Of a stretch of 54,571 nt of DNA, positions 1-54,571 are shown piece after piece. Under the pieces are notes generated by a model. It saw only the letters and a list, made by a program, of their open reading frames with translations. It had not been told where the DNA came from and made no database searches. Position 1 is the stretch's first letter, and each line of letters begins with the position of its first letter. The position numbers and the translations under genes are program-made. The stretch comes from a virus, in IMG/VR virus record IMGVR_UViG_3300031586_000003, positions 1 through 54,571 of that record. One strand, written 5' to 3'.

Positions 1-127
1 TATCTATAGTAGATGCAACCCCAGTTCCTCCTCCGTTGCAGTAAATAAACGATGTGGCAGTTCCAAGACTTGCACCAGTAGCCGCAGACAATTCCAGTTC
101 TAATGGTGCATAGTTTCCTTGAGTAGT
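1..127. repeat. Left copy of 127-bp exact terminal repeat
   Basis: These 127 bases are identical to the last 127 of the window (54445-54571). The gene at the edges reads in frame through the join, so this is the overlap of a circular assembly, not a biological repeat inside the genome. The real unit is 54,444 bp. An overlap of exactly 127 is what a k=127 de Bruijn assembly leaves on a circular or circularly permuted molecule. Confidence 0.95.
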
Positions 128-571
128 CCCAGCGGATAACGTCATCTCCGCACAGAAGGCAGAACCCAATCCATTCGTCCTACCGCTAGCTCCATATGTC
201 ACCTCAGCTTTCAAGGCATTTGACCAGCCTCCCAATGCAACATCGGTAGTCATATAAAATCTCGCACGACCCCCAACTCCACCTATCCCCGCCATAGTGC
301 TTTCCATTAAAAATGGCTCAACACTTACAGAGGAGCTAATAGATGCAGAGCTTGCATAAAGGTATTGTCGGGCATTCCCAACATCACAAAGCATGTAATT
401 GGTAGAACCCAAGAACACTTTGAAGTCTATGTCATTGGTCGCACTACCTACTGTTACCGCATCATCTCCTATTGTTAAAATGTTATACAGAGCTAGAGGT
501 CTTACTGATAGTGCTTCGTGGAATATCAGGTCGCCTCCGCTCCAATGTGAACGTACATTTGTTACTGGCAC
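1..571 (-). CDS. Virion structural protein, N-terminal part (gene crosses the contig join)
   Basis: Minus-strand reading from a GTG at 571, preceded by GGAGG, is open to base 1 and continues at 54444 down to a stop at 54293, giving 240 residues. The protein is low in charge, rich in Gly, Ser, Thr and Ala, and starts VPVTNVRSHW. Beta-prone repeats such as SASISSSVSVEP and a C-terminus ending YLALISA look like a phage decoration or fibre-type protein. No named family is recognised. It lies between small head genes and the group at 53-54 kb, so a virion role is likely. The circular join is what makes it complete. Confidence 0.75.
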   Translation of the reverse strand, partial: MPVTNVRSHWSGGDLIFHEALSVRPLALYNILTIGDDAVTVGSATNDIDFKVFLGSTNYMLCDVGNARQYLYASSASISSSVSVEPFLMESTMAGIGGVGGRARFYMTTDVALGGWSNALKAEVTYGASGRTNGLGSAFCAEMTLSAGTTQGNYAPLELELSAATGASLGTATSFIYCNGGGTGVASTID

Positions 572-619
572 TTAAATCATCCTCCATACGCTTTTAGCGT
601 TTAAGCGGTGGTTCCGCTT

Positions 620-808
620 TTATTTTTGTAGTCTCGGCTCCCTTACCATCTTGTCGCGAGGAGGAGAGCCGAGATTTTTCATGTAATCGTCTTTCTTAGC
701 CCTCATCGCCTTGTGAGCAATGATAAGCTCAAACCCCTCATCGTCAGGAAGCTCCAAGACGCTCCCTTTGCGGTAGTTATGCCAATCTCTAGTGAGTCTT
801 ATGAACAT
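620..808 (-). CDS. Small phage protein, 62 aa
   Basis: Starts MFIRLTRDWHNYRKG after GGAAGAG; a longer start at 835 lacks a good ribosome site and would overlap the upstream gene more. The pattern (beta strand, xYRKGSVLELPDDEG, then a helix) resembles short proteins often found after phage capsid genes. Its 3' end contains a 9-bp inverted repeat, TCTCGGCTC at 632-640 with GAGCCGAGA at 665-673, so the coding end may also fold in the mRNA. Function unknown; a head-associated role is inferred from position only. Confidence 0.6.
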   Translation of the reverse strand: MFIRLTRDWHNYRKGSVLELPDDEGFELIIAHKAMRAKKDDYMKNLGSPPRDKMVREPRLQK

Positions 809-944
809 TTCTCTTCCTGGGTGTTGCCTTCTCAAAAGGCTTGGCTATCTTCCTCGCAATCAGATCCTGGGCTGCCCTATCTATCAAATCCAAGACAGCC
901 CCCTTTTTATTCCCTAGCCATTCCTGTAAAAGTTTGATTTTCAA
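789..944 (-). CDS. Small basic protein, 51 aa, TTG start
   Basis: Begins with TTG at 944 after GGAG, reads LKIKLLQEWLGNKKG and ends ...RKRNVHKTH. Its last 20 bases overlap the start of the following gene, suggesting translational coupling. Mostly helical and basic; no family recognised. It fills the gap between the 168-aa structural gene and the next small gene. Confidence 0.55.
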   Translation of the reverse strand: MKIKLLQEWLGNKKGAVLDLIDRAAQDLIARKIAKPFEKATPRKRNVHKTH

Positions 945-953
945 CTCTTACTC

Positions 954-1460
954 CTAATCAGTTATTGCAGTGGGCCCAGCCGCATCTGCGAAGCGAGGTT
1001 TGCTTAATATGCAAATAATACTCATCTGAGTAGCCTCGCCAGCCCATACCATCCCCAAGCGAACTGTGTCATACGGGTTGGCCGCAGTCGGGGCCAGGTC
1101 AGCAGCGTCTATCTCCACAACGAGAAAACCGCCACCCGTGCCAATATCCTCAGTATTACTTGCTCCCAGGGATACTCCTGTAACTGCCAGGGCAGTCAAC
1201 GCCCCCAGCGTATCTGCTGTGGCGTCCAATTCCGCCCGATACCGACAGGCAAAAGCGGTGTCGCAAGTGGTCACGTCCTCGCCTTTGTAAGCGATGAGGT
1301 TTGTAGTCGTTGCCGCATCGGTATGGCATGTCCCAAAGCTGATTATGAAAGTGGCGTGGTCGTAGTTCTTCATACTGACAATATCAGTGGCCACCGTTGC
1401 GCCAGTAGCATCTTTCGATGGATATGCATTTACAATCTTATTTCTTTCTGAGAAAATCAT
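954..1460 (-). CDS. Putative head decoration or structural protein, 168 aa
   Basis: Directly downstream of the major capsid gene, with a clear GAGGTGA ribosome site before MIFSERNKIVNAYPSKDATG. The sequence is Ala/Thr/Gly rich, with alternating hydrophobic stretches (FLVVEIDAADL, MSIICILSKPRF) typical of small beta-rich virion proteins. Position after the capsid suggests a decoration or head-stabilising role, but no specific family motif is visible. Confidence 0.7.
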   Translation of the reverse strand: MIFSERNKIVNAYPSKDATGATVATDIVSMKNYDHATFIISFGTCHTDAATTTNLIAYKGEDVTTCDTAFACRYRAELDATADTLGALTALAVTGVSLGASNTEDIGTGGGFLVVEIDAADLAPTAANPYDTVRLGMVWAGEATQMSIICILSKPRFADAAGPTAITD

Positions 1461-1515
1461 CTTATCTCACCTCTCTATTTCAGGATGGGGAGGGAAAGCC
1501 CTCCCCAAATTATCA

Positions 1516-2739
1516 CTATCTTGCGTCCAAACATATAAATGGGCTCAAGTCATCACTGGAATACCTCGGAGTTACCGCCGAAGGTAACCAGGGCTGCCCA
1601 TCCACTCTGAAAGTAAATCTGAACGCTGTTTGATCATAGTCAAACTTCAAGTGCATGGAGGAATCGGCCTTAATCCCTCTTCCCTTTTTCTGTCCCAAGA
1701 GATATTGAGAAAAATCAGCTAAGAAAATATCCCCCTTGTCTCCTACCGTCTGGCAATGCTCCGTGAAGATTAAGGGTCTCCCCATAAGTGTTTTATAGGG
1801 TTGACCTGAAGCTCCGCCGGCAGGAAGATAGACAGGCACTCCACCAGTCCCTACCGCTATACTCATACTGGCAAGCTGCGGGAACGTGTCCTTATTGGCC
1901 AAGTAGACAGCTTTGCCCTCGGATTCGGGAAGCAAGCGAGCCTCCATCTTCACGATATTCTCGTAAACTATGGTATCAGCCGCCTGTCCAGTCTCCTTGG
2001 TTATGCTTACCAAAGCAGTAGCATTTAATATTCCCTTAGGCTGTGCCGCTCCAGTCCCGTTAAGAAGCATATTGTCCATTGTCCAGGCAAAAGCGTCACT
2101 GAAGCAAGCCGTCAAAAGGGGCTCTAAACTGATGGGCGAATCCTCCAATATCTGATTAGAGGTATAGGCCAGCCCTGCCAGCTCATGCAAGGTCAAAGTG
2201 ACCTGTCCGAACTTGGGCTTGGATTCAGTCTTAACCGCTTCCTCCCCTACCCAGTAGAGCATTATTGCTCCGTGGACATATCCAGAGCTTCTGTCAACCG
2301 CCTTAACGTAAGGCATGGTGATAGAATTCACGGACATAGGAACGTCCATGCACCGACCCATAAGGTTCGACTTCTCCTCAGCCAGCTTCAATAGTTGAGC
2401 GCGAAACTCAACCGGAATCAAGAAGCCGCCCTCGCTGTCAGTCCCAGCAGTCAGCCCATCTCCTGCGGCTTTCACCTCAAGAGCAACCAATCTTTTGTCT
2501 ATATTCCTCGGGTTTACCTCGGCTCTGGAAACTGCCTGAGCATACTCGGCAAAGTTGTAGAATCCACCTTTGGGGTCTCCCTCCTCGGTGGGGTCAATTA
2601 GTTTCTTATCTACGGGCTTCTTGAGTTCCTCAAGCTGTTTCTCCATGCTCTCGATGAATTTCTTATTCTCCTCGGTCAGGTTCTTGGTCGCCTCGGTTAT
2701 AGAATCATTTATCAATTTTGTGAGTTCATCTGTAGTCAT
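1516..2739 (-). CDS. Major capsid protein, HK97 fold
   Basis: 407 aa starting MTTDELTKLINDS with ribosome site GGGAGGTGA; an in-frame start 14 codons upstream is less likely. Residues 1 to about 75 are a charged helical delta/scaffold-like segment (EENKKFIESMEKQLEELKK). The rest matches the HK97-type capsid: GTDSEGGFLIPVEF near the start of the mature domain, DNMLLNGTGAAQPKGIL in the middle, and a C-terminal GQKKGRG...DQTAFRFTFRVDGQPW segment. It follows the prohead protease, as usual. It would form the head lattice after removal of the N-terminal segment. Confidence 0.93.
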   Translation of the reverse strand: MTTDELTKLINDSITEATKNLTEENKKFIESMEKQLEELKKPVDKKLIDPTEEGDPKGGFYNFAEYAQAVSRAEVNPRNIDKRLVALEVKAAGDGLTAGTDSEGGFLIPVEFRAQLLKLAEEKSNLMGRCMDVPMSVNSITMPYVKAVDRSSGYVHGAIMLYWVGEEAVKTESKPKFGQVTLTLHELAGLAYTSNQILEDSPISLEPLLTACFSDAFAWTMDNMLLNGTGAAQPKGILNATALVSITKETGQAADTIVYENIVKMEARLLPESEGKAVYLANKDTFPQLASMSIAVGTGGVPVYLPAGGASGQPYKTLMGRPLIFTEHCQTVGDKGDIFLADFSQYLLGQKKGRGIKADSSMHLKFDYDQTAFRFTFRVDGQPWLPSAVTPRYSSDDLSPFICLDAR

Positions 2740-2921
2740 CTTAGTTGTCACCTCCCGTGACATACTAGGAAGGACAACCATCGCTACTTTCTGGCATCTC
2801 TGGTATTGTGTTCACCGCCTGGCTTGCCAGCCTCCAGCGATTACTATGCTTTACCTGATACCTCTAATTTCGGAATAGTCGCTTTCCCGTTATCCCCTTT
2901 TTTTCAAAGAGCGGTTTTCCT

Positions 2922-2999
2922 TAGTGGAGGTGGAGAGAATTGCACTCTCGTCCTCGGCAGACGCTTCGGCCTTTCTCCGAGTCGACCTTTTTCACCCCC
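2922..2999 (-). ncRNA. tRNA-like element resembling the tRNA-like domain of tmRNA
   Basis: Read on the minus strand from 2999. Acceptor stem GGGGGTG (2993-2999) pairs over 7 bp with CACCTCC (2926-2932), allowing one G-U. A T-arm follows: stem GAGAG/CTCTC (2945-2949 with 2933-2937) and 7-nt loop TGCAATT, near TTCRAnY. GGAC precedes the T-arm, as in E. coli tmRNA. The 5' side lacks a D-stem and contains GGTCGACTCGG, comparable with GGATTCGACGGG of tmRNA. An arm CTCGG/CCGAG stands where tmRNA helix P2 begins. The 3' end is ACTA, not ACCA. At about 78 nt it has no tag-encoding part. It sits in the 298-bp gap between the protease and capsid genes; the rest of that gap holds no gene. Confidence 0.55.
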
Positions 3000-3037
3000 G
3001 ATTATGGTTCAGGCCATAAACATTGCTGTTCTCTCAT

Positions 3038-4873
3038 TTATTCCACCTTCCCACGTGCCTTATCTATCATCTTCCTGGTCTTTTCTTGCTCTTCAATCAT
3101 CTTGGCAAAATGCGTCTGTAAACTATTCTTAACTATATCCTGAACGTTTTGTTCGTTTAAATTGACTTTTTTATCCGTCTGTTTAGGACTTTCTTTAATT
3201 AAATCTAAATCGACCTCTTCTGCTTTCGGGGGTTCAGTCGCTGTCAAGAGAGTTTTTAGAGGGGGTATAGCAGCTTCCATACTAGCCAGACAGTCCTGAA
3301 TGAGCTTGCGGTTCTTCGAGGAGAGGACACGGCCTTCCTTGAGGGATTTGAGCTCCTCTTCTATCTTGTTTAACTGCTCGGTCGTTCTGTCGAATAGCTC
3401 TCTTGTGATTTGTTGTTCTCTTTCGGTTTGCTTCAGTTCTTCCTTTGTTAGTATATTAACTTCTACGTCCCATTTTTTACAGAACTCAGTAACATCTTCG
3501 TAAGTAGGGTCGCTCTCATATAGCTCTTTCCACGCTTTTTCTAGTTTACTTTTGTCTGAGGAATTGAGTGGATTTTTCAGCTTTATAACTGCATTATCCA
3601 GTTGAATCTCTAATTCGTTCTCTTCCAACTCAACCACCTCCCCGTTGCCGTATATATCCTCCCTTTCATCCTTTAGGAAATCAAAGCTATTTAGATTATC
3701 CGTTGATTCCTGCCCTGGCCCTGGCCTTCCTACACGGCGCATAGTCCCCCCGCACTTAGGGCATTTTAAGTCCTTACAGTGCTTGTCGGAGGTTAGTTTG
3801 TGACCACACTTAATACATTCGCAGTTATATTTTGCCTTCTCATCCCAATCCTTATAATATTCCTCTCCACCATATAAAACTGCTATACCTTCCTTGTCGG
3901 TGAGAGTGTTTACAGTTTCATAAATCTTAACTTCCTTCCCGTGCTCCTCTACCCACTTCTTCGCCTTCGCCATCGTCCAGTTATAAGGAGCTTTCTTGCT
4001 GAATATGTAAGTCCGAATTTTCTTTATTTTTCCGCAGTAAAGAGCCGTTATCCCCTGCTTTTCTGATATGGTGATAGTAGCCGTCACCTTGCAGTCTCTC
4101 ACGGGAATACGGATCTGGTCGTCGGTCTCCTCGGGTTTGGTGATTAAATCGCTTGAATTGTAAACAACATTATCATAGTCATTATCTAATCCCTCAATAG
4201 CACACTCATCACCAATACACTCAATAATTTCTTCCTTCAGCTTCTCCGATTTTATCAGCCCCTTCGCCACCATCTCGGTCAGGGCCTCGCGGTTGGAGGG
4301 GATCATAACCCCCGAATATTCTAACAATTCCCATTTTGTATATTTGCGTCTGGGTCTAATGTCAGCTTCTCCTTCTTTAGCTTCACCTTTCCTCTCGAGC
4401 TCTTCCCACTTCAAAGGAATGAAACCAATACTCCAACTATTCAGCGCTGGGCCAGTACCAGCAACATCATCAGTAAACATATGATAAAGCTCTTCATTGA
4501 TAGCAGGACGTTTAAGAAATATCGTCTTTGCTAAAAGCCCCCTTTTACCGTTTTTAGTAGCTTTTTTAATCCACATACTCTTGCCCATAGGGAGTCCTCG
4601 ATAATCATGTCCATAAGGAACAGTCTTATTGTAGTGTTTAAGAATTGCTCCATCCGGGTCGATTATCTCATTATCCCTATCTACAGTTTCCATATTGATG
4701 AAACTAATCACTGCCCTTTCCTTCTCAACCGTCTCAATCTTCTCACTTATGACTCCCTTCTTTATCAGCTCCAAATCCTCGATGTCGATATCGTGCTCTT
4801 TTGATAAAACCTCAGCCCGCTCGGGGTATAAGTCCTTGAGCTTGAGCCGCTCTGTCACAAAGTCCTTAGTCAT
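3038..4873 (-). CDS. Prohead protease (HK97/U35 type) with zinc ribbon and scaffold-like tail
   Basis: 611 aa, about three times a normal prohead protease. Residues about 40-180 hold the protease: EKERAVISFINMETVDRDNEII, a probable catalytic His in PYGHDYRG and Ser in LNSWSIGFIPLKW. The middle has a repeated theme (GITALYCGKIKK, GIAVLYGGEEYY) and an alpha segment, AKKWVEEHGKE. A four-Cys zinc ribbon follows (CECIKCGHK...CPKCGG). The last 200 residues are highly charged and coiled-coil-prone, like a scaffold domain. It precedes the capsid gene, so it probably serves as protease plus scaffold. The zinc ribbon is unusual. Its start overlaps the previous stop (ATGA). Confidence 0.85.
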   Translation of the reverse strand: MTKDFVTERLKLKDLYPERAEVLSKEHDIDIEDLELIKKGVISEKIETVEKERAVISFINMETVDRDNEIIDPDGAILKHYNKTVPYGHDYRGLPMGKSMWIKKATKNGKRGLLAKTIFLKRPAINEELYHMFTDDVAGTGPALNSWSIGFIPLKWEELERKGEAKEGEADIRPRRKYTKWELLEYSGVMIPSNREALTEMVAKGLIKSEKLKEEIIECIGDECAIEGLDNDYDNVVYNSSDLITKPEETDDQIRIPVRDCKVTATITISEKQGITALYCGKIKKIRTYIFSKKAPYNWTMAKAKKWVEEHGKEVKIYETVNTLTDKEGIAVLYGGEEYYKDWDEKAKYNCECIKCGHKLTSDKHCKDLKCPKCGGTMRRVGRPGPGQESTDNLNSFDFLKDEREDIYGNGEVVELEENELEIQLDNAVIKLKNPLNSSDKSKLEKAWKELYESDPTYEDVTEFCKKWDVEVNILTKEELKQTEREQQITRELFDRTTEQLNKIEEELKSLKEGRVLSSKNRKLIQDCLASMEAAIPPLKTLLTATEPPKAEEVDLDLIKESPKQTDKKVNLNEQNVQDIVKNSLQTHFAKMIEEQEKTRKMIDKARGKVE

Positions 4874-5118
4874 TTATTATCATCTCCATTAGATTGTTTT
4901 ATTATTAAAATCCTTCCATCTTGTAAATTAATATGACCATCTTCCTTACCATGTCCACAACAGGAGCCCCGCATATCAATTCCCCCTTCTTGGAGAGCTT
5001 TGACCAGTGAAGCGATACACGAATCAATTGCTTTCCATCTCCAATGAACTTTACCAGTTCGGTCGAGATCAGCGGGGATTTTAACCTTTAATAGTATGGT
5101 CTGACCCCATTTGCACAT
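4870..5118 (-). CDS. Conserved phage-type protein with CCGHG motif, 82 aa
   Basis: Starts MCKWGQTILLKVKIPADL and contains IDSCIASLVKALQEGGIDMRGSCCGHG, then HINLQDGRILII. From memory this layout recurs in many phage and prophage proteins without known function. The paired Cys, His and Gly suggest a metal site. It overlaps the protease start by four bases, so the two are probably translationally coupled. Confidence 0.7.
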   Translation of the reverse strand: MCKWGQTILLKVKIPADLDRTGKVHWRWKAIDSCIASLVKALQEGGIDMRGSCCGHGKEDGHINLQDGRILIIKQSNGDDNK

Positions 5119-5122
5119 AGAT

Positions 5123-5356
5123 TTAATCTAAGGTTGCGGGTTTTGCTAAACCATAGTTGTAGAAATAATGCCATACAATTTCTGCGTCTTTGCCAGTAAA
5201 TTCTACCCATTCATTAGCTCCACCAAACAGCACGTAAATAATAGGGTCTTCAGGGTGATATCCAGAGCTAACTCTCTTTCTCTTTTCAATATGCGACACT
5301 TTTTCAGGATCAATAAGAACCTCGTTGTCGCCTTGGGGGAATCTCACAAGTTTCAT
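5123..5356 (-). CDS. Hypothetical small beta-rich protein, 77 aa
   Basis: Starts MKLVRFPQGDNEVLIDPEKVSHIEKRKR after GGAGAGG. The layout (short strands, then an expected Ile-Glu position, then IYVLFGG and WVEFTGK) is like small FlbD-type or phage regulatory beta proteins, but the match is too weak to name. It sits between two small metal-binding proteins. Confidence 0.6.
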   Translation of the reverse strand: MKLVRFPQGDNEVLIDPEKVSHIEKRKRVSSGYHPEDPIIYVLFGGANEWVEFTGKDAEIVWHYFYNYGLAKPATLD

Positions 5357-5368
5357 AATCCTCTCCTG

Positions 5369-5542
5369 TTATTTTGGTGTATAATATTCGGATAACTCAC
5401 GGGAAAATTCCTCGGCAACTTGCACCCAGCCCAAACCACCACACCCGTGGCAGGTCACTTTATATCCTATGCTATAACTTCTTTCATCCCTAGGGAAAAT
5501 TGCGCCACCTCCATTGCATATTGGGCAAACTTCTGCGTGCAT
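5369..5542 (-). CDS. DnaJ-type zinc finger mini-protein, 57 aa
   Basis: Reads MHAEVCPICNGGGAIFPR ... VTCHGCGGLGWVQV, that is CxxCxGGG followed by CxxCxGxGW, half of a DnaJ zinc-finger unit. The ribosome site is GGAGAAATAG. Such proteins are common in phage accessory regions, and most bind zinc with unknown partners. One of about ten tiny zinc proteins in this genome. Confidence 0.7.
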   Translation of the reverse strand: MHAEVCPICNGGGAIFPRDERSYSIGYKVTCHGCGGLGWVQVAEEFSRELSEYYTPK

Positions 5543-5563
5543 TCTATTTCTCCTTTCTTATAA

Positions 5564-6138
5564 GGGGGCTGGCAGGATTTTTGCATACCTGCAATTCCCA
5601 GGATCACTGCATATCCATTTTCTTGATAGATAATGGATTACAAGGAAATACCCTCAACTGGAGTCCTCAGCATTTGCCATACCCCTCCAGCGAAGTACCT
5701 TAGCCCGTGATCAGGCTTGCCCATACGCTTCTCAAGAATAGATAATGCCTTTTTAGCCTTTTCCTTTTTGATTATTAGAAAAGGTAAAAGCGCTATCAAA
5801 ATTGTTTGCACTGCCTTTTGAGGATTAACAATCCAAAAATACATTGTTGTTTTGACTAATTTATTTTTGCTTCTGACTCTGACTAAACCTTTGCAAAATT
5901 TTTCACTCATCCAGTCAAGCATTTCTCTATTTGAATTGTAAATTTCCATTCGGCAACGAGGGTTATTTGGTCTCCTATAATGTTCTTGAATAACAATACT
6001 ACCCTCTCCGTCCAAAATGCCTGCGGTATAAGCCAATTCTGCTTCGGTTAGTTTTGGTAATGTGTATTCTTCGAACTCTCCAGCTTTTGGCATTATTCCT
6101 CCTCAAAAAGCGTATGGGGGTTTTTCAGTCACAGCCCC
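5564..6138. ncRNA. GGCAGGAT-type RNA element apparently interrupted by a LAGLIDADG gene
   Basis: GGGGGCTGGCAGGAT at 5564-5578 and CACAGCCCC at 6130-6138 match the two ends of the structured elements at 33903-34021 and 14952-15084. GGGGCT (5565-5570) can pair with AGCCCC (6133-6138), and GCAGG...CCTGC forms the conserved hairpin next to the stem. Everything between is the LAGLIDADG gene with its own ribosome site. GGGG near 6138 can also pair locally with CCCC, so the split-element reading is inference. Confidence 0.4.
5638..6093 (-). CDS. LAGLIDADG homing endonuclease, single motif
   Basis: 151 aa with the family signature in YTAGILDGEGSIVI (residues about 20-33), where the second acidic residue is the catalytic metal ligand. 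One motif means it should act as a homodimer. Downstream basic segments (RRPNNPRCRMEIYNSN, KGLVRVRSKNKL) fit DNA contact strands. It is free-standing rather than inside a coding gene, placed between small phage genes and inside the two halves of a repeated RNA element. It would promote its own spread by cutting phage genomes that lack it. Confidence 0.85.
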   Translation of the reverse strand: MPKAGEFEEYTLPKLTEAELAYTAGILDGEGSIVIQEHYRRPNNPRCRMEIYNSNREMLDWMSEKFCKGLVRVRSKNKLVKTTMYFWIVNPQKAVQTILIALLPFLIIKKEKAKKALSILEKRMGKPDHGLRYFAGGVWQMLRTPVEGISL

Positions 6139-6144
6139 AAATTG

Positions 6145-6315
6145 TCAAATGATAATTGCTATTTTTTCAGTTATGAACCACACGCCAAATCTTGGCCGGC
6201 AGTCATAAACATCCAACTGAACACCCAAAACATCAAATAATTGCAATTGAATATGAAAGCATCTCCTAAGGTGCAGCCAAAACCTAATCTTGGGTTTATC
6301 GATATAAATATCCAT
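6145..6315 (-). CDS. Hypothetical protein, 56 aa
   Basis: Starts MDIYIDKPKIRFWLHLRRC and ends FVLFITE-like hydrophobic strands (FGVWFITEKIAIII). It begins one base after the stop of the upstream membrane protein. Ribosome site weak, so probably coupled. No family recognised. Confidence 0.5.
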   Translation of the reverse strand: MDIYIDKPKIRFWLHLRRCFHIQLQLFDVLGVQLDVYDCRPRFGVWFITEKIAIII

Positions 6316-6316
6316 T

Positions 6317-6481
6317 CTAGTCTTTAAGTAAGTCCTTAATCAACATTATCCCTGCCATACCAGATAAAACCATTAAAATTCCAATACCCATTAAAAGAAA
6401 CTGTTTATATCCTGCTCCAAAAAGACTTAAAGCTAGACCTATTACTGTAACCCAGAAACAAAGCGCTGCCTTCTTAGTCAT
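6317..6481 (-). CDS. Small membrane protein with two TM segments, 54 aa
   Basis: Reads MTKKAALCFWVTVIGLALSL then a short turn and LLMGIGILMVLSGMAGIMLI, followed by KDLLKD. Two hydrophobic helices with charged ends; ribosome site AAAGGAGAAG. It could be holin-like, but position among head genes and endonucleases gives no support for lysis. Function unknown. Confidence 0.6.
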   Translation of the reverse strand: MTKKAALCFWVTVIGLALSLFGAGYKQFLLMGIGILMVLSGMAGIMLIKDLLKD

Positions 6482-6493
6482 ATACTTCTCCTT

Positions 6494-7075
6494 TTATTCA
6501 ATCAAAATCGGTATTAAAATAAATGATACCTTCCTATGCACTTCCCTGTGGCAAGTCTGGCATAGTGTAATACCATTATTAGTATCATATCTTAACTCAG
6601 GAAAATCCTTGAATGACTTGATATGATGAGCATTTAAATTACCGCCTTTGTCGTCCCCACAGAGTTGGCAAGTATAGCTATCTCGCTCATATACGGCTTC
6701 ACGCCATTGTCTATACTCTGAGCGACTCCAAGCTCTCTTATAAAGAATAGTCAACCCATGTTTGAATTGAGGACTTAAAGAGCCAACCTTGCCAAACATC
6801 GGATTTTTATTGCCAATCATCTGTTCAGCTTGTTTCTTTATTGATGGATGAGTGCGCTTATTTAATCCCTTACTCCAAGTAGGTTTACCTCGTCGATTGG
6901 GTAGTCCAAATTGCCTTACTTTCTCGTTTGCCTTCTGAGTAATACTAAATTTATCTCTTATCCCATTAGCATATTCATAATTCATTTGACATTCACCATT
7001 ACAATAATTCCGTCCCTTTGCCCGACAGGGTCTTCGTTCAAGTTCATTACCACAATAAGCACAATTTACTTTCAT
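6494..7075 (-). CDS. HNH homing endonuclease with NUMOD3-like region
   Basis: 193 aa. An N-terminal zinc ribbon (CAYCGNEL...CNGEC) is followed by repeated basic motifs such as GNKNPMFGK, the NUMOD3-type DNA-binding element. The C-terminal HNH domain has YTCQLCGDDKGGNLNAHHI, then NNGITLCQTCHREVH. A free-standing homing endonuclease inserted between the Mu F-like head gene and small genes. Its last residues, ILIPILIE, echo the C-terminus of the upstream head gene (SLIAILIE), a possible trace of insertion. Confidence 0.88.
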   Translation of the reverse strand: MKVNCAYCGNELERRPCRAKGRNYCNGECQMNYEYANGIRDKFSITQKANEKVRQFGLPNRRGKPTWSKGLNKRTHPSIKKQAEQMIGNKNPMFGKVGSLSPQFKHGLTILYKRAWSRSEYRQWREAVYERDSYTCQLCGDDKGGNLNAHHIKSFKDFPELRYDTNNGITLCQTCHREVHRKVSFILIPILIE

Positions 7076-7085
7076 ATTTCCTCAC

Positions 7086-8066
7086 TCATTCTATCAAAAT
7101 GGCTATCAGACTGCATCTGCACGATGGGTGCAACGGAGGATATGGCATCTCGCCCTCTGTATAATCAAAATTCATATCTATATCCGATACATCGAAAGAC
7201 TGGCCCAGCTTTGCTGTTCTCGGCTTACCTGAAGTCTTACCGCCCATTTCTTCGCAAGACGTGCAAGTCCTCTCATCGAAGGCAGTTAGCCACTCCTTCC
7301 CTTCCACTACCCCTGATTGTATATAAGCCTCCTCTGCGCCAAAATTGCTTGCTCGTATTGTCTCAGTGCGGGCGATCATGGTTGACCTTTGCCTATCGGC
7401 AAAATCAAATACCTTACTTACTCGCTTCCTTAAGTGAGGAATGCTCTCCCCTTCTCCTATTCCTTCCTGTAGGGTTTTCTTTAGGCTGTCTACAGTAGCT
7501 TTATTTACTTCCTCAGAGTATTTCTTAATAAACTTCTTCTGGAATTGAACCGCTGCGGGTGATGAAATATCAAAATCAATCCCTACCGCTAAATCTGCTA
7601 GCGTAGATACTCCTACGCTCTCCATAACCCCACCGATAAAGGGTTTCCCTTCCTTGCCGAACCGCTCAACCCACAGCTTCTCATTGAACAGCCAATCCTC
7701 TTCCCAGCCCTTCTTGACGGCTTTAGGAGAATGCTTCATGTTAGCGAGGACTTCCTTCTCCTGCTTGCCGAACAGCTCCTTGAGCTTAGTAATGAATTTG
7801 CGCTCATAGGGGGATTGGCGCTTTATGAAGAGCTGCCATTTTTGCTCTCGCAGTTTTTCGTCGTTTTTTGGAGACCCCGGAGATCCTGGTATTGAATTTC
7901 CCTCTCGTGATTTTCCGTCATTAATTGGACTGTCTCCAATCTTCTCGGCTATTTCTCTAGCGACATCCTTAACCAAGTCCTTAAACTCCTCTTTTTCCTT
8001 TATCAAAAAGACTATTTCATCAGCTATTTGCTCAATTACTTTATCGGTGAAAAAATTCGCTATCAA
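7086..8066 (-). CDS. Head morphogenesis protein, Mu gpF-like minor head protein
   Basis: 326 aa from a TTG at 8066 after GAGAGG. The C-terminal half has the family signature: TMIARTETIRASNFGA, then WLTAFDERTCTSCEEMGG, then PYPPLHPSCRCSL. The N-terminal half is charged and helical. It lies between portal and protease, the usual place for this minor head protein, which probably contacts the portal vertex during assembly. Confidence 0.88.
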   Translation of the reverse strand: MIANFFTDKVIEQIADEIVFLIKEKEEFKDLVKDVAREIAEKIGDSPINDGKSREGNSIPGSPGSPKNDEKLREQKWQLFIKRQSPYERKFITKLKELFGKQEKEVLANMKHSPKAVKKGWEEDWLFNEKLWVERFGKEGKPFIGGVMESVGVSTLADLAVGIDFDISSPAAVQFQKKFIKKYSEEVNKATVDSLKKTLQEGIGEGESIPHLRKRVSKVFDFADRQRSTMIARTETIRASNFGAEEAYIQSGVVEGKEWLTAFDERTCTSCEEMGGKTSGKPRTAKLGQSFDVSDIDMNFDYTEGEMPYPPLHPSCRCSLIAILIE

Positions 8067-8165
8067 TTCTTACCTCTCAAATCTTTCATCTAATAACATT
8101 TATCTCCTCATTAATGGCAATTTTCCGCAAAAAAGGTCTCTAGCTTCTCTATAGAAATTGCCGAC

Positions 8166-8288
8166 TCATTTATCAAGAACAGGATAATCTACCTTTTTAC
8201 CAAGGACATAGTTATGAATTTCGTGAGAACAAAATGCAGATTCGTTGTGTTCTTCCAAAAATTCAATGAATTTACTTACTAGATTCAT
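8166..8288 (-). CDS. Tiny hypothetical protein, 40 aa
   Basis: Reads MNLVSKFIEFLEEHNESAFCSHEIHNYVLG..., starting directly at the stop of the upstream zinc-ribbon gene (TAGATG), so coupling is likely. No family recognised. The following 100 bases (8067-8165) contain no gene but hold an 8-bp inverted repeat, GGCAATTT/AAATTGCC. Confidence 0.5.
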   Translation of the reverse strand: MNLVSKFIEFLEEHNESAFCSHEIHNYVLGKKVDYPVLDK

Positions 8289-8498
8289 CTAAATTCTCCT
8301 CTCTATTTTATTCATTGATTCTAAGCCCAATTCATCCTGAAAATTCCCAAACAACCATTTGGTAACAAAAAACGTCCCATCTTTTCTGCAGTCTAGTACG
8401 AATTTCATCGAACAGCGCGGACACACAATATCCTTTCTATCAACCCTATAAACCACAAATCTCCTTTTACACCTCGGACAAAACATTTTAATCTTCAC
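8289..8498 (-). CDS. Zinc-ribbon protein, 69 aa, GTG start
   Basis: Contains CP-RC-KRRF ... CPRCSMKF, a rubredoxin-like four-Cys ribbon. The GTG at 8498 is chosen because GGGAGG lies 7 bases before it; an ATG at 8531 would overlap the portal gene and lacks a ribosome site. C-terminus is KWLFGNFQDEL. Follows portal, function unknown. Confidence 0.65.
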   Translation of the reverse strand: MKIKMFCPRCKRRFVVYRVDRKDIVCPRCSMKFVLDCRKDGTFFVTKWLFGNFQDELGLESMNKIERRI

Positions 8499-8511
8499 GC
8501 TTTTCCTCCCT

Positions 8512-9882
8512 TCATTTAATTGCTTTTTCATTTAATTTTTCTTTAACCTTCTTAGCAATTTTCCTTGATAACTCACTTATCTCTTTCTCAGAAGTTGACC
8601 CTACTGGCACAAGGTTCATAGGAAGAAGAGGCTTATTCAACCCTATTGGCTCACGTCCTACCAACTGTCTTTCCTCGTCAATCGGTGCGAAGCCACTCTT
8701 AATGTTAATCTCACGTTCTTTAAGCATTAGTTCCATATCCTCTGGAACGGGATTATCAAAGGCGCAAAATAATTTCTCATCATATCGGGGTAAAAGCTTC
8801 TCGTTCAACTTCTCCTCGAACCGCCTGCACCGAGGAAGTATAGCATTCTTGGCGTGCTGGTAGTTGCCCGCTTTCGCATTGGCCAGATTCACCGCATCAG
8901 TGGTGAGCATGGACATGGGAATCCCGAAGGCGTTGGCTATTTGCTCTTTGCTTTTCTTTCTTCCTGCTAGATAGCTCATTTCTCGGGGTGGAAAGCCGAA
9001 CTCCTTGACCTCTAAATCCCCTTGTAGAACGGCGACCTTTCCTGCCTTTTTGGGCCCGCCGTATGCACCCTTCCACATTTCTGTCAGCCTCTTTCTTTTA
9101 CCCTCACCTTCCAGTCCTCCCTTCTTGGCCAATATGGCAATATCGGGCCTTCCCATATTCTCAAACATAGCTTTCTCGTAATCGGTCATGTCCTTCTCCA
9201 GGTCGTAAGCATTAGCCGCCCCCATCAGCGGCCCCATCCCGTAGAATTCGCTGAACGGAGAAGGGTATTTAAAATGGACGATCTCGGATTCGTCAAACTT
9301 GATTTTTTTCATTCCCCTTTCCAGGACATATCCCTTAATAAATTCTTTGGGATCGGGGATAATCTTCATCCACTGGGAATAAAGCAACCATATCTCGGCA
9401 GGAGTTCCCAGCCCACTTGAAGGACAATACCAATAACCATTCCCCGTAAGCTCAAGGAATATAGTCGTCAGTTCCTTTAGGTCAAACTGATTGTTGAACC
9501 CGTTGACATTCCTCATAAGGTCAAAGAACGGGTGGTCGGTTACTTCCTCTATGTCAACCGCCTTCCTTAGATAGGGCTGCAATGAGGCTTCGGAGAAAAG
9601 ATAATCCTTCTGCTGCTTACTTACCTGTTTGGTCTCGGTCAATTTAAACGTCTTGGTCTTGCTACCCTTAGCTATATATAGCCTCAAGGGTATTCCAGCC
9701 ATAGTCGTGGCGTTGATAGTGACGCAGCTAAAAACCGTATCCCGATAAGCCTTCACCTGGCGGTCGAAGTCCGTGGGCTGCATTTTGCCCTCGCCCATCC
9801 CCCAGGTGGAGTAGTCAACCCAGCCCATATTAGGGGATTTGCGGGTGTAAAAGAAATTCCCTATCTTGTTTAGTAGTCCCAA
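8512..9882 (-). CDS. Portal protein, HK97 type
   Basis: 456 aa. N-terminal VFSCVTINATTMAGIPLRLY, a central ELTGNGYWYCPSSG and WLLYSQWMKIIPDPK, the helix IVHFKYPSPFSEFYGMGPL, and EQIANAFGIPMSMLTTDAVNLANA are hallmarks of the phage portal family of HK97-type phages. It should form the twelve-subunit ring at the head vertex that TerL docks on. Located two genes after TerL, as usual. Confidence 0.93.
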   Translation of the reverse strand: MGLLNKIGNFFYTRKSPNMGWVDYSTWGMGEGKMQPTDFDRQVKAYRDTVFSCVTINATTMAGIPLRLYIAKGSKTKTFKLTETKQVSKQQKDYLFSEASLQPYLRKAVDIEEVTDHPFFDLMRNVNGFNNQFDLKELTTIFLELTGNGYWYCPSSGLGTPAEIWLLYSQWMKIIPDPKEFIKGYVLERGMKKIKFDESEIVHFKYPSPFSEFYGMGPLMGAANAYDLEKDMTDYEKAMFENMGRPDIAILAKKGGLEGEGKRKRLTEMWKGAYGGPKKAGKVAVLQGDLEVKEFGFPPREMSYLAGRKKSKEQIANAFGIPMSMLTTDAVNLANAKAGNYQHAKNAILPRCRRFEEKLNEKLLPRYDEKLFCAFDNPVPEDMELMLKEREINIKSGFAPIDEERQLVGREPIGLNKPLLPMNLVPVGSTSEKEISELSRKIAKKVKEKLNEKAIK

Positions 9883-10218
9883 TCAATTCTCACCTCTTAA
9901 TTCTTTGACAGAAATAACATTATCACCAATATACATATTCCTTAAATTTCTTTTCATTATTTCAGTCGTAACGTTCCCCTTCATCCTTACTTCAAACACT
10001 CTCTCTTTCTCTGGCCAATTGCTGATATTTACAACACCATGATCAAAATATACCTGGGCTCCCTGCCTCAGCCATCTATCAAGTACGATAGTCGTATAAA
10101 AATTAACCCCTTCAATCCCAACGTTGGTTTCACTCGTTCTTACTATGTGACCCCCATGATCCACGACAAAATCTTCAATCATCTTGGCTGATTTTTCATC
10201 TAGTAATTCCGTAGCCAT
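9883..10218 (-). CDS. Hypothetical protein between terminase and portal, 111 aa
   Basis: Starts MATELLDEKSAKMIEDFVVDHGGHIV after GGAGGGG. Pattern of alternating strands and a C-terminal IMKRNLRNMYIGDNVISVKEL. Ends exactly where portal begins. No family recognised; a packaging or head role is only suggested by its place. Confidence 0.6.
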   Translation of the reverse strand: MATELLDEKSAKMIEDFVVDHGGHIVRTSETNVGIEGVNFYTTIVLDRWLRQGAQVYFDHGVVNISNWPEKERVFEVRMKGNVTTEIMKRNLRNMYIGDNVISVKELRGEN

Positions 10219-10231
10219 TTTACCCCTCCTT

Positions 10232-11503
10232 TTACTCTATTATAAAACCACCTATTTCTACCTGAACTTTACCGATAAACGCCATAATAACTGCGTCAGA
10301 CCTGTTAGGTGACTTTAACCCCCTTTTCTTCATATCCTCTTTGGACTCAGCCTGGATCTTCTTGTCACTCCTGATCTTATACCGAATCCCGGAAAGCTCG
10401 GCTATTAATTGAGGATCATCGGGTAAATCCACATCCCCTTTTTCCAGTCTCTCCCGGAACAGCCAATGAGCTTCAGCCCTCAAATTCAAGAATCTTTCTT
10501 TATCCTGTGCCTCCGCACCACTCACAAATTCCTCTACTCGATAATTCTGCTCTTCCAACCGGTCGTAAACTCCTCCCCCCACTCCGACGGTATCAACCCT
10601 TGTGGTTTCAGGCTTTTCCTCATCAATTACCAAGGCCGTTTCCCCGACGGTCTGCATAGTGCTGACAAATGCCGAGATATGGACTATCCTCACTACCGGC
10701 CCCCGTCTGCGAGCTATTATGTTCTCATCCCCGCCATAGCGGGCTACGTCAACCCCCAACTCACAAGGAGAACTTTCTTCCAAATTCCTCTCCACTGCCA
10801 TCTTGATCCACTTATAGGGGAAAATATAATTACCCTCCGTCATAATGTCCCAGTCACCCTCAAGATACCTCTTGATCCACTCCGGAGGGAACAGGGTTCT
10901 CAAGCGGTCTTCGTAGTCAGAAGGGTTGTAGGGATTCTCCCCTGGCAAAGCCGGAATAAACCGGTGACCAGGTAAGCTCTGCTCTATGAACCTGTGCCTC
11001 ACCCATCCTGGCTCGGGGTTCGTCGCCAGCAAGCCATAGTATTTTATCCCCGGAAGATTCAACCTCAAGCGTGAGGAAAGAATGAGGAAATACTCCTCTT
11101 GAGTCTCAGTAGCCTCATCTATGCCGAACCAGCCCAAATCCATCGATTTAATACGGTCAATGGGCTTATCGGACTGCGTGGGTTTCAACCCTCCGTAGTA
11201 TATAAAAGAGCCATTAATTAATTCATAATACTGGTCGCTCTTGTGGTGGCGTCTAATAAGCTCACCAGGTAGAAACTTCTCCAGGGTCAATAAAGTAGTC
11301 TTCTTGAAGGTAACATTCTCGTGCCGGCACAGGTATCCCCTGTTGCCTGGATATTTAAGGCTAAGTCGTATTCCCTCGTTTGCCAAAAAAGCCGATTTCC
11401 CTCCTCCCATCGCTCCCCCAAAAAGCAAATACATCTCAGGGGCTTCGTGGGCCAATGCTTGTTTTTTTGTCGGCTTATAGATTTGAGAAAGATCAATCTG
11501 CAT
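10232..11503 (-). CDS. terL: Terminase large subunit (TerL)
   Basis: 423 aa. Walker A-like GGAMGGGKSAF at about residues 29-39, Walker B LGWFGIDEATE, a coupling motif LLATNPEPGWVRHRF, then the RNase H-like nuclease domain with GVDVARYGGDENII, an inner Asp near ETTRVDTVGVGGGVYD and a final Asp in SPNRSDAVIMAF. It is the ATP-driven packaging motor and headful or cohesive-end nuclease. Starts 10 bp inside the end of the small terminase-like gene. Confidence 0.95.
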   Translation of the reverse strand: MQIDLSQIYKPTKKQALAHEAPEMYLLFGGAMGGGKSAFLANEGIRLSLKYPGNRGYLCRHENVTFKKTTLLTLEKFLPGELIRRHHKSDQYYELINGSFIYYGGLKPTQSDKPIDRIKSMDLGWFGIDEATETQEEYFLILSSRLRLNLPGIKYYGLLATNPEPGWVRHRFIEQSLPGHRFIPALPGENPYNPSDYEDRLRTLFPPEWIKRYLEGDWDIMTEGNYIFPYKWIKMAVERNLEESSPCELGVDVARYGGDENIIARRRGPVVRIVHISAFVSTMQTVGETALVIDEEKPETTRVDTVGVGGGVYDRLEEQNYRVEEFVSGAEAQDKERFLNLRAEAHWLFRERLEKGDVDLPDDPQLIAELSGIRYKIRSDKKIQAESKEDMKKRGLKSPNRSDAVIMAFIGKVQVEIGGFIIE

Positions 11504-11789
11504 TCTTGTGTTCAGGGATTGCGGAGATTACTGTAATGCTTAAATCTCCACGTAAATCCAAATCAGCCTGAGTTTTATCGGGAAGTAGCTTCTTAACTAA
11601 GGCCACAAGAACGGCATCGTTTCTGTAAGCTCGTTCAACGAAATGCTTGAATAGACTTTTATCTTTTTCTTTTTCAACTTCTCGAATTGCTTTTTGCAAA
11701 TCTAAAGTTAGCTTATTTTTACTACCCTTTGGTCTACCTGGCCCAAGTTTATTCCCTTTTACAAAGCTCGGATTCCCTCTTTTGTCCAT
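11493..11789 (-). CDS. Putative terminase small subunit
   Basis: 98 aa immediately upstream of and overlapping TerL. The N-terminus KGNKLGPGRPKGSKNK is a basic AT-hook-like tail seen on many phage small terminase or DUF5681-type proteins, followed by helices (LQKAIREVEKEKDKSLFKHFV, VALVKKLLPDKTQADL). A DNA-recognition role in packaging fits its place. The fold itself cannot be confirmed by eye. Confidence 0.65.
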   Translation of the reverse strand: MDKRGNPSFVKGNKLGPGRPKGSKNKLTLDLQKAIREVEKEKDKSLFKHFVERAYRNDAVLVALVKKLLPDKTQADLDLRGDLSITVISAIPEHKNAD

Positions 11790-11844
11790 TGGCTCTTAAA
11801 TAGTTATTTTTTAGTTATTTTAACTATCCCTCTCAAGTTTAGCA

Positions 11845-12132
11845 TTAAACCCTAACTCTTTTTATAAGACTCAAATGCTCCCTTATCATCATTTCCACCG
11901 CATTTCTCGTTTCTGGCTCTAATTCATCTAAATCTATTGAATGTGATTTATCCTTTCCTATTCCATGTCCATCATATCTACTTAACAATTTTTCTATTTT
12001 TTCCCAAAGTAACTTTTCTTGAACAGTAGTAGCCTTTTCTTTGTTATAACCAGCACGATAAAACAAATCATCCAAAACATTTTCCCCTAACCTTCGCAGA
12101 TACACTTCCCCTACAAAATCCTCTACTAACAT
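11845..12132 (-). CDS. Hypothetical protein, 95 aa
   Basis: MLVEDFVGEVYLRRLGENVLDD..., all-helical and charged, with LLWEKIEKLLSRYDG in the middle. Start overlaps the end region of the small upstream gene. The region 11790-11844 holds no gene. No family recognised; it may belong to the packaging block. Confidence 0.55.
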   Translation of the reverse strand: MLVEDFVGEVYLRRLGENVLDDLFYRAGYNKEKATTVQEKLLWEKIEKLLSRYDGHGIGKDKSHSIDLDELEPETRNAVEMMIREHLSLIKRVRV

Positions 12133-12133
12133 T

Positions 12134-12307
12134 TTACTCTCCTATAGTGATTTTTACCGTCTGATCTGCCTTCATCAAACGGTTAAGTTTATCAATAATC
12201 TCAGGGTCTTCTCCATTAAAATCTATCGTCAGCCTAGCTACTTTGTCTAAGCTCACGAGAGACTTTATTTCTAGCTTTTTAATGAGGGCTTCGAAGGTTA
12301 TCTCCAT
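12134..12307 (-). CDS. Hypothetical protein, 57 aa
   Basis: MEITFEALIKKLEIKSLVSLDK ... LTIDFNGEDPEIIDKLNRL. Two helices and a short strand pair. Its first codons and the bases before them (GGTGGTG, then GGGATGGAGATAA) are nearly repeated at 13458-13480, on the far side of the repeat array, so the array appears to have been inserted at this gene's start. Confidence 0.55.
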   Translation of the reverse strand: MEITFEALIKKLEIKSLVSLDKVARLTIDFNGEDPEIIDKLNRLMKADQTVKITIGE

Positions 12308-13469
12308 CCCGCACCACCTATAATACTATTCTATAGCGTCTTTCAGAAGACGCTTTGACCATTTTTCTTTTTTAATTATGAATCCTCAAGAATCGATTAT
12401 TCAACTCTCTAATATCAAAAAAGCGGTTTCTGGCTGTCTGAGCAAATATTCCTACTGTAATCGTTACCTCACAGGAAAATCCCAATTTAATCCCTTCTGT
12501 AATACTGCCCTATAGCCAATTACAGAGGACAACTTCACATTTTGTTTTTCTCTGCACGCATCGTCAAAAATCTCACTTTTGGAGCTAAAATGCCAATATC
12601 TCAAAAATGACGATATTCTTAGAAAACTGGTATATTCACTCAAAAAACGGACGCCCTCTTGAAAACTACGATTTGCCGCCCTCCATAACCCCGATAAACA
12701 CTGCATCGCAGAGAGCACCTTTACGTCAAACGAACTTCTGCACGTTTAGGAAAAAATCGTCACGCTTCAAGTAAAATTACCTGTCTGATTTTTTCCTTCT
12801 GAAAAGCTAATTTTTTTTCAGCCTCTTAAAAAAATTCATCAATTTTTAGGAAAATTAGAAAAAGCTCCAAAATAGAAAAATCTGCATATTTCGGAAAAAA
12901 TTGAATGCCCCTATCTCCTCCGTCAGAAAATCGGTTTTTGCTCTCTGAGGTAAATATTCCGATAATAATCGTTCGTCTGAAATAAAATGTTGTTTTTACC
13001 CTTCCTGTAATGCTATTCTATGCTGTGTTTCAGGGAACACTTTCATCGTTTTGTTTTCTTCCGCACGGAAGCAGTCAAAATGCAATTCTTGCGTAAAAAT
13101 CGCAATATCGGGAATCCTAGCGATGTTTTTAAAAAACCGCATATTTTTCACAAAATCGAACGGTCTAATCACTTTTGCCCATTTTACCCTTTCTATGTTA
13201 CCGATGAATACTACATTACAGAAGATAGTTTTGGTTTTTATAAAAAGGTATTGTAAACTTGAAAAAACGCTACGTATTTTTAGAATTATATTTCTCCTTT
13301 TTTCGCTTTCCGATTCACAGTTTTTTTCAGAGCCTCTAAAATAAATTGCCTCTGTTTTTCCCTATTTTCCATAATTTATGTCCTCTGTATGCCTATCTAG
13401 GACTACATCATAAAAAGAGCCTTTTGAGTATCTTCCCCCTGCCTATATCAACCGTCTTTATCTCCATCC
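12308..13469. repeat. Gene-free array of degenerate repeats, unit roughly 180 bp
   Basis: About 1.1 kb without a convincing gene. A module recognisable as aataCTATTcTATAg...ttTCAGaggAcactTT...ATTTT recurs near 12321, 12500, 12686, 13008 and, weakly, 13206. A longer stretch near 12420-12840 aligns collinearly with 12930-13390, sharing for example CGGTTT, GCAAATATTCC/GTAAATATTCC, and TTTTTTTCAG followed by CCTCT. Minus-strand reading aligns the modules without indels (RAVLQKG, RIALQEG and RIVL before stops), so the array may be decayed protein repeats or an RNA/DNA element. A near-identical 20-bp direct repeat flanks it. Confidence 0.6.
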
Positions 13470-13679
13470 CTACACCACCGACTCATCCGGCGTGTTTGCC
13501 GAGTTGGCTACGATTAGCTCAAGGCAAAGACCATCCCTTGCTTCCTGAGAAAGCTCATCATCCGGGTCAATGTTGGCCAGTAGTCGAATCCTATCCAATT
13601 CTTCTTCCAATAATTTATAGGCACTGGAAGGTAATCTGCATTTGAATATGAACCAGTTAGTTGACTCCACCAAAGACAT
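13470..13679 (-). CDS. Hypothetical protein, 69 aa
   Basis: MSLVESTNWFIFKCRLPSSAYKLLEEELDRIRLLANIDPDDELSQEARDG..., overlapping the end of the HNH gene by 23 bp. The Ser/Thr-rich end and acidic helix fit a small phage protein that often follows HNH genes near terminase. Function unknown. Confidence 0.55.
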   Translation of the reverse strand: MSLVESTNWFIFKCRLPSSAYKLLEEELDRIRLLANIDPDDELSQEARDGLCLELIVANSANTPDESVV

Positions 13680-13965
13680 ACGTTTCCTCCCTTTTCTTCT
13701 CCACTTTTGCCTTTATCTCAAATAATTGCTCTTTAGTTAAATATGGCTCTCTCTTAAAATGCGCCCTATCATGGTCGGGCCTGCATATCGAAATCTCATT
13801 ACTGGGAATGCATTGCCCCCCCTGCGAGCGATAGATAATTTCGTGTATTTCCTGGGCTAATCGTTCCCCTCTTCCCTCGGCTAGGCAGACTTCGCAGTAA
13901 GGATGATCCTGCAGGTAAGCCCACTGGGCCAGCCTGTCCTTTTTTCTCCTCATCCTCCAATTCAT
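13657..13965 (-). CDS. HNH endonuclease near terminase
   Basis: 102 aa with YCEVCLAEGRGERLAQEIHEIIYRSQGG, then NEISICRPDHDRAHF: a zinc-bound HNH fold in which HE replaces the first HH. Genes of this kind beside terminase are needed for packaging-site cleavage in several HK97-type phages. ATGA overlap with the small gene before it. Confidence 0.8.
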   Translation of the reverse strand: MNWRMRRKKDRLAQWAYLQDHPYCEVCLAEGRGERLAQEIHEIIYRSQGGQCIPSNEISICRPDHDRAHFKREPYLTKEQLFEIKAKVEKKREETYVFGGVN

Positions 13966-14096
13966 TTAGCCCGCCTTATCCTCTTCGCCAGTTCTCTCCT
14001 CGCCTTGCGGTTCAGCCCCGGCGGGTTCTTTTTGACCCAGCGCTCTTTTGGCTGCCCGTGCTGCGTCTCCTTATAATCGTTTTTTTCATTCCCCAC
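13962..14096 (-). CDS. Small basic protein, 44 aa, GTG start
   Basis: Reads VGNEKNDYKETQHGQPKERWV ... NRKARRELAKRIRRAK with ribosome site GAAGGGG. Its stop overlaps the HNH start. Strongly basic C-terminus. No family recognised. The upstream 14097-14165 stretch has no gene but contains a palindrome, AATTAGCTAATT. Confidence 0.5.
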   Translation of the reverse strand: MGNEKNDYKETQHGQPKERWVKKNPPGLNRKARRELAKRIRRAK

Positions 14097-14165
14097 TTTA
14101 TATCCCCTTCACAATTAGCTAATTGCCGGCGGTCCTTACCCTACGCCAAAGTATATCGGTGGGCT

Positions 14166-14483
14166 TTATTTGCCTAGACAAATTTTACGTATTTTTTTTA
14201 AAGCGGCGTTTAGATGTTGATTAACCGCTTGTTGAATCATACCTAAATCTTGAGCAATTTTCTCTTCTGTCTTGCCCTCAAAAAATCTTTTTTGAACAAC
14301 TTTCTTTTGTTGGTCTGTTAGCTGATTTAAAGCTAGACGCAATAGAAGTCTTTGCCCGTCTGTAAAATCTGACGAAATTCCATTATCAAAAAAGACGTTA
14401 TCTTCTTCGGTAATGGTTTCTTCGATCGGAAGTTCGTTGCCTTCCTCGTCTATAATCGGTTCCAAATCCGAAAATCTTTTCAA
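14166..14483 (-). CDS. Sigma-70 region 4-like regulator, likely late-gene activator
   Basis: 105 aa from a TTG at 14483. The N-terminal 50 residues are acidic; the C-terminal half is a sigma-factor region 4 helix-turn-helix: LNQLTDQQKKVVQKRFFEGKTEEKIAQDLGMIQQAVNQHL, then ALKKIRK. It is the first gene upstream of the terminase, head and tail block, so a role as late transcription activator is likely. Its leader contains three TACTAG repeats, a possible operator. Confidence 0.75.
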   Translation of the reverse strand: MKRFSDLEPIIDEEGNELPIEETITEEDNVFFDNGISSDFTDGQRLLLRLALNQLTDQQKKVVQKRFFEGKTEEKIAQDLGMIQQAVNQHLNAALKKIRKICLGK

Positions 14484-14524
14484 TCATACCCCACTTTCCC
14501 TCCTTTTTATTTTTTTCCCTTTAC

Positions 14525-14554
14525 TACTAGCAATCCTACTAGTGTTTTACTAGT
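14525..14554. promoter_or_regulatory. Three TACTAG repeats, probable operator
   Basis: TACTAG occurs at 14525, 14537 and 14548, spaced 12 and 11 bases, about one helical turn; the last two extend to the palindrome ACTAGT. They lie between the leader of the sigma-like gene on the minus strand and a plus-strand promoter just beyond, so a repressor here could control either direction. Confidence 0.5.
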
Positions 14555-14561
14555 ATATCCC

Positions 14562-14588
14562 TTGACTTTTTCCAAAAATGACTATAAT
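14562..14588 (+). promoter_or_regulatory. Plus-strand sigma-70-like promoter
   Basis: TTGACT at 14562 and TATAAT at 14583 with a 15-bp spacer, shorter than ideal. The predicted start falls at about 14595, exactly the first base of the stem-closed RNA that follows. It is the only plus-strand promoter candidate I noticed in this otherwise leftward genome. Confidence 0.45.
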
Positions 14589-14594
14589 AAAAAC

Positions 14595-14660
14595 GGGAGT
14601 GCCAGGGAGAACATCCCATAAAACAAGACTGCTTGGCCGCGGACTTGTGGGCGCTCCCAT
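14595..14660. ncRNA. Compact multi-stem RNA candidate
   Basis: Outer stem GGGAGTGCC (14595-14603) with GGCGCTCCC (14650-14658), one G-U. Inside are GGGA/TCCC and ACAAG/CTTGT hairpins, giving a three-way junction. Plus-strand reading has a promoter ending at its first base. Minus-strand reading ends the outer stem with GTTTTTATT, so it would also work as an intrinsic terminator for the leftward RNA island. Direction unresolved. Confidence 0.5.
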
Positions 14661-14713
14661 TTTGTTGCTTATTTATACTATTAAATGGTTATATACACCA
14701 AAAAAAGTGTATT

Positions 14714-14770
14714 AGGCAGAAAGCAAGACGAACATAGAACAAAGTCATTGTTGTTATAGCATTTCTGCCT
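14714..14770. ncRNA. GCA/TAGC stem-closed RNA, copy 1
   Basis: Closing stem AGGCAGAAA (14714-14722) with TTTCTGCCT (14762-14770), perfect over 9 bp. GCA follows the 5' strand and TAGC plus one base precede the 3' strand, with 31 bases between. The same arrangement recurs at 14897, 26729, 26801 and 26875. Its inner GACGAACATA can also pair with TATGTTCGTC at 14853-14862. Confidence 0.6.
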
Positions 14771-14777
14771 ATATTTA

Positions 14778-14827
14778 ATAAAAAACGAACAGAAAAAAAT
14801 CTCCTTTTAAGATTTTCCGCTGTTCGT
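14778..14827 (-). terminator. Rho-independent terminator
   Basis: On the minus strand ACGAACAG (14820-14827) pairs with CTGTTCGT (14785-14792), with a further AAAATC/GATTTT inner helix, followed by TTTTTTATT. It would end a short RNA of about 85 nt starting at the promoter 14869-14896. Confidence 0.75.
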
Positions 14828-14868
14828 GTTAGTCTTTTTGTTAGTCGATGTTTATGTTCGTCAATTAC

Positions 14869-14896
14869 AGTATATACTAAAAATTTAAAGTGTCAA
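14869..14896 (-). promoter_or_regulatory. Leftward sigma-70 promoter of the RNA island
   Basis: TTGACA (complement of 14891-14896), 16-bp spacer, TATACT (complement of 14869-14874). The spacer ends TTTTTAGTA, close to the promoters at 27142 and 28147. Predicted start about 14862. There is no protein gene before the terminator 35 bases further on, so this promoter seems to serve a small RNA. Confidence 0.75.
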
Positions 14897-14948
14897 GGGG
14901 AAGAGCAAGTGGCTCTTAGATATACATTGACATTTTAGCGTCTTCCCC
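14897..14948. ncRNA. GCA/TAGC stem-closed RNA, copy 2
   Basis: Closing stem GGGGAAGA (14897-14904) with TCTTCCCC (14941-14948). GCA at 14905-14907; TAGC at 14936-14939 plus G; 28 bases between. Inner hairpin AGAGC/GCTCT is an alternative fold. It directly follows the next element on the minus strand and abuts the -35 box of the promoter at 14891. Confidence 0.6.
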
Positions 14949-14951
14949 TAA

Positions 14952-15084
14952 AGTGGCTCTGGCAGGATACCCCTCCCTGCGTCCCTATCATAGCTTTTCC
15001 AATCCGCTCAAGAAAAGTTTCTAGGTTCATCAAGATTCTGGATTGGTTTCTTTCCCAAGCATCCTAGAATGCCACAGAGCCACT
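14952..15084 (-). ncRNA. GGCAGGAT-type structured RNA with its own promoter
   Basis: Outer stem AGTGGCTCT/AGAGCCACT (14952-14960, 15076-15084), continued by TGGCA/TGCCA around a 2-base bulge. A GCAGG...CCTGC hairpin (AT at the loop start) abuts it. Inside, CCAATCC/GGATTGG, CTTTTC/GAAAAG and TTCTAGG/CCTAGAA can form, partly exclusive of each other. The leftward promoter at 15088-15115 places the start at 15081-15083, the first base of the outer stem. No open frame. Matches the element at 33903-34021 at both ends. Confidence 0.6.
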
Positions 15085-15087
15085 ATA

Positions 15088-15115
15088 ATGATAGCAAATA
15101 AATTTAGAATGTCAA
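15088..15115 (-). promoter_or_regulatory. Leftward promoter for the structured RNA
   Basis: TTGACA (complement of 15110-15115), 16-bp spacer, TATCAT (complement of 15088-15093). The -35 box overlaps the stop of the gene at 15112-15468. The predicted start coincides with the closing stem of the RNA. Confidence 0.65.
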
Positions 15116-15468
15116 GTCCCCTTAATGGATTTTCCTTTTATGTTTGGCCCATCGGGTTTAACCACATACTCTTTATCCAAATTATAGTTGTCAAATGCCT
15201 CTATCTCCTCTGCTTCTTCTGGAAGCCATCGAATTAAAACATTAGCCCTCCATCTCTCACAATATTTGTGTGCAGTCAAATAATTTGCTGTTTTGTTTTT
15301 CCGCAATCTCTCCCAAGCCAAAAATGCCCGCTTCACATAACCTATCCCACAGTCATTGGGAACAAAAAGTCGAACATCATCGGCATAAACTCGTCCAGTA
15401 ACAATCCAAGGTCGGCCTCTTTTCAAAAAATAACCATCAATATATATAGAATGACCTTTAATTTCCAT
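15112..15468 (-). CDS. Hypothetical protein, 118 aa
   Basis: Begins MEIKGHSIYIDGYFLKRGRPWIVTGRVYADDVRLF, a run of short strands, followed by a helix VKRAFLAWERLRKNKTANYL and a C-terminus with VVKPDGPNIKGKSIKG. Last gene of the early block before the RNA island. No family recognised. Confidence 0.6.
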   Translation of the reverse strand: MEIKGHSIYIDGYFLKRGRPWIVTGRVYADDVRLFVPNDCGIGYVKRAFLAWERLRKNKTANYLTAHKYCERWRANVLIRWLPEEAEEIEAFDNYNLDKEYVVKPDGPNIKGKSIKGT

Positions 15469-15469
15469 A

Positions 15470-15637
15470 TTAATCTCCTAATAATTTTTCCTTTTTCTCT
15501 AAACTACGGTATTTTGTGCATAGATACACTCTTCCCCCGCTTGAAGCCATCGTAAGTCGTCTAGAACGAATATTACATACATCAGATGCCTTTGAATAGA
15601 ATTTACAGCTATCAGCGAATCTACATCTAGCATTCAT
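15470..15637 (-). CDS. Small Cys-rich protein, 55 aa
   Basis: Reads MNARCRFADSCKFYSKASDVCN ... YLCTKYRS: four Cys with the spacing C-x5-C-x10-C and a later C, probably a metal site. The start after GAGGAAAAATAAA is preferred over one five codons upstream. Function unknown. Confidence 0.6.
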   Translation of the reverse strand: MNARCRFADSCKFYSKASDVCNIRSRRLTMASSGGRVYLCTKYRSLEKKEKLLGD

Positions 15638-15638
15638 T

Positions 15639-16103
15639 TTATTTTTCCTCAATCACAATCTGCGTCCTCGGTTGCTTCCTATCATACAGCAATTCCCAAT
15701 CTAAGTCAACCCTGTCATTAGAATCATCTACAATAACCCGCCCTTTTAGGCAGTCCAAAATTACTTTAGGTGTATAATTATCCTTATCCCTCTTATGTTT
15801 TGTCCTGAAATAATACTTAATCCTGATTTTCGCTCTCTCAAACAACCTAACCAGCCGCGCCCCCTCCCCCGCCTGCGCCAGCGCCTTGACCACCTCGACA
15901 TCCCAGTCGTCCTGCGTGGAGCTATCAGGAGTGATGGGAATAATTAGTTTTAGAATTCTTGTCACTGGGACAAACTCTGCTCTTGTATTGTCTATATTGC
16001 TCTTGGCTATATCTAGGACAACCATTGCGTCACCTGGAGGGGTATCATATTTTTTCAATAAATTAACTATCTTTTTTGCCATTATTTTATGATTTTCCCA
16101 CAT
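15639..16103 (-). CDS. RusA-like Holliday junction resolvase
   Basis: 154 aa. The C-terminal half shows the RusA pattern: RIKYYFRTKHKRDKDNYTPKVILDCLKG, then VIVDDSNDRVDLDW, with the acidic residues (RDKDN, D of LDCL, DD) that bind the catalytic metal. It would trim branched DNA before packaging. It lies after DnaB in the replication block, as in many phages. Confidence 0.85.
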   Translation of the reverse strand: MWENHKIMAKKIVNLLKKYDTPPGDAMVVLDIAKSNIDNTRAEFVPVTRILKLIIPITPDSSTQDDWDVEVVKALAQAGEGARLVRLFERAKIRIKYYFRTKHKRDKDNYTPKVILDCLKGRVIVDDSNDRVDLDWELLYDRKQPRTQIVIEEK

Positions 16104-16104
16104 T

Positions 16105-16398
16105 TCACAGCCTCTTTTGTAAATCTTTTAATCTTATTAGGATGTAATCATCCTTTCTGTTAGCCGCTTTCAAAGCAAGGATGGGTATTTTCTTCTCCTT
16201 CTTCGCCTTCGGTACAATCTCGGTAAACCACTCCAGCATTGCTATCGTCTTTCTGCGCTTGCACTCAATATAAAAGCGCCCGTGGAGGGTATCCGAGCTG
16301 GTGCCGACCTTACTCATCTTGCCGCTCAAACTATTCCTCAACGTCCCGAATGCTTTGGCTATACGCCTTTCGTGTGCCTTCCAAGATTTATCACTCAT
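16105..16398 (-). CDS. PD-(D/E)XK resolvase-like nuclease
   Basis: 97 aa: KAHERRIAKAFG, then SSDTLHGRFYIECKRRKT, then IPILALKAANRKDDYILIRL. The Asp before the strand and the E-x-K of YIECK form a compact PD-(D/E)XK core. Adjacent to the RusA-like gene, so the phage may carry two branch nucleases. Confidence 0.7.
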   Translation of the reverse strand: MSDKSWKAHERRIAKAFGTLRNSLSGKMSKVGTSSDTLHGRFYIECKRRKTIAMLEWFTEIVPKAKKEKKIPILALKAANRKDDYILIRLKDLQKRL

Positions 16399-16411
16399 AC
16401 TAACACCTCCC

Positions 16412-16744
16412 TTAACTGCGGGGTTTAAAATCTTTTATAAAGCAGGGAATTGTCTTTGCTCTCCACGATTCTTCAACTTGAGTTCTATCCTCTGCCCTAA
16501 ATAACGATTTGCATTTCGGGCAGATTGGTGCGGCAAAGACATCATAAAATTCTACCTCTCCCCAATTAGCATAAACCGATAAAGGCTTCTTGCCTTCGGT
16601 ATAACCGCAGTTGATACATTTATAATCAACATCGAATCTGCCACACTCACCGCACTTCACGCATATTTCGCCGTAAGTTAGCTCAGGGTGGCGGCAACCC
16701 TTGACTGGACGATAATCTAGATGAATAGCATTTACCTGGTTCAT
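16412..16744 (-). CDS. Zinc-binding protein, 110 aa
   Basis: Several Cys pairs: ICVKCGECGRF, KCINCGYTEG, then PICPKCKSLF. Likely two zinc ribbons. No enzymatic motif. Starts within the ATGA overlap of the gene before it. Role unknown. Confidence 0.6.
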   Translation of the reverse strand: MNQVNAIHLDYRPVKGCRHPELTYGEICVKCGECGRFDVDYKCINCGYTEGKKPLSVYANWGEVEFYDVFAAPICPKCKSLFRAEDRTQVEESWRAKTIPCFIKDFKPRS

Positions 16745-16941
16745 ACCAACACCTCCTCTTTAATCCGCTTCTTCCTCATCCACGCAACATGCTTTCGCAC
16801 CTTCTCCTCAAGCAAAGCCGCCCCCTTCGCACCCAGCCATACGCCGTCCCTCACTACCTGCAGGTCGCCGAGCCAGACATCGGCGGTGGCATAGTTGTGG
16901 CGGATGAGCTTTTTTATTGCGTCTGTGTCAATTTGGCTCAT
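16741..16941 (-). CDS. Hypothetical protein, 66 aa
   Basis: MSQIDTDAIKKLIRHNYATADVWLGD ... KVRKHVAWMRKKRIKEE. Its MSQIDTD start resembles the MRQIDTD start of DnaB nearby. Helical, basic C-terminus. Overlaps both neighbours by four bases. Function unknown. Confidence 0.55.
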   Translation of the reverse strand: MSQIDTDAIKKLIRHNYATADVWLGDLQVVRDGVWLGAKGAALLEEKVRKHVAWMRKKRIKEEVLV

Positions 16942-17282
16942 TTTTGCTCCTTATTCCAATAGCGAATAGGCTTCCCATTCGCCTTTGCATATTCTATTTC
17001 ACGTCTTGTTGATTCACCTATATAGCCATCAAGGTTGATAACAAAGACTTCGTCAGCCAAATCTATTTTCCTTAAATGAAGTTCATCTAATGCTTCTTTA
17101 TTCCCTGATTTTTCACCGAAATGGTCAAGTCCATTCCAACCTTGTTCGTCCGCATACCAAGACGGTAAACAGTTAATCATCAAACATATAGCCTTGCCGT
17201 CTTTCTCTAATTCCCATCTTTTTATTGCGTGATAATCGGCAAATCTGGTTGAGCCACAAATACATATAATTTTAGGCTTCAT
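16938..17282 (-). CDS. Nucleoside 2-deoxyribosyltransferase-like protein
   Basis: 114 aa with a Rossmann-like start KIICICGSTRF, a central LDELHLRKIDLADEVFVINLDGYIGESTRREIEYA and a C-terminal PIRYW. This is the phage version of the nucleoside 2-deoxyribosyltransferase fold, with the usual D and E near the nucleotide site. May act in nucleotide salvage or recognition. Overlaps the end of dnaB. Confidence 0.7.
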   Translation of the reverse strand: MKPKIICICGSTRFADYHAIKRWELEKDGKAICLMINCLPSWYADEQGWNGLDHFGEKSGNKEALDELHLRKIDLADEVFVINLDGYIGESTRREIEYAKANGKPIRYWNKEQK

Positions 17283-18594
17283 TTGCCCCTCCTTCCTTTT
17301 TCTCCTCCACCTCGAAAAACCTCAGTCTTTTTAAGTCAAAATGCAGGTCAACCTTGCCTGTCATCCCATCCCGGTTCTTGGCTATGTAAAGTTTCGTATC
17401 TTCAGGGTTGTTTTTAAAGTTCTCCACACCGGGCCGATATAGGAGTAGCACCTGATCCGAGTTATCCTCTATCCCCCCGGACTCCCGGAGGTCTCCCAAA
17501 ACTGGCCGCCTCCCCTCCGCCTTCCGGCTCAACTGTGAAATAGCCAATATAGGGATATTCCTTTTCTTCGCCAGTCTTTTCAAAGAGTAAGTCAGCCTCC
17601 CTAACTCCAAAGCCCTGGTCTCCTCTTCTCTGGCCGCCACTAGCTGGATATAATCTACAACTATCAGATCGCAGGGGATCTGTCCTGACAGAGCCTCGAT
17701 CTGCGCTATGTCCTCCAGATTGTCCAGGATAGTCAGCTTCCACTTCGCGATTTCCCTTGAGGCTTCGTTGACTTTTTCCAGATTATCCAAGCTCAAATTC
17801 TTTATCGCAAATCTTGAGAGATCTACTCCGGTCTCCATAGTCAAAAGCCTTCTAATCAGCTCAGATGCCCCCATTTCCAGGGAAACATAGATAATCTCTT
17901 TTCCTCTTTCTTTCAGCCCATACCGGCAAACAGTCAGGGCAAAACTGGTCTTTCCCATAGAGGTTCTTGCCCCCACGGTGATCAGCTTAGGGGCGCATAA
18001 TCCACCGATCCTCTCATCCAGGTTCGAAAGGCCGGTAGGAAATTCCAGCTCTTTGCCGATCCTATTCTCTATATCATCGTAAGTCTTTTTTATATTCTCA
18101 GGAAAATCAGTCTGCCTTTCCCTTGCCAATGTCCCCAAAGCCTCCCCTATCGTCCCCTCGATGATCTCCCGGCCTTCCGATAGAACCTCCACCAGCGGTT
18201 TTTCTTCAAAAACAGCCTCCCCTGCCTGGTAGTAGGCTCTCATCAACTGCCTGAGGTAATGCTTTTCCCTCACGATCCTGGCGTAGTCCTCGGCTACCAG
18301 CGGGGTCGGCACCAGCTCAATTAGCGTAGCTAAATAGGCTTTGCCCCCGCACTTTTCCTTATCTAGCCTGCTGTCTAGCAATACTTCATTTATAGTCAAT
18401 TGCTCATCGGCCATCTTCAGCATTACGTTATAGATGTGCCGGTGGGCTTCGGAATAGAACATTAACGGGTCAGGCAGGATCGCCCTCACCCGATCGATCG
18501 TATTGTTAAGTAGAATACATCCCAGCACGGCCTGCTCGGCGCTCAAATCGTGGGGTGGCACTCTCTCAACGCTATCTGTGTCAATTTGTCTCAT
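17272..18594 (-). CDS. dnaB: Replicative DNA helicase DnaB
   Basis: 440 aa starting MRQIDTDSVERVPPHDLSAEQ. N-terminal domain AVLGCILLNN; RecA-like core with Walker A ITVGARTSMGKTSFAL, H1a/H2 LIVVDYIQLV, and LAISQLSRKAEGRRP, DLRESGGIEDNSDQVLLLYRP. Start chosen at the ATG after AAGGAGCAAAA, overlapping the stop of the radical SAM gene. It is the fork helicase, presumably loaded by the initiator gene upstream. Confidence 0.95.
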   Translation of the reverse strand: MRQIDTDSVERVPPHDLSAEQAVLGCILLNNTIDRVRAILPDPLMFYSEAHRHIYNVMLKMADEQLTINEVLLDSRLDKEKCGGKAYLATLIELVPTPLVAEDYARIVREKHYLRQLMRAYYQAGEAVFEEKPLVEVLSEGREIIEGTIGEALGTLARERQTDFPENIKKTYDDIENRIGKELEFPTGLSNLDERIGGLCAPKLITVGARTSMGKTSFALTVCRYGLKERGKEIIYVSLEMGASELIRRLLTMETGVDLSRFAIKNLSLDNLEKVNEASREIAKWKLTILDNLEDIAQIEALSGQIPCDLIVVDYIQLVAAREEETRALELGRLTYSLKRLAKKRNIPILAISQLSRKAEGRRPVLGDLRESGGIEDNSDQVLLLYRPGVENFKNNPEDTKLYIAKNRDGMTGKVDLHFDLKRLRFFEVEEKKEGGANEA

Positions 18595-19412
18595 TTTTGC
18601 TCCTTCATCATACTTTTTATAATCGCTGGTCTTGACCATCTTCTCACAAATAAATTATTTTTTCTCCCAACTACTCTCTTTTGCTTATTTGGTGGTTGAT
18701 AAAGTTGAACGAAAGGCAATGCCCCGCACTCATAGGCAAATCGCAACCTGTCCTCGCTTTCTTGAATGGGCTCACTAAAACCCGCTAAAACATAGCATCT
18801 TATTTTATTTCGACTGAAACCTGCCATCCTTAATTTTTCAGCCACTTTGGCAAATTGCTTTTGACTATCCCAGTTATCCAAAGCTAGCCACAATTCTTTT
18901 ATTCGTAGTCCTCTCAATTCTTCAATGTGCCAATCCTTAAACAATCTAACATCTAATCCTCCTAAAAATTGTATTGCTCGCTGAGTTTTTAGCATTGAAA
19001 AGACTTTCATTAAGTGATCTCTATTGCTTAAAAGAATATTATTATCCTGGATAATGTTGCCAGCCGCAATTTGATTCAATGTTCTAAATCTGCCTTCGAT
19101 TTCGGACACTAAGCACCAAGGGCAGGTAAAGTCGCAACCCCTCGATGTAAACACAACTCCTTTTTTGATGTACCTACCAGGCACAAACTCATCTCTATTG
19201 AGTCTATAAGCTGGGCCTCCGATCTTCACAACTGGATAATATTCAGACCATTCATTTTTTATCTCCTCACAGAAGTCTCTATCCCAGGTGAATAGACAAG
19301 AGATATGCACCTCGTCTACCTCGGGCCTCCATAACTCTGGAGAACCGATAATAACCAAGTTATCCTTGGGAGTGAAGTTTGTCCTCCTAGGGAACACTCT
19401 AAGGATTTTCAT
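18591..19412 (-). CDS. Radical SAM protein
   Basis: 273 aa. The iron-sulfur motif CDFTCPWC (C-x3-C-x2-C) lies at about residues 92-99 after VVFTSRG. Then come IQFLGGLDVR, ELWLALDN and RCYVLAGFSEPIQE, the usual strands of a partial TIM barrel. The N-terminal 80 residues (LVIIGSPELWRPEVDEVHI) look like a B12-binding-like or Rossmann part. Substrate unknown. It sits between the initiator and dnaB, and a remnant of a dnaB start lies just upstream, so it seems to have been inserted there. Confidence 0.85.
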   Translation of the reverse strand: MKILRVFPRRTNFTPKDNLVIIGSPELWRPEVDEVHISCLFTWDRDFCEEIKNEWSEYYPVVKIGGPAYRLNRDEFVPGRYIKKGVVFTSRGCDFTCPWCLVSEIEGRFRTLNQIAAGNIIQDNNILLSNRDHLMKVFSMLKTQRAIQFLGGLDVRLFKDWHIEELRGLRIKELWLALDNWDSQKQFAKVAEKLRMAGFSRNKIRCYVLAGFSEPIQESEDRLRFAYECGALPFVQLYQPPNKQKRVVGRKNNLFVRRWSRPAIIKSMMKEQK

Positions 19413-19488
19413 TTAATTGCTCTACCTCCTTGCTTATCATCCCCACCTGCTCGGCGGCGAGGTCGTGGGGAGGGACGCGGTCGTTAAT
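19399..19488 (-). pseudogene. Remnant of a dnaB 5' end
   Basis: In the frame ending at 19399 the minus strand reads INDRVPPHDLAAEQVGMISKE..., nearly the canonical DnaB N-terminus, and the intact dnaB nearby reads VERVPPHDLSAEQAVLG. The fragment overlaps the end of the initiator gene and the start of the radical SAM gene. It is best explained as the old dnaB start left behind when the radical SAM gene was inserted. Confidence 0.65.
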
Positions 19489-20269
19489 CGGCGACGTGGT
19501 AGGGAGCGGTTGGTTGTGGTTGTTTGGCATTGCTCTTTTCCTTTAAAAAATTTTCCAATGGTTTATTAATACTCAAAAACCTATCTAATCCTCTTTGTAA
19601 AAAATCTCTCAATTCCCATTTATGAGTCCAAAAGTATTTATCATCTTCCAAAATAGTCTTATAGTTTTGCATGGCATCTCTAATTTCCTTTTCTGAATAC
19701 TTCTCAAGAACAGCATTGAGGTTGGGTTTAAACTTTTCTCTATCCCTGTGTACCATAATTTTTAGTGAGTTCCAAAAATCAAAAAGACTATATATGTTTT
19801 CTTTCCTTTTCTTTCTTTCTTTAGACGCTCTGGAATTCTTATCATTACTATCTTTTTTTGAGGTCGAGGTTGACGTTTCGTCAAGTTTTACTTGACGTTT
19901 TGTCAAGTTTTTGGTTGACGTTTCGGCAACCTTCATTCTCCATTTTTCGTCAAAGGTTGACATTTCGTCAAGTTGCCATTTTTCATAATCTTTGTGGAAG
20001 TAAATATAACCATTGTTCTCAGCAATTTTTATGATGTTCTTTTTTTCCAGATTAGTTAACGTTTTGGCAACCTTTTCTAGAGGTATTCTTGTGAGATCAG
20101 CTATGTCTTTTTTTTTGAGTCTGGCGTATTTTTGCTTAAATCCATAACTGTATCTAAGAATACAAAGAGTAGCCCTATATTCGTTTTTGTTTAAACCAGC
20201 GCCCATTAAGGCTTCCCATAAATCATTTGCTATCTCTACGTGTCCGTTTTTTGTCTGTGGATTTGCCAT
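19484..20269 (-). CDS. Replication initiator, phage O-like
   Basis: 261 aa. Residues 1-100 match the lambda O-type winged-helix N-terminus: NGHVEIANDLWEALMGAGLNKNEYRATLCILRYSYGF, KKKDIADLTRI, LTNLEKKNIIKI. A central Lys/Ser/Thr-rich linker is encoded by DNA holding iterons. The C-terminus has a DnaD-like or helicase-contact helix region (IREAMQNYK-like, LRDFLQRGLDRFL). It should bind the iterons and recruit DnaB. Confidence 0.85.
   Translation of the reverse strand: MANPQTKNGHVEIANDLWEALMGAGLNKNEYRATLCILRYSYGFKQKYARLKKKDIADLTRIPLEKVAKTLTNLEKKNIIKIAENNGYIYFHKDYEKWQLDEMSTFDEKWRMKVAETSTKNLTKRQVKLDETSTSTSKKDSNDKNSRASKERKKRKENIYSLFDFWNSLKIMVHRDREKFKPNLNAVLEKYSEKEIRDAMQNYKTILEDDKYFWTHKWELRDFLQRGLDRFLSINKPLENFLKEKSNAKQPQPTAPYHVAD
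19795..20071. repeat. Candidate replication origin: iterons inside the initiator gene
   Basis: A 17-bp palindromic repeat, consensus GTTGACGTTTCGTCAAG, occurs at 19869, 19891, 19914 and 19956, with a diverged copy at 20055. The spacings 22, 23 and 42 are near two or four helical turns. An AT-rich pyrimidine tract at about 19795-19855 could be the unwinding element. Position within an O-like gene copies the lambda ori design. Confidence 0.75.
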
Positions 20270-20278
20270 TTTCTGTTT

Positions 20279-20521
20279 TTATTTTCCTTTTTTAGACAGC
20301 CCCGTCACGTCCTTCCCATCCACACCCGCCAGATATAATTCCCCTTTGCATTTATAACCAGCTATCGTTCTGTCTTCTATTTCCGTCTCATCCTCTAAAA
20401 TACGCTTGCCGTATATAATTTTATGCGTTTTTCCGCATTGGGGGCAAAGCACCTCATCCCCCAAAGCTGGCAGTTTTGCCAGTTCATCATTTCCAAAAGC
20501 AACAAAAGGTATTTCACTCAT
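20279..20521 (-). CDS. Zinc-ribbon-like phage protein, 80 aa
   Basis: MSEIPFVAFGNDELAKLPALGDEVLCPQCGKTH ... GYKCKGELYLAGVDGKDVTGL. Two Cys pairs separated by strands. The layout is often seen in phage genomes, function unknown. Four-base overlap with the upstream gene. Confidence 0.65.
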   Translation of the reverse strand: MSEIPFVAFGNDELAKLPALGDEVLCPQCGKTHKIIYGKRILEDETEIEDRTIAGYKCKGELYLAGVDGKDVTGLSKKGK

Positions 20522-21060
20522 TACTTTATTTCCTTCCCCAACTCAATCACCGCCGCATATACGGCTTCTTGGCGGGTTTTGCCCTTGCCATTAATTCTAA
20601 CTCCATTCTCGCCCATCAGAGTGCAACGGTAGTAACCGGAATCTATCTTATTTGTTAGTTCACGAAAGAAATATCCCATCCCCTCCAGTATCTGCTCAAT
20701 CCTCTCCCAGGGCAGGAGAGGGATAAGGTTATCCCGTTTTTCCCAAGTAGTTATATCCCCAGAGCTTGTTATCTTTACCTCATCATATTTACTACTATAT
20801 TGTAAGACCGTAAAAACATCACGGTAAGTGGTAAATATACAGGCATCCCGATACTCCGCCTCCCATTCCCACTTCCCCTTAACCTTGCCAAGTCCTTTGC
20901 ATTTAGGGCAAGTATATGGTATGCTTTGTTCTGAAGTTCTTCGACCTATCCATCCTTCTCCATAACATTCTGGACATTCCTTCTCCTGCCTTTCGGCAAT
21001 TTTCTTGATAGCCTCATAGCAAGGCTTTGCTAGTTCTTGCGCTTCTTTGGTGAACTGCAT
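20521..21060 (-). CDS. DnaJ-type zinc finger protein, 179 aa
   Basis: Near the N-terminus CPECYGEGW and CPKCKGLGK form a DnaJ-like zinc finger. The rest has a central beta region (VFTVLQYSSKYDEVKITSS) and a C-terminal domain ending TRQEAVYAAVIELGKEI, a form common in small phage proteins of unknown role. Encoded between the initiator and a cluster of tiny zinc proteins. Confidence 0.65.
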   Translation of the reverse strand: MQFTKEAQELAKPCYEAIKKIAERQEKECPECYGEGWIGRRTSEQSIPYTCPKCKGLGKVKGKWEWEAEYRDACIFTTYRDVFTVLQYSSKYDEVKITSSGDITTWEKRDNLIPLLPWERIEQILEGMGYFFRELTNKIDSGYYRCTLMGENGVRINGKGKTRQEAVYAAVIELGKEIK

Positions 21061-21094
21061 TTTTCACTCCTTTTTTATGCAACCCTTTCTCCTT

Positions 21095-21244
21095 CTAAAT
21101 ATCTCTATCCGAGAGAACTCTTTTGAGTGAGCTTTTTAATTGATAACGCAACGCTAATTCATCACCAAGATCCCTTGTCTTTACCCAGTCTTTAAATATT
21201 TCTACTCCTCCAATTTTTAGAACAATTTTTTGATTTTTTCTCAT
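21095..21244 (-). CDS. Tiny hypothetical protein, 49 aa
   Basis: MRKNQKIVLKIGGVEIFKDWVKTRDLGDE..., with AAGGAAGGAGAAATAG as ribosome site. It overlaps the preceding tiny gene by 53 bases in another frame; both have strong ribosome sites. Helical, no family. Confidence 0.5.
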   Translation of the reverse strand: MRKNQKIVLKIGGVEIFKDWVKTRDLGDELALRYQLKSSLKRVLSDRDI

Positions 21245-21341
21245 CTATTTCTCCTTCCTTTGCCCAACGTATCACCTTATAGGGCTCTCTGACCACAATT
21301 TCTTCTGTGTTTACATTTGCCCATACTTCTGTGTATCGCAT
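21192..21341 (-). CDS. Tiny hypothetical protein, 49 aa
   Basis: MRYTEVWANVNTEEIVVREPYKVIRWAKEGE..., ribosome site AAAGGAGGAATAA. The start overlaps the end of the zinc protein before it and its 3' third overlaps the next gene. The C-terminal part (KKSKNCSKNWRSRN) is translated from the overlap and may not matter. Confidence 0.45.
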   Translation of the reverse strand: MRYTEVWANVNTEEIVVREPYKVIRWAKEGEIDEKKSKNCSKNWRSRNI

Positions 21342-21466
21342 TTATTCCTCCTTTCAACCCATAATGGCGTATAAATATCAAATGTTTTTCCGCAATAACC
21401 ACAATACAGACACCGAAGACCACTGGTATCCCAACCGCACCTATGGCATTTAGGGCAGAATAACAT
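21311..21466 (-). CDS. Tiny zinc-ribbon protein, 51 aa
   Basis: MLFCPKCHRCGWDTSGLRCLYCGYCGKTFDI..., with six Cys in three pairs. Ribosome site GGGAGGAATAA, start immediately after the stop of the upstream gene. Part of a chain of overlapping mini-genes; zinc binding likely, partner unknown. Confidence 0.6.
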   Translation of the reverse strand: MLFCPKCHRCGWDTSGLRCLYCGYCGKTFDIYTPLWVERRNKCDTQKYGQM

Positions 21467-21619
21467 TTATTCCTCCCAAATTTCACCACATACGTTACAT
21501 CTCCAGTTTTTCATTATAGGGTCATAATCTATATCCGTGCTGCCACAATATGGACATCGTTCGAGTTTGGTGATGTCAAATGGCGCTACTACTTTGCGTT
21601 TCATTTTGCTTCTCATCAT
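21467..21619 (-). CDS. Tiny zinc-ribbon protein, 50 aa
   Basis: MMRSKMKRKVVAPFDITKLERCPYCGSTDIDY ... WRCNVCGEIWEE. A clean rubredoxin-like ribbon with a basic N-terminus. Ribosome site GGAGGAGAAG. It overlaps the end of the upstream mini-gene. Confidence 0.6.
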   Translation of the reverse strand: MMRSKMKRKVVAPFDITKLERCPYCGSTDIDYDPIMKNWRCNVCGEIWEE

Positions 21620-21722
21620 CTTCTCCTCCGCATTCAAAACAGAATTTTCTACCTACTTCGATAGCTTCATCACATAACTTTGCTTTGCAGTTATCACATT
21701 TAGTATCTGATTCTCTTATCAT
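21576..21722 (-). CDS. Tiny zinc-ribbon protein, 48 aa
   Basis: MIRESDTKCDNCKAKLCDEAIEVGRKFCFECGGEDDE.... Two Cys pairs and an acidic tail. Ribosome site GGAAGG. Preceded by GAGCGGGCAAGGAA, a shared leader end also found before the genes starting at 22014 and 22508. Confidence 0.6.
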   Translation of the reverse strand: MIRESDTKCDNCKAKLCDEAIEVGRKFCFECGGEDDEKQNETQSSSAI

Positions 21723-21747
21723 TTTGATTCCTTCCTTGCCCGCTCTC

Positions 21748-22014
21748 TCAAATGGCTTTACAAAAAGGTTTATTCCTTTTTCCCTGCGTTCCTAGAATCT
21801 TCGGAGCTTGTTTAATTCGCTGTATCCATTTTTTGATTTCTCTAGCCAATTCAGGTTCACAAAAATCAGAGTAACATTCCAAAGCTACCATAGCTGCAGG
21901 GTCTTTTCTGGGCACCAGCACAAAAGGGCTATCTACATCTAGCACATCCACTGAGGACTTCCCAGAATTCTGAACGCCTTTTTGATAAACAAGATATTTT
22001 TCATATAGTTTCAT
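21748..22014 (-). CDS. Hypothetical protein, 88 aa
   Basis: Starts MKLYEKYLVYQKGVQNSGKSSVDVLDVDSPFVLVP after AAAAGGAGAAGAAG; longer starts read into the upstream RNA leader and are rejected. The middle has AMVALECYSDFCEPELAREIKKWI. No family recognised. Confidence 0.6.
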   Translation of the reverse strand: MKLYEKYLVYQKGVQNSGKSSVDVLDVDSPFVLVPRKDPAAMVALECYSDFCEPELAREIKKWIQRIKQAPKILGTQGKRNKPFCKAI

Positions 22015-22033
22015 CTTCTTCTCCTTTTTCCTT

Positions 22034-22099
22034 GCCCGCCCTGCCTCACGGACTCTCACCGTGAAGTTAGATACGTTTTCCCGTATTCGCAGAGCGGGC
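22034..22099 (-). ncRNA. Structured leader RNA with GCCCGC stem
   Basis: Closing stem GCCCGC (22034-22039) with GCGGGC (22094-22099), extended by CTG/CAG. Inside are CACGG/CCGTG and ATACG/CGTAT hairpins, giving a three-way junction. It sits in the 97-bp leader of the gene starting at 22014. The closing stem and the following GCAAGGAA equal those at 22525-22599, but the inner hairpins differ. Confidence 0.55.
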
Positions 22100-22111
22100 T
22101 ACATAAGTTAT

Positions 22112-22294
22112 CTATCCATCAAGATAAAAACCACCATCTTCATCATAAATACTACCACTTCTTTCCATTTCATCCGAATTATCACCATAAACTCGTCGAG
22201 ATACTTTCTTCCCTTCTTTTGACGAGGGGTGGTGCAACGTCCCATCTTTTCTCAAAATCGCTTCTCCTCTTTTGTTCCAGACATTCTTTGCCAT
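22112..22294 (-). CDS. Hypothetical protein, 60 aa
   Basis: MAKNVWNKRGEAILRKDGTLHHPSSKEGKKVSRRVYGDNSDEMERSGSIYDEDGG.... Start at the ATG after AAAGGAGGAAGAGCA. Hydrophilic, unfamiliar. Ends before the leader RNA of the next gene. Confidence 0.55.
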   Translation of the reverse strand: MAKNVWNKRGEAILRKDGTLHHPSSKEGKKVSRRVYGDNSDEMERSGSIYDEDGGFYLDG

Positions 22295-22355
22295 TGCTCT
22301 TCCTCCTTTCTTGCCACCTCGGCGAATAACTGCTTTCTCAATTTTCCCCCTTCTT

Positions 22356-22508
22356 TTATTTATCTTCAATGAAATCGCTACCAAAAGCATTTTTAGTATC
22401 TTCTCGGTAAATTCGTTGCTTTATATTTCTGTAAAAAAATCGTCCTCCGTCTCTTTGAGCTGCCTTGTTTAATCCTTTTAACGTCTTTCTTCTTTGTTCT
22501 TTATTCAT
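22356..22508 (-). CDS. Tiny basic protein, 50 aa
   Basis: MNKEQRRKTLKGLNKAAQRDGGRFFYRNIKQRIYRED..., ribosome site GGAGGGGGAA. Ends overlapping the region upstream of the next gene. Basic helix, possibly nucleic-acid binding; no family. Confidence 0.5.
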   Translation of the reverse strand: MNKEQRRKTLKGLNKAAQRDGGRFFYRNIKQRIYREDTKNAFGSDFIEDK

Positions 22509-22524
22509 TTCCCCCTCCTTCCTT

Positions 22525-22599
22525 GCCCGCCCTGGCAGGATTACAGCGCGCTTGTCACCTTACGTCCTGCCCGCAAATGAGGTGGCGTACAGAGCGGGC
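22525..22599 (-). ncRNA. GGCAGGAT-type leader RNA with a pseudoknot
   Basis: Closing stem GCCCGC (22525-22530) with GCGGGC (22594-22599). Inside, GGCAGGA (22534-22540) pairs with TCCTGCC (22565-22571), and CACCT (22556-22560) pairs with AGGTG (22580-22584). These cross, an H-type pseudoknot. It fills the leader before the 50-aa gene. The GGCAGGAT start and ACAG before the closing strand match the elements at 14952 and 33903. Confidence 0.55.
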
Positions 22600-22604
22600 T
22601 ATAT

Positions 22605-22823
22605 TCAATCAATAACCACCCGGTACCCCATAATCCTAGTAAAACGCCTTTCCCTCCTTTCGTCTGGTTTTTCCTTATAAACCCGGGGCGCCGGGTGGGG
22701 TTTCACTTCCAGCCTGCCGAGCTGGGCGGTTATCTGCCAGCGGTTGCGCCTGTAATAAAGCAGCTTGCCGTCGACGTCGGAGAATGTCCTGGTGTAACCG
22801 TTCTTTCTGGCTGTGTATATCAT
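22605..22823 (-). CDS. Hypothetical protein, 72 aa
   Basis: MIYTARKNGYTRTFSDVDGKLLYYRRNRWQITAQLG..., very basic, with YYRRNRW and ERRERRFTRI. Ribosome site GGAGGTAAG. Could bind nucleic acid. No family recognised. Confidence 0.55.
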   Translation of the reverse strand: MIYTARKNGYTRTFSDVDGKLLYYRRNRWQITAQLGRLEVKPHPAPRVYKEKPDERRERRFTRIMGYRVVID

Positions 22824-22826
22824 TTC

Positions 22827-22979
22827 TTACCTCCTCTCAGTTTGTTTTCTCCATTCAGCTAAACATTCTTTTTCAAACAAATTCCAAATCTCATTTAGGA
22901 GTTTGTTTTCCTTGTCTTTCCACTTGTGCCGATTCCACTCACAAAGAAGCCTAGTTAATTTCTCTATTCTTTCTTTCAT
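22827..22979 (-). CDS. Tiny helical protein, 50 aa
   Basis: MKERIEKLTRLLCEWNRHKWKDKENKLLNEIWNLFEKECLAEWRKQTERR, printed here in two parts: MKERIEKLTRLLCEWNRH then KWKDKENKLLNEIW. All helix, Trp-rich. ATGA overlap with the ssDNA-binding gene upstream, suggesting coupling and a possible replication partner. Confidence 0.5.
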   Translation of the reverse strand: MKERIEKLTRLLCEWNRHKWKDKENKLLNEIWNLFEKECLAEWRKQTERR

Positions 22980-23899
22980 TTTTTGCCCCCCAGCTCCTTT
23001 TGCAGCTCCTCAAACATATCGTCAAACACAGAGTCTATCTCCACCAGGTAGTCGTTTGAGAGGCCCAGAAATGATTTGACTTGATAGTTCTTAGTCAGCC
23101 ACTCTTCCAACCCCAGCCCCTTCGTCTTGCCGCTCACAAACAGCTCTGCGAACCGCTTGCCCAGCCGCTTTATCAGCTTGTCGCGGTCGAAGTCCTTATC
23201 GACTACTTTGTCTAAGGATGTTCCCGGCACGGTTTCTATCTTTTCTATGGTATTTTCTTCTAGCTTCTTTCCCTCTTTGGGTTTTCCGATTGCAGCGCCT
23301 TTTTCTAAATGATCCATTCTTTCAGGTTTAACGCGCTCTTGCTCTTCTCCTTTTTTGGGTTCATTGTTGTATATCCACCCCAGCCAGCCATCAGCTTCCT
23401 TCTCCACTGCCTTGCTCCATTTCAGGCCCGCCTCGATGAGGGATTTAGCAACGGCGCTTTTGGTGATAATTCTCTGCTCTTTATCCTTTCGGTGATCCCA
23501 ATATTCTCGTTCATCCTCTTTAGAATCAAGCACACCCGACCCACCCTGGGGTGGTTTTTCACTATTCAAGAGCTTTACTTTCCCCCTCGCCAGCCTGCGC
23601 TCGTCCTTATAGATGTCGGTCTTGGCATCCTCAACCCTAATCCTTTTACCTATCGCTGTTCCAGGGATGGCCTCCTCGGCCTTATTGGCTATGAAATCAA
23701 CGACAATCGCTCCCGTGCCGTCATTTATAACCAGTTTCTGACTCCAGAACGCCTGGCCTTCCCTCTTCCCACTCTTTACTTTGCGCTCATATGCCTGTCT
23801 AGCTTCCTTGACGGTGGCCTCCAGGGTGATGTCGGACATCTTGGTGAAGATGGTCTCATCTAGGTCTAACAGCTTTTTGATGGTTATATTGTCGCTCAT
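22976..23899 (-). CDS. OB-fold protein, putative single-stranded DNA-binding protein
   Basis: 307 aa. Residues about 15-115 look like an OB fold: ITLEATVKEARQAYE, FWSQKLVINDGTGAIVVDFI, GTAIGKRIRVEDAKTDIY, ARGKVKLL. A charged linker with KPPQGGSG follows, then a helical C-terminal domain (RDKLIKRLGKRFAELF, WLTKNYQVKSFLGLS). Next to the exonuclease and initiator genes, so ssDNA binding in replication or recombination is a good guess. It is not a close SSB relative. Confidence 0.6.
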   Translation of the reverse strand: MSDNITIKKLLDLDETIFTKMSDITLEATVKEARQAYERKVKSGKREGQAFWSQKLVINDGTGAIVVDFIANKAEEAIPGTAIGKRIRVEDAKTDIYKDERRLARGKVKLLNSEKPPQGGSGVLDSKEDEREYWDHRKDKEQRIITKSAVAKSLIEAGLKWSKAVEKEADGWLGWIYNNEPKKGEEQERVKPERMDHLEKGAAIGKPKEGKKLEENTIEKIETVPGTSLDKVVDKDFDRDKLIKRLGKRFAELFVSGKTKGLGLEEWLTKNYQVKSFLGLSNDYLVEIDSVFDDMFEELQKELGGKK

Positions 23900-24048
23900 G
23901 ATTCCCCCCTTTCTTTTTCTAGCTCTTTTACTAAATTATTTACAATATCAAAGAGCCGAATTACCACTACGGTCTCCTCCCAAAAATAATCGTGGTCTAT
24001 CTTTATCTTTAGTTCGTTTAGTTCTTTGCGTATTTCTTTTAGATTCAT
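23896..24048 (-). CDS. Tiny coiled-coil protein, 50 aa
   Basis: MNLKEIRKELNELKIKIDHDYFWEETVVVIRLFDIV..., ribosome site GGGGGAAATT. Ends in ATGA overlap with the ssDNA-binding gene. Helical heptads suggest oligomerisation. Role unknown. Confidence 0.5.
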   Translation of the reverse strand: MNLKEIRKELNELKIKIDHDYFWEETVVVIRLFDIVNNLVKELEKERGES

Positions 24049-24129
24049 AATTTCCCCCTTTCTTTAGGCTCTGGATAAATTTTCTTTGGTCATTGATTTT
24101 ACCGAATGGTAAGTTTTGTTTCTTCATTT
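23948..24129 (-). CDS. Possible small basic protein, 60 aa
   Basis: MKKQNLPFGKINDQRKFIQSLKKGG..., starting in an ATGA overlap with the exonuclease stop. The second half overlaps the next gene in another frame and becomes a run of Arg/Lys/Thr. The start junction looks real; the tail may be only a consequence of the overlap. Confidence 0.35.
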
Positions 24130-24861
24130 TCCCTTTATCTTCTTGTGTGTTTGATATATGTCCAGCAGATTCAGGAAGATTCCCCAATATAGGTCTATAT
24201 TGCCGACCACCTGCTCCTGGAAGGTCTCACTCTCAGCCCGGGGTATGTTGAGGATTCTCACCTTGTCCACTCCATAGCCATTTTCTATAAGCAAATGCCA
24301 ATATGCGACTACCTGAACAAAATGCTCAGGATATATGCCTGACCCGGTCTTCAGGTCAACCAGTTCAAATCGTACCCCCTCACTCCGTGCATATATATCA
24401 AGGGTTCCCCCAAATCCAAAAGTCTCACTGACCAAAGGTTTCTCTATTAAAATCGGCTCTATCTTGTGGTCTTTTTCCCACTCCCAAAAACTTAAAACCG
24501 AATTCTCAGCTTGGTCGATCTGGTTCTTGGAATACTCGCTGGTATCCGTTCTCTTTCCTGAGAGCCGATCGGTAATCATAGCATGTGCCAAAATCCCTAT
24601 GTCTGCCTTTTCATCTCTGTATTTGTTCGCCGAGATTCCTTCCAGTCCTATTCTGTTCGCCCAATTAACCAAGGTCTGTTTGTTCCAGCCCAATTGTCCG
24701 ACTATGGTCGTGGCACCAGGGACTATCGTGCCATCTTCCTTTCGATATGTCTGGTGCGCCCTGACTTTTTTCCCTATTTTCTCCTTCTTCTTTTTCGGCC
24801 TTCCCCCCTTGTTCTCTATTAGCACTACTTTGGCCTTATTCGGCTCCCATAATAGCGTCAT
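24124..24861 (-). CDS. PD-(D/E)XK exonuclease, RecB/Cas4-like
   Basis: 245 aa. Conserved nuclease core: IGILAHAMITDRL (His of motif I), GFGGTLDIYARSEG (catalytic Asp), RFELVDLKTGSGIYPEHFVQVVAYWHLL (D-L-K and the Q-x3-Y motif). Basic N-terminal tail GGRPKKKKEKIGKKVRAH. A phage recombination exonuclease, with the ssDNA-binding protein as likely partner. It lacks the Cys cluster of Cas4. Confidence 0.85.
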   Translation of the reverse strand: MTLLWEPNKAKVVLIENKGGRPKKKKEKIGKKVRAHQTYRKEDGTIVPGATTIVGQLGWNKQTLVNWANRIGLEGISANKYRDEKADIGILAHAMITDRLSGKRTDTSEYSKNQIDQAENSVLSFWEWEKDHKIEPILIEKPLVSETFGFGGTLDIYARSEGVRFELVDLKTGSGIYPEHFVQVVAYWHLLIENGYGVDKVRILNIPRAESETFQEQVVGNIDLYWGIFLNLLDIYQTHKKIKGK

Positions 24862-24871
24862 TTTCCCCTCC

Positions 24872-25021
24872 TCAATAAACCCTCAAATTCCCCTTGCCGA
24901 CCAGCCAATTCTTTACGATCCGCTCGATTAGCTCCCTCGGCAAGAGGGCTTCCTTTCCCGCTTCCCTTGCCAGCGCCTCGGATGCTTCGTGGTCTAGGAT
25001 AATCTGGTAGCATCTTTTCAT
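24872..25021 (-). CDS. Small ribbon-helix-helix-like protein, 49 aa
   Basis: MKRCYQIILDHEASEALAREAGKEALLPRELIERIV.... One strand (CYQIIL) followed by two helices matches the CopG-type ribbon-helix-helix layout of small repressors. Overlaps the upstream gene in ATGA. DNA binding inferred only. Confidence 0.5.
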   Translation of the reverse strand: MKRCYQIILDHEASEALAREAGKEALLPRELIERIVKNWLVGKGNLRVY

Positions 25022-25155
25022 CGTTTGACCTCCAGCCCCGACACCAGCCTTATCTCCGGGAACTCGCTGACCGTTCCATTCCTGAAAATAATGTTAGGGC
25101 GGTTGATCATCCTTTTCACTCTCTTTTTCTCTCTTCCCTTAATTCTTTTTTTCAT
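25018..25155 (-). CDS. Tiny basic protein, 45 aa
   Basis: MKKRIKGREKKRVKRMINRPNIIFRNGTVSEFPEIRLVSG.... Extremely basic N-terminus. Overlaps its neighbours by four bases. Could bind nucleic acid; unrecognised. Confidence 0.45.
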   Translation of the reverse strand: MKKRIKGREKKRVKRMINRPNIIFRNGTVSEFPEIRLVSGLEVKR

Positions 25156-25349
25156 AATTCCTCCTTTGCGTAAATTAATCCGATAAATTCTCTTAGCGCC
25201 TTGTTGGATCTTCTTGTTTTAATACCCCTGCGGATACTAGGATGCTCAAGCCCAATCCCCTTATTCCAGGGAACTCTGCCCGTCATAAGGCGAGATACTC
25301 TTTCTTTTGCTTGTTCACTGCTGCGTTTATCCATTTTGCGTTTTTTCAA
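25152..25349 (-). CDS. Small basic protein, 65 aa, TTG start
   Basis: Starts at TTG 7 bases after AAGGAG, inside the end of the upstream gene. Contains RVSRLMTGRVPWNKGIGLEHPSIRRG: W-N-K-G is a motif of NUMOD-type or phage DNA-binding segments. Function unknown. Confidence 0.5.
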   Translation of the reverse strand: MKKRKMDKRSSEQAKERVSRLMTGRVPWNKGIGLEHPSIRRGIKTRRSNKALREFIGLIYAKEEL

Positions 25350-25506
25350 CCTTGATCTCCTTCCCGTCAGTCATAATTAGCCTTAATGTTCCGTCTAAGG
25401 GCCATCTGATAAAAGCAAATTTCTTATCTTCCCCGAATTTCTTCTTTGCCTTCTTAATAACTCCTTGAATATCGTCCGTGCGGCTTATTTTAAGTATTTG
25501 CGTCAC
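25327..25506 (-). CDS. Hypothetical protein, 59 aa, GTG start
   Basis: VTQILKISRTDDIQGVIKKAKKKFGEDKKFAFIRWPLDGTLRLIMTDGKEIKVEK..., ribosome site GGAGGGGAAG. Alternating helix and strands (IRWPLDGTLRLIM). Overlaps the next gene's TTG start. No family recognised. Confidence 0.5.
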   Translation of the reverse strand: MTQILKISRTDDIQGVIKKAKKKFGEDKKFAFIRWPLDGTLRLIMTDGKEIKVEKTQNG

Positions 25507-25703
25507 CTTCCCCTCCTTTTATTTGGAATAGCATTATACTTAATCATTATTCTAACTTGTTCTAGTGCTTTAACTCTCTCTTTTATTTGTCGCTCCAAGC
25601 CAGTCTCACGGTATTCTGGCCCTATTTTATCACTCGGCACTCCGCTTGACTCCAGTAGTGACCGCTCAATTTCCTTAATTATTTTTTTGTATTTGTTTAT
25701 CAT
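25503..25703 (-). CDS. Hypothetical helical protein, 66 aa
   Basis: Start MINKYKKIIKEIERSLLESSG after GAGATGAGG; ends RIMIKYNAIPNKRRGR. Helical and charged. Start overlaps the tiny gene before it. Confidence 0.5.
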   Translation of the reverse strand: MINKYKKIIKEIERSLLESSGVPSDKIGPEYRETGLERQIKERVKALEQVRIMIKYNAIPNKRRGR

Positions 25704-25785
25704 CCTCATCTCTCCAATCAAGAATTGCTACTTTAGCCCCCGCTTCTCCTAATACCTCAATATATTCTTGCCACTCGTTACTCAT
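25675..25785 (-). CDS. Tiny protein, 36 aa
   Basis: MSNEWQEYIEVLGEAGAKVAILDWRDEDDKQIQKNN, in parts MSNEWQEYIEVLGEAG and AKVAILDWRDED. Strong ribosome site GGAGGGGGAG. Overlaps both neighbours. Unrecognised. Confidence 0.45.
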   Translation of the reverse strand: MSNEWQEYIEVLGEAGAKVAILDWRDEDDKQIQKNN

Positions 25786-26122
25786 CTCCCCCTCCTTTTT
25801 TTCGCTCTTCTATATAATGGCTACCCGTCTGCTTTATGCGGGCTTTTATGAGGTCTTTTAGCTCGCCGATGCGGTTGAGGTAGTCGTGGGGTTCAATTCG
25901 CAGTTTTTTGTTGAGGTAGAGCTGGATTAAGTCCTCGGTTTCCTCGTTTTTTTCCAGCACAATTTCCTTGGTTTCCGAGAAGGGCGTATCCTGGACACGC
26001 AGGAATTTCAGCCCCTGGTGCTCTGTCCCGTCCTCGTGATAATGCTTGCCCGTGAGGGCAGCCGCTATCGAAGCGTTCTCGAAAACTATTTCCCCGTCTG
26101 TTTCGTCGTAGCGTTTTTTCAT
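25778..26122 (-). CDS. Hypothetical protein, 114 aa
   Basis: MKKRYDETDGEIVFENASIAAALTGKHYHEDGTEHQ, then VQDTPFSETKEIVLE and a helical C-terminus with RIKQTGSHYIEERKK. No family recognised. ATGA overlap with the YopX gene. Confidence 0.55.
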   Translation of the reverse strand: MKKRYDETDGEIVFENASIAAALTGKHYHEDGTEHQGLKFLRVQDTPFSETKEIVLEKNEETEDLIQLYLNKKLRIEPHDYLNRIGELKDLIKARIKQTGSHYIEERKKGGGDE

Positions 26123-26529
26123 ACCTTATTCTCCTTTAATAGCTCATTATTCTCGTAGATGTTGCCGATTAGTTTTATTTCTAAATCTTTATGGAGGGGC
26201 TCATCCTTATCTCCATATCTGACAAACCAACCATTGCCAATTGTCTCCCCACTTTCATCGGACTTGTAACTTCCAAATTCTACGACGACATGCCCGATAT
26301 AATAATCTCTACTAATATCAATAATATCCCCCTCGTAAATCTCCTTGCCGTTTTTGTCCAGCAGGTTAGTAAATAAATTCCTATCAGTAGCATACAAAAA
26401 GGCAGGATACCATATCGTTTCACCTTTTTTCAGGTGTTCCCAGTGAGCGTTAGAACCGTCTCCCTTGTACCACCTCTCGTAACCTATTATTTCGTCTCCT
26501 ATTCTTAATCTAAATTTTATCTCTTTCAT
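26119..26529 (-). CDS. YopX family protein
   Basis: 136 aa: MKEIKFRLRIGDEI, then the signature FTNLLDKNGKEIYEGDII with VVEFGSYK..., and the closing KLIGNIYENNELL. This matches the YopX family common in phages of Gram-positive hosts and others. Function unknown. Part of the early gene chain. Confidence 0.85.
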   Translation of the reverse strand: MKEIKFRLRIGDEIIGYERWYKGDGSNAHWEHLKKGETIWYPAFLYATDRNLFTNLLDKNGKEIYEGDIIDISRDYYIGHVVVEFGSYKSDESGETIGNGWFVRYGDKDEPLHKDLEIKLIGNIYENNELLKENKV

Positions 26530-26708
26530 ACCTCCACCCTCCTTTTTACCCCCCCCGTCCTGCTATTAGGCGGGGTGATTTTCCATCTTTCTTCTAGCAG
26601 TCTCATCTTAGATAATAAAGTTTGACGAATCACTCCTTGCCCTGCTAATAACGGTAGCCTATTTTTTATGTAATCCTTCAATTCTTTCCAGGCATTTTTG
26701 TAAAGCAT
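26526..26708 (-). CDS. Hypothetical protein, 60 aa
   Basis: MLYKNAWKELKDYIKNRLPLLAGQGVIRQTLLSKMRLLEERW..., a helical phage protein type often seen next to YopX. Preceded by a triple RNA array in its leader. ATGA overlap with YopX. Confidence 0.55.
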   Translation of the reverse strand: MLYKNAWKELKDYIKNRLPLLAGQGVIRQTLLSKMRLLEERWKITPPNSRTGGVKRRVEV

Positions 26709-26727
26709 CTACCTTTCTCCTTTATGA

Positions 26728-26922
26728 GGGGGAAGAGCAAACAAGCCTTAGCTGTTGCATTATATAACTAGCATCTTCCCCTGTCCGAATATTGTTTGCA
26801 GCGGGGGAGGAGCAGGAGCTTACTAGCTTTCGCACTGCCTTCTTAGCTTCCTCCCCGCAATTTTTTCGTAGAGATGGGAGCAGTGAGGATCTAGAATTTC
26901 TCACGAAGATGATAGCATCCCA
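26728..26922. ncRNA. Tandem array of three GCA/TAGC stem-closed RNAs (copies 3-5)
   Basis: Copy 3: GGGGAAGA (26729) with TCTTCCCC (26774-26781). Copy 4: GCGGGG(G)AGGA (26801) with TCCTCCCCGC (26849-26858). Copy 5: TGGGA (26875) with TCCCA (26918-26922). In each, GCA follows the 5' strand and TAGC plus one base precede the 3' strand; the gaps are 29, 29 and 30 bases. Closing stems differ in sequence yet keep pairing, good evidence for an RNA. The array lies between a small HTH gene and the 60-aa gene; an open frame through it follows the hairpins and is not convincing. Confidence 0.6.
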
Positions 26923-26936
26923 CCCCCATATTTTAG

Positions 26937-27101
26937 TCATTTTTTATTCTTTTTCCTCGGAATTCCATTTCTTTCCAAAACATTAATTATCGTAGAATGA
27001 GTGCAATTCCACTCTTTAGCAAGGTTTGATAATGTTTTATGGTCTCTCAAAAAGGTAAGACAAATCAAGGCTTCTTGTTCTTGGGTAAATCTTCTAGGCA
27101 A
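26937..27101 (-). CDS. Small HTH protein, 54 aa, TTG start
   Basis: LPRRFTQEQEALICLTFLRD, then TLSNLAKEWNCTHSTIINVLERNGIPRK. A Hin- or resolvase-like helix-turn-helix (recognition helix THSTIINVLERN). TTG start after GGAGGAAAAAC. Paralogue of the protein at 28265-28477. Downstream of a clear promoter with extra TTGACA copies near its start, a possible self-operator. Confidence 0.7.
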   Translation of the reverse strand: MPRRFTQEQEALICLTFLRDHKTLSNLAKEWNCTHSTIINVLERNGIPRKKNKK

Positions 27102-27115
27102 GTTTTTCCTCCAAA

Positions 27116-27132
27116 TGTCAAGTATTTGTCAA
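27116..27132. promoter_or_regulatory. Two direct TTGACA repeats in the HTH gene leader
   Basis: TGTCAA at 27116 and 27127 (TTGACA on the minus strand), 11 bases apart, lie between the -10 box of the promoter and the TTG start. Too close to the gene to serve as its own -35 boxes, they may be an operator for the HTH protein. Confidence 0.35.
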
Positions 27133-27141
27133 GTTAACTAT

Positions 27142-27169
27142 ATTATATACTAATTATTTAAATCGTCAA
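27142..27169 (-). promoter_or_regulatory. Leftward sigma-70 promoter for the HTH gene and RNA array
   Basis: TTGACG (complement of 27164-27169), 16-bp spacer ending TTAGTA, TATAAT (complement of 27142-27147). Nearly the same as the promoters at 28147, 28495 and 14869. It would drive the HTH gene and the array at 26728-26922. Confidence 0.8.
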
Positions 27170-27400
27170 GGGTTTTATCGACTAAATCAGCCACTTCATC
27201 CACACAATCCAGTCCCAACACGCAATTCCTCTCTCCCCACCCTCAAAAAAAGTGCCCCTGTGGTTAGCGGGGGCGGTGACGAACAGTCGGAAAACCATTA
27301 CTATTACTATCATAAATCCTCATTTTTGTCAAATCTTAACTATTGAATAGTATAAATTTTCAATAAATATGTTTAGATTATGAAACAGTTGTCACAATTT
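27170..27400. other. Intergenic region with hairpin and palindrome
   Basis: No gene found. Contains a GC-rich hairpin GCCCC...GGGGC near 27262-27283 and a palindrome ACTATTGAATAGT at 27339-27351. TTGACA (complement of 27327-27332) next to it may be a -35 box, but a matching -10 box is poor (TAGTAA at 17 bp). Probably a regulated promoter region. Confidence 0.35.
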
Positions 27401-27544
27401 CTAAACACACCAAAGGGGAGGAAGTTTTTGATTATGGTCAGCTTGTTGACTAGATACAGCACCAATTTGGTCAACATAGTGAGTATATTTAAGAATACTA
27501 TACTCAGGAATATACAACCACAATGATTTACTCGCACCTCTCAC
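27401..27544 (-). CDS. Doubtful small protein, about 47 aa
   Basis: From a GTG at 27544 (after AGGTGG) it reads VRGASKSLWLYIPEYSILKYTHY.... No family recognised, and a longer ATG start reads through a CCACC/GGTGG hairpin giving a Pro-rich N-terminus. Kept only because the stop-free stretch starts after a plausible ribosome site. Confidence 0.25.
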   Translation of the reverse strand: MRGASKSLWLYIPEYSILKYTHYVDQIGAVSSQQADHNQKLPPLWCV

Positions 27545-27579
27545 CCGACCACCTGCGGGGGGCGGTGGAGAAGCTGGAT

Positions 27580-27810
27580 TTATAGCGAATATGGAATCCA
27601 TAAGAGATCATTAATCCCAAAAGTGACATCAGGACTATGATCTCGAAAATCTATCTTTGCATAATGAGTGAATTGTTTCCAATATTCAGAATGGTCGGCT
27701 GATTCATTGACGGGCAGAAAATCGAAAATAGCTTTACGTCCCTTTTTCCCATTCCAGAGTATATCCCCATTTCTTCCTTTTGCTTTGTTGATTGCTTCTC
27801 TAAATTTCAT
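27580..27810 (-). CDS. Hypothetical protein, 76 aa
   Basis: MKFREAINKAKGRNGDILWNGKKGRKAIFDFLPVNESADHSEYWKQ..., starting immediately at the stop of the previous gene, with GAGGAG as ribosome site. Alternating charged helices and strands; no family recognised. Confidence 0.6.
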   Translation of the reverse strand: MKFREAINKAKGRNGDILWNGKKGRKAIFDFLPVNESADHSEYWKQFTHYAKIDFRDHSPDVTFGINDLLWIPYSL

Positions 27811-28104
27811 TTAGAACTCCTCGTAAAATTTTCTTCCCAGTTCCCATTCGGGACTTCCCTGTGGGAAATCACTGCCAGGTTGGTAATATATGTCGTCATG
27901 CTGGAAAATTGTCATTTTCTCAGTCTCAATTCTCAAAAAGGGCTCAAGTCCCATTGCCTCAATTTCTTGAGAGATTTCAATCATTCTACTGTCTTCTCCG
28001 AACCATACCCAACATTTTTGCTGGGGAAGCCATTTACAACCCATTGCCTTTAATCCCTCTTTTTTAGGGAAAGAATTTCCCCCTGCCTCGATGGCTATCC
28101 TCAT
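27811..28104 (-). CDS. Hypothetical protein, 97 aa, with C-W motif
   Basis: MRIAIEAGGNSFPKKEGLKAMGCKWLPQQKCWVWFGE..., then long helix and GSPEWELGRKFYEEF. The start at 28104 is decided by the promoter: an upstream ATG at 28146 touches the -10 box and would precede transcription start. Ribosome site AAAGGAGGAG. The K-x2-G-C-K-W...W pattern is common in phage early proteins of unknown role. Confidence 0.65.
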   Translation of the reverse strand: MRIAIEAGGNSFPKKEGLKAMGCKWLPQQKCWVWFGEDSRMIEISQEIEAMGLEPFLRIETEKMTIFQHDDIYYQPGSDFPQGSPEWELGRKFYEEF

Positions 28105-28146
28105 TTTCTCCTCCTTTTTCAAATCTTTTGTCTTCATTCTACCCAT

Positions 28147-28174
28147 ATTATATACTATTTTTTCAGATTGTCAA
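28147..28174 (-). promoter_or_regulatory. Leftward sigma-70 promoter
   Basis: TTGACA (complement of 28169-28174), 16-bp spacer ending AATAGTA, TATAAT (complement of 28147-28152). One of the strongest promoters in the window, and it fixes the true start of the following gene. Confidence 0.85.
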
Positions 28175-28264
28175 GGGGTATTTGTCTATATTTCAAGACT
28201 ATTTTTTCACTATCAAGGAGAATTATCTCCCAAAACAAGGCCAGATAAGGATTAGTGGCACTCC

Positions 28265-28477
28265 TCATTTTTTCCCCATCCCCTTCGTTTTTTCCCCACC
28301 CCTCTCATTTTTGTCCTTTCCCCGTCCCCTTCTAGGTATGCTGTATTTTTCCAGAATATTAAATATAGTCCCTATAGCACAATCTCTATCTTCAGCCATC
28401 TTTTCGATTCTACTCTTGGGACTCAGATACTCAACGCAGATTTCTCTCTCCTCCTTATCAGAAAATCTTCTTTTCAT
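28265..28477 (-). CDS. Small HTH protein, 70 aa
   Basis: MKRRFSDKEEREICVEYLSPKSRIEKMAEDRDCAIGTIFNILEKYSIPRRG, shown in parts: RRFSDKEEREICVEYL and CAIGTIFNILEKYSIPRR. Resembles the 54-aa HTH protein at 26937-27101 along its length, followed by a Lys/Gly-rich tail. First gene behind a strong promoter. Likely an early regulator. Confidence 0.7.
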   Translation of the reverse strand: MKRRFSDKEEREICVEYLSPKSRIEKMAEDRDCAIGTIFNILEKYSIPRRGRGKDKNERGGEKTKGMGKK

Positions 28478-28494
28478 TTTCCACCTCCATCCTA

Positions 28495-28522
28495 ATTATA
28501 TATGAAAAGAAAATTTTGTCAA
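28495..28522 (-). promoter_or_regulatory. Leftward sigma-70 promoter for the HTH gene
   Basis: TTGACA (complement of 28517-28522), 16-bp spacer, TATAAT (complement of 28495-28500). Drives the gene ending at 28265. Confidence 0.85.
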
Positions 28523-28559
28523 GTCCCTAAAATTTGAGAATTGTCTTGAAAAAAACGAC

Positions 28560-28577
28560 GGAGAAGCTGGATTTATA
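28560..28577. repeat. 18-bp repeat, second copy
   Basis: GGAGAAGCTGGATTTATA occurs here and at 27567-27584, both in gaps beside promoter regions, about 1 kb apart. Flanks differ. May be a short shared RNA or regulatory piece. Confidence 0.6.
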
Positions 28578-28665
28578 AGATGAACTCTCAGGTCTCCTGA
28601 TTTTTGATTTTTTATTCCTTTATTCATCGGTATTTCGGCGTCTCATTTTGTACTTAGTGGTATGA

Positions 28666-28965
28666 TTATACGTTTGATGAGACAGTATGCCTTTGAACTG
28701 AGTCTTTCGATGTCTCCAATCTCTTTCCTATCGCTCGAAGAGAGAGTCCTTGATCCCTCATTTTCTGGGCAGTTTCCCAAGTTTCTATTTCGGGCTTATA
28801 TTCGCCCAAAATTCTGTCATAGGCTTCCTGACTGTAATACCAGATACCATTTTCTTTTATTATTGGTGGCTCTCCTGCCAATAAACAGTCGCCACATTTC
28901 ACTTCAACAACATCATCATCAACTTCGTATATTTCACCACAGATTGAGCAGGTTAGTTTCTTCAT
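28666..28965 (-). CDS. Zinc-finger plus HTH protein, 99 aa
   Basis: MKKLTCSICGEIYEVDDDVVEVKCGDCLLAGEPP, then YYSQEAYDRILGEYKPEIE and a C-terminal helix-turn-helix MRDQGLSLRAIGKRLETSKDSVQRH. Start at 28965 after AAGGAGACAAA. Possibly a transcription factor, because the C-terminal HTH pairs with a zinc ribbon. Confidence 0.65.
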   Translation of the reverse strand: MKKLTCSICGEIYEVDDDVVEVKCGDCLLAGEPPIIKENGIWYYSQEAYDRILGEYKPEIETWETAQKMRDQGLSLRAIGKRLETSKDSVQRHTVSSNV

Positions 28966-28981
28966 TTTGTCTCCTTGAATT

Positions 28982-29296
28982 TCAATCAATACTCATTTTC
29001 AGGGCAGCGTAAAGGAAGCGGGTAAAGTTTATCAGGTCTACGATCTTATCCTCTGGATTATGTCCTGAATTAATCTCGCTTTTTAGCCTCAAAGTATTTT
29101 CCCAGACTGAATGAAACCTGGCTTTAACTGGATCTTCTAAACTGTCTCCATAATCCGTTATATGCACTCCACCTTTATTATACGATTGACCACGCTCTTC
29201 CATTTTTTTATCAGCTTTCTCAAGCGCCTCATCACACAACTGCCGAAATTCTTTATCCTTCTTTGCCCTTATCTCCTCTAATATTATACCCATCAT
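28982..29296 (-). CDS. DUF1599-like protein, possible nucleotide hydrolase relative
   Basis: 104 aa. CDEALEKADKKMEERGQSYNKGG, then KARFHSVWENTLRLK, then DKIVDLINFTRFLYAALKM. The R-G-x-S-Y, E and D-L-x-N-F spacing resembles small phage proteins (DUF1599 type) thought to relate to nucleotide pyrophosphatases. Role unproven. Confidence 0.6.
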   Translation of the reverse strand: MMGIILEEIRAKKDKEFRQLCDEALEKADKKMEERGQSYNKGGVHITDYGDSLEDPVKARFHSVWENTLRLKSEINSGHNPEDKIVDLINFTRFLYAALKMSID

Positions 29297-29302
29297 TTTC
29301 TC

Positions 29303-29737
29303 CTATATATTTATCACAAAATCTACCGCCTCATCCAAAGTGTCGAACATGACCTGGACGGTCTTATATATGAAGGGGTGCTTCCTGAGATCCAGCGAGC
29401 CGCCAAATCCTATAATGGTTAGCTGCAGGATATAAGCCATCCCTAGCTCTATGAGAGTTCCGCTGCCTGGGTTGTCCAGGTTAACTAAAAAGATGTTGCA
29501 GTTCTGGAGGTGGAATATATCCTGGGCGAATAATTCCTCTCCTCTAAACCCCCCGAAGGATTTAACCCTCTCTGCAGTGATTATTCCATCCCTTAAAGAT
29601 ACGGGCACGTGGTCGCAAGGGTTATAGCAGTCAATTCCCTCATCGTCGAACCGCACCGCAGCTAAGTTCCTCCAATCTGCTGCCTCCTCCCAAACCAGCC
29701 CTTCGATTTTCCCTGCCAAATATACATTTTTCCACAC
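29303..29737 (-). CDS. Nucleoside 2-deoxyribosyltransferase-like protein
   Basis: 144 aa: KNVYLAGKIEGLVWEEAADWRN, FGGFRGEELFAQDIFHLQNCNIFLVNLDNPGSGTLIELGMAYIL. The buried VYLAG, the D in FAQDIFHL and G-T-x-x-E-L-G are the family's signature positions. A second related gene lies at 16938. Likely acts on nucleosides or nucleotides. Confidence 0.8.
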   Translation of the reverse strand: MWKNVYLAGKIEGLVWEEAADWRNLAAVRFDDEGIDCYNPCDHVPVSLRDGIITAERVKSFGGFRGEELFAQDIFHLQNCNIFLVNLDNPGSGTLIELGMAYILQLTIIGFGGSLDLRKHPFIYKTVQVMFDTLDEAVDFVINI

Positions 29738-29750
29738 TTAAATCTCCTTT

Positions 29751-30824
29751 CTAAAATCCCTCTAATAACTCATTCAAACTCGGATAGACAAAGCAATAAT
29801 GCTTATCTGGTCGGAACATCACGGTCGGGATTCCTATAATGCCCTTGCCATACCAGCGCTTGGCAAACCCATCATCTGTCTGAAATGTCCCCGTCTGAAT
29901 TAGGCATTTTGGCTGTCCATATTCGTAGAAATTCTGGCAGGCGGGTTGATGCCGATGTGCCGATACAATCACATCTGCGTCGGGCGAATACCATTTAAGC
30001 TCACGATTCTGGGGATGATTAGGATTATACATCGAATACCCTTTGAATTGATGAGCCATTTTGATTTTATATTTCTGCTTTCCCACAATCAAATTCAAAG
30101 TCCCTTTGCCGTTGAAATAGTCAATACTTCTGGACAGTAATTCCTTGACAGTGCTTTCCCCATATAGCCGCTCATCTCTTTCGATATCATGATTGCCCCA
30201 GCAGGCAGCAAGCCATTTCTTCTTTTTTACGAATTCACTAAGGATAGACTGTAAAATGGTTTTCTGCTCTTTGGGTGAGATAATCTGGGATAGGACAGGC
30301 TGGAGCGAGCGGAAACTTCTGAAGTTGTCGATTAAATCTCCCACAGTAATCATATATACTCTATCGGTATTTAGGATAGTTTCTAAGTTGCTCTGTAATG
30401 CCTCGTAGTCCACCGCCACAGATCCGGTGTGCCAATCAGCCGAAAATAGGACGGCGACCTTCTTGTCCGTAGGGATTTCGATTGTCGCTTCGTCCTGCGA
30501 GGAGCTTGTCCTTTGGTGAAGCTCTTGCCTTTGTTTAAGATTCTCAAACCATTCGCGCCAGTCAATATCCTCTGCTTTCTTCTTATCCAGAAAAATAGGG
30601 GTTTCGATTGCGGTAATTCCTGGCTGTTTCTCGGTAATTTCCTGGCACTTAGAAATGTTAAGCCCGTTATTCTCGTAAAACCTTATGACCGCCGTCGGTG
30701 TGCGGACGGGCTTATCTTCCCAGAATTTTTGATTGAGTAGGTAAGCTATTTGGAGGGGTTTAATCCTTTGGGTTCGGAGCTTCGCCAGTTCGGCGATCTC
30801 CTTCGAACTCCATTTGTTTCGCAT
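29751..30824 (-). CDS. Metallophosphoesterase with N-terminal HTH
   Basis: 357 aa. N-terminal HTH-like region (WSSKEIAELAKLRTQRIKPLQIAYLLN). Catalytic domain: FSADWHTG (D-x-H), VGDLID (G-D), CWGNHDIERD (G-N-H-D), AHQFKGY and SAHRHQP (final H-x-H). Phage calcineurin-like phosphoesterase, perhaps with nucleic acid as substrate since it carries a DNA-binding-like N-terminus. Confidence 0.85.
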   Translation of the reverse strand: MRNKWSSKEIAELAKLRTQRIKPLQIAYLLNQKFWEDKPVRTPTAVIRFYENNGLNISKCQEITEKQPGITAIETPIFLDKKKAEDIDWREWFENLKQRQELHQRTSSSQDEATIEIPTDKKVAVLFSADWHTGSVAVDYEALQSNLETILNTDRVYMITVGDLIDNFRSFRSLQPVLSQIISPKEQKTILQSILSEFVKKKKWLAACWGNHDIERDERLYGESTVKELLSRSIDYFNGKGTLNLIVGKQKYKIKMAHQFKGYSMYNPNHPQNRELKWYSPDADVIVSAHRHQPACQNFYEYGQPKCLIQTGTFQTDDGFAKRWYGKGIIGIPTVMFRPDKHYCFVYPSLNELLEGF

Positions 30825-31023
30825 TTTTCCCTCTTATATCAGGCTTGAAAACAACCTGTTTTTCATCAAATTCATCTTTAATTTCTTCTTCCAAAGAATA
30901 GGGAATTACTTTGCATACTAAATCTCCTAAAGTAATCGTAATCCAGTCACCTCTTCTCAAAGTCTCTATTGCATAATCTGGGAATTCAATTACCATTGAA
31001 TCATCATCTAAATCATCATTCAT
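30760..31023 (-). CDS. Hypothetical acidic protein, 87 aa
   Basis: MNDDLDDDSMVIEFPDYAIETLRRGDWITITLGDLVCKVIPYSLEEE.... Acidic. Its last 65 bases overlap the phosphoesterase start. No family recognised. Confidence 0.55.
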   Translation of the reverse strand: MNDDLDDDSMVIEFPDYAIETLRRGDWITITLGDLVCKVIPYSLEEEIKDEFDEKQVVFKPDIRGKNAKQMEFEGDRRTGEAPNPKD

Positions 31024-31183
31024 TTTTTTGCATTTTTGCTATTTTTGATAATAATGCTTTTATAATTTGCTCTACTACTTTAGTTCTTCCAAGAATGTTA
31101 TTAAGCTCATCTCTTAGTAAATCGAGTTCAGCTTGACCGCTCTTATTTAGCGTCTTCTGTGTTGAGCCCTTTGACTTTCCCAT
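31016..31183 (-). CDS. Small helical protein, 55 aa
   Basis: MGKSKGSTQKTLNKSGQAELDLLRDELNNILGRTKVVEQIIKALLSKIA.... Coiled-coil-prone. Weak ribosome site (GGAAACGAAG). Overlaps the next gene. Unknown role. Confidence 0.45.
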   Translation of the reverse strand: MGKSKGSTQKTLNKSGQAELDLLRDELNNILGRTKVVEQIIKALLSKIAKMQKNE

Positions 31184-31269
31184 CTTCGTTTCCTTCTCCT
31201 CTTTTTGCGATTGCGATTTCCTCTACCTATTTTGTTACCCAAATTGATTACAATTGTACTTAAAAAGTA

Positions 31270-31482
31270 TTACAATAAAAATAAAATCACATCTAACCAC
31301 AGACAAAACAGATATACATAAAGGAACAATACGAATACTACAGAGAAGAAATAGCGAATTGCGTCAAAATAAACTGGAATATTAGTCCACCAGCGAGGAA
31401 GGGGACGCAGGTCGGTAGCCCCAGTCCCTCTCATTTCTTCAGCCATTTTGAGAAACTCATCCCACCTGTCATAGATGCCCAT
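31270..31482 (-). CDS. Small C-terminally anchored membrane protein, 70 aa
   Basis: MGIYDRWDEFLKMAEEMRGTGATDLRPLPRWWTNIP, then a hydrophobic tail FFSVVFVLFLYVYLFCLWLDVILFLL. Could be part of the lysis set or an envelope protein. Adjacent to the 31483 gene. The gap 31184-31269 has no gene, but has a TACTT/AAGTA hairpin. Confidence 0.55.
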   Translation of the reverse strand: MGIYDRWDEFLKMAEEMRGTGATDLRPLPRWWTNIPVYFDAIRYFFSVVFVLFLYVYLFCLWLDVILFLL

Positions 31483-31869
31483 CTATATCCTCCGATATGG
31501 TGCTGGTATTTGCCAAAGCCGAATGCCTAGCTTTGTTTCCAATATTTTAATCTTCTTATCCTTCTCCTCAATTACCTTCTTAAGCCTCTTACATTCATCC
31601 ATAAGTTCGAGCCATGTCGTCCAATGGTCTGGCTTTGTAGTGTAAACAAGCCTTCTTAAATATCTATTGTCGAGAACCATTGCGCTTAAAGCATATTCGA
31701 GATTAAATATCTCTATCCTTAATTCTTTTATTAAATCCTGCTCCGCTCGATGAAGCCAAGGAGCTTTAATTTGACCTAGTTCATTCACATAATCTGCTAA
31801 CGTAAAAGTAAATGTCAGCACAGCAATAATTGCGAATAGAAAAAATACAATTTTTTTATCTTCTTTGAT
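31483..31869 (-). CDS. Coiled-coil membrane-anchored protein, spanin-like candidate
   Basis: From a GTG at 31821 it reads 112 aa with a coiled-coil middle (CKRLKKVIEEKDKKIKILETKLG). In frame upstream lies KEDKKIVFFLFAIIAVLTFTFTLA, a basic N-terminus plus TM segment, and GAGGAG sits just before an ATC at 31867-31869. A non-AUG (AUC) start would give a signal-anchored protein; otherwise the TM part would be lost. An inner-membrane spanin is one option, unproved. Confidence 0.5.
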   Translation of the reverse strand: MKEDKKIVFFLFAIIAVLTFTFTLADYVNELGQIKAPWLHRAEQDLIKELRIEIFNLEYALSAMVLDNRYLRRLVYTTKPDHWTTWLELMDECKRLKKVIEEKDKKIKILETKLGIRLWQIPAPYRRI

Positions 31870-32028
31870 TTTACTCTCCTCAGGGTTTTTTGTTCAACGC
31901 AAAGTTTTGTTCACTCGCTATTGAACATAAGCGTTTACACTTCTTAATAAGTGTATAGCGTTTAGTCATTTTTCCTGGAATTTTGCCTTATATAGTAAGC
32001 GATTTTACTGAAAACAGTTGTCTAATGG
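31870..32028. other. Intergenic region with hairpins
   Basis: No gene. TTGTTCAA... TTGAACA and ACACTT/AAGTGT (inside CGTTT/AGCG-type flanks) form hairpins at about 31889-31960. TTTTACTGAAAA at 32003-32014 recurs at 44964-44975 upstream of the major tail gene. Confidence 0.4.
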
Positions 32029-32220
32029 TCAAGAATGATCATCTCCTAATACTTTCTCGGCATATCTAATAGCCTCTCTTGTAGTATCATCCACTTTGCC
32101 GCCGTGAAACCATAATTTTGGTTTTACTGCCACTGAGATAGCAGGCCATTTATCTCTCTCGTAAAAACAGTTTAATAAGCGCTCAAGACCGTATCTTACG
32201 TTCTGCAAATTCTTAGACAT
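32029..32220 (-). CDS. Hypothetical protein, 63 aa
   Basis: MSKNLQNVRYGLERLLNCFYERDKWPAISVAVKPKLWFHGGKVDDTTREA.... Start after AAAGGAGATGAAA. Amphipathic helix and a Trp-containing strand. Unknown role. Confidence 0.5.
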   Translation of the reverse strand: MSKNLQNVRYGLERLLNCFYERDKWPAISVAVKPKLWFHGGKVDDTTREAIRYAEKVLGDDHS

Positions 32221-32313
32221 TTTCATCTCCTTTCTTTTCCCCATTGTATTAAAATTTACAATAGTCACGTTTATAGTGAATATCGTGAAAAATAATACAA
32301 TTAATTGTATGCA

Positions 32314-32892
32314 CTAAATAGGCTTCTCGTGTTCGTATAATTCCATTATTTTTGCTACATAGTTGATTATTTGGTTGTAGTCGGGTCTTTTCCCTTTAAC
32401 CTTACAACTAGGAAACTTCAGGAATTTCTTGACAATGTCCCATCTTTGCCAATCATCACCAGCTTTTTTGGCAAGGGAAATAGCTTTATTACAATACTGG
32501 CGACCGCCATTGTAAGCAGCCAGAGAGAACTTAATCCTCTCCATACCATCGGGGATCTCAGGGAAGTGCTGGAATTGGATACGGAAATAATCAGTACCTC
32601 CCCTGATATTCTCATCAGCGTCGAAGGGATAAGTAACCTTCATCTCATCTGCTGTATCAGGCATAAGCTGCATAAGCCCCATTGCGCCCGCCTCACTCAC
32701 TGCGCGGGGATTCATGCTTGACTCCACCAAAGCCATCCACTTGAATAATTCCCACTCGAATATTGTTCCCTGTGCATAATATTGAAATAAACTATCGAAC
32801 CTATCTTGTTCTTGCACTATCCTCACCAAAGCATAGGAAAATATACCAATTAGTATCACTATAATGACACTAATTAGCGCTTTTTTTATCAT
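32314..32892 (-). CDS. Membrane-anchored lytic transglycosylase
   Basis: 192 aa. N-terminal signal anchor (ALISVIIVILIGIFSYALV). SLT-type catalytic domain: MALVESSMNPRAVSEAGAMGLMQLMP (catalytic Glu, G-A-M-G-L-M-Q-L-M-P), and LAAYNGG. It would cut peptidoglycan at infection or lysis. It has no ribosome site right before the ATG; a GCGGGGC-closed RNA ends 6 bases upstream. Confidence 0.88.
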   Translation of the reverse strand: MIKKALISVIIVILIGIFSYALVRIVQEQDRFDSLFQYYAQGTIFEWELFKWMALVESSMNPRAVSEAGAMGLMQLMPDTADEMKVTYPFDADENIRGGTDYFRIQFQHFPEIPDGMERIKFSLAAYNGGRQYCNKAISLAKKAGDDWQRWDIVKKFLKFPSCKVKGKRPDYNQIINYVAKIMELYEHEKPI

Positions 32893-32898
32893 TGCAGT

Positions 32899-32968
32899 AG
32901 CGGGGCAGGGAAAACCGACTACGGGATTAAAAGGAGGAAAGCTCCCACAGTGGAAAAGCCGCCCCGCT
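32899..32968 (-). ncRNA. Structured leader directly before the transglycosylase start
   Basis: AGCGGGGC (32899-32906) pairs with GCCCCGCT (32961-32968), perfect over 8 bp. Inside, CCAC/GTGG and GGGA/TCCC hairpins are possible. The gene's ATG follows within 6 bases and no Shine-Dalgarno is visible, so the structure may control translation. Confidence 0.5.
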
Positions 32969-32973
32969 TAATC

Positions 32974-33189
32974 TTATTTCTTCAGGAGTACAAAAAGCAC
33001 ATCCTGGAATTCATTGAGAACTCGTTTCAGTTCCTCCACAGTAACATCATCATCTTGGAGCACTTCATCCAGTGCCAAGAATGCTTCCTTTAGCTCTTTC
33101 ACCAGAAGTTTGAATTTACTAAAATAACTTCCGGCGAAGATGGCTGCGAAGGCAGTCACCAGAATCGCTACTACATTAAACCATTCCAT
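32974..33189 (-). CDS. Small membrane protein, 71 aa
   Basis: MEWFNVVAILVTAFAAIFAGSYFSKFKLLVKELKE..., one N-terminal TM helix and a charged acidic tail with DEVLQDDDVTVEEL. Upstream of the transglycosylase, so a holin- or lysis-associated role is possible, though real holins usually have a basic C-terminus. Confidence 0.6.
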   Translation of the reverse strand: MEWFNVVAILVTAFAAIFAGSYFSKFKLLVKELKEAFLALDEVLQDDDVTVEELKRVLNEFQDVLFVLLKK

Positions 33190-33205
33190 GTTAGTCTCCT
33201 ATTTT

Positions 33206-33664
33206 TTAATCTCTCCAAGCGTAGGCGAGACCTAGAAACCATTGTCCTCGCTCATTGTAAAGTGTCGGCTCCAGCTTTGAGAAAATGTCCCAAATCCCCC
33301 CTGATTTTGCCCGGAAGCCAGTGTATTGTATACCCCAGACGAAATTAGAAGGTTCTTCATTTTTGAGAGTCATCCCCCCCACTAAATCCACATTCTTACC
33401 TAGAAGCTTCTCTACAAAAGTCACTTCTAACGCAGCTTCGAGTTGCTCAGCGAATACCACTGCCGGCTTTCCGCTCTTCATCAGCCGTGCAACTATCTCA
33501 CTGACAAAGTCCAAACCCGAAGCGGTATAAGAAAGTAGATTTACTGGCTCTTCCCGAACGCTTGTCAGTCTCAGTTCCTTGAACTCTGTTTGAGCGAGCG
33601 CAAGACCGGACAACCCCAGTGCCAATGCTAGAAGCACCAGCACCATAACCATTTTTTTAAACAT
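33206..33664 (-). CDS. Exported protein, 152 aa
   Basis: A clear signal peptide, MFKKMVMVLVLLALALGLSGLALAQ, shown as KKMVMVLVLLALALGL and GLALAQ, with cleavage after ALA. Later FVWGIQYTGF and a C-terminal FLGLAYAWRD with alternating aromatic residues resemble an outer-membrane barrel. This would suit a diderm host. Function unknown. Confidence 0.6.
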   Translation of the reverse strand: MFKKMVMVLVLLALALGLSGLALAQTEFKELRLTSVREEPVNLLSYTASGLDFVSEIVARLMKSGKPAVVFAEQLEAALEVTFVEKLLGKNVDLVGGMTLKNEEPSNFVWGIQYTGFRAKSGGIWDIFSKLEPTLYNERGQWFLGLAYAWRD

Positions 33665-33692
33665 TTTACTCCTCCTTGTTCCTCTTTATATT

Positions 33693-33878
33693 TTAAATTG
33701 GTTCAAGAAACGGAAAATATTCTTGTCTCGCTTCTTCATAAATGACTTTTTTCTCTTCCCTTTTTGTTGCATCTGTATTGCTAAAGAGAATAATTGTATT
33801 TGGAAATTCTGGATTATAAGCAGTTAGTGATAATTTTATTTCTTCTTTCATTAATTTCATCCCATCTCTTTTAGACAT
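33693..33878 (-). CDS. Hypothetical protein, 61 aa
   Basis: MSKRDGMKLMKEEIKLSLTAYNPEFPNTIILFSN..., charged helix and a beta stretch. Ribosome site GGAGGAG. Preceded by the RNA leader at 33903-34021. Confidence 0.5.
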   Translation of the reverse strand: MSKRDGMKLMKEEIKLSLTAYNPEFPNTIILFSNTDATKREEKKVIYEEARQEYFPFLEPI

Positions 33879-33902
33879 TTACTCCTCCTCATTCCTTTTA
33901 AT

Positions 33903-34021
33903 GGGGCTGGCAGGATTCCCCACCCTGCACCGACTTGGTGCGTAGTAGTGGACTACACCAAGAAGAAGCCTCGCTTGCAGCTATTACCCCTCCCTACCTG
34001 GCGCCAGAACGCCACAGCCCC
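33903..34021 (-). ncRNA. GGCAGGAT-type structured leader RNA
   Basis: Outer stem GGGGCT (33903-33908) with AGCCCC (34016-34021), followed by GGC/GCC. Adjacent hairpin GCAGG...CCTGC with AT at the loop start, as in 14952-15084. A long variable arm has CTTGGT/ACCAAG and GTAGT/ACTAC. The 3' motif CCAGAACGCCACAG matches CCTAGAATGCCACAG of the other element. It lies in the 152-bp leader of the next gene. Confidence 0.6.
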
Positions 34022-34030
34022 TTTATATAA

Positions 34031-34765
34031 TTATAAATCGTAGGCAGCCCAAGCAGAATGGAAAATGAACATGGCAAACTCCCATTCCAAATACCCATAA
34101 CCCTGAGCGCCCCAGCCAGTTCCCCAGCTATTCTTAAACTTCAGGAACTTCTCGTCATAGGCTACAGCCAATATAGCGTGATAGCCTAGAATATCCTGAG
34201 AGCTTGAAGGTTTGATAATTCCATTTTTGCCAACATCAAACCAAGTTGGATGGACAGCCACCCCTGCCACGACGGGGCCCGTCTCATGCAAACCCCTTTT
34301 GATCAACTTAATGTTTTTCTCGGGAGTAATCAGGCTGCGGTATTTCTTGATCTTGAATATGAATGCCCTGGAGGCAGCCTGCTCATCGGGCTGACCCTTC
34401 TCTCCTGGCACGTATGGCCAGAGTTCCTCTGGGCAAATCCCGTGCTTTTGCAGGGCCTTCATAGCCCCTCGTATTGTAGTGCCCTCATAGTCTACTCCAG
34501 GGAATTCATCCTCTACTTTAGCAAACTCATAAATCCAGCGCTCAGAAAAGTCGTATTTCTTGCCGTATTCACGCCACTCCTGAAACTCTTTTAATCCCGT
34601 AGTAGCAAAACCAACGCAAGCACCTTCACTCCCCTGGTTTCTTACTTCAGTAACCTGCTCTGTCCAGTCAATCTCTTTTGGCAAATCGTATTCTGGAATT
34701 GGTGCAATCATTGCCAAATCTCTATAATCCGGCGGTTCTGGCCGATAACCTAAATTAAACTTCAT
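34031..34765 (-). CDS. Papain-like cysteine protease (C1A)
   Basis: 244 aa with all catalytic parts: VRNQGSEGACVGFATTG (Q and Cys), GYHAILAVAYD (His) and KFKNSWGTGWGAQGYGYL (Asn, then W-G). No signal peptide. It follows a tail glycosidase-like gene and precedes the lysis set, so may act on host cell-surface proteins or peptidoglycan crosslinks. Papain-type proteases are rare in phages. Confidence 0.88.
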   Translation of the reverse strand: MKFNLGYRPEPPDYRDLAMIAPIPEYDLPKEIDWTEQVTEVRNQGSEGACVGFATTGLKEFQEWREYGKKYDFSERWIYEFAKVEDEFPGVDYEGTTIRGAMKALQKHGICPEELWPYVPGEKGQPDEQAASRAFIFKIKKYRSLITPEKNIKLIKRGLHETGPVVAGVAVHPTWFDVGKNGIIKPSSSQDILGYHAILAVAYDEKFLKFKNSWGTGWGAQGYGYLEWEFAMFIFHSAWAAYDL

Positions 34766-35781
34766 CTTATCTCCTTATTTAATTTTTTAACTTGCTCTTT
34801 CATATCATCCCTCTCGGCAAATCCTGTAGCTTCATTACCCGCACCGTGCAGATAAATCGCATAGCTATTCATACCTCCAGGAATGTTGTTATTCCACCAA
34901 CGATATTGCTCAATTATGTTAGGCACACCTTCAGACTTCTCTTCATAGCCCCTCAGAATTACCATAAAAGGTTTATTTTGAGGCAGAATAGTTTTAATCT
35001 TCCCAAGATGTGCATTCATCGCCGCTTGATTTTGCCATTCCTCTAGATTAGGATAACAACTTGCCATAATAATATCCCAGCTATCGAAATCCACCCATTT
35101 ATTCCAGTCGCCCTGATCGATAGAGGCAAATCGGAGGACATTAGGGGCTTCTTTCTCACATATCTTGGCAAATAACTGTTGGTCATCTTTAGAGATATGC
35201 TCGCAGTCCAGTTCATCCCAACAGGTAACTCCAGCCAAATTTGGGTCATCCTTGATGTGAGGAAGAATTGACTCGGCTTGCCCAGTCGTGATGCGAGGCA
35301 GAAAATACATATTCTTTTCATTGCACTTATCTAGCCACAGCCGAAAGTCAGCTATAGAGAATTTCCTGCTATCGTTGGTATGTATTACATTGAACCCAAG
35401 CTCCCAGAGATCGTGGAGGCAGCGTGATATAGCAGAAGTAGTATGACCAATACGATATACTTTATCGGTATGATGGTTCTCAAACTCTCCCTCTGGCCAA
35501 TCCTCTATGGCTTTTCCTTCCTCGATGGCACTCAAAAACTCCTCCCATTCTGGGACAGAGAGAATCTCTATATCTTCCCAGGCTATTCCTAAGTCAGCCG
35601 ACATCTTATTCCAAACTTCGAGAGTCTTCACCCAGCGCCTTTTACCGTTTTGCATATAGTAAACTTCTGGATGGATCGGACACCTGTAGAAATTGCCATC
35701 TGGATAGCTCAGCTTTATCTCCTCTACGCTCTCCGCTTCAATAACAATGTTGTCACCCTTTACGTTGAATCTTTTCATCAT
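34762..35781 (-). CDS. TIM-barrel-like protein, possible tail glycosidase
   Basis: 339 aa. N-terminal beta domain with YRCPIHPEVYYMQNGKRRWVK, then GFNVIHTNDSRKFSIADFRLWL, CYFLPRITTGQAESIL, VTCWDELDCEHI, LRFASIDQGDWNKW, IIMASCYPNLEEW and PFMVILRGYEEKSEG. Repeated strand-helix units ending in Asp/Glu resemble glycosidase barrels. No catalytic pair can be fixed. ATGA overlap with the protease. Confidence 0.6.
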   Translation of the reverse strand: MMKRFNVKGDNIVIEAESVEEIKLSYPDGNFYRCPIHPEVYYMQNGKRRWVKTLEVWNKMSADLGIAWEDIEILSVPEWEEFLSAIEEGKAIEDWPEGEFENHHTDKVYRIGHTTSAISRCLHDLWELGFNVIHTNDSRKFSIADFRLWLDKCNEKNMYFLPRITTGQAESILPHIKDDPNLAGVTCWDELDCEHISKDDQQLFAKICEKEAPNVLRFASIDQGDWNKWVDFDSWDIIMASCYPNLEEWQNQAAMNAHLGKIKTILPQNKPFMVILRGYEEKSEGVPNIIEQYRWWNNNIPGGMNSYAIYLHGAGNEATGFAERDDMKEQVKKLNKEIR

Positions 35782-35783
35782 TT

Positions 35784-36974
35784 TTATTCCTTATATTCAA
35801 ATTCGACAGTCACTAGAACCGGGATAGCATTCGTAGACTCCCCTCCACCCACCAGCTTCAAATACTGGTCAGTTCCATTGAAACTATGATTTGCCGATGG
35901 CGTGCAAGAGTCTATATCTCCCGCTGCCGATCCATCATACCCAATCGTAATCACGCCGTCCGTCAGGGCCGTATCAATCCGGTAGGCGGTAATTGTGGCA
36001 TCTACATCTGCAATTACCCCCGATAGCACTGACCAAATCTTTGTCACTTGACACTTAGGGAGCATCAAATATAGAGTCTCTGCGGTGCTAATATCGGCAA
36101 TTCTAACTACAATGGTGCCCTTTTGAGTGTGTGCACCGAAGAACGGTCTAACGTCCTTAATCTGCCATTGATAAATTGCCGTATCCCCGGCCTCCAAATA
36201 GACTTCGCAGATTACTATTTTATCAGTAGGATAAGTAGGAGCAGACGGCTCATTGGGCGAAACAACCTCTTCACCCTCGGTGATAGCCAAAGTCCCGCTA
36301 CTATCGATGTGAAGAATGTCTATGGCGCACTTAGTGGCAGCAGGAGCCGTAAAAGAAGGTGAGTTCCCGACATCTTTGTCTACCAAAATATTGCCTACAT
36401 AACCCCTTCCAAAATTCACCTTCACAGTCATGTCCGGTGTATCTTGTGCGGTAGGTCTGAACATTACCAATGGAACATACATAGGCTTCCAGCCCCTGAG
36501 GGTCACTGTGGCCGAGCTTTGAGGAATATCCACTTCCCTAATTTTCAGATAACCCGAAGGAGTAGCTGGTACTAAGGGATTAGCCGCCGCCGTTCCCTTT
36601 GTTATCGCTACAGTTCCCGACCCCGTAATTTCCCCGCCGCTTGTCTGTACCGCCGGATTTACGCAGATAATGTCAATCCTGGGATGCGTATCGTCAGCAG
36701 CATCGTGGGTCACATTGCTTGCAGCCAGAGCGCAGTAAATCCCATCCTCTGTTAGGCACTGGAAGGCATTGAAGCTGACCTTCATGTCATCCGGGTCATT
36801 AGCAGTGAGCCCAGGTGGGGTCAACAGCCCCTCGAAATGCCCCTGCCTGGCTAAATCTTCAATGACATTCTCTATCAAATCAGTGGTATTATCTACAATA
36901 GAAGCATCAGCAGCTACTTTGCCCGTCGCATCCGGGTCTCTATCTGCTATCCGAATACCTAAATTATCTGCCAT
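35784..36974 (-). CDS. Tail fibre or baseplate protein, 396 aa
   Basis: MADNLGIRIADRDPDATGK..., with ASIVDNTTDLIENVIEDLARQGHFEGLLTPPG, HPRIDIICVNPAVQTSGG, VAITKGTAAANPLVPATPSGYLKIREVDIP and a C-terminal TLYLMLPKCQVTKIWSVLSG. It has the arrangement of phage baseplate or upper-fibre proteins, with two similar middle units. A tail-tip role fits its place. Confidence 0.65.
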   Translation of the reverse strand: MADNLGIRIADRDPDATGKVAADASIVDNTTDLIENVIEDLARQGHFEGLLTPPGLTANDPDDMKVSFNAFQCLTEDGIYCALAASNVTHDAADDTHPRIDIICVNPAVQTSGGEITGSGTVAITKGTAAANPLVPATPSGYLKIREVDIPQSSATVTLRGWKPMYVPLVMFRPTAQDTPDMTVKVNFGRGYVGNILVDKDVGNSPSFTAPAATKCAIDILHIDSSGTLAITEGEEVVSPNEPSAPTYPTDKIVICEVYLEAGDTAIYQWQIKDVRPFFGAHTQKGTIVVRIADISTAETLYLMLPKCQVTKIWSVLSGVIADVDATITAYRIDTALTDGVITIGYDGSAAGDIDSCTPSANHSFNGTDQYLKLVGGGESTNAIPVLVTVEFEYKE

Positions 36975-36986
36975 TTTTTATCACCC

Positions 36987-37421
36987 CTAACTTGTTTGAT
37001 CAAAATAATATCCCGCATCCCAATGGTCTGCGGGGTCTGCTTTGTCGAAGTGCATAATCTCAGCGACTTGCACCAATTCGGCCTCCAGCCCCAAGATTGT
37101 CACCCAATGCCCCGCCTCGACCGTATGGTCGATTCTTATAACCCGGCATTGTAGGTTGCTCACTGAGCACTTTGGAGCAGTTAGATTTACTTCATCTAGT
37201 AATTCCACATAAGGATTACCTCTAACCGTGCAATCATAATAGACCTTGATATTCTTATTCTGCTCCAGAAGCTCATCAGCGACCTCCTGCACCTCCTCGG
37301 CAGCGATAAAGTCAAAAGTGAACTCCCTCTTTCTCTCACCTAAATAGGTTCGATAAATGGACGGCTCGTCCTTTGCTTCGCCTATGTAATCACCCTGGAT
37401 TATCACTAGCTCTTTACTCAT
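36987..37421 (-). CDS. Hypothetical tail protein, 144 aa
   Basis: MSKELVIIQGDYIGEAKDEPSIYRTYLGERKREFTFDF..., followed by a beta-rich segment (NPYVELLDEVNLTAPKCSV) and ILGLEAELVQVAEIMHF. It lies inside the tail block, downstream of the Fn3 protein. No family recognised. Confidence 0.55.
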   Translation of the reverse strand: MSKELVIIQGDYIGEAKDEPSIYRTYLGERKREFTFDFIAAEEVQEVADELLEQNKNIKVYYDCTVRGNPYVELLDEVNLTAPKCSVSNLQCRVIRIDHTVEAGHWVTILGLEAELVQVAEIMHFDKADPADHWDAGYYFDQTS

Positions 37422-37426
37422 TCAAA

Positions 37427-39250
37427 TCATCCCATTAAAGCTAAGGTGGTGTGAATTTCCAATCTTGTTGTATAGCCACCAGAATAAGTTATTGTATATA
37501 TTACTTTAACCGAATGACTGGTATTATAAGAAGGAAAGTTTAAGCATCTTATCGTAATAACTCCTCCGAGAGTATCGGTAAAGTTAAGCGCTAAACCATT
37601 CTTCTCTCCAGTCAAGTGTTTTTGGCTAGAAAGATGTGCTGGGTTGCCATGAATTTTAATATCCCAAGAATGTTTAAATCTCAGCCAACTAACAGAATAG
37701 CTACGAGGAAAAGAAAAAAATCGTCTATAATTTACTGACTTCCAATAGTTGACTGGTGCGCCTGGCTGAAAATCCCTCTGAATGGAGGCAGTGTCCAATT
37801 CTTCTCGAAAAGTAGGGCCAGTCGTAGCCGAAGCATGGACACCACTAGACCACCTGCCCGAAGTGTTTTGAGCAAATGCTGAATAATAGTATGTTTGGTC
37901 AAGAGTGAGGTTCTCATGAACTTTAGCTTGTGCAGACCCTTGATACAACTGGGTACCATCTGTGACCTCTTCGGGGTAATCTGTTATGCTCCATCGAATT
38001 TCAACTAAAGAAAAATCAGCTACCTTGGGATTTACCCAGGTCAATTTTATCTCGTCCCAGTCACTTTCAGCTTTAAAATTAGTCACTCGACTTGTGTAAG
38101 TCTCATCTTCCCAAGCATCTCCTCCTTCCCCAGCAATTGCCGAAGCATGAGCAGCATCTGACCAATTCCCCACATCGTCTACTGTAAATGCGGAATAGTA
38201 ATATCTGGTGCCATTGGTCAATCCTGTATGAGATTTTGCCTCTCCAGTCCCCTCATATATGTTAGTTCCGTCATCTTCGTTAAGAGGATAAGCTGTCGTA
38301 CTGAACTGGATTTTCACTTTTTCAAAATCCTCATTTGTCGGATTCGACCAACTTAGGTCTATCTTTAAGTCTCCTGGCGTCGCAGTGAATCCTGCAATCT
38401 TACCTGGCGCATCAAGGTCTGGCTGAATCTCGTGAGGCCTTGCGTGAACTACAACCCAGTTAATAATGCTGTTAATATCCCGCCTCTCGGTCACATCCTC
38501 TAGGTTATAATCATACCCAACAGTCAACGGGTCGCGGTCGGGATTACGACTGGCACAGTGCAGCTTCCCAGAAGTATCCGTGTATATCCGCTTGCTTCTC
38601 GACTCGGCTATCATCTTTAGCTCGCTCAATAAATTCAAATCTGTATAGCCAATAGCTGGAATAGTGCTGCCTCCTAAATCCTCGACAAAGTAGTCAACTC
38701 CGTGTGTCCAATCTGTAAAAGCCAACTCAACTAAATTCTTGAATAACTGCGTCAAAGAAATACTCTCCCAGACTGGAGTTTCCTTAAGTGTCACTCTTCC
38801 GAAATAATCAAGAAAATCGACTACTTTTATCTCGGCGGTAAGGCTAAGTCTGTCTACATCTACCGCAGAAATTATCCCCGTGAATAACTTAACGCTGATA
38901 GGAGATCCCCCAATGTCGCAGCCGACTTTAATCCGGATCGCATAGCCTTCTAAACTCTTATACCAGTCGCTAGCTTCCTCGAAACTATTGAAATTCTTGG
39001 AGATATTACAACACGTCACCTCTGCCTGCCCTATCTCAACAGGAGCACGGGGCGAAGATGTATCCTTACCGTTTGACGTGTGAATTCTCATTACATCTGG
39101 AAGGGTAGTCCATTCACCGCTGCGGCGGGGAATTTCAACCTCGACATCACCCGTCGGGTCAATAATATCCTCTTCCCAGGGGAGTTCTTTATCAATCGCC
39201 ATAGTAAAATGTGCTTCTTCAGCTGACCATTCTGTCTCTACCCAAGGCAT
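37427..39250 (-). CDS. Tail protein with two Fn3-like domains
   Basis: 607 aa. N-terminal hub-like part: KLFTGIISAVDVDRLSLTAEIKVVDFLDYFGRVTLKE, a pattern of phage tail hub or baseplate proteins. From about residue 280, two repeats with IDLSWSNPTNEDFEKVKIQFS and IKLTWVNPKVADFSLVEIRWS, each with a TRYYYSAFTVDD- or QTYYYSAFAQN-type end, are fibronectin type III-like. The C-terminus is beta-rich. Probably the tail hub or receptor-contacting protein. Confidence 0.75.
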   Translation of the reverse strand: MPWVETEWSAEEAHFTMAIDKELPWEEDIIDPTGDVEVEIPRRSGEWTTLPDVMRIHTSNGKDTSSPRAPVEIGQAEVTCCNISKNFNSFEEASDWYKSLEGYAIRIKVGCDIGGSPISVKLFTGIISAVDVDRLSLTAEIKVVDFLDYFGRVTLKETPVWESISLTQLFKNLVELAFTDWTHGVDYFVEDLGGSTIPAIGYTDLNLLSELKMIAESRSKRIYTDTSGKLHCASRNPDRDPLTVGYDYNLEDVTERRDINSIINWVVVHARPHEIQPDLDAPGKIAGFTATPGDLKIDLSWSNPTNEDFEKVKIQFSTTAYPLNEDDGTNIYEGTGEAKSHTGLTNGTRYYYSAFTVDDVGNWSDAAHASAIAGEGGDAWEDETYTSRVTNFKAESDWDEIKLTWVNPKVADFSLVEIRWSITDYPEEVTDGTQLYQGSAQAKVHENLTLDQTYYYSAFAQNTSGRWSSGVHASATTGPTFREELDTASIQRDFQPGAPVNYWKSVNYRRFFSFPRSYSVSWLRFKHSWDIKIHGNPAHLSSQKHLTGEKNGLALNFTDTLGGVITIRCLNFPSYNTSHSVKVIYTITYSGGYTTRLEIHTTLALMG

Positions 39251-39562
39251 TTAATCACTCCATGCTCTAAATCTAATACGCCAATAATATTTTGTCCCAT
39301 CCTCTATTAGAGTTGACCCACCGTAATTCACATTTTCACATCGTGTATCGAAGGGGCAAAGCGATCCAAGAGCAGTCCATTCACTATCCCAAATAGGGCT
39401 GCCGAATTCAGAATCAGTATCGACCTGAATCTGATATTCCTCAGCCGACATACCATATAAAGACCGATATATTGCTGAAAAATAAGGAGCTGGGCTTGCT
39501 GCTACATCAGACGGATTTGTCTCTCCATTGCAAAGTAAAGTATCAGGAGCTGTATCTGCCAC
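39251..39562 (-). CDS. Small tail protein with Fn3-like segment, 103 aa
   Basis: GTG start after TAGGAG. YSAIYRSLYGMSAEEYQIQVDTDSEFG, written here in part, with WDSEWTAL and TKYYWRIRFRAWSD. This is the D-x-S-x-x-Y-x-x-x-V...YYWRVR core of Fn3-like domains found in phage tail proteins. Probably an accessory to the large Fn3 protein. Confidence 0.6.
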   Translation of the reverse strand: MADTAPDTLLCNGETNPSDVAASPAPYFSAIYRSLYGMSAEEYQIQVDTDSEFGSPIWDSEWTALGSLCPFDTRCENVNYGGSTLIEDGTKYYWRIRFRAWSD

Positions 39563-39589
39563 AAAATTCTCCTATTTCCAATATTATTT

Positions 39590-39697
39590 TCATATTGCGA
39601 CTCCTGCTTTCCATAGCCACATCCACAATGTCCACATTCCCAATAGCATTACTACCCAAAAAAGCACCTTTAATAATGTCAATTCTGATTCTTTCAT
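39590..39697 (-). CDS. Tiny membrane peptide, 35 aa
   Basis: MKESELTLLKVLFWVVMLLG then MWTLWMWLWKAGVAI, one Trp-rich TM segment. Starts right after the stop of the distal tail gene, with a weak ribosome site. Odd for a tail block. Confidence 0.45.
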   Translation of the reverse strand: MKESELTLLKVLFWVVMLLGMWTLWMWLWKAGVAI

Positions 39698-40075
39698 TTA
39701 CGCCTCCGCAGTCACTATGAGCGAGAATGTGAAATCGTATTTTGTGAACGGCCCTACTCCTCGGCTGGAGCCGAGAATCATATAGCCGGTATCTACGTGT
39801 GTATGGTCATCCTCGTCATACCAGGTGACCTGCATCTGGCAGGCGAGTTTTGCCCAGTCTTCCATCTTCTCCCGTTCAATCCGGGTGATGAGCATGGGCC
39901 AGGCGAAAGTTATCTCCTTGATGAGATGTGCTTCCCGGTCAATCTTGACTGTTCCATCCAATAGTTTATGCCGGGTAATTGTCTGGTCATAATCGAACGT
40001 AGGATAGCAGTCCAGATAGTCAGAAAACGTATGTTCCTCGCTCGTATCCAGTCTTTTGATCTTCCAATCAGCCAT
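39698..40075 (-). CDS. Distal tail-like protein, 125 aa
   Basis: MADWKIKRLDTSEEHTFSDYLDCYPTFDY, TFAWPMLITRIEREKMEDWAKLACQMQ, and C-terminal PFTKYDFTFSLIVTAEA. Directly downstream of the tape measure, as distal tail proteins are. Two beta domains could form the distal ring. Name inferred from position. Confidence 0.6.
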   Translation of the reverse strand: MADWKIKRLDTSEEHTFSDYLDCYPTFDYDQTITRHKLLDGTVKIDREAHLIKEITFAWPMLITRIEREKMEDWAKLACQMQVTWYDEDDHTHVDTGYMILGSSRGVGPFTKYDFTFSLIVTAEA

Positions 40076-43000
40076 TAGTAAGTCCTCTCCTCAAGTTCTA
40101 GCATAAGGGGCCTTATCTCGTATTGCACCATTTGTCTAAGCTCGGATTTAGTCATTTTGGCTCCAGGCATGACGGTAAAGTTGAAACTATAATTTCTGGT
40201 ACTGGTAGTGGATGATCTCCCCGCCGGGATTATTCTCTCTCCTTTCTCTACTTTGGCTAAGCCTGTCCTTGGGACTATTCCTCCTAATTGATAATTGCCA
40301 ACAAAAGCCTGATGCTCTGGAAAAACCTCCCATCCGGGCCATCCTGGCTTTGATACCAAGCCTTCCCAGCCAAGCTGAGGCCAGTTTTTACTTAAATCTC
40401 TTACAGCCCTAACTGTCTCCTTAACATTCTCAGTAAGCCGCTTAACGCTATTAGAACTCTCCTCTATTTTTACTTTGGATTCGTCGAATTCAGCTCCAAT
40501 CTTTTCCCATCCTTTAAGTAAAGTATCTGTTGCTTTTTCCCAGACTTCATGGACTTTTTCCATGAAACTGCCTATCTTCTCTGTGAGATTCTTAAAAGAG
40601 TCCGCCCCCCAGTCAATTGACTCCAGTAGTTCGTTGAAATTCAATTGAACAAGGATGGCCTGCGCCATAGCTGTCAGGAACTTGTTCTTTATAATATCAA
40701 CAAGGCTATTCCAGGCCTGCTCCACAGTAGAGGTGCCTTTGACAAAACCAATAAATACCTCCTCGAAGGAGTCTTTGACTGAAGAAGTAAAGGATTTCCA
40801 AATGTTCGCAATCTTCCCAACATGGCTTTGCCAGTCCTGAAACATCCTTGCAAGCGTAGCCTCATCTTTTGCACTAAGTTCTTCTAAAAAGGAGTGCAGT
40901 TCTTTATAAGTTCTAAACGTGGAGAGAGTAATGCCATCCAAAAAAGCATTCCAGTCCACTAACATTTTCTCTTCCTGCTTTTTATAAATAGGGGCTAAAT
41001 GCTTTTCGATGGCCTCTTTTATCGTGGGAAGAAATCCACCGGGGGAACTTCCATAAAGGAACGCTTCTGCGGTCTCAGTCCCCGCTTTGGCAGCCGCATC
41101 TCTTGCTTCCGTCGCTGCGAATACATCGGCTATACTTTCCTTAGCGAGCCCTAACTGTTTACGTAGATCCTCCACCTGCTCAGTCGCGGTCATAGCTGCT
41201 TTGGCAACTGCGTCTCTTCCCTCCGTTGATACAAATACGTCAGCTATACTCTCCTTGGTGAGCCCTAGTTGTTTGCGTAGGTCTTCTACCTTCTCAGTCG
41301 CAGTCATGGCTGTCTGGGCAATAAGTTTCTGCATTTTTTCCTGTTCAAGTCCCATGCTCTCTGCTCCGGCCTTGAGCTTATTCATTCTGTCCTCTAGCTT
41401 TGTTAATTCTTCAGTTGTCTTTTTAGTTGCTCCTCCGAAACTCTCCATTCCCTCTTTCGCTTTGTATAAAACTGGCCCTGCTGTTTTCCCAAACTTTTCC
41501 ATCTCCTTTTCTAATACCGATGTATCTACGCCTGCCGCCTTGAGTTTCGTTATAATTCCTTCAACTTTTTTCTTATAATCAGACCAATCCACTGCATCTT
41601 TAAACTCCCCGGCCGCCTCAGTGACATTCTCCCATTCCACGCCGAGGTCATCCACATATTTCTTTAAGTCGCCGGGGATTTTCGAGTATTGGCCTTTGAT
41701 AATCTCCCAAGCCTCACTCATCCGGGCGCTGAATTTAGCGGGCTGTTTCAGGGTAGACTCAGGGATTTGTATGGTAAGGGCATCCTCTCCTAATCTCTCA
41801 ATCTTCTTGAATTCTACTTTGGCGATCTCCCCGAACTCTTTTATGCCCTCAGGAAGTTCTTTTTTAAGAATATGCTCGGCAAACCAGCCGAGGGCACTGA
41901 TGACGGGCTTTATGGCCTTGACAACCATATTCATCCCACTAATGAAAAAGTTGACGAAAGCCTGAGCTCCCTCTCTCATCTTGTTAGCGGCATCAATAAA
42001 GAAATTGGCCATCGGGGTGAATACATTGGAGGTAATCCAATTGACCCCCTTGATGATGATATTCTTCACATCCTCTATGGCCAACCTGAAATAATAGACC
42101 ATGTTATCAGCTACCCATTGGAGGGTTTTTATATAAGGGGCCCAGATTACCGATGATGCCCTGGCTATGAGTCCGGCCAGCATCTTCAGTATTTCATCCA
42201 TAGACATTAAGACTGCCTTTCCGTATTGATACCATAGATTCAGTCCTGCCTTAAATGCCGACCAGTCGGTGAAGAATTTCTTGATTCCGTGGCCGATCTG
42301 GTTAAGAGTTTCAATTAATATTTGATAAGCACTCTCCCAAACTTGAGTCCAGTTGTTTATCAGAAATTGAAGACCATCAATAAGCACGTTGAGCCCTTTC
42401 ATAATTTCTTTCAAGGCAGGAGATAGCTTCGCCCCTATGGTGATGGCAAGATTGACAACATTCCCTGTAAATATAGCCCACTGGGCCGAGAGCCCTTCAA
42501 GGGCAATTTGATATTCTTTTTCCAGACTGGTATTTTCTTCAAAGGCTTTTTGGGAAGTTGCAAGATTTACATTCAATTGTTCCTGTGCCCCCGAGAGCTT
42601 CATCAGGACATCAGTCATCCGGGCACCTTCCATTCCCAATTCCCCCAAAGCCTGTGCCCGCTCTATCGGCTTCATCTTATCCATAGCCGATAGCCATTTT
42701 TGCAGTGCTTCCCAAGCATCAACCTCGACAAGGTGATTCCATTCCTCCATTTTCATACCAGCCTGATCAGCAAACGTCTTAGCTTTGGTGAGCATCTTGG
42801 TGAAGAAGTTGGATATAGCCGTCCCAGCTACCTGAGTTGTAACACCTAAACTATCAAGAGTAGCTCCCATAGCAGTCAATTGGGGAATGGTGAGACCAAG
42901 GGTAGATCCTGCCCCTGCTACTCTTCTGGTGAAGTCCCCAATGATAGGAGCGGTTGCGGTTGTAGTATTGGCAAGCTCATTCATAGCCGAGCCAAGTCTT

Positions 43001-43548
43001 CCAATTTCAGAGTAGGGAAGTTTCATTACATTAGCAATTTTGGCAAAGTCCAGAGAGGCTTGTTCCTCGGTATACTGGGTAGCAGTTGCCATCTTAATCA
43101 CGGTCTCTGAAAAAGCGGCTAAATTATCAGACCCTTGAATGCCGAGTCTTGCCGCCGCCGCCGCTATTTCTAAAAGACCAGTGGTCGAGGTAGGCATGGT
43201 TGACGCCATATGTTTCATCCGATTAGAGAATTTATCAATCTCTTCCCGGGTCATGCCGGAGGTTTTGCGAAGCTCTAACTGCGCATCCTCAAATTGGGCG
43301 GTCGCCTGGACTATCTTTTTGAATGCCATAGCTATAGCAATAAAGCTAATGGCTCCGATGGCTACTTTTAAGAGCTTCATAGCCGCTGAAGTTCCTTTAG
43401 TGGCCGCAGCTACATTATTCATGCCTGTCTGCATCTTGGCTGTTGCTGTGCCAGTCAGCATCTTGGCTGACCTCAGTTGTGCTTCGAACTTTGCCATCTT
43501 GGCAGTGAGTTCGATATAAGCTTCGCCAACTTTACTACCTACTGCCAT
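40075..43548 (-). CDS. Tape measure protein
   Basis: 1157 aa, the largest gene. N-terminus VGEAYIELTAKMAKFEAQLRSA, then a TM-like segment LKVAIGAISFIAIAMAF and the TP901-type core MKHMASTMPTSTTGLLEIAAAAARLGI with TQVAGTAISNFFTKML. Middle has hydrophobic helices (ISALGWFAEHIL). Two 38-residue repeats near MTATEKVEDLRKQLGL (114-bp period, 41190-41305). C-terminus helical. Length suggests a long flexible tail. Follows two chaperone genes. Confidence 0.93.
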   Translation of the reverse strand: MAVGSKVGEAYIELTAKMAKFEAQLRSAKMLTGTATAKMQTGMNNVAAATKGTSAAMKLLKVAIGAISFIAIAMAFKKIVQATAQFEDAQLELRKTSGMTREEIDKFSNRMKHMASTMPTSTTGLLEIAAAAARLGIQGSDNLAAFSETVIKMATATQYTEEQASLDFAKIANVMKLPYSEIGRLGSAMNELANTTTATAPIIGDFTRRVAGAGSTLGLTIPQLTAMGATLDSLGVTTQVAGTAISNFFTKMLTKAKTFADQAGMKMEEWNHLVEVDAWEALQKWLSAMDKMKPIERAQALGELGMEGARMTDVLMKLSGAQEQLNVNLATSQKAFEENTSLEKEYQIALEGLSAQWAIFTGNVVNLAITIGAKLSPALKEIMKGLNVLIDGLQFLINNWTQVWESAYQILIETLNQIGHGIKKFFTDWSAFKAGLNLWYQYGKAVLMSMDEILKMLAGLIARASSVIWAPYIKTLQWVADNMVYYFRLAIEDVKNIIIKGVNWITSNVFTPMANFFIDAANKMREGAQAFVNFFISGMNMVVKAIKPVISALGWFAEHILKKELPEGIKEFGEIAKVEFKKIERLGEDALTIQIPESTLKQPAKFSARMSEAWEIIKGQYSKIPGDLKKYVDDLGVEWENVTEAAGEFKDAVDWSDYKKKVEGIITKLKAAGVDTSVLEKEMEKFGKTAGPVLYKAKEGMESFGGATKKTTEELTKLEDRMNKLKAGAESMGLEQEKMQKLIAQTAMTATEKVEDLRKQLGLTKESIADVFVSTEGRDAVAKAAMTATEQVEDLRKQLGLAKESIADVFAATEARDAAAKAGTETAEAFLYGSSPGGFLPTIKEAIEKHLAPIYKKQEEKMLVDWNAFLDGITLSTFRTYKELHSFLEELSAKDEATLARMFQDWQSHVGKIANIWKSFTSSVKDSFEEVFIGFVKGTSTVEQAWNSLVDIIKNKFLTAMAQAILVQLNFNELLESIDWGADSFKNLTEKIGSFMEKVHEVWEKATDTLLKGWEKIGAEFDESKVKIEESSNSVKRLTENVKETVRAVRDLSKNWPQLGWEGLVSKPGWPGWEVFPEHQAFVGNYQLGGIVPRTGLAKVEKGERIIPAGRSSTTSTRNYSFNFTVMPGAKMTKSELRQMVQYEIRPLMLELEERTY

Positions 43549-43572
43549 TTATAAATCTCTCCTTATGTCTAA

Positions 43573-43866
43573 TTAGCTCTTCCATTTCCCCTCTCTGACT
43601 AACTTAGCTTTCCTTCGTTTCGCCATATCTCTTAGTCTTCTTATCTTCCCCTCTTGCGTTTCTGTTATTTGTTTTTTTTCTCCGCTTTCCATTTTTGCCA
43701 ATTCTTCTCCGTCCTCTAGTAATTGAAAGACCTCATATAGCGTCATTTTCTTAAACTCAGCTTTTGAGCACCTATAAAATCTCTTTAACTGAGCAAAGAC
43801 GAAATCCCAGTCCAGCATCCAGAGCTGGCAGAAATAGTTTACGTCTTCGCTCTCGGTGCGTTTTTT
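43573..43866 (-). CDS. Tail assembly chaperone extension (gpT-like), reached by -1 frameshift
   Basis: Reading from the slip site, the -1 frame continues RTESEDVNYFCQLWMLDWDFVFAQLKRFY..., shown here as RTESEDVNYFC and LWMLDWDFVFAQ, and ends at 43573 with RRKAKLVREGKWKS. An ATG at 43818 exists but the gene has no strong ribosome site. This matches the G-GT chaperone fusion found before tape measure genes. Confidence 0.75.
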   Translation of the reverse strand, partial: KKRTESEDVNYFCQLWMLDWDFVFAQLKRFYRCSKAEFKKMTLYEVFQLLEDGEELAKMESGEKKQITETQEGKIRRLRDMAKRRKAKLVREGKWKS

Positions 43867-44318
43867 GGTTTTTTCTCCACTGGTTTTTTCTCCACAATTG
43901 CACCCATCACATAGGCTATAAGATCTTCCATTCCCCCAGGATTATTCGCTATAATATCCTCTGCTTCCTGTAGAGTTAATTGAGGCTGTTCTTTCCTCAA
44001 TGCGATATAGAGAATGTAAGCCATACCCTCATGCGATGATATTAAGGGTTGAATCCGCCGAACAAAATCCGCTCGTGCTGCATCGGGACTTTCTCCTTTG
44101 ACACCCCACTCCTCGAATTGCACTTTTCTGATCTCCGCTATAACTTTGCTTTCCGAAATGCCCGCTATTCGCATGGACTTTCCAATTTCGCCTATATAGA
44201 GTGTCTTTAAATGTCGGGCGATTTCTCCAAAATCTTGAGTAGTTACCTGACCAACTTTGTATTTTTTCCCCTTGAAATCAACCGTCACAGGACTATCCAC
44301 AGTCCTATCTATACCCAT
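43839..44318 (-). CDS. Tail assembly chaperone (gpG-like)
   Basis: 159 aa. GDR-like start MGIDRTVDSPVTVDFKGKKYKVG, EIARHLKTLYIGEIGK, then YILYIALRKEQPQLTLQEAEDIIANNPGGMEDL and a Lys/Pro-rich end with the slippery site. Placed between the major tail protein and the tape measure. A frameshift extends it into the next gene. Confidence 0.8.
   Translation of the reverse strand: MGIDRTVDSPVTVDFKGKKYKVGQVTTQDFGEIARHLKTLYIGEIGKSMRIAGISESKVIAEIRKVQFEEWGVKGESPDAARADFVRRIQPLISSHEGMAYILYIALRKEQPQLTLQEAEDIIANNPGGMEDLIAYVMGAIVEKKPVEKKPKNAPRAKT
43860..43866 (-). other. Slippery heptamer A AAA AAC, -1 ribosomal frameshift site
   Basis: On the minus strand the zero frame reads CCA AAA AAC GCA, so the heptamer A-AAA-AAC is correctly phased. 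A slip gives AAA AAA CGC and leaves the chaperone frame open into the downstream coding region. The stop of the short product follows 20 bases later. The heptamer is the classical site used by many siphophages. Confidence 0.8.
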
Positions 44319-44337
44319 ATTATCACTCCTTAATCTA

Positions 44338-44423
44338 TGTCATAACCTACTTATGACATTTTTTATACTCCTCTTTAGGGCCGCACGGCTCAAGGAGTCT
44401 CTTAGCCTTCCTGCACCAGCCCT
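44338..44423 (-). other. Structured leader of the tail chaperone gene
   Basis: TGTCATAA (44338) and TTATGACA (44351-44358) form a perfect 8-bp hairpin near the chaperone start; on the plus strand it is followed by a T tract like a terminator. Beyond it, ACTCCT (44367)/AGGAGT (44393-44398) and AGGGC (44377)/GCCCT (44419-44423) cross, an H-type pseudoknot. It fills the gap after the major tail gene. Confidence 0.5.
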
Positions 44424-44433
44424 GAAAAACTTA

Positions 44434-44871
44434 CTATGCGCTTGTGGATGCAACGGTCACTCTCACCAGACCAGTAGAAACAAAGTCAAAACTGACAGCC
44501 TGCGCCCCGTCATGAGGAACATCTATTGCCTCTCCCGTAATTAAAGCCCAGCAAGAGTAAGTGTTCCCGGTCTTGGACAGAAGCTGTAAATAAACTACTG
44601 TTCCACTGACCGTGGCAGAACCCAATATGGCGTCCTGCAGCACCTTTTGACCTGTCGAATCTTGTAAATACCATGATCCGTCAAACGAGCCGCTGAAGTC
44701 CCTCTTTCCGGCAATTCTGGTTCTATCGGGTTGGAACTTGGGAGTCTCGATAGCATCTAATGCTATAGCTCCCGTCCAGTGCCCTATCTCTGCAACCTCA
44801 GAAAGAGGAGAGGAGGCAGCTCCTACGTAAACCTTTCCTTGATACCCTGCAATTGCTTTCGTCTCGGCCAT
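44434..44871 (-). CDS. Major tail protein
   Basis: 145 aa. MAETKAIAGYQGKVYVG..., then IGHWTGAIALDAIETPKFQPDRTRIAGKRDFSGSFDGSWYLQDSTGQ, with a C-terminal DGAQAVSFDFVSTGLVRVT. This is the tail tube fold of many Siphoviridae, placed just before the chaperones and tape measure. A strong hairpin-terminator sits in its leader. Confidence 0.85.
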   Translation of the reverse strand: MAETKAIAGYQGKVYVGAASSPLSEVAEIGHWTGAIALDAIETPKFQPDRTRIAGKRDFSGSFDGSWYLQDSTGQKVLQDAILGSATVSGTVVYLQLLSKTGNTYSCWALITGEAIDVPHDGAQAVSFDFVSTGLVRVTVASTSA

Positions 44872-44891
44872 TTCATATTCACCTCCATATA

Positions 44892-44940
44892 TTTAATAAA
44901 AAGCCCTCTAATCCATTGCCATCTAGCTAGATTAGAGGGC
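44892..44940 (-). terminator. Rho-independent terminator in the major tail leader
   Basis: On the minus strand GCCCTCTAATC (complement of 44930-44940) pairs over 11 bp with GATTAGAGGGC (complement of 44903-44913), followed by TTTTTATTAAA. The major tail gene starts only 20 bases later with no promoter between. Perhaps partial termination sets gene dosage, or the stem protects a processed mRNA end. CTCGGT/ACCGAG and TTTCAAC/GTTGAAA hairpins lie just upstream. Confidence 0.75.
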
Positions 44941-45017
44941 GTATCTCGGTTAGCTAGACCGAGTTTTACTGAAAATGGTTCTTTCAACAAACGTTGAAAC
45001 TACGTCAAAGAGTGAAA

Positions 45018-45443
45018 CTACTTAGATGTCTCGACTTTTATACGGTATTCAAGTATCATATGGAAAATATTATTTTTATCCTCATACAGCAGCCTCGGGG
45101 GGCCTTGCCTCTGGCAAAAGTAAGCAGAAGCTCCCACTTCAAGGGCCGCTTCGTCCATCTCTTCTGTTATTTGCTTGCTTATATCCCCGCATTCCTTCGC
45201 AGAGCTAGAATCGCTCCAGATGTCTATCTGGCATAGCGCCTCATCACGCCACTCGCTAAAAGTATCCTCATTGCTTCCCGCGGGTATCCAGCAGCAGACA
45301 TGAGGGTATGTAGACCCTTGCGGAACTTTAAAAATACCTAAGGCTGGATTCCCATTTGGGTCTACACCCAATAAATCTGTGACATCTGTAACATTTAAGG
45401 CGTTATAAATTCCTGTACAGAGGGCATTTATATCAAGGCTCAT
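45018..45443 (-). CDS. Tail completion/terminator protein, DUF3168 type
   Basis: 141 aa. MSLDINALCTGIYNALNVTDVTDLLG..., YPHVCCWIPAGSNEDTFSEWRDEALCQIDIWSD, then ISKQITEEMDEAALE and a final IFHMILEYRIKVE. The layout matches tail-terminator proteins that cap the tube at the neck. Start overlaps the stop of the glycosyltransferase gene. Confidence 0.75.
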   Translation of the reverse strand: MSLDINALCTGIYNALNVTDVTDLLGVDPNGNPALGIFKVPQGSTYPHVCCWIPAGSNEDTFSEWRDEALCQIDIWSDSSSAKECGDISKQITEEMDEAALEVGASAYFCQRQGPPRLLYEDKNNIFHMILEYRIKVETSK

Positions 45444-46849
45444 TATATTCTAGCCTTCTTTTTTTCAGGTATTCTCCAGTCCCCATACATAAATGTAAGA
45501 TACTTTTCGGTCTCCAGAGGAACATTAAATGCCCTACCCTTATATGCCACTGTCCTCCCTAGTTCTAAGAATGCCTTATGCTCTGGGGCAACGGAATACC
45601 AAATATCAACTAGAACCCCTCTCTTGAGGAAATGAGCGTGGGGCAAGTGATTCTGGGGTTCTCTGTCCGTAATTACATAACTTCGCTTAAAACCCCCTTC
45701 TTCCAATTCTTCAAAGAATCTATTCCGCTCCTCTTCTGAGCATGTTATACCAACATCTATATCATTATCTCCTTTTATATAGCCATTATCTCTCACAAAA
45801 CCTAAACATATTCCATAGACCAAGAAATATGTAATCCCTGTCTTTTTAGCTATATCATCAAATTCAAAAAGACACTTGTCTGCTTCCTTTGGGTGCTTAA
45901 CTAGCTCAAAATACACACTTTCCATAATCTTTCTTTCTTCTTCTTCTGCCTTTTTTAACATCTCACCATACCTATCCCAGGCCTTTGATTGCTCCGACCC
46001 CATAGGTCTGAAGTTTAACGGCCAACCTCCCAGAAGAAAAAGCGCTGTTTCCCTGTCAACCGTCCATACATCCTTAACCTCTGTGTTAATCCCGAACCCA
46101 ACATACCATTCCAGCATCTCAGTGGGCTTGAATCTAAGCTCAACTTCTTCAGGTAATTCCCACTTCTTCATCTCAGGCATAACGTCGGGGAAGTTATAGC
46201 AGAGTCGCTGAATAAAGGTCTTCTCCCCTGCGTCTTTTGTGGTCAATCCCTCCTGGCAGATATGGTCTCTCTCTTCTACTCTAGGTCTCCTGAGATGGAT
46301 TACCCTGGACTTAGGGCAGTGGGCGAATTTCCCCCAGCCCACGCTACGGACAGTAAGCTCCACGTCGCACCAGTAATGAACGTAATCAGGGTGGAATATA
46401 TTCCCTTTAAGGTATTTCTCCACATATTTCCTGCTGATTAGCCCATGAGGGGCGAGCCTGTCGTCAAACTCGTCTTGAAAGGAGACCAGCCCCATTCCAT
46501 CGGGAAACGACTCATTGAAGGTTGATACTGCCTCGGTGAGCCAGTTGCGGTTGACTAGCACGTCGTCGGCGAGGAAAACAACGAGAGGACTGCCGTCGCA
46601 GTAATGAAATCCTGAGTTAATCTTACCAACATACATTTCTCTTTTTTGATGAGTAACAATCCTGAGTTTCTCAGCATTATCACGACTTACCGCTTCTGCG
46701 ATTGCATCTCTTGCCTTGAGGTCATCTTTATCAATTATAACCACAACCTCCCAATTAGGATAAACCGTATTCTCAAAGAGCTTTACTAGGCACTTCTTTA
46801 GCTTACTATAACGCTGGCGCGTAGGGATAAGAACGCTTACTTTTTCCAT
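45443..46849 (-). CDS. Glycosyltransferase (GT-A) fused to a LicD-like transferase
   Basis: 468 aa. Residues 1-250 are a GT2-type domain: VSVLIPTRQRYSKLKKCLV, NWEVVVIIDKDD, FHYCDGSPLVVFLADDVLVNRNWL (D-D metal motif), and a His-containing KSRVIHLRRP. Residues about 310-468 resemble LicD: ITYFLVYGICLGFVRDNGYIKGDNDIDVGITC, LVDIWYSVAPEHK and a C-terminal TFMYGDWRIP. Two sequential sugar or phospho-group transfers are likely. It lies inside the head-tail connector block, an unusual place. Confidence 0.85.
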   Translation of the reverse strand: MEKVSVLIPTRQRYSKLKKCLVKLFENTVYPNWEVVVIIDKDDLKARDAIAEAVSRDNAEKLRIVTHQKREMYVGKINSGFHYCDGSPLVVFLADDVLVNRNWLTEAVSTFNESFPDGMGLVSFQDEFDDRLAPHGLISRKYVEKYLKGNIFHPDYVHYWCDVELTVRSVGWGKFAHCPKSRVIHLRRPRVEERDHICQEGLTTKDAGEKTFIQRLCYNFPDVMPEMKKWELPEEVELRFKPTEMLEWYVGFGINTEVKDVWTVDRETALFLLGGWPLNFRPMGSEQSKAWDRYGEMLKKAEEEERKIMESVYFELVKHPKEADKCLFEFDDIAKKTGITYFLVYGICLGFVRDNGYIKGDNDIDVGITCSEEERNRFFEELEEGGFKRSYVITDREPQNHLPHAHFLKRGVLVDIWYSVAPEHKAFLELGRTVAYKGRAFNVPLETEKYLTFMYGDWRIPEKKKARI

Positions 46850-47158
46850 TTATTTTCCTCCTAATAGTTGCTTAATTTTTCCTTTGTTCTTTTCTAATGC
46901 GGGGCGCAAATATGGATGGGCACTCATCTTTGACGTTCCATATTCTTGGGGTATAGCATATTCTACGTTGCTACCGACTCTTCCTATTATCTCGTTTTTG
47001 GTCTTTTCTACTTCGTGCGTAATACTTGCTCTTAACCGACCCGTGTCAACTCTGACTTCTCTCTTAGCGTCATCCCTCACAAGAATACACGCCTTCTCCA
47101 TGCCCTGGAAGCATTTTTGCCCAATTTCCTTGATTAGTTTATCTCCATACCATTTTAT
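46850..47158 (-). CDS. Tail-neck protein, HK97 gp10-like; probable non-AUG start
   Basis: The usual reading from ATG at 47101 gives 83 aa (MEKACILVRDDAKREVRVDTGRLRASITHEVE ... HPYLRPALEKNK), the gp10 signature. Upstream in frame lies IKWYGDKLIKEIGQKCFQG, the typical gp10 N-terminal helix, open back to an ATA at 47156-47158 with no ATG, GTG or TTG. The start is therefore probably AUA here, or the N-terminus is lost. Confidence 0.7.
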   Translation of the reverse strand: MKWYGDKLIKEIGQKCFQGMEKACILVRDDAKREVRVDTGRLRASITHEVEKTKNEIIGRVGSNVEYAIPQEYGTSKMSAHPYLRPALEKNKGKIKQLLGGK

Positions 47159-47159
47159 G

Positions 47160-47294
47160 TTAGTAGCTATTTATCTCGTCCTCCTCATAGGTGAATTCCA
47201 AAGGTTTTTGATACCCGCAGTCCAGACAATAACTCCCACTAGTATCCCAATGACTATGACCACAAACAGGGCATATTTCTATGATAATTGACAT
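47160..47294 (-). CDS. Tiny zinc-ribbon protein, 44 aa
   Basis: MSIIIEICPVCGHSHWDTSGSYCLDCGYQKP... with a CPVCG...CLDCG ribbon and acidic end. Sits between the head-tail joining and gp10-like genes. Its end (GAGGAGGACGAG) also supplies the best ribosome site for the gp10-like gene. Confidence 0.55.
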   Translation of the reverse strand: MSIIIEICPVCGHSHWDTSGSYCLDCGYQKPLEFTYEEDEINSY

Positions 47295-47609
47295 TTATGT
47301 TATCTCCAATAAATCTATTTCAAGATGTCTATGCTGCTCCAGGGGGTCTACAATAGTCGTTATGTTGAGTTTCCTAGTCCCCAGGGTGAACCTGTTTTTT
47401 TCTGTTATTGTTAAGTCCTTAGGATAATCGACCATGAATTTATGAGTCCTATATGCTTCTGTTTTTCCCGTGATAAATCGTTCATTCCCAGGAAGCGAAA
47501 TCAGCACTCCTTTCATTTTTCTTACCTGCCGCCAGGTCTCAGTGTGCCATTGGTCATCAGCAATTGTCACTCCTTCTAAAGTTAATTCAGTCTTCGGGCC
47601 ATATACCAT
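47295..47609 (-). CDS. Head-tail joining (head closure) protein
   Basis: 104 aa: MVYGPKTELTLEGVTI, ETWRQVRKMKGVLISL, AYRTHKFMVDYPKDLTITEKNRF, and ILDPLEQHRHLEIDLLEI-like end. Fits the phage head-tail joining family that plugs the connector. Position after the connector gene agrees. Confidence 0.7.
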   Translation of the reverse strand: MVYGPKTELTLEGVTIADDQWHTETWRQVRKMKGVLISLPGNERFITGKTEAYRTHKFMVDYPKDLTITEKNRFTLGTRKLNITTIVDPLEQHRHLEIDLLEIT

Positions 47610-47610
47610 T

Positions 47611-48423
47611 TTATACCTCTATCTTCGTATATCGTGACAATATTTCCCTAACCTCGTTAGGCATCTCTTTCGTCAACACGCTGCGTGCCACCATCGACAG
47701 CCTGAACTCGTCAACTCCGAAGGTCTCCTGGTCTCTCCTGTCGTAAATCATCTTGACCAATATTTTGACCGCAAGCTGTAAATCGGTTGGCAGCATCGCA
47801 AATCCCGCCTTATAGTCAGTCCTGATATTTCTATGTCCATTAGGGAATCCCCCCGCCCGGTAAATAACACCGCTGTCGGGGTCAACCTCAAAGCTGTCAT
47901 CGGGTTCGTCGGGTATCTCCAGATAAGCCCAGGAAGCGTCAAGACACTCTAATCCCATTGCCTCAATCAGCTCGGTAGAGGCATAGGAAGCATAGCTAGT
48001 ATTCATCACCGAAGCCTGCCAGTTAGTCTCATCAGCTATGGCAGCCGCCATAAGGGTTATCGTGGCGTAGTCTGCGAAAAGCAGGGTCGTCTCTGTCCCG
48101 TCCTTATTGAGAACCACGCCCGTTGAGGTAACCGACACTGTAGCATAGGTAGCAATTGCTGAATTATTCACTTTAATAGCGTTATTCCTGCCGATTGACA
48201 GCCTTGATACTGAGATGATGGGATACTGTTTTAAGAATAGATACTCCGTCCCATCCCCGTCAGAGTATTCCTTATAGGAAGTTTCCTCAAAGTCCTTTTG
48301 GCTTTTTTCCTTTATCCACTTCTCCACGGGAGCGTGGATAGCATTTATAACATCATCCTGGCTGTTGTCCGTGACATCTATGCCCAGCCATATCTTGGCC
48401 TCTTTCAAGGATATTATGCTCAT
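47611..48423 (-). CDS. Head-tail connector protein, gp6-like
   Basis: 270 aa. MSIISLKEAKIWLGIDVTDNSQDDVINAIHAPVEKWI matches the N-terminus of gp6-like connectors; the C-terminus has LPTDLQLAVKILVKMIYDRRD, then FRLSMVARSVLTKEMPNEVREIL. A longer beta-rich insertion (residues about 60-190) doubles the usual length. It should form the ring under the portal. Confidence 0.8.
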   Translation of the reverse strand: MSIISLKEAKIWLGIDVTDNSQDDVINAIHAPVEKWIKEKSQKDFEETSYKEYSDGDGTEYLFLKQYPIISVSRLSIGRNNAIKVNNSAIATYATVSVTSTGVVLNKDGTETTLLFADYATITLMAAAIADETNWQASVMNTSYASYASTELIEAMGLECLDASWAYLEIPDEPDDSFEVDPDSGVIYRAGGFPNGHRNIRTDYKAGFAMLPTDLQLAVKILVKMIYDRRDQETFGVDEFRLSMVARSVLTKEMPNEVREILSRYTKIEV

Positions 48424-48713
48424 AATCGGGTCTCCTCCAGCTTTATAGCCACCTTGTCAATATAAGTCTCCGAGCCTATAATGAAAGTGAACTTAACCTC
48501 ATAACTCTCCCCAGCAACAAAGCCAGCTACACTCGTATCCACCAGCCCGTAAATCTTGGCCCCGTCTGTTGAGGCAGTATCCGAAGCCTGCACTGAAACC
48601 CCGTCCTCATCAAACACCTGGAAGGTGGCCGAATCAATAGTAACAGCCGCATCATCCCTCTCGGAAACCTCTATCCAGACGTGCTTTATCTCTCCCTTAT
48701 CAAATTTTATCAT
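48420..48713 (-). CDS. Head accessory protein, Ig-like, 97 aa
   Basis: MIKFDKGEIKHVWIEVSERDDAAVTIDSATFQVFDEDG..., then GESYEVKFTFIIGSETYIDKVAIKL. The strand pattern is that of small Ig-like or gp12-type phage structural proteins. ATGA overlap with the connector gene. Confidence 0.6.
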   Translation of the reverse strand: MIKFDKGEIKHVWIEVSERDDAAVTIDSATFQVFDEDGVSVQASDTASTDGAKIYGLVDTSVAGFVAGESYEVKFTFIIGSETYIDKVAIKLEETRL

Positions 48714-48976
48714 TACATTTCTCCGTGGAACTTGACGTAGTATTTATCGGATATTTCCTCCCCCTCATACTGGTATTTAAGAACCAGACAAGAATACTCA
48801 TCAGAAAGGCTCTTTGCCTTATACTGGTCGAACAGCGAAGAAGCCGAATATTTTGAGGGCAACTTGCTGACGAGTATTCGGTAGATGTAGTAAATCCAGT
48901 CCTTCCAGACGCAGGCCAGGGTGTCCTTGAAAATATTAGTAACCGTGTCTTTCCAGGAATATTTTATCTCTGCCAT
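48713..48976 (-). CDS. Hypothetical virion-associated protein, 87 aa
   Basis: MAEIKYSWKDTVTNIFKDTLACVWKDWIYYIYRILVSKLPSKYSASSLFDQYKAKSLSDEYS.... Repeats of W-K-D and short Ser-Leu-x-Asp-x-Tyr units. Overlaps the next gene by one base. Function unknown. Confidence 0.5.
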   Translation of the reverse strand: MAEIKYSWKDTVTNIFKDTLACVWKDWIYYIYRILVSKLPSKYSASSLFDQYKAKSLSDEYSCLVLKYQYEGEEISDKYYVKFHGEM

Positions 48977-49082
48977 TAACTCGTTAATCCCCCTTTAATC
49001 CCAGAAATAAAGTTAAAACGTAATTTCGTATAGCCATTTTATCTTCTCAATCTCCTCTTTTGGAATAAATTCTTTCTTCATG

Positions 49083-49169
49083 TCAGCCATCCCAGGTCTC
49101 ATAGGTAAATGAGTCCCAGGCTTTGTCTACCTCATCCCAAGTTTGGTTGGCAATTACATCAAGCGCCAT
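49083..49169 (-). CDS. Tiny protein, 28 aa
   Basis: MALDVIANQTWDEVDKAWDSF..., ribosome site GAAAAATGG-type region weak. Two W-D repeats like those in the 87-aa protein that follows. Two further mini open frames (25 and 17 codons) fill 48977-49085; they may or may not be translated. Uncertain. Confidence 0.35.
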   Translation of the reverse strand: MALDVIANQTWDEVDKAWDSFTYETWDG

Positions 49170-49199
49170 TTTTCACCTTCATTATCCTTTCGGCATTAA

Positions 49200-49997
49200 C
49201 TATGCATCAGTTACATAGAGTATTTCGGCGCATATCGCCCCAGTATCAACGAGGACAGTCATATCTAGACTCGCATCGGCTGTACTGTTAAAAACCGCTA
49301 TTCTAATATCATTTGATATAGCGAAAATTTCTGCATTTAAGTCTGTGCCACTGGCATTTCTAGTAATAAATCCGAATGCAGAAACACAGTTTCCAGCTAA
49401 TCCTGAAGCCTCCACCAATAGAACTTTTCCATTTGCATCTAATGTAAAATTCCCAGTTGTAGCATCTTTGGCAATATTGTCAGTCTCTGCTATTGTATCT
49501 CCGTTCCATCTGGCAATTATAGTGCATTTTAAAGTGGAAGCATTGGTGCCATTAGCAATGAGAAGTTTTATCTGCCGTCTAATTCTTCCCGCAGTTCCAT
49601 CTCCACCAATGGGGTGAGTAGTCAATGCTCCCACATATCCCCACTGTGCAGCTGAGATTGTAGTAACTTCACCTAAATTTTCATATTGCTGGATTTCGTG
49701 GGTGGTAAGATTCTTCAGCTCTACTGGATAGGCAACCCAAGATGTAGCATATGCATATACCTCATCCTCGTCTTTTACATAAACCAATTGACCCTCAGCT
49801 TTCGTGATAAATTGCCAAGCTGCGCCATCGTAGTAGGCAATATCCTCTGCGTGCCCATCCCACGCTCCTGTCGGCGTGTCACCAACTATATACCTATCCC
49901 CTTTTGAAGGCTCGGCTGGCGGGTCGTTTAAGTCCTTATCCTCGACAGGCTGCTGCCAATAATTCTTGTTTCTAACCTCGACTAAATACGTTGTCAT
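49200..49997 (-). CDS. DUF2793-like phage surface or fibre protein, 265 aa
   Basis: YWQQPVEDKDLNDPPAEPSKGDRYIVGDTPTGAWDGH..., then AEDIAYYDGAAWQFI, the W-x-x-x-A-x-x-D-x-D family start shared with the collagen-like protein at 51955. C-terminal 150 residues are beta-rich (TLKCTIIARWNGDTIAETDNIAKD, AEIFAISNDIRIAVFNS). Likely part of the virion surface or a fibre. Confidence 0.65.
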   Translation of the reverse strand: MTTYLVEVRNKNYWQQPVEDKDLNDPPAEPSKGDRYIVGDTPTGAWDGHAEDIAYYDGAAWQFITKAEGQLVYVKDEDEVYAYATSWVAYPVELKNLTTHEIQQYENLGEVTTISAAQWGYVGALTTHPIGGDGTAGRIRRQIKLLIANGTNASTLKCTIIARWNGDTIAETDNIAKDATTGNFTLDANGKVLLVEASGLAGNCVSAFGFITRNASGTDLNAEIFAISNDIRIAVFNSTADASLDMTVLVDTGAICAEILYVTDA

Positions 49998-50006
49998 ATC
50001 TCACCT

Positions 50007-50498
50007 CTATAATATTGTTGCGTGCCAATGCGGTGGTTCTTCGTAAGTGGCATAGATTGACCTTTGACAAGTTTCGGCTGTCTCGCCCGTAATAGAACTA
50101 GGCCAACCACTTTCCCAATCAGTCCATAATTTATAAAACCCATCACCTAATACTCCAGAATCATAAATCTTGTGCCGTGATTGGTTGGCCCAGATGCATA
50201 ACCAATAATCTGTAGAGGCTGCAACAGAGGGAGCTGAGGAAAAAATGAAAGTTATCCAACCATCCTCATCAGAAGCAAAATCTTTCTCTTCAGTCGTCCC
50301 ATTAGTTAACAAATTAAGACTAGTATCATAAATTGCACATCTAACTTGCCCAGCAGTACCATTGCCCATTATCCAAGCTGTTAGAGATTGAAGTTTACCT
50401 GCCCTTCCCGATGGATACTTGCTCGCACCAATATAATTTGCACCAATTGTCCCAAACCATTCTGAGCCCTTGATTATCTTTCCAAAAGTCTCTGCCAT
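50007..50498 (-). CDS. Beta-rich virion protein, 163 aa
   Basis: MAETFGKIIKGSEWFGTIGANYIGA..., LQSLTAWIMGNGTAGQVRCAIYDTSLNLL, ITFIFSSAPSVAASTDYWLCIWANQ, an arrangement of strands like jelly-roll carbohydrate-contacting domains. Sits among fibre-like genes. Function unknown. Confidence 0.6.
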   Translation of the reverse strand: MAETFGKIIKGSEWFGTIGANYIGASKYPSGRAGKLQSLTAWIMGNGTAGQVRCAIYDTSLNLLTNGTTEEKDFASDEDGWITFIFSSAPSVAASTDYWLCIWANQSRHKIYDSGVLGDGFYKLWTDWESGWPSSITGETAETCQRSIYATYEEPPHWHATIL

Positions 50499-50633
50499 CT
50501 AGCATCCCTTTGTTAAAAGAATCAAACCAATAAAAAATGGAATTAGACTAATACAAAAAATTGGCAGTAGTCCTGTTCCATGTAAAACGACATACCAGAA
50601 AGTTGCCCAGCCAATCAATATAAACTTCATCAT
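50499..50633 (-). CDS. Small membrane protein with two TM segments, 44 aa
   Basis: MMKFILIGWATFWYVVLHG then TGLLPIFCISLIPFFIGLILLT. ATGA overlap with the cytidylyltransferase stop, so translationally coupled. Could anchor or assist the neighbouring surface-modification enzymes. Confidence 0.5.
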   Translation of the reverse strand: MMKFILIGWATFWYVVLHGTGLLPIFCISLIPFFIGLILLTKGC

Positions 50634-51076
50634 GCCCCCGTTTTGTCATTTTGCCATATCACCGCTTCCTCTATAACCCGCTCCCTGATAGCCGTTGTAG
50701 ATATGCCCTGGGTATAGGGAATTCTTATTAGCTTCTTGTTATTCTCTTCGAGATACATCCTGTATTTCTTTTGCTCTGGGAATCCTCCCCAATCCTCACC
50801 AACTACCATTACATCAACATCAAGATTCTTCAAGATATTTGTCACATCTAAAGAATCATAGTCAACAACAGCATTTACATATCTGACGGCCTCCACAATC
50901 TCCATCCTCTGCTCTAAAGAGATAATCGGCTTTCTTTTGTATTTCTCGGCCAACCTGTCGGTCGCTACCCCTACAATTAGAATATCCCCCAGAGCTTTTG
51001 CTCTCTTCAACAACCGTAAATGTCCATAATGGAATAAATCCCAAATTCCAGCCGTGAACACAATCACTTTACCCAA
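50630..51076 (-). CDS. Cytidylyltransferase, TagD/phosphocholine type
   Basis: 148 aa. VIVFTAGIWDLFHYGHLRLLKRAKALGD holds the H-x-G-H motif (here HYGH) of the nucleotidyltransferase family; then EQRMEIVEAVRYVNAVV, VMVVGEDWGGFPEQ, and IPYTQGISTTAIRERV, the C-terminal S-T-T signature. It would couple CTP to a phosphoalcohol (glycerol-3-phosphate, phosphocholine or similar). Lies next to LicD. Confidence 0.9.
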   Translation of the reverse strand: MGKVIVFTAGIWDLFHYGHLRLLKRAKALGDILIVGVATDRLAEKYKRKPIISLEQRMEIVEAVRYVNAVVDYDSLDVTNILKNLDVDVMVVGEDWGGFPEQKKYRMYLEENNKKLIRIPYTQGISTTAIRERVIEEAVIWQNDKTGA

Positions 51077-51939
51077 AATACCCCTCCCTCTCTTATTTTC
51101 TCTACTAGCTTACCCGAAATTCTTCCTACCAGCCCGATAGTCACTTTTTTTCCTCTGGCCTTTTTGACAAGCTCTCCTATTTGGGTAATCGAGTATTCCC
51201 TGACAGGAATATAGAGTCCGTCCACGTCATATTTGGGAAGATTTTCCAGCACATCCTCAAATGAAAGATAAATCAGGTCGTGAAAATCCACCGACTTTAT
51301 CACCTTTTTATATTCCTCGTCAGAGGAATTTATCACTATCAGGCGCCGCTGCTGAAAGTAGCCATTCCACGGACTTCTCTTGCTTTGAGGTATCTTCCAG
51401 TCCTTACCATAGAGCCTGATAAGGAACTTCTCAGAATATTTAGGTATCAGGAATTTATAACCCTCAAAATCCGTCTCTTTTAAGGGGAGAAAGTCTGAAG
51501 CTTCCCAACACTGCTCGTGAGAAAAACAGGGGACTACATTAAGTCCGTGCTCGTCGAACCAATACGTCCATATATCAAACCAGACGTTAGGAATGTTCGT
51601 AAAGTAAGTGTATCTATTCTCCTCAACGTAGTGCTGACCTAGCATTATCCTTACTTTACCCTGCCAGAGGTTTGCCACATTTCTTACCGCAAATCCGTTC
51701 TTCTCCAGCGAGGGCTTTATTTTATTCTCAAATTCCAGCATTACGTCTCTTACGTTTTTCTTTTCTGAGAGGTAAGCCATATCTATGTCTTTGTCCGTGG
51801 GTATAATCCCGTGCTCTCTCACAGCCCCGAGAAGTGTCCCTCCAGTCAAAAAAGCCTGAATGCCATTTTTAGAAAGAACGGTTTCTAAATGTTTCATACC
51901 TCTTGCGAAGGTTGTTTTTTGCTCCTTGCTCCATGCCAC
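51064..51939 (-). CDS. LicD-family phosphotransferase
   Basis: 291 aa. IQAFLTGGTLLGAVREHGIIPTDKDIDMAYL is the LicD nucleotidyltransferase core with its acidic pair, then VWFDIWTYWFDEHG and KFLIRLYGKDWKIPQSKRSPW. The C-terminal 80 residues (LIYLSFEDVLENLPKYDVDGLYIP, VTIGLVGRISGKLVEKI) form a second alpha/beta part. It would transfer a phosphoalcohol from a CDP donor to a carbohydrate. Overlaps the cytidylyltransferase. Confidence 0.85.
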   Translation of the reverse strand: MAWSKEQKTTFARGMKHLETVLSKNGIQAFLTGGTLLGAVREHGIIPTDKDIDMAYLSEKKNVRDVMLEFENKIKPSLEKNGFAVRNVANLWQGKVRIMLGQHYVEENRYTYFTNIPNVWFDIWTYWFDEHGLNVVPCFSHEQCWEASDFLPLKETDFEGYKFLIPKYSEKFLIRLYGKDWKIPQSKRSPWNGYFQQRRLIVINSSDEEYKKVIKSVDFHDLIYLSFEDVLENLPKYDVDGLYIPVREYSITQIGELVKKARGKKVTIGLVGRISGKLVEKIREGGVFWVK

Positions 51940-51954
51940 CTTACTCCTCCCTTC

Positions 51955-52494
51955 TTATGCTGATGTAATCAGCAAGCATTGATAGTCGCTATCGTAGGTT
52001 GCCCCTGGCCCGGTCGGCCCTGTTGCTCCCGTAGGCCCGCTTGGCCCGGTAGCTCCGGTAGGCCCGGTAGCTCCTGTTGGCCCAGAAGGCCCAGTTGCTC
52101 CAGTAGGGCCTGAAGGCCCAGTTGCTCCTGTTGGCCCAGAAGGCCCAGTTGCTCCGGTAGCTCCGGTAGCTCCCGTGGCTCCTGTGGCTCCGGTTGGCCC
52201 CGTGGCTCCTGTCTCACCTACATATTTCGCCCAACTTGAGCCGTCAAACACATAAAACTCATTCTCATCGTCAACCCAGGCCATCCACCCTTCGGCTGGA
52301 GTATCGTCCAACCAAGCTGCACCACTATAGGTCATAATATGATTGTCTTTTCCAGACCAACCTCCAGAACCTGTGCCTTCTACTAGGTATCTATCCCCCT
52401 TCGCTGGAGATGTCGGTGGAGCGGTCAGATCTTTATCTTTGACCGACGGCTGAAAATGGAAATGCTCCAGTACTGGTACTCTATATTGTGCCAT
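51955..52494 (-). CDS. Collagen-like fibre protein
   Basis: 179 aa. N-terminal 90 residues are a DUF2793-like head ([35 protein letters not shown]), similar to the protein at 49200. Then about 23 Gly-x-y triplets, mostly GATGPTG or GPSGPTG, form a collagen-like rod, followed by a short end CLLITSA. A trimeric fibre on the virion. Thr in the triplets could be glycosylated; the LicD and cytidylyltransferase genes lie next to it. Confidence 0.85.
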
Positions 52495-52505
52495 CTATTC
52501 TCACC

Positions 52506-52799
52506 TCATTTGCGTGTTACTAAGTAAGCCTTATAAGCAGCATCATAGGGTAATCCCTCTGCGCTTTCTACAGGTTGCAGTATCCACCTTTTATTCCCTG
52601 CGTTAGTGTTGGGGGCTATAACGTCAGGAATGCTTTCTGGTAAACCAGAATCGGCATCAAGTATATACGGCTTCAGATTCTCTCCGGGTATATTTGCTAA
52701 AGCACCGTCCTTGTCTTTAAGATTCGCCCCGTCTATGGCGTCGAGAGCCCCCTCGCCCCCTCCAGTCAGTGCTATTGCCCAATAGAAATTATTAGCCAT
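52506..52799 (-). CDS. Small virion protein, 97 aa
   Basis: MANNFYWAIALTGGGEGALDAIDGANLKDKDGALANIPGENLKPYILD.... The repeated short turns and the GAL-x-A-I motif resemble phage fibre-associated proteins. Just upstream of the collagen-like gene. Confidence 0.55.
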   Translation of the reverse strand: MANNFYWAIALTGGGEGALDAIDGANLKDKDGALANIPGENLKPYILDADSGLPESIPDVIAPNTNAGNKRWILQPVESAEGLPYDAAYKAYLVTRK

Positions 52800-52806
52800 A
52801 TTACTC

Positions 52807-52944
52807 CTAATTTAACCCGTGGAAGGTCTGAATAAAACCCCCAGGGAATACAGAAGTAAACATCCAGTAGGGCTTATCCAGCTCATATCCCCAATACTTC
52901 ATCGGGGGAATCCATAAAGGAAAATTGACTGTTAATAGGTTCAT
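52807..52944 (-). CDS. Tiny hydrophobic protein, 45 aa
   Basis: MNLLTVNFPLWIPPMKYWGYELDKPYWMFTSVFPGG..., Trp/Pro/Tyr-rich. Starts within the stop of the previous gene (TAATG). Ribosome site GGGGAAA. Unknown role. Confidence 0.45.
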   Translation of the reverse strand: MNLLTVNFPLWIPPMKYWGYELDKPYWMFTSVFPGGFIQTFHGLN

Positions 52945-53096
52945 TATTTCCCCTTAAATTTAGTGAACATCCCCCAACCCAAGCCACCAACTGTAATTAA
53001 CACAAATCCCAGATGAGCCCGCATGACTATCTCTATTGCTACTCCGATAATCACACAGACACCACTGGCCCATTGGCCTATGTCCCATTTATTCAC
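52944..53096 (-). CDS. Small membrane protein, 50 aa, GTG start
   Basis: VNKWDIGQWASGVCVIIGVAIEIVM then RAHLGFVLITVGGLGWGMFTKF: two TM segments with a short loop. It starts inside the end of the preceding gene. Function unknown. Confidence 0.5.
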   Translation of the reverse strand: MNKWDIGQWASGVCVIIGVAIEIVMRAHLGFVLITVGGLGWGMFTKFKGK

Positions 53097-53232
53097 TCCT
53101 ACCATCCCCTTCTCTGAATTCCTTCCTCAAACCGTCAATCAGCTCCTTAAAAGAATCGAATTCCTCGTATTTGTCCTCCCACTCAACTCTCATCGAATAT
53201 CCCTTTTTCAGCTTCGTTATGTGGATCACCAT
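53089..53232 (-). CDS. Small protein, 47 aa
   Basis: MVIHITKLKKGYSMRVEWEDKYEEFDSFKELIDGLRKEF.... Beta hairpin plus helix. Overlaps the next gene by eight bases. No family recognised. Confidence 0.5.
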   Translation of the reverse strand: MVIHITKLKKGYSMRVEWEDKYEEFDSFKELIDGLRKEFREGDGRSE

Positions 53233-53246
53233 TCAATTCAGCACTC

Positions 53247-53621
53247 CTATCGTATGTAGAGATAAGCTATCCCCTTTTTGTTAGTTCCGGCACCTGAGAT
53301 ATTTATCGTCAATTTATCATTGGCAACCGCTCCCAGAGAGGTAGACAGAACGTATTCAGTAACTGCCGTATCCCTATTCGCACCGCCGCCCATTAGGACA
53401 TCCATACCGTCCTCGTCTGTCACAGTAATGTTATAATTGTCGGTAGGTATAGCCGTGCCATCGGGGTCGGTGGCCAAGCCTAAAATCTTCCCCGAATAAG
53501 CCTCGCTGGTCTGTCCGCTGGCCGTGCCAGCCTCCGCACCGTCGCCAGATGTCCAGGAAAATTTAATCTTCTTTATAGTGCTGTAAATTTCCTCAGTTAT
53601 CGTTACAGTTCCTGCAGCCAT
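53247..53621 (-). CDS. Virion structural protein, 124 aa
   Basis: MAAGTVTITEEIYSTIKKIKFSWTSGDGAEAG..., GKILGLATDPDGTAIPTDNYNITVTDEDGMDVLMGG, then YVLSTSLGAVANDKLTINISGAG. A beta-sandwich pattern typical of phage accessory head or neck proteins. Ribosome site GGAGGAATAAATT. Confidence 0.65.
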   Translation of the reverse strand: MAAGTVTITEEIYSTIKKIKFSWTSGDGAEAGTASGQTSEAYSGKILGLATDPDGTAIPTDNYNITVTDEDGMDVLMGGGANRDTAVTEYVLSTSLGAVANDKLTINISGAGTNKKGIAYLYIR

Positions 53622-53634
53622 AATTTATTCCTCC

Positions 53635-53859
53635 TTAGCCTGTTCCCAGCTTTTTTTCTATATATGGATTTATAAGCGTCTCAAGCAACCAATTAAAAAA
53701 GACTTGAGCTGACTCCTCCATTTTCCCTTTGAATGCCATCTTCCCGTCATCCCATTCCAAACGCCCTACCTCCTTGCCATCTTTACCACGAAAGGATACG
53801 TTATAGGAACTTTCGGGCACCTCAAGTTTTATTTCTCCACTTTCTATTAGTTCTTCCAC
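53635..53859 (-). CDS. Hypothetical protein, 74 aa
   Basis: MEELIESGEIKLEVPESSYNVSFRGKDGKEVGRLEWDDGKMAFKGKMEES.... A small beta domain followed by a helix (VFFNWLLETLINPYI). Between two structural-type genes. Confidence 0.55.
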   Translation of the reverse strand: MEELIESGEIKLEVPESSYNVSFRGKDGKEVGRLEWDDGKMAFKGKMEESAQVFFNWLLETLINPYIEKKLGTG

Positions 53860-54234
53860 TTATTCCTCCTTAATCAGCCTGCCAAGCATTAAAATATCGT
53901 TGCCCTTTATTTTTGCATCTCCTAATTGCTCAACTGTGATAGGCTCGTATTTAATCTCAATCTCCTGCCCGGCAAGTTCAGTATATTCCTTGTTAAACGC
54001 TTCCATATCCTTCATCGGATGGATATTATCTTTAACTATCAGTTTCCCCTTTTTATCCCTTTTAGCATGCTTCTCAACTAATTTCTGCCTTGCCTTCTCA
54101 AAAGGCTCGAACTCTGGGCCAATCTGCTTGAAAGCCCTCGCCAGCCAGTAGGCCGTCTTTGCCGGTATCTCCTTATCGAGCACGGCGGGCAGGGCGTCCA
54201 TTATCGGCCTTAGTTCCCCTAGTTGTAGCTTCAC
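53860..54234 (-). CDS. DUF1617-like phage protein, 124 aa
   Basis: MKLQLGELRPIMDALPAVLDKEIPAKTAYWLARAFKQIGPEFEPFEKARQKLVEKHAKRD, in parts LPAVLDKEIPAKTAYWLA and ARQKLVEKHAKRD, ending PITVEQLGDAKIKGNDILMLGRLI. Matches the layout of small phage proteins of the DUF1617 type, unknown role. The leader 54235-54292 holds a GGGGCTG/CAGCCCC hairpin. Confidence 0.65.
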   Translation of the reverse strand: MKLQLGELRPIMDALPAVLDKEIPAKTAYWLARAFKQIGPEFEPFEKARQKLVEKHAKRDKKGKLIVKDNIHPMKDMEAFNKEYTELAGQEIEIKYEPITVEQLGDAKIKGNDILMLGRLIKEE

Positions 54235-54292
54235 TTAACCCTCCTTTTTTCTTTGTGGGGCTGTTAAAGGCCCAGCCCCTAAGCCCTGAAGT

Positions 54293-54571
54293 TTAGGCAC
54301 TAATCAAAGCCAAATATCTGATTCCAACTGTGGGAATGTAAACCCTTAAACCAGCATAACCAGTTACCGAACTTATATCAGTGTCAATGAATTTCCCACT
54401 ACCAACGGTTAGATTAGTTCCAAGCGTAAGGAAATTTCCAGTAGTATCTATAGTAGATGCAACCCCAGTTCCTCCTCCGTTGCAGTAAATAAACGATGTG
54501 GCAGTTCCAAGACTTGCACCAGTAGCCGCAGACAATTCCAGTTCTAATGGTGCATAGTTTCCTTGAGTAGT
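54293..54571 (-). CDS. Virion structural protein, C-terminal part (continues at 1-571)
   Basis: The C-terminal half of the 240-aa protein whose start is at 571 on the other edge. It reads ...TIDTTGNFLTLGTNLTVGSGKF and ends RYLALISA. Reading in frame across the 127-base overlap supports the circular genome. It is not a complete gene within the window alone. Confidence 0.75.
   Translation of the reverse strand, partial: TTQGNYAPLELELSAATGASLGTATSFIYCNGGGTGVASTIDTTGNFLTLGTNLTVGSGKFIDTDISSVTGYAGLRVYIPTVGIRYLALISA
54445..54571. repeat. Right copy of 127-bp exact terminal repeat
   Basis: Same 127 bases as 1-127. Remove one copy to close the circle. Confidence 0.95.

What the first reader, a model, noticed from the sequence alone, without database searches (positions are those of the whole stretch)
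14714..14948. Family of five small stem-closed RNAs: P1-GCA-N28-31-TAGC-N-P1'
Five elements share one layout: a perfect or near-perfect closing stem, GCA right after its 5' strand, TAGC plus one base right before its 3' strand, and 28-31 bases between. Copies are at 14714-14770, 14897-14948, 26729-26781, 26801-26858 and 26875-26922. Closing stems differ in sequence (AGGCAGAAA, GGGGAAGA, GCGGGG, TGGGA) but stay paired, so selection is on structure. An inner hairpin starting at the GCA is possible in each. I know of no class like this. Roles could be regulatory RNAs, decoys for a host nuclease or toxin, or processing sites. It is the best candidate here for an undescribed system.
Basis: seen in the sequence. 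Interest (0 to 1): 0.8.

Follow-up and report, generated by a model that had tools for sequence, protein, structure and literature searches.

The report
Orphan TIGR-type guide-RNA hairpins in phage
Five small hairpins in this complete phage genome have the layout of the guide RNAs of TIGR-Tas, a recently described RNA-guided DNA-targeting system, but the phage carries no recognisable copy of the protein that would use them.

Summary
The five elements are real, at the stated places, and far from chance. In all five, the loop reads GCA-N9-TAG-N5..8-CA-N9-TAGC: two variable segments of exactly 9 nt, each flanked by the same short boxes, closed by a variable but paired stem. This is the anatomy of TIGR stem-loop arrays (Faure et al. 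2025, PMC12045711).

A covariance model found such units in other phages. In three related contigs, about 12-13 units flank a TasR homologue (NCBIfam TIGR_Tas_endo E 9e-22; TasR structure 9MTY E 3e-13). Three of the six strongest promoters in the window sit just upstream of the two clusters.

The window has a 127-bp terminal repeat, so it is probably complete, yet no Tas or Nop protein was detected. A near relative keeps the flanks of cluster 1 but lacks its two units. Another relative has three units at the same place, also without Tas.

Best reading: orphan TIGR stem-loop guide RNAs, a new variant of a known kind. The effector and the targets remain unknown.

The parts
14714..14770 (-). Unit 1. 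RNA-sense layout 5'-P1(14770-14762)-N-GCUA(14760-14757, box C)-spacer A(14756-14748)-UG(box D)-linker(14745-14738)-CUA(box C')-spacer B(14734-14726)-UGC(14725-14723, box D')-P1'(14722-14714)
   Evidence: scan; model R1 54.2 bits, E 1.9e-10 (the model was built with this unit); 10 consecutive Watson-Crick pairs in the stem
14897..14948 (-). Unit 2. Spacers at 14935-14927 (A) and 14916-14908 (B); stem 8-9 bp
   Evidence: R1 49.9 bits, E 2e-9
26875..26922 (-). Unit 5, first of the second cluster in transcription order. Spacers 26912-26904 (A) and 26891-26883 (B); stem 5 bp
   Evidence: R1 44.3 bits
26804..26856 (-). Unit 4. Spacers 26843-26835 (A) and 26823-26815 (B); stem 8 bp
   Evidence: R1 52.2 bits
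26729..26781 (-). Unit 3. Spacers 26768-26760 (A) and 26748-26740 (B); stem 8-9 bp
   Evidence: R1 52.8 bits
15088..15115 (-). Sigma-70-like promoter TTGACA-16-TATCAT with TG before the -10, upstream of unit 2
   Evidence: one of only 6 sites with >=11/12 matches in the window
14869..14896 (-). Sigma-70-like promoter TTGACA-16-TATACT between unit 2 and unit 1
27142..27169 (-). Sigma-70-like promoter TTGACG-16-TATAAT upstream of units 5, 4 and 3
14585..14660 (-). Terminator-like closing structure (GGGAGCGCC...GGCACTCCCGTTTTT) downstream of unit 1
   Evidence: read from the sequence; not scored by the scanner on this strand; same position as an inverted repeat with T-run after the units of the relative L290

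Best explanation
The five elements are dual-spacer guide-RNA units of the TIGR stem-loop type, arranged in two small clusters (2 + 3 units). They are transcribed from the minus strand by phage promoters. Each transcript folds into hairpins in which a variable stem closes two 9-nt spacers, each framed by box C (GCUA) and box D (UG/UGC). By analogy with TasR, a Nop-domain dimer would hold the two box C/D pairs and present spacer A and spacer B to the two strands of one 18-bp DNA target. Shown here: anatomy, covariation, relatives, promoter sequences, and a TasR homologue beside homologous arrays. Inferred: expression, processing, protein binding and DNA targeting. This phage appears complete but encodes no recognisable Tas, so the units are orphans here. 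The effector is most likely supplied in trans (prophage, host or co-infecting phage), or is too divergent to detect.
For: Exact 9/9 spacing in all five units (0 in shuffles). Matching units with unrelated spacers and stems in other phages. Covariation in stem and box pairs, including a box pair changing G-C to A-U. In G010, G011 and G012, about 12-13 units lie beside a 310-aa protein matching NCBIfam TIGR_Tas_endo (9e-22; about 1e-23 in the six-frame search) and PDB 9MTY, the TasR RNP (3.3e-13). The published stem-loop TIGR description matches: two 8-12 nt spacers, box C/D, palindromic stem, variable linker. Strand: three strong promoters; A.C mismatches in the + reading, which are G.U on the - strand, outnumber G.U 20 to 7; tasR lies on the same strand as the RNA reading.
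Against: No Tas or Nop protein was found in the window. No convincing spacer target was found in 1.33 Mb of phage DNA. No transcript data exist. Clusters of 2-3 units are short. The tie to TasR runs through distant phages (G010-G012).
Confidence: 0.86

Rival explanations
1. The units are used by a divergent effector encoded in this phage that sequence profiles miss.
For: Three unit-bearing phages (window, G009, G031) lack a detectable Tas, yet the units keep their boxes. A radical-SAM protein (window 18591-19412) has homologues in all unit-bearing phages tested and is 180 bp from the units in G031.
Against: Proteins >=150 aa without clear assignment are few: 22976-23899 has a weak OB-fold signal, 34762-35781 lies among tail genes. 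The radical-SAM protein is only about 27% identical to those of G009, G010 and G012. Of 78 radical-SAM loci only L290 has units. The one structure prediction run, on 22976-23899, was of too low confidence to use.
Confidence: 0.25
2. The units are decaying remnants of a larger array whose tas gene was lost.
For: No tas gene; G001, 91% identical in terminase, lacks both units of cluster 1 while the flanks align at 85% and 77%, so the units come and go.
Against: All five window units have perfect boxes, 9/9 spacing and (but for unit 5) long perfect stems, and score higher with the model than most units of the Tas-bearing G010 array (the model was trained on them, so this is biased). Promoter sequences are intact.
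Confidence: 0.2
3. A structured RNA family unrelated to TIGR (regulatory RNA, decoy or processing site) that resembles it by convergence.
For: No Tas in this genome; Rfam has nothing at gathering score and only chance matches below it.
Against: Two spacers of exactly 9 nt, paired boxes and variable palindromic stems are a specific combination, and the same units flank a TasR homologue in G010-G012.
Confidence: 0.08

Closest known systems
TIGR stem-loop arrays of TIGR-Tas (Faure et al. 2025, PMC12045711, Fig. 7)
   Same: Two short variable spacers, each between box C and box D; variable palindromic stem instead of edge repeats; variable linker instead of loop repeat; TIGR systems are common in phages; units in separate subclusters.
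   Different: No Tas gene detected in this genome; only 2 + 3 units, about 12 kb apart; box C is GCUA rather than the CCA given for TasR dual-repeat arrays.
TIGR dual-repeat arrays (36-nt tigRNA)
   Same: 9-nt spacers; the box C/D core of the window units spans 35-38 nt; repeats begin with UG (box D).
   Different: No conserved edge or loop repeats; extended closing stems.
IS110 bridge RNA
   Same: Paired guide strands in an internal loop, bound by a Nop-like domain in the known system.
   Different: One 50-60 nt hairpin per unit instead of one RNA with two such loops; no transposase or element ends found here.
Archaeal/eukaryotic box C/D sRNA
   Same: Architecture stem - box C - guide - box D' - linker - box C' - guide - box D - stem.
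   Different: Different box sequences, 9-nt guides, no Nop5-like protein found in the window; fibrillarin was not searched for by itself.

Membership tests
TIGR stem-loop array (RNA part) | two variable spacers of 8-12 nt per unit | tested here: met
   exactly 9 + 9 nt in all five units (alignments A1 and A6)
[quoted passage not shown]
   GCUA/UGC boxes at both ends, pairs kept or changed on both sides
TIGR stem-loop array (RNA part) | variable but consistently palindromic stem around each unit | tested here: met
   5-10 bp stems with covariation
TIGR stem-loop array (RNA part) | tandem array of several units | tested here: inconclusive
   clusters of 2 and 3 in the window; about 12-13 in G010-G012
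TIGR-Tas system | Nop-domain Tas protein encoded with the array | tested here: not met
   window: none by Pfam Nop, Transposase_20, NF052498 or a TasR homologue; present next to the arrays of G010-G012
TIGR-Tas system | array expressed and processed, RNA bound by Tas | not testable with these tools
   no RNA or binding data; promoter-like sequences only
TIGR-Tas system | spacers A and B target the two strands of adjacent DNA | tested here: inconclusive
   no excess of targets over controls in 1.33 Mb
Any Rfam family | match at gathering score | tested here: not met
   none in the window; only chance matches at E up to 10 in the two unit regions

The most novel reading that the evidence does not exclude
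A complete phage lineage carries guide-RNA units alone and borrows the Tas effector of another genome in the same cell, or uses a new non-Nop effector. That would make these mobile orphan guides that redirect another element's RNA-guided machinery.
Probability: 0.4. Interest if true: 0.82.

Novelty: new variant of a known kind. Interest (0 to 1): 0.62.

Why it matters
TIGR-Tas was described in 2025, and its natural role, its targets and how units are gained are open questions (PMC12045711). A complete phage genome with well-formed units but no Tas, a near relative in which the two units of cluster 1 are absent, and distant relatives with units beside tasR give a comparative system for asking how units spread and which protein uses them. 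The refined box rule and covariance model also allow search for units away from tas genes, which protein-first mining would miss.

Tried and rejected
Exact-stem pattern in IMG/VR: nothing. Window region against INPHARED: no match. L133 array against INPHARED and PLSDB: no match. TasR homologue against INPHARED: no match. L171 pattern hits are a GC-rich tandem repeat overlapping a long open frame, L226 is a lone weak match; both set aside. Genome contigs pattern scan gave no convincing unit. A search of PMC text for the 'skipping-rope' motif, a remembered lead, gave nothing useful. H/ACA-like guide and CRISPR-mimic ideas were dropped once the TIGR match was found. Radical-SAM protein as effector: the link is weak, since only 1 of 78 radical-SAM loci has units. 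Structure prediction of 22976-23899 without an alignment was unusable (mean pLDDT 39). Spacer target search gave no excess; the best was one 1-mismatch site in G010's own genome (expected 0.25).

Full report
1. Observation. One search recovers exactly the five elements on + and none on -. Four have stems of at least 8 pairs against 0.07 expected, and five have the full internal box pattern against none in 100 shuffles. The loop is not featureless. Counting from GCA, TAG follows after exactly 9 bases in all five; counting back from TAGC, CA precedes by exactly 9 bases in all five. Only the linker between (5-8 nt) and the 9-nt segments vary.

2. Relatives. The pattern GAGCA-N9-TAG-N4..10-CA-N9-TAGC-N-TC in IMG/VR returned 61 stretches. 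Most lack a closing stem and are chance, but L090, L095 and L133 have long stems; L162 was added by a second pattern. A covariance model built from ten units (R1) scores the five window units at 44-54 bits (they are among its training set). It finds further units, not used for training, in a tandem array at L133 8000-8860 and its relatives, where a unit occurs about every 75 nt. Across 25 distinct units the pairs covary: 67 double-sided changes, 19 expected by shuffling; slid controls 4-13. That alignment was fitted to the model and leans towards it. The first MAFFT alignment, built from hand-picked units, gives the same picture.

3. Identity. Two variable 9-nt segments framed by short paired boxes inside a variable palindromic stem is the description of TIGR stem-loop arrays given by Faure et al. 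2025 (PMC12045711). Independent support: L133 7057-7989, between the array and two further units, encodes 310 aa matching NCBIfam TIGR_Tas_endo at 9e-22 (below its curated cut-off) and PDB 9MTY at 3.3e-13, which the paper states is its TasR RNP. An identical copy is in G010 and a 90% identical one in G012.

4. Strand. All main genes of the window are on -. On that strand the unit reads P1-N-GCUA-N9-UGC-linker-GCUA-N9-UGC-P1', with repeats beginning UG as in TasR arrays, where they end CCA. Mismatches that would be G.U on the - strand outnumber G.U on the + strand 20 to 7 (p 0.019 if independent, which they are not fully). Only six sites in the whole window reach 11/12 of the sigma-70 consensus; five are on -, and three of these lie immediately upstream of the units. 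In G010-G012 tasR is on the same strand as this reading, and in G009 the best-scoring unit is on the strand of the genes too (its weakest of three matches is on the other strand).

5. The effector. The window has an exact 127-bp direct terminal repeat, the usual sign of a complete circularly assembled genome. Nop (PF01798), Transposase_20, NF052498 and the TasR homologue give no match. So the RNA part of TIGR is present and the protein part was not detected. Under the rule that a tested, unmet feature blocks membership, this phage cannot be filed as a TIGR-Tas system; its RNAs can be filed as TIGR-type units.

6. Gain and loss. G001 (terminase 91% identical) keeps the flanks of cluster 1 but has neither unit there. 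G031 (capsid 77%, radical-SAM 69%, sigma-like 60%) has three tandem units between its radical-SAM gene and the sigma-like gene, followed by an inverted repeat and T-run; one scores well and two are weak. In the window the cluster also lies directly upstream of the sigma-like gene. G031 too has no NF052498 match, though its 35-kb contig may be partial. 80 terminase-relative loci gave no unit.

7. Mechanism. Inferred from TasR: a protein dimer binds the two box C/D pairs, and spacers A and B pair with opposite strands of an 18-bp site. Which protein does so here is unknown. My ranking: effector supplied in trans, divergent effector in this phage, decaying remnant. The target search found no excess.

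8. Verdict. Known kind, new variant: orphan TIGR stem-loop guide units in a probably complete phage genome.

Noticed in passing
window 14953-15085 (- strand): About 133-nt structure closed by AGTGGCTCTG...CAGAGCCACT, starting just downstream of the 15115-15088 promoter. In G001 the two arms are conserved but the interior differs. No Rfam match.
   Followed up: partly
window 18591-19412 (-): Radical-SAM protein with homologues in every unit-bearing phage checked (G009, G010, G012, G031) and in none of 24 other phage records checked, many of them partial.
   Followed up: partly
L133 9271-9999 (-); also G009, G010, G012: DUF5131 / radical SAM mobile pair protein A-like gene beside the unit array in G010-G012 and also present in G009; absent from the window.
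   Followed up: no
window 1-127 and 54445-54571: Exact 127-bp direct terminal repeat, suggesting a complete genome of 54,444 bp.
   Followed up: yes
window 26584-26611: Two abutting CA-N9-TAG motifs (CATCTTTCTTCTAG CAGTCTCATCTTAG) without a closing stem, near the second cluster; perhaps a decayed unit or chance.
   Followed up: no
window 14782-14830: Strong imperfect hairpin followed by T6 on the - strand between the 14896 promoter and unit 1; could be a terminator or attenuator.
   Followed up: no
window 12380-13300: Gene-poor stretch that looks like a diverged internal duplication of about 500 nt (judged by eye).
   Followed up: no
L133 7057-7989 (-): TasR homologue seems to lack the first catalytic Asp of the RuvC/DEDD fold (by eye against the IS110 motif), which would fit the inactive-RuvC, stem-array clade mentioned in PMC12045711.
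   Followed up: no
L245 12308 (G010): Spacer pair of one G010 array unit matches its own genome with one mismatch in the predicted target geometry; 0.25 such hits expected by chance.
   Followed up: no

Follow-up and report, generated by a model that had tools for sequence, protein, structure and literature searches.

Two structured RNA elements of a virus genome, e1 and e3, and more loosely a third one, e2, can be assigned on the basis of their sequence to a putative family of tRNA-like phage RNAs, in which the anticodon arm appears to be replaced by a variable domain. The family has a covarying structure and homology to the T-arm of tRNA, it is distributed among many unrelated uncultivated phages, and its members are often found in leader positions. 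As best explanation for e1 and e3, and loosely for e2, we tentatively propose that they act mostly in cis as leaders raising initiation, a reading to which we give somewhat less than an even chance. On these data, phages may steer the expression of their own messages by means of tRNA-shaped leaders.

Three elements on the minus strand share their ends

The window, i.e. the whole stretch of 54,571 bases of the virus record that was analysed, carries nearly all of its genes on the minus strand. A sequence-only reading of this DNA had reported three related elements, and e1 (14952..15084), e2 (22525..22599) and e3 (33903..34021) are indeed present at these coordinates. However, it had read them on the plus strand, which is wrong. 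Minus is the transcribed strand because the neighbouring genes lie on it, because the 3' ends of e2 and e3 are located 0-13 nt ahead of minus-strand Shine-Dalgarno sequences, because the e1 promoter points that way and because the T-loops of relatives read TTCGAAT only on this strand. The plus-strand reading yields a good fold, but lacks the T-loop orientation, the Shine-Dalgarno sequences and the gene context, and was discarded.

On the minus strand, all copies have the block ATCCTGCCAG in common (14959-14968, 22532-22541 and 33907-33916), and a fourth copy is located at 5569-5578. Thus, the three copies listed originally are all real, but the fourth at 5.6 kb, which appears to belong to another family, manA, had been missed. 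Elements e1 to e3 are laid out as closing stem, CTG-T(G/A), middle and GCAGG-loop-(A/T)AT-CCTGC, directly followed by the 3' strand of the stem. The GCAGG/CCTGC helix had been described as lying inside the closing stem, and the hairpin adjoins a closing stem of 7-10 bp in all three elements. The sequence said to be common to the first and third element was likewise recovered in e1 and e3 (CCTAGAATGCCACAG / CCAGAACGCCACAG). What had been taken for a "GGCAGGAT hairpin" corresponds, once reverse-complemented, to a tRNA T-arm together with the 3' strand of the acceptor.

A fixed descriptor comprising ATCCTGCCAG, the 5-bp hairpin, a 7-bp closing stem and T matched the window exactly three times, always on the minus strand, and had no match in 200 first-order Markov controls. 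When the hairpin sequence was left free, six matches including e1 to e3 were obtained in the window as compared to 0-2 in each of 10 controls. The closing stems are wholly different among the three elements (AGTGGCTCTG, GCCCGCTCTG and GGGGCTG), yet all of them pair, which is the pattern expected from selection on RNA pairing. A 7-bp acceptor-like stem followed by U8 and a purine at position 9 is present in e1 and e3 (TG), in e2 (TA) and in 12 of 14 members of an independently found set (see below), the stem often being extended to 9-13 bp. The window copies have neither a D-loop nor a T-loop of the canonical kind, and their 3' hairpin loops are GUGGGGAAU in e3, GAGGGGUAU in e1 and 26 nt in e2: a 5-bp T-arm with a 7-nt UUCRANN loop does not occur in them, but is present in type A relatives including G004, which carries the e1 orthologue. 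ARAGORN detected no tRNA genes in the window; with introns allowed or thresholds lowered, it returned hundreds of matches of low specificity, which were uninformative. Close to each end of the record (1-100 and 54472-54571), the same stretch of ~70 bases occurs, owing either to terminal redundancy or to a gene repeat of internal origin.

The family recurs in other phages and its skeleton covaries

A strict pattern of the 3' hairpin (GCAGGGNNGGGGNATCCTGCCAG) had zero matches in IMG/VR. A loose pattern of this hairpin returned mostly true tRNAs and chance matches from IMG/VR, the excess of true tRNAs arising because GCAGG-N-AATCCTGC-CAG has the look of a T-arm plus acceptor strand. The loose scan also provided the resemblance to the T-arm and the manA relative L018, a related phage. 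Using a pattern on both ends followed by stem filters, we obtained about a dozen further members. Type A is characterized by the T-loop TTCRAAT and the D-arm GCGTT-CTGGYGAA-AACGC, and type B, to which e3 belongs, by the loop GTGGGGAAT and by TGGCGTTCTGGCGYYAGGTA. Three of the contigs with members (L213, L245 and L282) have no proteins in common with the window, and therefore the RNA is shared beyond gene content.

As an independent test, we employed a pattern fixing only the D-arm of type A (TGGCGTTCTGGYGAAAACG). It matched 20 IMG/VR contigs, 16 of which are distinct, while 1-2 were estimated by chance. A GT[TC]C[AG]AAT T-loop is found at a distance of at most 260 nt in 14 of the 16 distinct contigs (about 1.4% expected for each). 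The closing strands pair at 7/7 positions in 12 of these 14 when combined with their own partner, versus 3.5/7 across sequences, and the stems are mostly of different sequence. Because the middle domain cannot be aligned, pairs were counted on the columns of the skeleton rather than with a covariance model. In the type A skeleton, 94.6% of the cells are paired as compared to 66% in shuffled sequences, and in 10 of 12 pairs both partners have changed. The covariation score amounts to 0.775 versus 0.22 for shuffled sequences (0/500 shuffles) and drops to 0.12-0.19 when slid. Both checks that the sequence-only reading had called for thus came out in its favour, i.e. similar elements exist in other phage genomes and covariation in the family skeleton is strong. 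For type B the covariation evidence is weaker, comprising five or six sequences in whose hairpins only G-C/G-U changes and single compensations occur (GTAGG/CCTAC in L282, ACAGG/CCTGT in L213).

Family elements are 67 to 244 nt long, and their closing stems of 7 to 13 bp reach beyond a tRNA acceptor. The smallest members, L312 (67 nt) and L326 (72 nt), are tRNA-sized and possess no normal anticodon loop. In members, an anticodon arm with a 7-nt loop is replaced by the variable domain, and ARAGORN did not call them as tRNAs except for L326 (undefined anticodon). Most members also lack a 3' CCA downstream of the closing stem; CCA is found only at L316 and ACCA at L322.

In INPHARED, the best blastn matches of type A copies were the 3' ends of tRNA genes, and no similar phage was detected outside tRNA genes. 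Among 84,980 species genomes (GTDB) there was no true member, the four matches of a looser pattern being without stem or T-arm. Rfam contained no true match for e1 to e3 or for seven loci with other members, and in the open-access literature we found no description of such a phage RNA family. In addition, we observed tRNA-like phage RNAs (L083 1055-1208, L102 3970-4120, L106 633-796, L116 6499-6698) that have canonical T-arms but whose D-arms differ and whose inserts are long. A second T-arm is found internally in L106 and G004. It seems that the class of tRNA-like RNAs is wider than the family described here.

Genomic context of e3, e2 and e1

Element e3 (33903..34021, minus strand) is a tRNA-like RNA of type B. 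Its closing stem GGGGCUG/CAGCCCC (34015-34021 with 33903-33909) encloses the junction UG, the 5' hairpin UGGCGU-UCUG-GCGCCA (minus strand, about 33999-34014), the variable middle, which comes next, and the 3' hairpin GCAGG-GUGGGGAAU-CCUGC (33910-33928, minus strand). Folding gave z = -3.08 versus shuffles, and base-pair probabilities are 0.88-1.0 in the closing stem and 0.73-0.76 in the 3' hairpin. Homologues were found in L213, L245, L257 and L282; a blastn search of INPHARED with e3 returned chance matches only. The element leads a 61-aa gene (33693..33878, minus strand), the Shine-Dalgarno sequence of which begins 13 nt past the element. In the relative L193, e3 and the 61-aa gene are swapped for a DNA methylase-like ORF (identity by eye), while the flanks are kept.

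Element e2 (75 nt; 22525..22599, minus strand) is a weaker member, with the closing stem GCCCGCUCUG/CAGGGCGGGC, the junction UA and a hairpin GCAGG-(26 nt)-CCUGC on the same strand within this interval, into the loop of which a CACCU/AGGUG pseudoknot is possible. It leads a 50-aa gene (22356..22508, minus strand), whose Shine-Dalgarno sequence follows directly after the element. The proposed family of three holds insofar as e1 and e3 belong together, but e2 is connected loosely: it is devoid of the 5' motif common to e1 and e3, and we found no homologue of its own. It may be a family member or a convergent element.

Element e1 (14952..15084, minus strand) comprises the closing stem AGUGGCUCUG/CAGAGCCACU, the 5' region UGGCAUUCUAGG and the 3' hairpin GCAGG-GAGGGGUAU-CCUGC (14962-14980, minus strand). 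It is preceded by a sigma-70-like promoter (15088..15115, minus strand; TTGACA 15110-15115, 16 nt, TATCAT 15088-15093), and the predicted transcription start is the first base of the closing stem. The view that the elements are structured RNAs was borne out, as was the placement of some of them in the leaders of small, mutually unrelated genes and of one downstream of a promoter of its own. Downstream of the e1 locus, a sigma-70 region 4-like protein is encoded (14166..14483, minus strand; Pfam Sigma70_r4, 6.5e-12), an orthologue of which comes after the e1 locus in G004.

Relatives including G004 were obtained with the capsid protein as bait, and few with the helicase and sigma-like proteins. 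Positional orthologues of e1 with near-identical ends are present in G004 (L177:8903-9073:-) and at L257:762-893, and the layout of promoter and element is repeated in L177 and L257. At the e1 position, G004 reads GTGGCTCTG-TGGCGTTTGG ... GTAGG-TTCGAAT-CCTGC-CAGAGCC with a canonical tRNA T-loop (RNA: GUAGG-UUCGAAU-CCUGC). Hence, the same locus carries a canonical T-arm (type A) in G004 and a type B hairpin in L257, and e1 itself is a divergent copy. All of them begin at a sigma-70-like promoter, and only in L257 does an ORF adjoin the element. Besides e1, the noncoding locus of 628 nt ahead of the sigma-70 region 4-like gene (14484-15111) harbours another promoter (TTGACA/TATACT near 14880), a hairpin plus T-run near 14780 that looks like a terminator, and further inverted repeats; the locus is syntenic in G004.

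A truncated manA relative and a tmRNA-like element in the same genome

The fourth copy of ATCCUGCCAG is part of e4 (5560..5718, minus strand), a 5'-truncated relative of Rfam manA (RF01745). It keeps the 3' hairpin GCAGG-UAUGCAAAAAU-CCUGC; the closing 5' strand and UGACUGAAU are lost. The score with the manA covariance model is low (18.0 bits, E 0.0089, local scan) because the end of ORF 5638-6093 has taken the place of its 5' part. Intact manA-like relatives, which are 81% identical, score 50.0 bits in L018/L128 and 50.9 bits in L257, and a copy in L132 with the compensatory GUAGG/CCUAC reaches 38.3 bits; these scores correspond to E 2.8e-12 to 7.8e-9 and are below the Rfam gathering threshold of 55.2. 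The intact relatives retain the manA core UGACUGAAUAA ... UAAGGU ... GGUAUGCAAWAAUCC. The divergent manA-like RNAs of this phage group are located at 5560-5718 (-) of the window, L128 6455-6641, L257 6743-6919 and L132 740-934, and the manA-type RNA is conserved while the genes downstream vary between relatives.

A separate tRNA-like element upstream of the capsid gene (2926..2999, minus strand) resembles the tRNA-like domain of tmRNA without the mRNA part. It was seen in a scan for canonical T-arms and reads GGGGGUG ... GAGAG-UGCAAUU-CUCUC-CACCUCC. It scores 43 bits with the tmRNA covariance model (gathering 47), and together with its flanking noncoding stretch it is conserved to 88.7% across 230 nt in the relative L128. 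An element of the same kind in the unrelated contig L207 (1893-1991) scores 49.1 bits, above gathering, and ends with ACCA.

Position relative to genes and possible function

A Shine-Dalgarno sequence plus start codon is located within 45 nt of the 3' end in 12 of 27 members, versus 7.6% of random sites and 21.5% of sites directly after ORF stops. The other 15, including e1 and the elements of G004, L213 and L245, have no clear Shine-Dalgarno sequence and start codon adjacent. An upstream stop codon precedes the element by 3-11 nt in e2, e3, L233, L278, L282, L083 and L102. Most of the genes downstream are small, have no known function and are unrelated to each other. L217 (around 580-615) represents an odd leader site, in that its type A element comes right after a hairpin plus T-run resembling an intrinsic terminator.

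We favour a cis-acting leader that stimulates initiation because the layout is like that of yjdF, i.e. a tRNA-like fold, mostly without CCA, with a Shine-Dalgarno sequence often directly after it. In such a leader, the acceptor-like closing stem (7-13 bp) would stack on the T-arm, and the U-R linker (U8-R9 of tRNA) would lead into the D-arm, whose GG-containing loop could dock on the T-loop to form an elbow. The variable domain of 0-170 nt would take the place of the anticodon arm, the 3' CCA being absent in most. In type B, the D/T loop pair would be swapped for a matched pair consisting of the UGGCGU-UCUG-GCGYYA hairpin and a GGGGA-type loop. The outcome would be a rigid tRNA-shaped leader, acting mostly in cis, about 0-15 nt ahead of the Shine-Dalgarno sequence, whose elbow may contact the ribosome and thereby increase initiation on the next cistron; free-standing copies such as e1 would represent a variant use. 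By analogy with studied cases, loop docking, ribosome contact and a translational effect appear plausible: in vitro, cis-tRNAs ahead of a Shine-Dalgarno sequence increased translation by a factor of 2 to 6.3, the replacement of ACCA with UAAU having little effect, and the yjdF aptamer, which is tRNA-like when activated, bound ribosomes at nanomolar Kd (PMC9142559). The yjdF riboswitch binds azaaromatic ligands, and its T-loop is paired with the Shine-Dalgarno sequence in the off state; visual inspection of the 3' hairpin loops in e1 and e3 revealed no anti-Shine-Dalgarno sequence.

A more far-reaching idea, which we regard as speculative and rather unlikely, is that uncultivated phages possess modular, exchangeable tRNA-shaped leaders that give their own mRNAs privileged access to host ribosomes. 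Leaders with the canonical D/T elbow and leaders with a substitute pair of loops would be alternatives at the same locus and, with co-occurring manA-type leaders and tmRNAs reduced to the tRNA-like domain, these leaders would constitute a general device for translational take-over.

Several members fill an intercistronic gap, with the stop codon 3-11 nt upstream, and could accordingly serve as punctuation, host RNase P and/or tRNase Z recognizing elbow and stacked stem and cutting the polycistronic RNA at the element to generate defined, stable mRNA 5' ends, as tRNAs do in mitochondria. A T-arm with a coaxial stem is what RNase P/Z are known to recognize. However, closing stems of 9-13 bp would put the cut within a helix, CCA is missing in most copies, and the elements e1, G004 and L257 already begin at a promoter, so that no processing is needed there. 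We therefore consider this reading unlikely. The e1-type promoters, which place the start at the closing stem, would also suit a 5' stability clamp, i.e. a structured transcript end that blocks 5'-dependent decay and for which the tRNA-like shape is merely a convenient stable fold. Long GC-rich stems and unrelated middle arms fit this idea as well, but a plain hairpin would suffice, and the fact that the D- and T-loops are conserved in sequence and that the A/B loop types come in pairs argues for a particular tertiary structure, leaving the clamp a distinctly doubtful explanation.

It is improbable that the elements are ligand-sensing riboswitches on a tRNA-like scaffold, in which the variable middle would serve as aptamer or expression platform. 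Their leader position and the precedent of yjdF are compatible with this, but the middle domains are unconserved between members, so that no shared ligand pocket is visible, the downstream genes are unrelated, and Rfam gave no match to yjdF or another riboswitch. Free-standing, trans-acting tRNA mimics or decoys, directed for instance against host tRNA-processing enzymes or tRNA-directed anti-phage nucleases, would account for the own promoter of e1 and its orthologues, for the location of L099 and L116 directly after tRNA genes and for the 15 of 27 members not beside a clear Shine-Dalgarno sequence and start; we judge this improbable too, as 12 of 27 are tightly ahead of a Shine-Dalgarno sequence and the anticodon loop, the target of anticodon nucleases, is absent. 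Decayed or intron-bearing ordinary tRNA genes are very improbable despite the tRNA-derived T- and D-arms and the intron-containing matches that ARAGORN gives on some copies when introns are allowed, since the acceptor stem and loops covary strongly, most copies lack CCA, two tRNA-sized members have no normal anticodon loop and the elements recur as leaders across unrelated phages.

Comparison with known RNAs

Type A elements share with tRNA (RF00005) the 7-bp acceptor-like stem, U8, purine 9, a D-arm with GG and a UUCRAAU T-arm abutting the acceptor. Unlike tRNA, the family has no decoding anticodon arm, mostly no CCA, a stem often of 9-13 bp and lengths of 67-244 nt. A short descriptor consisting of the D-arm 19-mer and the abutting T-arm permits annotation of these RNAs, which tRNA finders mostly skip. 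The tRNA-like domain of tmRNA (RF00023) resembles e1 to e3 in having tRNA-like ends and no anticodon arm; they differ from tmRNA in that a D-arm-like hairpin is present while reading frame and pseudoknots are absent, and they had no match with the RF00023 model in the window scan, which listed 2922-2999 alone. Bacterial Y RNAs (YrlA) are non-coding RNAs that combine a tRNA-like module with a terminal clamp stem. Module and clamp stem are alike in the family, in which a Ro-type binding motif was not seen. The wcaG RNA from cyanophages (RF01761) was considered, and showed no resemblance by eye.

manA (RF01745) has been described in sequences of marine, gamma-proteobacterial and cyanophage origin (PMC2864571). 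Like e1 to e3, it has a UG junction and a closing stem, to which a final hairpin with the end AAUCC is directly adjacent, and it occurs in phage leaders ahead of unrelated genes. In contrast, e1 to e3 are without the manA core (UGACUGAAUAA, UAAGGU, internal stems) and had no match with the RF01745 model, the window Rfam scan listing the e4 site alone. manA and e1 to e3 share only closing stem, UG and abutting hairpin, and we do not claim homology. Through the putative manA homologues described above, an orphan leader of marine cyanophages is connected with phages of quite another group, which could help to decode manA.

The yjdF riboswitch (RF01764; PMC9142559) resembles the family in being a tRNA-like (four-helix) mRNA leader ahead of a Shine-Dalgarno sequence, with D- and T-loop-like loops, and tRNAs grafted in its position raise translation constitutively (PMC9142559). 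The family differs by the lack of a conserved purine-rich J1/2 ligand pocket, by its variable middle, its unrelated downstream genes and its restriction to phages, and the RF01764 model had no match in the window (E up to 10) or in 7 member-bearing loci (E up to 3). Few examples of tRNA-like RNAs within mRNA leaders are known (yjdF and tRNAs grafted in vitro). If our proposal is true, phages would make large-scale use of the tRNA fold in cis, and recruitment of ribosomes by tRNA-shaped leaders would be a testable prediction. While tRNA-like leaders as a kind are already known, a recurrent family of them in phages was found neither in Rfam nor in the open-access literature.
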